From Saccoglossus kowalevskii (taxonomy: Eukaryota; Hemichordata; Enteropneusta; Harrimaniidae): DNA of 20,756 nt. The stretch spans positions 253,198 through 273,953 of the forward strand of contig NW_003121914.1 in assembly GCF_000003605.2 (NCBI RefSeq). Direction: 5' to 3'. Of the stretch, positions 1 to 20,756 are shown piece after piece. Each line of letters opens with the position of its first letter. The first letter of the stretch is position 1. Below the pieces are notes generated by a model. It made no database searches, had not been told where the DNA came from, and saw nothing but the letters and a program-made list of their open reading frames with translations. Position numbers and translations under genes: made by a program.

Positions 1-590
1 AAAAGCATACGCACGGCACACGCAGAGGGAAAATCGTGGAAACAAGAAATATACACATTTCTACGTAATTATCGATCACGCCTCACTGCACGACAGGTCA
101 AAGTCCCGCCACTGAAATATTTCAACGACCAATGAGAATAAAATTACCAACGTATTATAACTCAAGTCTTAGTGATAAAATCAGACACCAAGACAGTAAG
201 GCCAAACAGAAAATGAAAGAGTATGCTGACAATCGACGCAATACGGTTACATCTGAAATTCAGGAGGGCGACACAGTACTCGTTAAAAATGCGGTAAAAG
301 GAAAACTCGAGACTCCTTTCATCGCTGATCCATACCAAGTCATTCAAAGGAAAGGCAGCATGATTTCCGCCAAAAGAGGCACGCGTACTATAACTCGCAA
401 TTCTTCGCATTTTAAGAGAATTCCCCACCATAAAATTGACCATGAAATCAACACCACCGATTTGACAGATGAGGAGGACTTACCCTTGGATATCAATAAT
501 CCTGCATCTCCGGTTCAAAAGGAATCTGCAAAACGATACCCTACTAGAGATCGTCATCTTCCGAAATACCTTGAGGATTATCATACTTAG
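1..590 (+). pseudogene. Ty3/gypsy retrotransposon pol, integrase C-terminal fragment
   Basis: This is the 3' end of a gypsy-type pol polyprotein, which in an intact element would encode the integrase that inserts the cDNA copy. Bases 1-80 read in frame 1 with the typical late integrase-core wording (IRTAHAEGKSWKQE, then FLRNYRS). The protein then continues in frame 3 from about base 79 to the stop at 588-590, so a one-base deletion near base 80 breaks the frame. The frame-3 part has a PHCTTGQSPA segment, a GDTVLVKN motif, a TPF...PYQV...KGSMISA stretch and a TRNSSHFKRI motif, matching the GPF/GPY-type C-terminal integrase module. It ends with the YPTRDRHLPKYLEDY tail common in these elements. 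The rest of pol lies left of the window. The frameshift makes this copy inactive. There is no chromodomain. Family assignment comes from motif recall, not a search. Confidence 0.88.
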
Positions 591-723
591 TTAGACAGTT
601 AAAAAAATACTTCAGTCGTGTGGCAGAACATAATAATTTCTGGGCTTGAAGTATTGCATTGTTATAATAAATATAGAGCATATATCAAACAAGTCTCGGT
701 ATTATTCACGCTTTGTTTTAAAT

Positions 724-754
<31 letters not shown>

Positions 755-1179
755 AGCTCGGTCAGAAATACCTTTCGTCCTGCTACTTCATTCATAATCG
801 TGCACTAGCATACAATTAAATGCAATGAAACTATCGTATTTGAATATTCACAATACTATTTCAATACACACGAAACGATTACAAACGCGTTAAATCAATA
901 CAATTCAGGACGTGACACTTTCAATGTCCTAACCAGGGTACCCCTGACTAAAACAGGAAGAAATTAAACGATTCTATACTATACTATATAATGAGTGGTT
1001 GACACAACTCAACAAACCAAGATTACATTAAATTAACTATATCGCTAGCGTACAAACAAATGACAAGTACTGGTTTCAATAAGCTCACAATACAACAAGT
1101 AATTGTCCTACACAACCATTAATGGAGCGACGGCGTTGCGGCGTGTATACCGGTTTCTTTGTGACTTCTTCCACGTCAG
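591..1179. other. 3' flank of the gypsy relic, no gene
   Basis: This AT-rich stretch follows the pol stop codon. An AATAAA signal lies at 666-671 and could belong to the element's 3' LTR. I cannot place LTR edges: no clear polypurine tract precedes a TG start, although a TGTGGCAG sequence near 618 is one candidate start. A perfect (TA)14 tract follows at 727-754. I see no coding potential or RNA gene in the remainder. Confidence 0.5.
727..754. repeat. (TA)14 microsatellite
   Basis: An uninterrupted run of TA dinucleotides, seen directly. It is self-complementary and likely to be length-polymorphic. Confidence 0.95.
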
Positions 1180-1246
1180 CTTTGCTAGGATTCGAACCTA
1201 GATTCCTCAATCCATTACGAGTGTGCTACCGTTACACCACCAGTTA
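1180..1246 (-). repeat. tRNA-like module 1 (tRNA-derived SINE or tRNA pseudogene)
   Basis: Read on the minus strand, this stretch has an A-box-like D arm (TGGTGGTGTAACGGTAGCAC) and a canonical B box (GGTTCGAATCC) at normal tRNA spacing, with a CTCG...GAGG anticodon-arm remnant between them. The D-arm wording resembles tRNA-Gly. The acceptor ends do not pair, so it is not an intact tRNA. Such a module normally serves as the pol III promoter head of a SINE, but the body of this SINE could not be delimited. Confidence 0.6.
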
Positions 1247-1651
1247 CGTAGTAGTTCATTAGGACGCAGACCAGTAACACAATGTACACGTCAGCTTCTA
1301 CCCGGTGTCCCAGTAGTCTTTGTTGACACCACGGTACCACGTTTCCAAAGCGTGCCCCACACCGACGGTTGTCTAAGAGCAAATAAACGCATGGCAATAG
1401 CAAAGTAATTTACTCCTTATGGCAATAAGTGTATTCGGGGCGTATAATATTACGTACAAAAATAGGCAAGGTTCTGTCTCGCCAACCACTATTGCGAGTG
1501 TTAACACGAGGCCAAGGCTTCATTCAACAAATCGGGTAACTCGTTCAGGGCAGGGCTTCAGAAGGAGTACCTACACTTTATGCAATTTTTTTTTAATTAT
1601 GTTAATTTATTCATGACGTAGCAGTTTATGTGCTCATGAATATTCATTAAT

Positions 1652-1722
1652 TTGTGGGTCGTGATTGGAACTTGCGATCTTTGAGTTCCCAGCACACTGT
1701 CTTGTCCACTGTACCACGAGTG
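1652..1722 (-). repeat. tRNA-like module 2
   Basis: On the minus strand an A-box-like sequence (TGGTACAGTGGACAAGACAG) precedes a weaker B box (AGTTCCAATC) at tRNA spacing. The base order between the boxes resembles modules 3 and 4, suggesting one family. The acceptor stem is not convincing. It is best read as a tRNA-derived SINE head or a decayed tRNA copy. Confidence 0.5.
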
Positions 1723-1820
1723 TCTTCACACAGGAGATAGGAGATATGTGGGTAGTCATGCAAATTGAATAATTTGTTGTCATATTTAGCTTTATAGCCA
1801 AACTGTTTGCAAGAAAAAGA

Positions 1821-1889
1821 TGGGCAGGCATGGGAATTGAACCCGGGTCCTCCTAATCACTGTGTAGACAACTAAACCACAAGATCACA
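1821..1889 (-). repeat. tRNA-like module 3
   Basis: On the minus strand the A-box-like TGGTTTAGTTGTCTACACAG is followed by a strong B box (GGGTTCAATTCCC) at tRNA spacing. It lies about 170 bp from module 2 in the same orientation. The lack of a paired acceptor stem argues against a functional tRNA. Confidence 0.58.
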
Positions 1890-2085
1890 ATTGATTGACT
1901 GGATGTGTTTGCATTTGATATGACTATATAGTGTGTATATATATAGAAATACAACATATTTCTATTATTGAGTTACAATTGTCCAAAAAATTGCCAATTT
2001 TGTGTTTTTACTTGTGTAAACTATATGCATGCCATAACCCGTTAGTGTACATCTTTCCAATTGGGTGTTTGCCATTTGCGTTGCC

Positions 2086-2207
2086 CATACCTGACCCGAC
2101 CCTAACCCTAATGCCAAGACACGTTACTGTTAATAATTCCGTTGTGCATACCTGACCCGACCCTAACCCTGATGCCAAGACACGTTCCTGTTTATAATTG
2201 CTCAATA
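2086..2207. repeat. 61-bp direct tandem duplication
   Basis: Two adjacent copies begin at 2086 and 2147. Each opens with CATACCTGACCCGACCCTAA and continues with ATGCCAAGACACGTT and a T-rich tail. Copies differ by few substitutions, with an extra A/T-rich stretch after the second. Each includes a short CCCTAACCCT run, but this is one and a half telomere-like units only. Confidence 0.85.
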
Positions 2208-2261
2208 ATGATACTCTGTTGTGCACTGTCTGCGGGTAAGTTGCATTGATGTCAACTGATT

Positions 2262-3145
2262 AAACAAGTCGCGTTTAAGTAATTTCCACTATTAACAAGT
2301 GGTTAAATTGTGACAATAAATGTGTGGACAAATATTTGAGATTAATTTTGGTGTAGAAAACTCTCGTTTAATTAATTCCCACAATTACAAGTTGTTAAAT
2401 TGAGAGAATAAATGTGCGGACAAATATTTTAGACTTATTTTGGTGTAGACAGCAGTCGTTTAATTATTTTACACCATTACAAGTTGTTAAATTGAGAGAA
2501 TAAATGTATGGACTAATATTTTAGACTTATTTTGGTGTAATCAACTCGCGTTTGATTAATTCCCACAATTACAAGTTGTTAAATTGAGAGAATAAATATG
2601 CGGACAAATATTTTAGACGTATTTTGGTTTAGAAAAGTCGCATTTAATTTACTTCCACAAATTACAAATTGTTAAAGTGGGAGAATAAATGTGTGGACAA
2701 GTATTTGAAACTTATTTTGGTGTAATCAACTCGCGTTTGATTAATTCCCACAATTACAAGTTGTTAAATTGAGAGAATAAATATGCGGACAAATATTTTA
2801 GACGTATTTTGGTGTAGACAACTCTCGTTTAATTATTTTACACCATTACAAGTTGTTAAATTGAGAGAATAAATGTGTGGACAAGTATTTGAAACTTATT
2901 TTGGTGTAGACAACTCTCATTTGATTAATTCCAACAATTACAAGTTCTTAAATTGGACAAATATTGACCATTATATTTATGAGTAAATACCTGTTGTTTC
3001 ATTAATTTCCACCTCTACAAGGTTGTTAAATTGAGATAATAAATGTGTCGACAAATATTTGATACTTATTTAGGTGTAAGAACTCGTGTTTGACCAACTT
3101 CTACTCTTGGAAGTTGTTAAAATAATGATATAAATATACTGGTAT
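2262..3145. repeat. 92-bp satellite array, about 9.6 copies
   Basis: The landmark GTTGTTAAATTGAGAGAATA recurs, in variants, at 2299, 2391, 2483, 2575, 2668, 2760, 2852, 2944, 3022 and 3113. Most intervals are 92 bp; one is 78, reflecting a deletion-bearing variant unit. Units also share GGACAAATATTT and TATTTTGGTGTA. The segment 2539-2630 recurs almost exactly at 2723-2814, a distance of 184 bp, so part of the array evolved as two-unit higher-order repeats. The last units are the most diverged. The final variant (GAGTAAATACCT) reappears at 9.5 kb. Confidence 0.95.
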
Positions 3146-3190
3146 CATTGGATATTTGATTTAATTGTGAAACTTTCTAACAAAATGTTA

Positions 3191-3260
3191 ACTGCTGGCT
3201 TCGAACCCTCAATCAACAATTCCGCAGACACAGTATAAATTTCACAACACCACAGAAGAT
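3191..3260 (-). repeat. tRNA-like module 4
   Basis: The minus strand shows a B box (GGGTTCGAAGCC) and, at tRNA spacing, a weaker A-box-like TGGTGTTGTGAAATTTATAC. It sits just beyond the end of the 92-bp array, facing back into it, and its internal wording is close to modules 2 and 3. Confidence 0.5.
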
Positions 3261-4091
3261 ATTTGTCTGTTGCCTGAGTTGTTTTCGTAATATAGGGAAC
3301 GCTGCCATCGACACTTTAACAAAATTTACCTTGACTTGAGTCTTGTTTATCTCTTGTCACAGTCAGGAAACTGTTGAACAAATTACGCGCCGTCCAGTTT
3401 AAGACGCAAGTTATTTTATTATTTATTCTTTCGGTTTTGCATGGTGTAGTTTTGTAAAGTTTATTATTTTTTCGCGACGTTCCTTGTTTACTTGTTTACG
3501 GTTTGAGAGATTTCAGTTTATTTGATTTACGTTTTTACGGTAGCTCTGAGCGGGACTCGAACCCACTGTCTTTTCAAGCTGATTTTGTTTTATTTTGATG
3601 GCACGCTTGTGTAGCACGCCACGACGTTGGTCGTTAGGTGGTGTTCATTTTTCTAACTACTCCAGTGTTCCGATGAGTTGAACGGAAAAGCCAAAACGAT
3701 TGCTGGTTTCTGATTGCTTCGGTTCTGGTGAGTGTGATTCAAACCCATGTCGTTTGTATTGGGCGTTTTTTTTTTATTTCCCATGTTGGCTACGCCGTAA
3801 TATGCAACCACTTCCCCGTTGTATTGTGATTTTGAGAGTGTTTAATGATGTCTTCCTCACCCGTCACGCCATGACCCAGTTTCAACGACACGGCCATTTT
3901 GGAACAGAGTGCGTGACCCTCGGCGTGACCCGACTGACTATATGAGCGTTCTGTTCAACTGTTAAGCTAGGATTTATTACCGTTATTATCATTATATTAT
4001 TACGTGATTTGTTTTACCTTATGTGTAATATCTTAAGTATCTTTATTGTAATTTGTATATACCAATTCGTATATACCGAGGAAACGCCGTC
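3261..4091. other. Non-coding interval between tRNA-like module 4 and the shared tail
   Basis: Apart from the T-arm fragments, this AT-rich stretch shows no splice-flanked exon or intact ORF with protein-like wording. It is absent from the second locus of the same element, where satellite at about 9620 passes almost directly into the tail at 9630. It is therefore either an insertion here or a deletion there. Confidence 0.45.
3543..3752 (-). repeat. Two isolated B-box (T-arm) fragments
   Basis: Two more tRNA T-arm-like pieces lie on the minus strand: TGGGTTCGAGTCCCGCTC within 3543-3571, which is a perfect T-arm, and a degraded GGGTTTGAATCACAC within 3727-3752. No D-arm partner was found at the right distance. 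They look like truncated SINE heads of the same general kind as modules 1-4. Confidence 0.4.
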
Positions 4092-4157
4092 GATTGAAGG
4101 TCATGTATTTTGTGACGTCACCAATTCGTGTGTAGGTACGGCTTCTAGACCCGTGCC
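4092..4157. repeat. 66-bp shared tail, copy 1
   Basis: This segment, from GATTGAAGGTC through TGTGACGTCACC and AATTCGTGTGTAGG to CGGCTTCTAGA and GTGCC, matches 9630-9695 over its full length with few differences by eye. Homology stops at both ends in both places. Because a remnant of the 92-bp satellite precedes the second copy, this probably is the right-hand end of a satellite-carrying mobile element. Confidence 0.8.
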
Positions 4158-5113
4158 AACCAGAGTTTCAACTGTAACTTGACTCACAGTGAACATTACC
4201 ATGGCCGACCCAAACTGACGGCAACGATCGTATAGCAAGCATGTACTCCCTCCAACAACCTCTGGCAAAAGTGCCCGACCACACGCACGTGTGGAGTTTA
4301 AATACGTTAATTAATTCCATAGCCCCAGGTGGTTCCAACAATCAATGCACTAGTGGCAACACGCCATCTGGTTTGAATTGTCCAATCACGTATAATGTTT
4401 CACTACGTTACGTGCACCCAATCACGAATATAAATTAAATACCAAAAGTGTGACAACAATGCAATTATTTCAACTATGAGAATCGAATCTATGAAGTTTT
4501 CTGTTCTCGCAAAGCAGATTAATTTTACAATAATTTTTTTTCGCTCTAGTTCCACAATTTTTAATATTGTTGTATATTATCTCACTATGCTATCTTATAG
4601 ATGATTGTTTTCCTGCTGCTGTACAGTTCTATTACGATGATCGATGGTTATGTTAAACAGGAATTTTAGTAAGTCATTCTATAATTTATGATAATAATAA
4701 TAATAACAATGCACTATTATAATATTCCCCAAGGCGTCTGTGACAATATAACATTGAAATAATGAATTCGGTTACAATGTGGTATAATATGAATGAATTC
4801 GGCATTTAACCGTGTATTTTTAACAGACTTTGCAGACGTTTGTAATATGGTCTAGTGACTTCATTTTCAATATGTATGCATTTTATTCTGTTCTGGGATT
4901 TGTTTTAAATTGAGGGGAAGTGGGCATCACTGATGTCAATATATAGAGCTCATTTACTACCAGACTATATAACACAGTTGATAATTTAATTTTACTGGTG
5001 ATTTCTGATATATAATTAATTTATTAAAATACAATAGGCCACTGGTCAAAAACAATACATTATATACACATTGTACAACAATAAATACAGAACATAAGTA
5101 AGACAAAGCTATT
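4158..5113. other. Intergenic, AT-rich, no gene seen
   Basis: No convincing exon, RNA gene or long repeat was found. It contains a short (ATA)n run near 4689-4704 and nothing else I can support. Confidence 0.5.
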
Positions 5114-5117
5114 ACAT

Positions 5118-5546
5118 CTATCTTTGGGCAAATGGGGCCTCCACCGAACGTCTCCATTCTGTCCTATCAGCTGCTGCTACTCTGGCTTCCGCCCATGACT
5201 TGTATCCAGCCTTGTGGCTTTCCGTCTCGACAATTCGTCGCCAAGTTGTTTTGCCACTACCCTGTTTCCTATTATCCTCTGGGGCCCATGTCGATGTTGT
5301 GTTACATATGCTTGTAGGTTCCTTTCTAAAGGTGTGTTCAATAAATGCCCATCTTCTCTTCATTACTGTAGTGCTCAATTTCTCCATTCCAATCCTGGTT
5401 AGTAGTTCTTTATTCCTAACATGGTTTTACCGTTTTATCTTCATTATCCTTCTTAAACGCGTTGTTTGGAAAATATTTTTCTTTCCTTTTGTAATCTTCC
5501 CAGTTCAAGATCCATATAACAGCACCGAAACAGCAAACAGTGCACA
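5118..5546 (-). pseudogene. Non-LTR retrotransposon reverse transcriptase, C-terminal fragment
   Basis: Minus-strand translation gives the end of a LINE-type polyprotein: an LLYGS segment, LRRI, then RRWAFIEHTFRKEP, WAPEDNRKQG, GKTTWRRIVE and a final ADRTEWRRSVEAPFAQ before a stop at 5118-5120. This order (YGSE..W; RRxWxxIGHxxRK; TWRRxxExE; DRxxWRxxVxA) is the hallmark of the region just after the RT domain in many invertebrate LINEs. An in-frame TGA at 5505-5507 and a TAA at 5427-5429 interrupt it, and the catalytic RT core is missing, so it is a dead, 5'-truncated copy. I cannot name the clade. Confidence 0.85.
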
Positions 5547-5675
5547 GAAATCCTAAATTTACAAAATGCATTTTTCAACTAATGTCAACTAACGATGAAT
5601 ACATAATTATAATTTGAACAAAGTCTACTTCTAAAAGGGTATCTAGTTTTAAGGATTGTATTTATAAACACTGAT

Positions 5676-5980
5676 TTTCCCACAATCCAATGCTTTTCTA
5701 ATGAAATCACGAGTACGAGTTTTGCCCTAGGCGTCAATTGCACTAATAACTGCCGGCGACTCCATCGATAACTTAAAAACAAAACGCGCCGATGCGACAT
5801 CTGTGTTGATGAAAATTGAGTTTCCCTCAATCCAAGACGAATGCGCTCTTAGAATGGCAATCAAGTTCGAGGTTTGACCTTAGCTAGACGTGCACTAATT
5901 CGCGTCGATGACTCCTTCGATACCTTCTCAGTTTGTGCTCGTTGGTCTGTGCAACAGTCAAAGTCGCCATCTTTGTTCAT
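5676..5980. repeat. Diverged direct duplication, about 150 bp
   Basis: Bases 5676-5812 and 5821-5980 align in order: TTTCCC[A/T]CAATCCAA; CGAGTTTTGCCCTAG (5716) against CGAGGTTTGACCTTAG (5868); CGACTCCATCGATA against TGACTCCTTCGATA; then GCGACATCTGTGTT against TCGCCATCTTTGTT. Spacing is 145-152 bp. Function unknown. The second copy runs into a CpG-containing NRF1-like sequence at about 5997. Confidence 0.75.
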
Positions 5981-6910
5981 ATGGAACCCATAACTAGCGC
6001 ATGCGTGACGCGACGAGAACCGCTCTTTGAAATAATATATGTTGTTTGTGTTGTCCGAGATTTGGATTTGGTTTTCTTCATCTAGTCGCTGTGGGGAGTG
6101 TTCACTACTAGCGCGTTCGTATGAAGTGATGAGGCACCACGCCGCATGCGCGAGTTCGATTCTTGATTTACCAAAAAATAAAGGAATCGGATAGCAATAA
6201 TTCGATAAAATCGGCAGATGAAAACACCAAAATCAATGATTTTTTTCAGTGGATGTGTGACCTTGTGTCTGACACATTCATATGCAAATGACTAATCTGT
6301 GAAATAAACAGGTGCGAAGACAAACCACTCAAATGTTTGGAAACACTCATTGTGTGTCAGATAGCTACTGATAATACATCCTAACAATGCTTTGTCTTGA
6401 GTTTAGCTTTGAAACTTATAGGCACACAGATTAAACCTGTTTTGTTGATTTTGGAAAACACTACTGAAGCTGCCTTGCTTCCCCTCAGAAAATCAACAGT
6501 TTAGCCAACTTACATGATATTCTAGGTTACGTTGACTTTGTCAGATGAAGGTTTATAGTGCATTTCATCAATTAATAAATAAATGTGAAAATCGTAATTT
6601 TCAACACAAATAATAGTCTCGCTACCTTAAGGGAACACGGTACGCGGCAATAATCATGAGCTGGTTAGTTTGCTAGGTTTGCGTTCACTATTTGGTTAGA
6701 AAAACTAGGATTTTGTAGCAATTTCGCACGATTTTTAGTCGCCCATTTCGCCAGAGCGCTCAGCTACGTGCTTCAAAACATTCGATCTGTGATTGTGCCG
6801 TTCGTCTACCTAAGAGTCGTAGGCTTTGCCTTGTGACGGCACCGCTTTGTTTGATTTTGTAACGTATTTTGCGCGTTTTGACTGTATGTCACATATGATG
6901 TACAGTTTAT
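5981..6910. other. Non-coding interval with one plus-strand tRNA-like piece
   Basis: Contains GCGCATGCGTGACGCGACGA (5997-6016), similar to a sequence at 15117. A tRNA-like stretch at about 6087-6168 on the plus strand has a B-box-like GAGTTCGATTC and an A-box-like TGGGGAGTGTTCAC, but the spacing is too long and the arms do not pair well. The rest holds nothing I can support. Confidence 0.35.
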
Positions 6911-7856
6911 TTGTTGAAAGAGAGTGGTGTTGACATAACTCCCCCCCCCCGGGAGATGGGGTACTTGCAAAAAATACTGACAAGGGTGTGTAGTAGGTTT
7001 TTTGAAATCCCTACAGAAATAAACTCAAATTGCCTATCTCTATTCAGACAAACTGTGAATATTTACCACTCCTTTCAAGACAGTAAGCATAAATGGTACC
7101 AAGGGAAAAGCAGGTGGGCTGCAAAATGCAGCCATCAAGTTCCATACACATGTGTATTAACACAAACCGGGCTGCAAACAGAAGGGAAGTTCAGTATATC
7201 AGAAAGTGACAGACCATAAGGACACCCGGGGATAGACTTTGACGATCGGAATGAGTTACAGAAAGAAAAAATCAGTTTAATTCTCCTGATTGTTGAATCA
7301 CTCAAGCTCTAGCGACAGTTTTTGGAAAATATGGACCTTTTGTCTGACAGAAATAATGAAAAAATGGGTACCCCGTTTTCAGACAGACAGGGTAAAATAA
7401 CATTCCCCGTATCAGACAGAAGTGGTGAATTTAAAAACCCCTTTGGCATACATATACTTCAATGTGAGTACCCCCGGCATAAAACTATACTCAAGCAGTG
7501 TGTATCTCCGTGTGCAGCTCATTTCAGTGTTTTTTTGTATTGCGAACTAGATCGCGGTGTAGCGTATAGCTGCGCACAGGATGATGCCGTGTGTGTTAAT
7601 ATTATTTCTTCGTCAGGCTGAAGCTGCTGAAATTAACCTTTCAATACAACCATACAAGTAAACGGGCAGTGGAATGAAATCATTGATCTTGAACACTTTC
7701 AACTTGTGTATTTGTGTTCATTCATGCATTCAGCTCTACGAGCGTGACCTGGAAGATTGTCATGATTGAGTGCCATAATTTCTGTTTTAAGATTTATTCG
7801 GTATATCAACAGCGGTGGACATACAGTTTAGAGCCCATTGTCAACCGAGGCTTCAC
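6911..7856. other. No confident gene; open frames without support
   Basis: Two medium-length open frames (6911-7219 and a frame through 7322-7621) overlie this stretch. A C10 homopolymer lies near 6942-6951. I see no recognisable domain, splice-flanked exon or coding bias in either frame. Apart from the minisatellite I assign no function. Confidence 0.4.
7343..7445 (+). repeat. 33-36-bp minisatellite, three units
   Basis: Three units start at 7343, 7379 and 7412. Each opens TC[T/A]GACAGA, has an A-rich middle, and closes with a C-run (CCCCGTTT, CCCCGTA, CCCCTTT). The frame from an ATG at 7331 is open across them and to 7621, giving an SDR...PF repeat, but nothing else supports a gene. A related GTGACAGACC...ACACCCGGG string lies near 7206. 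Confidence 0.65.
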
Positions 7857-8600
7857 TGCGTGGTTAGGTGACCGACACATGTATAAAGTGAAGCATAATC
7901 GGGTGTGGTTAGTACTTGCACGGGAGACTCCCGAGTAAACGAGCTGTAGATTTTTTTGTTGTTGTTTCATCACAAACTTGGAAAAGATATACGGCATTGT
8001 CCCTGCATTTGTTCTTACTGTGATGTCAATCATTTATAGTGAATATCGTGGTATTTTTGTAACTTTTTTAACTAATAAAAGTTTTTAAATTCCTTCTAAT
8101 TTTCAAGAACAAGTTGTTAATGTTGTCGGCACGTAGTGTTAACGCAGCGTGCAAGGTTGTTCAAAGTGATTGCAAAGTTGTGGGAAGTTGGTAGATGAAT
8201 TTGTATATATGACCTAAGTTGTTGGCTCAGTTGTAAAGTCGACAAATTTAATAAAAGCCAATTGAAAGCAGCCTATAGATGTTCACGTGATCTGGCTGTA
8301 AAGTGTTAGCAAACAGCGTGCAGACTTTGAAAACGCGATTGAAAAGTTGCTTGTATATATCACCTAAGTCATTGTCATGCCAACCCAGCAGTGAAACATT
8401 AAGTAAATGTCTAGAAAATGTCCCATATATAACCAGATTTTTAGGAGAGCGAACCGAAAAATTGTAGACAAACTGCTTAAAAAGTGTTGAAAGGCGATTT
8501 TAAAGTTGGTAGATTCATTTGGGTTTGTTACCTATGATGTTATATTAACATGTCTCATAGTTAAAAGTTCAAAAATATGAATAAATATTTAGTAACAATG
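7857..8600 (+). repeat. 5S rRNA-headed composite repeat, copy A
   Basis: The head (about 7880-7949) matches the 3' half of metazoan 5S rRNA: AAGTGAAGCATAATCGGG aligns with GGAAGCTAAGCAGGGTCGGG, TGGTTAGTACTTG is exact, GGGAGAC is retained, and it closes with GCTGTAG. This covers box C of the 5S internal promoter. The body follows: three diverged units, recognisable by ACCTAAG/ACCTATG landmarks at 8212, 8362 and 8530, each preceded by a GATTGNAAAGTTG-like string. A 5S-derived head is the defining trait of SINE3-type elements, and an internally repeated core recalls satellite-carrying elements of bivalves. No transposase or RT is encoded. Confidence 0.8.
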
Positions 8601-8703
8601 TTGACGTCATACGTCAATTCAAGATGTTACTTGTGTGTACGATATCAAGTTAAAAACATTTTCGAACATGATATAGCCGCCAATTTCAAATTACCCATGT
8701 TGC

Positions 8704-9450
8704 AGTGTGGTTAGTTGATGGCCCGGCATCTAAAGTAAAGGTCGGGCTTGATTAGTACTTGCATTGAAGACTACCTCGGTACACAGGCTGTTGGAATTCT
8801 TTCGTATGGTTGCATGCCACACATGGAAAGGTTATGAGGGAATGATCATGCATTTTTCTTGCTGTGATATCAATCATTGACAGTGGAGAATCGAGGAATT
8901 GTTTTAATTCATGGAAAGTTTTCAAATTCTCTCTAATTTTCAACGAATATTGTTTCGATACTGTCGGCTCGTAGTGGTTTTAAGCCGCTAAAACACTGTG
9001 CAGAGTTGAACAAAGTTGTACAAAGTGATTGTGAAGTTGTGCAAAGTGATTGCAAATTTGGTAGATGTATTTGTATATATGACCTAAGTTGTTGGCATAT
9101 AGAAACGCGCTGTTGTAAAGTCGAAAAAATGAACAAAAGTCATATGAAAGCAGCCCATATTTGAAGATTGTCTCCCATGAGCTGGCTGTAAAATGTCAGA
9201 AAACAGCGTGCAAACTTTGAAAACGCGTTTGAAAAGTGGGCGGAGTTGTTAAATTACGAAAACATTAAATGTCTAGAAAATGTCCCATATCTAAAGAGAT
9301 TATCAAAAAGCGAACCGAAAAATTGAAGACAAACTGCTTACAAACTTGTGAGAAGCGATTGAAAAGTTGGTAGACTCATATGGGATTGTTACCTATGACG
9401 ATATATTAACAAGTCCCATAGTTAAGATGTAAACAAATATTTAACAATTA
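8704..9450 (+). repeat. 5S rRNA-headed composite repeat, copy B
   Basis: This matches copy A along its whole length with a spacing of 843-862 bp. Its head (about 8725-8793) preserves AAAGGTCGGGCTTG, ATTAGTACTTG and GAAGACTACCT, closer to 5S box C in the first part (GTCGGGCCTGGTTAGTACTTG) but weaker afterwards. The body keeps GACCTAAGTTGTTGGC, CAGCGTGCAAACTTTGAAAA and TGTCTAGAAAATGTCCCAT. At its right end CAAATATTTAACAATTATT merges without a gap into 92-bp satellite sequence. Copies A and B look like a tandem duplication or two units of one element. Confidence 0.8.
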
Positions 9451-9620
9451 TTGGGATATAAACAACACTCATTTAATTATTTTCCACCATTAAACTCGTT
9501 AAATTGAGTGAATAAATGTGTGGACAAATATTGGCCAATGTTTGTGAGTAAATACCTATACCTTTAGAAGGTTGTTAAATTGAGAGTATAAATTTGTTAA
9601 CTAAATATTTGATACTTCTG
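9451..9620. repeat. 92-bp satellite remnant, about two copies
   Basis: It contains CTCGTTAAATTGAGTGAATA, ATGTGTGGACAAATATTGG, GAGTAAATACCT and AGGTTGTTAAATTGAGAG in order. These match specifically the deletion-bearing variant units at the right end of the large array (about 2944-3075), including the shared GAGTAAATACCT, so it is a second insertion of the same right-hand part. Confidence 0.85.
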
Positions 9621-9629
9621 ATATGATAT

Positions 9630-9695
9630 GATTGAAGGTCGTGTAATTTGTGACATCACTAATTCGTGTGTAAGGACGGCTTCTGGAATTGTGCC
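9630..9695. repeat. 66-bp shared tail, copy 2
   Basis: GATTGAAGGTCGTGTAATTT, TGTGACATCACT, AATTCGTGTGTAAGG, ACGGCTTCTGGA and GTGCC align with 4092-4157. It follows the satellite remnant after 10 bp. Confidence 0.8.
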
Positions 9696-10245
9696 CTACA
9701 AATTACATAAAGGTCATCGTCTCAAGTACGTAATCCTACGTCGCCGTTACAGCGTTATTGTACATTGCTACGTTACTGTTGCTAAAGATTTTTTCTTGTA
9801 GAACTGACCTTTTCTATGAACTTAACTAAAGTGTTTGCATACATATGTGTATTTATATCAAATTATCATGCCTACGATTTGTAATTGTATCTCTATTTTA
9901 AGGGCATAATATTTTGAAGCATTTTGAATAATTGTAATATTATCAATATTGATTTAGATGTTGTTATAACATGATTATGTTAGCGTATTGGAACACAATC
10001 GAGTGTAATTTATGTAGTAATTAGTGTGGTTTGATAGTGTTTCTGAAGCCACTGCTAAAATAACCGAATTGGAGTTCGTTGTTGTAATCCTTAATACTCT
10101 TTTGTCATTCCCGGTGTTGGGAGATAACATACGTTACTTCCTAGCACCGTGCCATGACAGTACACCACTTGACTACTAAAATAATGGTAAACCAAGTTAC
10201 TTAGTCAACGCTAATATTACGGGCATATGCAAAAGATTATAGAGA
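9696..10245. other. Unique AT-rich spacer left of the segmental duplication
   Basis: No gene or repeat was recognised. Homology to the second duplication copy begins abruptly at about 10246, so this is the sequence outside the duplicated unit. Confidence 0.5.
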
Positions 10246-10259
10246 CTATATTGTTACAG

Positions 10260-10438
10260 ATGGGGGGAACAAATCCATTCCAGGTGACACCATTCTATTC
10301 AGCATGGGCACCCGTGGAGAAACAGCATGGAATACCGAACACAGAAAAGTGATAAGAGAAACTGAAAGGCTTTAGACAGAATGTCGTGATATATTCGAGG
10401 AGCGTTTAATAGAACTCCTGAATTCTTCAAGCATTACG
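10260..10438 (+). pseudogene. Exon-like decayed segment, copy 1
   Basis: It is flanked by a pyrimidine-containing TTGTTACAG on the left and a donor-like GGTAAATG on the right. One frame reads protein-like on both sides of a single stop (TAG at 10373-10375): GNKSIPGDTILFSMG before it and TECRDIFEERLIELLNSSS after. The second duplication copy has GAG at the homologous codon but carries its own lesions. No family is recognised. It may be an eroded exon of an unknown gene or chance. Confidence 0.3.
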
Positions 10439-11093
10439 GTAAATGATGATTACTATTATTCAACCACAAGGTGGCAAAATCGGACAAGATTCATTCCATA
10501 TTTGTTAAATTGGTCAAGTTTCATTTGTATTGATTGACTTGAGCTGATATTTATTATATAGCAATTAGAATATACAATATGCTTTGATGTTAATATTTTC
10601 TTCAAAAGGTTGCAAAGGTTAATTAAGTATGTTCAACTTGCAATGTTTAGGCAACCGCCCCAAAATATGATATAATATTGAACATTTGACAGAAAAATAC
10701 ACTTAGAAATCTATGAATTATTGTACTAAATATTCTATGGAGCAATACTCTAATTTAAATATAGACTCACAAAGATTAAAATTAAACAGATAAATACTCA
10801 TATATGGTATATATAGGTGTCACAACAACGCAATATTACCGTAATTGGTATAGTACAGGTGTGATGGTTCAAATACCAAAATGGCAACAGTAACATAAAG
10901 ACATCCCTGGCGGCGATGATAACATACGAACACGGAGCCAACAGATGAGGTTTCAACTGGTACTGGTATTATTATACTCTGCAAACATCAAGTACAATAA
11001 CGCGGTAAAACTCCAATCCTCCAACAACTAGATACTTAAACTCCTACACAATTCAACGAGATCTCCGATCTGAACTCAGTGCTGAACAACTCC

Positions 11094-11103
11094 CTTTTAT
11101 ATA
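11094..11103 (-). promoter_or_regulatory. TATA box of the solo LTR
   Basis: The minus strand reads TATATAAAAG, preceded by a G-run, 45 bp downstream of the nearest heat-shock-element-like motif. The layout resembles a heat-inducible pol II promoter and would start transcription toward lower coordinates. Confidence 0.55.
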
Positions 11104-11147
11104 CCCCCACTGTCTATAAATAGACCATTACATCAGCATACATAATG

Positions 11148-11284
11148 AGTCTAGAACTTACTACAAATTTCTAGAATGTTCCATTACCTTCTATTGCCTC
11201 CTACAGTGTTCTATTACCTATTCAATCAGTTTCTAAAAAAATCTAGAATATTCCACCCAGACACAGTACGGTTCTAGAACATTC
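11148..11284 (-). promoter_or_regulatory. Cluster of heat-shock-element-like motifs in the solo LTR
   Basis: Two perfect three-unit motifs of the form TTCnnGAAnnTTC lie at 11169-11181 (TTCTAGAATGTTC) and 11272-11284 (TTCTAGAACATTC). A one-unit-degraded copy is at 11241-11253 (ATCTAGAATATTC) and a partial one at 11148-11159. This is the binding pattern of HSF trimers. On the minus strand all lie upstream of the TATA box at 11094-11103. Confidence 0.65.
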
Positions 11285-11303
11285 TCAGTGATACGACAAT
11301 AGG

Positions 11304-13153
11304 TTTCTGCAAGATGCCATCATTGTATCATATGTGCACCTAAGTTACTAAATCGGGATAAGAGAAGTCTACGTGATCATGTTAATCTTATTAGATCCTT
11401 CAAGGTTCAACCATCAGTTGTTATTGTTGATATGCCACATATGATATAAAACATTGAAATATTATATATCTCCAGATGTCCATTCCTATGACGCAGACTT
11501 GCAAATAACACATCAGAAAATAATATGCTGACAACAGAAAGCAAATTACACTCACCTTGGTTATATGGTTGACCAGACCTAAGAAATCATGTACTAGGCG
11601 ATGATAATCACCTGTAATTGTATGATGTTTTTTACAAAAAAAATACATCCAAAGAAGTATTACGACGTATTGCAAATGTTCCGGAGTTGCACGGAATTGT
11701 AAATAGTGAGGATGATTTGATTTATTCATATATCTACAGAGACAGGTTGGGAGAGTGTATACTGCCAAGACCAATGGATTGAAATTGATTATTCCACACA
11801 CTGTGTGGATATATTTGTAGAGTTAAAGACATCCAACGGACAGTACAATCTCATTTGAAGTTACGCCAACATATTTTAAACTTCATTTTAAAACTTAACT
11901 TCAGGCGAGAAATGGCATTTTTGTTCATTCACAATCCCATGGATTGCTGTGAGACAAGTTACAAGCATGTGCTTTACACTACTGTAAATATAAGATTAGT
12001 CGTGCACAATATGTCAATGATAGTTATTATTATCCAAAAAACATTGAAGTTAGTATTATTGAGAGTATAACGTGTTCAGCGTTAAACGATATTGATTGGC
12101 ATTCCCAATTATTAGTTAATCGGTTAAGGCTGGCTCATGTCTTTCTGTTATTATTTGTTATTTTATGTTTCATACGTCTTTGTATTCAACATAATATTCA
12201 GAGTTTTGACAAGATCAGCAGATTGTATAAATACAAATGAAGACGGTCATGGCGCATTATTTCAAACCATTATTGCATAATATAATTATCTCCCTGGTAT
12301 TCTAAAGAACTTACCATGTATCGAACTACGTGTCGAAAAATACGTTTTGAGAATAACATCGACTACATGAAAGGGTTGAGGGTTTCGGGTGACCAGATTA
12401 TACTTGTTGTTGTTTCAATTATGTTGCATTAGAAAATAATAATTTACAGAGCAATGAAATAAAATTAAATTGAAATCTTTGTTTGCGCATATTCTCTTTT
12501 ATTCAATTTGTTTCGTGAGCTGTACTACGTACTATGATAACGTCGGTTTTATTCTTTAGAGAGACCTGGTAATCACGACAAATGCATTTGAACTGATATA
12601 TAAAACTACTTGACTTTATTAAATTGCCTATGATGACAGAGGACGGAAAACCCAATCAGACCACTTTAAAGAACGTTGGAAACGCGATATTATCTGAATC
12701 CAGCACTGTAATAACGAACGTACTTGTCGATTGTAAGGGGATTATTGTACGATGCAACATATATGAAAATTCCATTCTCAAATCCGGAAGAACTGCCTAG
12801 GACACTATTTGCACCACTTCATTGGGTTGTATGTAAGGGGATCGATATATCGTCTCTTACTGATTGGCTATGTTGTGCAGTGTACTCGACAGTTGTTTTG
12901 TTGAATGTTGTCTGTCATTTGTTTCATATTCCTATTCTCTATGCGACTTGATAAACAGATAAACGGTTAGATATAATAGTTTTAATTGATGATCTTTATT
13001 CCAAATGCATTAAATATAAATGTGATAAGATTATGTAATATATTACTATAAATACATTTGTAACATGTGACATTTAAATTTGTAAAGTTTACAATTTTTA
13101 TATGCATAATGCTTTTATATCAATAAATATTTTTAGTGATTTTTTGTTCATCA
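11304..13153. other. Duplicated upstream region of the NTF2-like gene, no confident gene
   Basis: Homologous to about 17490-19970 of copy 2. Stretches with some protein-like wording occur on the plus strand (about 11640-11735, and 11830-11910 with LKLRQ...NFILKL), but stops interrupt them, the copies differ, and no domain is recognised. Between about 11546 and 11732 the two copies are non-homologous. Nothing else is supported. Confidence 0.45.
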
Positions 13154-13160
13154 TATAAAA
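13154..13160 (+). promoter_or_regulatory. Candidate TATA box of the NTF2-like gene
   Basis: TATAAAA lies 187 bp upstream of the start codon. The duplicated copy keeps both the box (19971-19977) and exactly the same 187-bp distance, while flanking regions differ by indels. If used, transcription would start near 13185, leaving a leader of about 155 bases. Not proven. Confidence 0.45.
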
Positions 13161-13202
13161 AATGTTAGCTTTGAAAACATCGACTGCGTTCGGAGCGCCA
13201 CC

Positions 13203-13286
13203 ATGTGGCCATTCACACAGCACACGTAGATTACTCACAATATGTTGTTGCTTATTCTGGCAGAGATACAAACAATCCCGAGCTGA
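13203..13286 (+). promoter_or_regulatory. Two short upstream reading frames in the presumed leader
   Basis: An ATG at 13203 sits in an ideal Kozak context (GCCACCATG) and encodes eight residues before TAG at 13227-13229. A second ATG at 13242 opens a 14-residue frame ending at TGA 13284-13286. Both precede the main ATG at 13341 and, if transcribed, would be expected to lower its translation. In copy 2 the first has become ATGTGA (20020-20025), a start-stop element. Confidence 0.4.
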
Positions 13287-13340
13287 GCAGTGTAACATAC
13301 TGTACCGAAAGCCGAGTACAACTTTTACAGTTTTCGCATA

Positions 13341-14349
13341 ATGACTGGCAACCCTGATCTGAGGAAAGTGCTTGAAGAACGCATTGATACATTTAGCCGA
13401 CTATTCAACGAAAAGAACTGGGAGGCTCTTTACGATATGCATACTCCTGAATGCAGATTTATTCGCGCTGGGAAAGTGTATTCAGGGTCTACTGGTGTGT
13501 ATTTAATTATTCATCAATATATCAGCTTATATATTTTTTCGTAAATTCACCGTTGGTTTAAGGATTTACCGTGACACATTCACTTATGTGTTTACGTTTT
13601 GATACAACCACATATGTTTGTTCGCTATATATCCTCTAAATTATCTCCTTGCCAAAATATTGGCTTATTTAGGGTACGTATATCGTCATACAAAACACAA
13701 AAATAGGTTCGTGCCTATTTTTGTAAATGTGTGTTTTATCCCGCTGATTGGTTTTCCAGTAAATTCACTGAGACTGGTTTTGCTTAGCTTGTAGGCTTTC
13801 ATTATAATGTTGTGACCGACGAAGTGAAATGTGACAGAATAATGTAGACTATATTAATTACAATATTGTTAGGTAAGATTGTAAATTTGAGCAATATTTA
13901 GTTAGCTGAAATGTTATTGAAACAACCTGTAATAGAGACTTGCCCCTTTTTCATGAAATAAACGTGATATCCAATCTTGTCAACAATTCCACATAAAATA
14001 TCACGTTTGCAACTCATTAAATAAAAAAACAAACAGTTACAAACCTGATTGTCCATTCATTGTATCGTTACATCTACCGTTAAACGTACGTATTACAAAT
14101 ACCTAATTTCGCTGATTTTCAGATACAATAGAAAAAATGAAGCAGTTGAGAATGGAATTCGATAAAATGGACGCAACAACAAAGGACGTTGAGGGAATAT
14201 TAGGAGGTGATAATGTGTACTGTAGTGTCACATACAAGATGAAAAATGCAGAATCTCCTGTGTACACCATCAAATTATTATACATATGGAAGCTGGTCGA
14301 TGGGTTATATAAAGCTGATATTGTGTTTGCTTCAAAGCATATTCCTTAA
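13341..14349 (+). CDS. NTF2-like/SnoaL (DUF4440-type) small protein, two exons
   Basis: The gene has two exons, 13341-13494 and 14123-14349, separated by a 628-bp GT-AG intron (donor G|GTGTGT, acceptor TTTTCAG). Splicing restores one frame of 127 codons (126 residues plus TAA), with a split GAT codon. The protein has the family's layout: an N-terminal amphipathic helix (RKVLEERIDTFSRLFNEKNW, residues about 8-27), then ALYDMHTPECRFI, a GKVYSG turn, a second helix IEKMKQLRMEF, and C-terminal strands with YCSVTYKM, YIWKLVDG and YKADIVFAS. The W...DG.....D end is typical of DUF4440/SnoaL proteins. There is no signal peptide or membrane segment, so it is probably cytosolic. Members adopt an NTF2-like cone fold and often bind small ligands; the ligand here is unknown. 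The first in-frame ATG after the leader was taken as start. Confidence 0.78.
13495..14122 (+). other. Intron of the NTF2-like gene
   Basis: It begins GTGTGTATTT and ends TGATTTTCAG. Its first 487 bases are duplicated at 20295-20756, showing that the second copy also carries the intron. No nested gene is seen. Confidence 0.75.
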
Positions 14350-14407
14350 TCTTATGTGCCTCTCGTACATGTACATGTACTACCTGGTTAATAATTTAAA
14401 ACAAACA

Positions 14408-14413
14408 AATAAA
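14408..14413 (+). terminator. Poly(A) signal AATAAA
   Basis: A canonical AATAAA lies 59 bp after the stop codon of the NTF2-like gene, followed by T/G-rich sequence (AATGTTTGTG), as expected for cleavage and polyadenylation. Confidence 0.7.
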
Positions 14414-17013
14414 ATGTTTGTGAAAATATATTTCTTTTCTGAATGTTTATTTGAGTAATTTAAATGAATATTTGTGATTTGGCATGTCAATTAATTGAGT
14501 CCAATATTGTATACACTTCTTCGCTTTCATGCGACGCGCTGTGTACGATCATACACGCCTCCACCAAAAAAATGAACAGAAATATTAGGAGTGTGTTTTT
14601 CAACACTCGGTTGCATTCTAGACTCTAGACTCGTATCTCTGAAAAACCCCACAAAAAATAAATCAGATTCATAGAATTGTATACATCCGAAGTGGTTGAT
14701 TTACTTTGCCAAGATTGTGAATGCCGAATCGCTTATTAGTCACTACACACAGACACAGCACGGTGAAATATTTCGCCAAATACTTCACAGCTCGATGTTT
14801 GTGGATTCGCAATGAGGTTATCCAATGAAAACAGCATGACTAGTGGGGGGAACACATACCAATCAGATAAACAAACTCAACCATGAATCATTAAACAAAA
14901 GTTTACATTGAAAGCTACATATTAATTAACTTATCCTCACAAATTAAATAAAACATACATAACAAAATATTATGAAATCAGTGAAAGAACAATACATAGA
15001 ATCCTGGGGTACACACCAAGATGTAATACGCCCGGGTAAAACCTCATCCTTGTGATTTCCATTAGAAGGACTGAATTGTGGGAACATCAAATTGAATGTC
15101 TATCAACACAAATGTCACACATGCGCAGCGCGACGACCACCGCCCTTGAAAAAGGGGCATTTTAAATTCAATATTGGAAAGGCACTTTCTGAAGGGAGCA
15201 GATGAAACGGAAAGCATATTAAAAGATGTACGTCGAAATGAACTTATGAAGGTAAATAATTGCTTTCGGCAACTTTTCTAATGTAGTGAAGATATGACGC
15301 CTTACCAGAGATGTGTCTATTGTTGTCGATAGTTTAGCTCGGAAACAAATTATGCTCTTTTAACCTCCTAACTGTTGTGTTCTGGAAAATAAAGCTAAAG
15401 AAATGTGTTGACTACTTACCACTAACTGATGACGTATTATATGGAACACGTGTGGAAGAATTTGGTAATTCGGATGACAAGGCACCTGTTCACGCCAAAT
15501 GTCAACCCACATTATCCATTCAAATAAAAATATTTAGTGCGCTTCCACGTATTCATCGATAAATCCATTCCCGATGGGACACATGCGATTGGAGATTCTT
15601 GCACACTGACATATAATAGTCGTGGCTTGTTCATATATGTCATAAATTTATTTGATTTGATATATTGCCAACACTAAAAAACGTTCCCTTGAAATATCCA
15701 TTTTGTGAACAGTACAACGGAGATGAATATTAAAATAAGCATTTTCTAAATGCGCACTGCATTCAGTAAATATAACCCAGCCCTACACACTGTACTGACC
15801 CTCACAATTAATTCTATCGATTGTGATCCTACCACAGCTGCATTGCGATGTCGTCTTTATTTTGATTCTACTCCTCCACGCTGTCATTGGAAGGGGTGAT
15901 AAATAGTTTTTTTGTTCAAAAATGGGTTTCAAGTACAGTGTTAAAAACAATACCAAATATACCATAAAGTTTTATTCATTTTCAAATATACACACGTATA
16001 AACATAGAACCAAGTATCACAGTCGAGTACTGCAGTGGTGGTCGTTGCTATGTCTGATGCGCATGCGTCAAATATGGTCATCGCATAAAAGAATTTAACG
16101 ACAACATTGAAAAAAAGGAAAATGTCAACAGATACTTTTGGATACGCAACCCCGGATTTGTGAGCGTTTTTTGCCCAGTGGAATAAGCACTTGTACTATT
16201 ATGAAGAATGCACTGCAGAGTTTTGAAATAAAATCATATTCAAAAGAAGCATTATTTCATTTTTACCTCTTCCTCATGCCAGTTTTCAAAATTGTAATTC
16301 ATCAATGCAAATATATGACATAAAAATGTTAGCACAGGGTTATTGGAATACACAATGGAAACATTAGAGCGCGGTCCAATCTGATTAAATGTTATGTATC
16401 AGTTTTGACGTTCATTTTGGTATAACGTTTGGTTGAAATTTTAATTGTCATCTCACTAAAACATATAGTGCAACCCAATAAATATAAATATAATATTGAA
16501 TCACAAACAGGTCATTTTTCGTGTTGAAATAGGTGTACATATGTTGTTTTTGTGTCCCACGCACAAAAAGCTGTGCGGTATTTGACGAAAACTAGAGATA
16601 CAGTCTCTAATTTTAGTCAATAGTGATGAAATAGTTTCTTAAAGTCTCCTCACCCCTAACATCAACCATAACCTTAACATATTTTGATGAGACCCCGCTA
16701 TTTTAATTTATGCCGGCGCTGAATGTTTTATTACATTTCGCCGAAATCGTAATGGTCAACTTTATCGAAGGGTTCAATCAGTCTGAAGTTTAAATATCTT
16801 TATTCCTTCCCTTAGTAAACGTAAAAAATAACTAAAATTGTATTGTTTCAAACCAGTTTTGTATGCTGTATGTTGTAATGAGGCATTTGTTTTCTATACT
16901 AATTAATGTATATTATTGTATTAATGTATTACTCGCAATTCAGATGATTAATTTACCTTGGTTAGTTCCTAGCACGAACATAAAGATTATGTTATTGTTA
17001 ATATCTGTTATGC
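14414..17013. other. Spacer between the two duplication copies, no confident gene
   Basis: This stretch separates the NTF2-like gene's 3' end from the left edge of duplication copy 2. Two CpG-bearing NRF1-like sites (about 15117 and 16057) and a possible tiny first exon at 16122-16159 are described in the findings. The open frame at 15377-15562 shows no recognisable domain. No other repeat family was identified. Confidence 0.45.
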
Positions 17014-17027
17014 TTATATTGTTACAG

Positions 17028-17217
17028 ATGGTGGAAACAAATCCATTCCAGGTGACACCCATCTATTAAACATGGGCACCGTCCATTCGACTAGCTACCC
17101 GTAGGAAAACAGTATGAAATACCGAACACAGAAAAGTGAAACAGAAACTAAAAGGCTTGAGACAGAATGTCGTGATATGTCCGAGGAACGTTTAATAAAA
17201 CTTCTGAATTTTTCAAG
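17028..17217 (+). pseudogene. Exon-like decayed segment, copy 2
   Basis: This is the homologue of 10260-10438. It keeps the TTGTTACAG acceptor and GNKSIPGDT wording, then holds 19 extra bases (within about 17063-17084) and a compensating one-base loss near 17140. It has stops of its own, though the stop seen at 10373 is a GAG here. The AAATGATG donor context is lost. Confidence 0.28.
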
Positions 17218-19074
17218 AATTACGGTGGCGAAATCGGACAGGATTCATTCTAATTTATATTTGTTATATTGATCATGTTTCATTTGTATTGATTGGACTG
17301 AGGTCACATTTATTATATAGGAATTGGAGTATACACAATCCTTTGATATAATATAGACCTACAGAGTTTAAATTTAGAAATAGTGTAATTCATAAAATTG
17401 CAACTGTTAATGGTAAATATATCATTGACTAAATTGTGTATGAAAAACAGATAAATATTTTTTATATAGTATATATGGCTACCTGCAACCTGCCCTCATT
17501 GTATCGTATATGCACTTAAGTTACATATCCGGGATCAGAGAAGTCCACGTGATCATGTTAACCTTATTAGATCATTTAAGGTTCAACCATCAGTTGTTAT
17601 TGTTGATATGCCACATATGGTAGTAAGACATTGAAATATTAGATATCTCTATGACTTGCAAAAAACACATCAGAAAATAATATGTTGGCATCAGAAGGCA
17701 AATTACCATTTCTCTATTGACTGCATGTTGAATGTAGATTGTTGATCAGAGACTAAATAACCATGTTGGTTTAAGTCATATAGGATTTTTAAAACTGTCA
17801 TTGTTAGTTAAGTACTTCATTTTTCAATTCAATCTTTGGAAGTACATGTTACATAATTATGTTCTCTCCTCACACAAGCGTCATTCGACCGCAAATATTT
17901 TTCTTATTGACCACATGTCCAATGATACCGCACAAATGAATAGTGTGTCCAGGCAGAAAAATGTAACAGGTATGATAATTACATATCTGAATCATGTTCC
18001 TCATAATTTGTATTTCAATCATCCAATACAGATAATAAAATAATACAACATTCGGTTATAGACATTGAAGTCGCAGAAAAGATTATATAGCAATAGACCA
18101 AATACAAGATAATTGACTGTGATATGAAAATATCGTTAGTATGGAACATGTTGGTTTTCAATCGTGAGGCTAATATATTCATAAGTATTATTTTTAGTAT
18201 TTAGGTTACAATAATTAAATGATTGCTATTATGACGGTTCTACGCGAGTCACGTGAAACTACCGACAGGAAGTATCACTGGTCTGGGGATGCCCTACATA
18301 GAGACAGGTTGGAGTTAGATATCCCACGGACAGAACTATCTCACTTGGAGTTACGCCAACTCATTTTAGACTTCATTTTAAAACTTCACGTGAGAAATAG
18401 CACATGGCATTTCTGTTCATTCACAATCCCATAGATTGATGTGAGACGAGTTACAAACATGTACTTTACATTACGGTAAATATAAGATTAGTCGTGCACA
18501 ATATGTCAATGATAACATAGTTATTATTATCCAAAAAACATTGAAGTTAGTATTATTGAGAGTATAACGTGTTCACGATATTAATTGGCATTCCCAATTA
18601 GTAGTTAATTAGTTAAGGCTGGTTTATGTCTTTTTGTTATTATTTGTTATTTTATGTGTTATACAAGTATGCATTCAACACAGTTTTGACAATATCAGAT
18701 AATTGTATAAATACAAATGAAGACGGTCATGGCGCATTATTTCAAACCATTATTGCGTAAAAAAAACGTTTTGAGAATAACATCAACTACATGAAAGGGC
18801 CGGGGGTTGTGGGTGACCAGATTATACTTGCTGTTGTTTCAATTAGGTTGCAATAGAAAATAATATCTTACAGAGAAATGAAATGGAATGAAATTGATGT
18901 CTTTGTTTGTGCATATTCTCCTTTATTCAATTTGTTTCGTGAGCTGTACAACGTACTATGATAACATCGGTTTTATTCTTTAGAGAGACCTGGTAATCAC
19001 GACAAATGCATTTGAACTGATATATAAAACTACTTGACTTTATTAAATTGCCTATGATGACAGAGGATGGAAAA

Positions 19075-19320
19075 CGCGCGCTAAGATTAATAAGGTATTT
19101 TTTATCAGTTCGCCATCACGGCAACGTAAATTTCAGTAGTGTACATTTTGTCATCCACCTATATTGTCCCTAATAACCAACAAAATAAGTGGCAATATTG
19201 TTCTTCTCAAAATTGTGCTCGTGTTCTGCCTTTATAAAATAAAATACATGCAGTAAGTATTTGTTATTTGTAGAAATTATATGTGTAGGTTAACGTACAT
19301 TTCACCTTACAAAATACGAA
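19075..19320. other. 246-bp segment present only in duplication copy 2
   Basis: Copy 1 reads GGAAAACCCAATCAGACC without interruption at 12648-12665; copy 2 has 246 bp between GGAAAA and CCCAATCAGACC. It starts GCGCGCTAAG-like and ends AAATACGAA. Terminal inverted repeats and a clear target duplication are not evident. It could be a small non-autonomous insertion in copy 2 or a deletion from copy 1. Confidence 0.6.
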
Positions 19321-19361
19321 CCCAATCAGACCACTTTAAAGAACGTTGGAAACGCGATATT

Positions 19362-19493
19362 CCCACGACTAAAACAATTTTCAATATCACATTTAATTGA
19401 TTGCATTAATTAGAAGTTAATGTATTCGTGATTGCATCAATGACGTATTTAGCTTTCCTCTTTATTTGAAATGCATTTTTAAAACTAATTATT
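19362..19493. mobile_element. 132-bp segment in copy 2 with a possible TATT target duplication
   Basis: Copy 1 reads GCGATATTATCT at 12689-12700; in copy 2 the GATATT is followed by 132 extra bases ending TTATT before ATCT. A TATT on both sides fits a 4-bp target duplication. The ends (CCCACGACTA and ACTAATTATT) are not inverted repeats. A TGATTGCAT[T/C]AA word repeats inside. It could equally be a deletion in copy 1. Confidence 0.4.
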
Positions 19494-19970
19494 ATCTAAA
19501 TCCAGCACTGTAATAATGCATGTCGATTGTAAGAGGATTATTGTACGATGCAACATATATGGAAATTCCCTTCTCAAATCCGGAAGAACTGCCTAGGACA
19601 CCATTTGCAGCACTTGATTGAGTTGAATATCAGGGGATCGATATAACTTCTCTTACAGATTGCCTATGTTGTGTAGTGTACTCGACAGTTGTTCTGTCGA
19701 ATGTTGTCTGTTATTTGTTTCATATTTCTGTTCTCTGTGACTTTATACCCGGATAAACGGTTAGATATATTTATTCCAAATGCATTAAATATAAATGTGA
19801 TTAGATTATGTAATATATTACTTTACAATATATATCTAGTGGTATAATATATATGTATATAAATGCATTTGTAATACGTGACATTTAAATTTGTATAGTT
19901 TACAATTTTTATTTGTATAATGCTTAAACTTGTACATCAATAAATAATCTTCGAGATTCATTGTTCATCA

Positions 19971-19977
19971 TATAAAA
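19971..19977 (+). promoter_or_regulatory. Conserved TATA box in duplication copy 2
   Basis: TATAAAA at the position homologous to 13154-13160, 187 bp from the pseudogene ATG. Its retention means transcription of the dead copy remains possible. Confidence 0.4.
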
Positions 19978-20157
19978 AATGTTAGCTTTGAAAACATCGA
20001 TTGCGTTCGGAACGCCACCATGTGAGCATTCACACAGCTCACGTGGGTTATTTACAGTATGCTGTTGCTTATCCTGGCAGAGAGACAAACAACTCCGAGC
20101 TGAGCAGTGTAACATACTGTACCGAAAGCCGAGTACAGCTTTAACAGTTTTCGCATA

Positions 20158-20294
20158 ATGAATGGCAGCCCTGATCTGAGGAAAGTGCTTGAAGAACGCA
20201 TTGATAAATTTAGCCGACTATTCAACGAAAAGAACTGGGAGGCTCTTTAAGATATGCATACTCCGCGCTGGGAAAGTGTATTTAGGGTCTACTA
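20158..20294 (+). pseudogene. NTF2-like/DUF4440 pseudogene, exon 1
   Basis: This is the duplicate of exon 1 at 13341-13494. The first 30 codons stay open (NGSPDLRKVLEERID and FNEKNWEAL), then a C-to-A change turns TAC into TAA at 20248-20250. A 17-bp deletion at the junction 20264/20265 adds a frameshift and removes the PECRFI segment. The last exon base is changed (G to A), but the GT donor at 20295-20296 persists. The encoded peptide could include only the first helix, so no fold is expected. Exon 2 would lie beyond the window. Confidence 0.88.
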
Positions 20295-20756
20295 GTGTGT
20301 ATTTAAATATTCATCAATATATCAGCTTATATATCTTTTTCGTAAATTCACCGTTGGTTTAAGGATTTGCCGTGACACATTCACTTATGTGTTTACGTTT
20401 TGATACAACCACATATGTCTGTTCGCTATATATCTTCTAAATTATCTCCTGGCCAAAATATTTGCTTATTTGCGGTACTATATCGTCATACAATACACAC
20501 AAATAGGTTCGTGGCTATTTTTGTAAATGTGTGTTTCATCCCGCTGATTGGATTTCCAGTGAACTCACTGAGGCTGGTTTTGCTTAGCTTGTAGGCTTTC
20601 ATTATAATGTTGTGACCGACGAAGTGAAATGTAACAGAATAATGTAGACTGTATTAATTACAATATTGTTAGGTAGGATTGTAAATTTGACCAATATTTA
20701 GTTGTGATAGAGACATGGCCCCTTTTCATGAAATAAACGTGATATCCAATCTTGTC

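Follow-up and report, generated by a model that had tools for sequence, protein, structure and literature searches.

The window analysed here, the whole stretch of 20,756 nucleotides taken from contig NW_003121914.1 of the hemichordate Saccoglossus kowalevskii, holds two diverged copies of one segment, at about 10250–13980 and 17015–20756. The first is interrupted by a solo long terminal repeat (LTR) of 481 bases at 10818–11298. A plausible host gene, outside the element, lies at 13341–14349 on the plus strand, with exon 1 at 13341–13494 and exon 2 at 14123–14349. Its NTF2-like (DUF4440/SnoaL-like) product of 126 amino acids scores 25.6 bits against DUF4440 (cut-off 25.2) and 25.9 bits against SnoaL_2 (cut-off 27), and a search of the PDB with this protein yielded three weak matches, the best with an E-value of 0.12. 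In the second segment, exon 1 of the paralogue (20158–20294, plus strand, its end taken from the alignment) is broken by an in-frame stop codon and a 17-base deletion; the expected place of its exon 2 falls beyond the end of the contig.

Elsewhere in the window, about 7.5 tandem copies of a 92-base unit occupy 2264–2955, with diverged units of this repeat at 9424–9604, 6.5 kb away. A 173-amino-acid open frame at 69–590 (plus strand) resembles, by eye, the C-terminal end of a gypsy-type pol, and a 102-amino-acid frame at 5118–5426 (minus strand) the tail of a non-LTR reverse transcriptase; neither has a Pfam match. Pfam searches with ten open frames of the window returned nothing above cut-off, and Rfam gave no match at gathering score across the whole window.

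The solo LTR and its empty site

The LTR is delimited by genome matches and by family copies with matching ends and target site duplications (TSDs). Its TGTC…GACA termini and the flanking ATAGG duplications (10813–10817 and 11299–11303) are exact on direct reading, and in element sense, which is the minus strand, it runs TGTCG…TGACA. Compared with the 506-base copies found elsewhere, it lacks some 25 bases just within the 5′ end. Its identity as a solo LTR with exact ATAGG duplications, as first proposed, is thus confirmed.

When the LTR and one TSD were removed and the joined flanks aligned to 17201–17750, the alignment ran across the target, which in the second copy lacks the insert and reads ATGGC at about 17475–17479 (plus strand). 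The flank before the target is gappy and the flank after it aligns well. This places the empty site within the interval 17472–17490 near which the preliminary description had put it, and supports insertion after the duplication. Branch lengths bear out the same order independently. Over 1965 sites aligned locally upstream of the NTF2-like gene, the K2P distance between the two segments is 0.105, or about 0.053 per side; in a tree of 75 near-complete LTR copies, the terminal branch of the window copy is 0.024, with the nearest copy at 0.030, and 7 of 478 columns in this set show a base in the window copy that is seen in no other. Given a branch of 0.024 against 0.053 per side, the insertion looks to be roughly one-third to one-half the age of the duplication, if rates were equal.

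The LTR family and the element behind it

Searching the 572-Mb host genome with the whole LTR gave 594 first-look candidates, and all of the 40 that were scored (the window copy included) reached at least 95%. A 33-base LTR tag, allowing up to three mismatches, was found at at least 502 places (264 forward, 238 reverse), with none for a reversed-pattern control. We examined 74 copies (L001–L058 minus three internal pieces, plus L080–L098), taken from among the best matches and the places that fit the tag exactly, a sample in which young copies are over-represented. Sixty-three were complete and 11 partial, the window copy being classed as partial because of the 25 or so bases missing inside its 5′ end. 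An exact 5-bp TSD was present at the nominal ends of 53 of the 63 complete copies, so the boundaries read in the window are those of the family; copies with other boundaries that break the TSD, which the preliminary description had named as grounds for rejection, are not what this sample shows. Among the ten complete copies with no exact TSD, a primer site follows L017, a 5′ LTR; a polypurine tract precedes L012 and L051, both 3′ LTRs; L027 and L034 have a full TSD once their ends are shifted by 1–2 bases; and five fall into none of these classes. For the tree and the motif counts below we used 75 near-complete, single-span copies from 89 rows. Four sequences that the 33-base tag could not orient (L060, L068, L076 and L078) were excluded from the constraint, TATA-spelling and tree analyses, as were L059, which is the same place as L017, and four internal pieces.

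Most of the copies examined are single units of about 506 bases, as they would also be if the family were a non-autonomous DNA transposon with TGT…ACA ends and TSDs of 5 bp. We give that reading almost no credence, since LTRs of this family are joined to primer sites and polypurine tracts and have gag and reverse transcriptase (RT)–RNase H sequences beside them. An exact pattern of LTR end plus primer site occurs at 20 places, 18 of them behind LTRs of the window family, and the primer site presumably fits tRNA-Pro. A polypurine tract followed by the LTR occurs at 22 places (17 exact, five with one mismatch). Contig C1211 has the two junctions in the proper order and GTGAG at either outer edge, and the two LTRs there, whose intervening stretch was not read through, are 97.0% alike (11 mismatches and four gaps over 504 positions). 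This two-LTR insertion inside one TSD refutes the DNA-transposon reading. A second LTR pair, on C2951, is 97.1% and 97.7% alike over two stretches, with ATGTT and ATGTA as outer bases; on C2039 most of the inside of the pair has gone and TAATG stands on both sides. Set against at least 502 tag places, these junctions and pairs mean that most copies of the family are solo, in a ratio to full elements that is rough because the search patterns were not equally strict and much of the internal sequence reads N.

The remaining two primer-site junctions, L076 and L078, belong to a second LTR type that shares the primer site, has no match to the window-LTR family and stands outside the family counts; the 700 bases before their primer sites contain no perfect heat-shock element (HSE).

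The internal sequences indicate the class of the element. In L060, a natural open frame of 497 amino acids after the primer site matches SCAN (PF02023; 33.5 bits, cut-off 27) and a zinc knuckle (22.2 bits, cut-off 20.8), and L074 has a SCAN match just under the same cut-off (26.2 bits). RT and RNase H matches are present in L111 and C13 (the latter being L012, the same place as L101), in frames that end about 200–320 bases before the 3′ LTR, too short a space for an integrase to follow. In L113, two integrase matches stand ahead of RNase H, too close to it for an RT to fit in between: one to the zinc-binding domain (42.4 bits, cut-off 25.5) and a weak one to the core, below cut-off (18.9 bits, cut-off 26.5). 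A 204-amino-acid frame in L114 had no Pfam match. The order of integrase before RT–RNase H is pieced together from separate copies, no single intact copy having been read through. Together, the SCAN-type gag and this domain order point to the Gmr1 clade of Ty3/gypsy, an assignment made from these features rather than from an RT tree. Published accounts place RT–RNase H at the 3′ end of Gmr1 elements with integrase upstream (PMC8220671), report that more than half of the Gmr elements of frogs carry SCAN and that no other element type there does (PMC4131045), and describe the clade by the same gag and domain order (PMC3424704). The window family shares both features and differs in the paired HSEs of its LTR. 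Among the titles and abstract openings listed, mostly from the open-access literature, none mentions an animal Gmr1-like element with paired HSEs in its LTR; as evidence of novelty this is weak.

Heat-shock elements in the LTR

A motif scan of the window LTR located, on its minus strand, a distal perfect HSE that reads GAAnnTTCnnGAA (11272–11284), a degenerate one with one mismatch at a site that varies between copies (11241–11253), a proximal perfect HSE (11169–11181) and a second degenerate one with two mismatches (11149–11161). These lie ahead of a TATA box, TATATAAAAG (11094–11103, minus strand), with the proximal HSE 65 bases upstream of it and a predicted transcription start near 11065–11075 on the same strand. 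The preliminary description was right about the number, quality and order of these motifs. The spelling TTCnnGAAnnTTC that it gave is the plus-strand reading; the strand of the TATA box, the minus strand, has the equally good GAAnnTTCnnGAA in its place. Both are standard phases of the HSE. Its TATA box is present on the minus strand as described and is peculiar to the window copy, as TATATAAAAG occurs in one of 84 family copies and TATATATAGG in 73. In 2000 simulations that preserved the dinucleotide composition of the LTR, no sequence contained two or more perfect HSE trimers (simulated mean 0.0015), and the other 20,275 bases of the window lack any perfect trimer.

The HSE cluster is a trait of the family, found across hundreds of LTRs, which makes the observation stronger than first stated. 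Two perfect trimers are present in 53 of the 75 near-complete copies, one in 20, three in one and none in one; the loss of the motifs from other copies, named earlier as grounds for rejecting the idea, was not what we found. The first 38 copies contain 59 perfect trimers in 19.6 kb of LTR, a density of 3.0 per kb, and four in 99.7 kb of flank, or 0.04 per kb; the distal element is family-wide. Both specific 13-mers lie 74–104 bases apart at 316 places in the genome (165 forward, 151 reverse), against none for the reversed-pattern control. LTRs at polypurine junctions show a similar picture, with two perfect trimers in 14 of 22, one in five and none in three. Paired HSEs occur in both LTR subfamilies, and the gap from proximal HSE to TATA box is 65 bases for 63 sites.

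Between the two HSEs the LTR exists in two forms, one of which has lost a third, near-perfect HSE to a deletion. That site reads GAATATTCTAGAT in 23 of 72 copies, GAATTTTTAGAAG in 12 and other spellings in the rest. The distance from the distal HSE to the TATA box peaks at 169 and at 157 bases.

One alternative is that the insertion is a solo LTR of the same family whose heat-shock-like motifs were never under the control of heat-shock factor (HSF), having been inherited from a successful source element or binding something else. The constraint analysis agrees with this as far as it goes: mismatches to a reference copy affect 3.3% of cells at HSE positions against 5.9% elsewhere, and as low a rate is reached by 40% of random window pairs, so nothing in it shows that selection keeps the motifs. 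The 20 near-complete copies with one perfect trimer, the single copy with none and the three polypurine-junction LTRs with none are likewise what it would lead one to expect. Set against it are the pairing of perfect trimers at 75 times the density of the flanks in both subfamilies, and the 65-base spacing to the TATA box at 63 sites. Present silence of solo copies would fit an HSF-driven promoter in the parent element and forms no part of this alternative, which we regard as unlikely, if worth keeping in view.

A putative heat-responsive promoter and its surroundings

The reading we favour, with good confidence, is that the window LTR is the HSF-driven promoter of a Gmr1-like retroelement, which inserted after the local duplication and was left as a solo LTR. 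A Gmr1-like Ty3/gypsy retrotransposon would have entered at 10818–11298 once the two segments had separated, and recombination between its two LTRs would then have left one behind. In the living element the LTR serves as promoter, and solo LTRs such as this one keep it. With two HSEs at a near-fixed distance from the TATA box, host HSF would most likely switch on the element under heat or protein stress, by analogy with ONSEN and with TCN3 of Cryptococcus. HSF binding and heat induction of the element are the most likely meaning of this architecture. Several points count against the heat-induction part: HSEs can be bound without driving heat induction, the constraint analysis gives it no backing, and 21 of the 75 near-complete copies have fewer than two perfect trimers, as do eight of the 22 LTRs at polypurine junctions.

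The promoter of the window copy would fire leftwards, to lower coordinates. The preliminary description had suggested that the NTF2-like gene might have acquired stress-linked control from the LTR, control that its dead paralogue lacks. This finds no support in the orientation of the promoter, which lies on the minus strand and faces away from the plus-strand gene at a distance of 2 kb; an influence on the gene would have to be that of an enhancer acting over that distance. LTR control of the NTF2-like gene is speculation. That the LTR acted as an enhancer and gave the gene stress-linked expression, absent from the broken paralogue, would accord with its location 2 kb upstream, its insertion after the duplication and its HSEs. 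We consider it improbable all the same, given the direction of the promoter, and the coding lesions of the paralogue suffice to explain its loss without a regulatory cause.

Plants provide the best-known cases of heat-responsive LTRs with HSEs. In Arabidopsis, ONSEN/COPIA78 is activated by HSFA2 under heat via HSEs in its LTR (PMC8376061). It resembles the window family in being an LTR retroelement with HSEs in the LTR, and differs in being a plant Ty1/copia element whose activation has been shown, whereas the family described here is known from its motifs. The TCN3 and TCN12 LTR retrotransposons of the fungus Cryptococcus have putative HSEs in the LTR, and TCN3 further shares 5-bp TSDs and solo LTR insertions with the window family; a difference is that mobilization at 37°C has been observed there (PMC12810828). 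An animal parallel is the HSE-bearing Helitrons of Caenorhabditis, which likewise spread HSEs through an animal genome; these are DNA transposons, and both HSF-1 binding and heat induction of neighbouring genes have been measured there (PMC6927752).

It is conceivable, and we put it forward tentatively, that this family has spread several hundred ready-made HSF-responsive promoters through the genome, some of whose solo LTRs put host genes or antisense transcripts under heat-shock control. If so, the family would be the LTR counterpart of the Caenorhabditis HSE Helitrons. A high-copy family with 316 paired-HSE places in an animal-type genome would offer a natural test of whether LTRs rewire a heat-shock response, because many near-identical modules sit in different surroundings.
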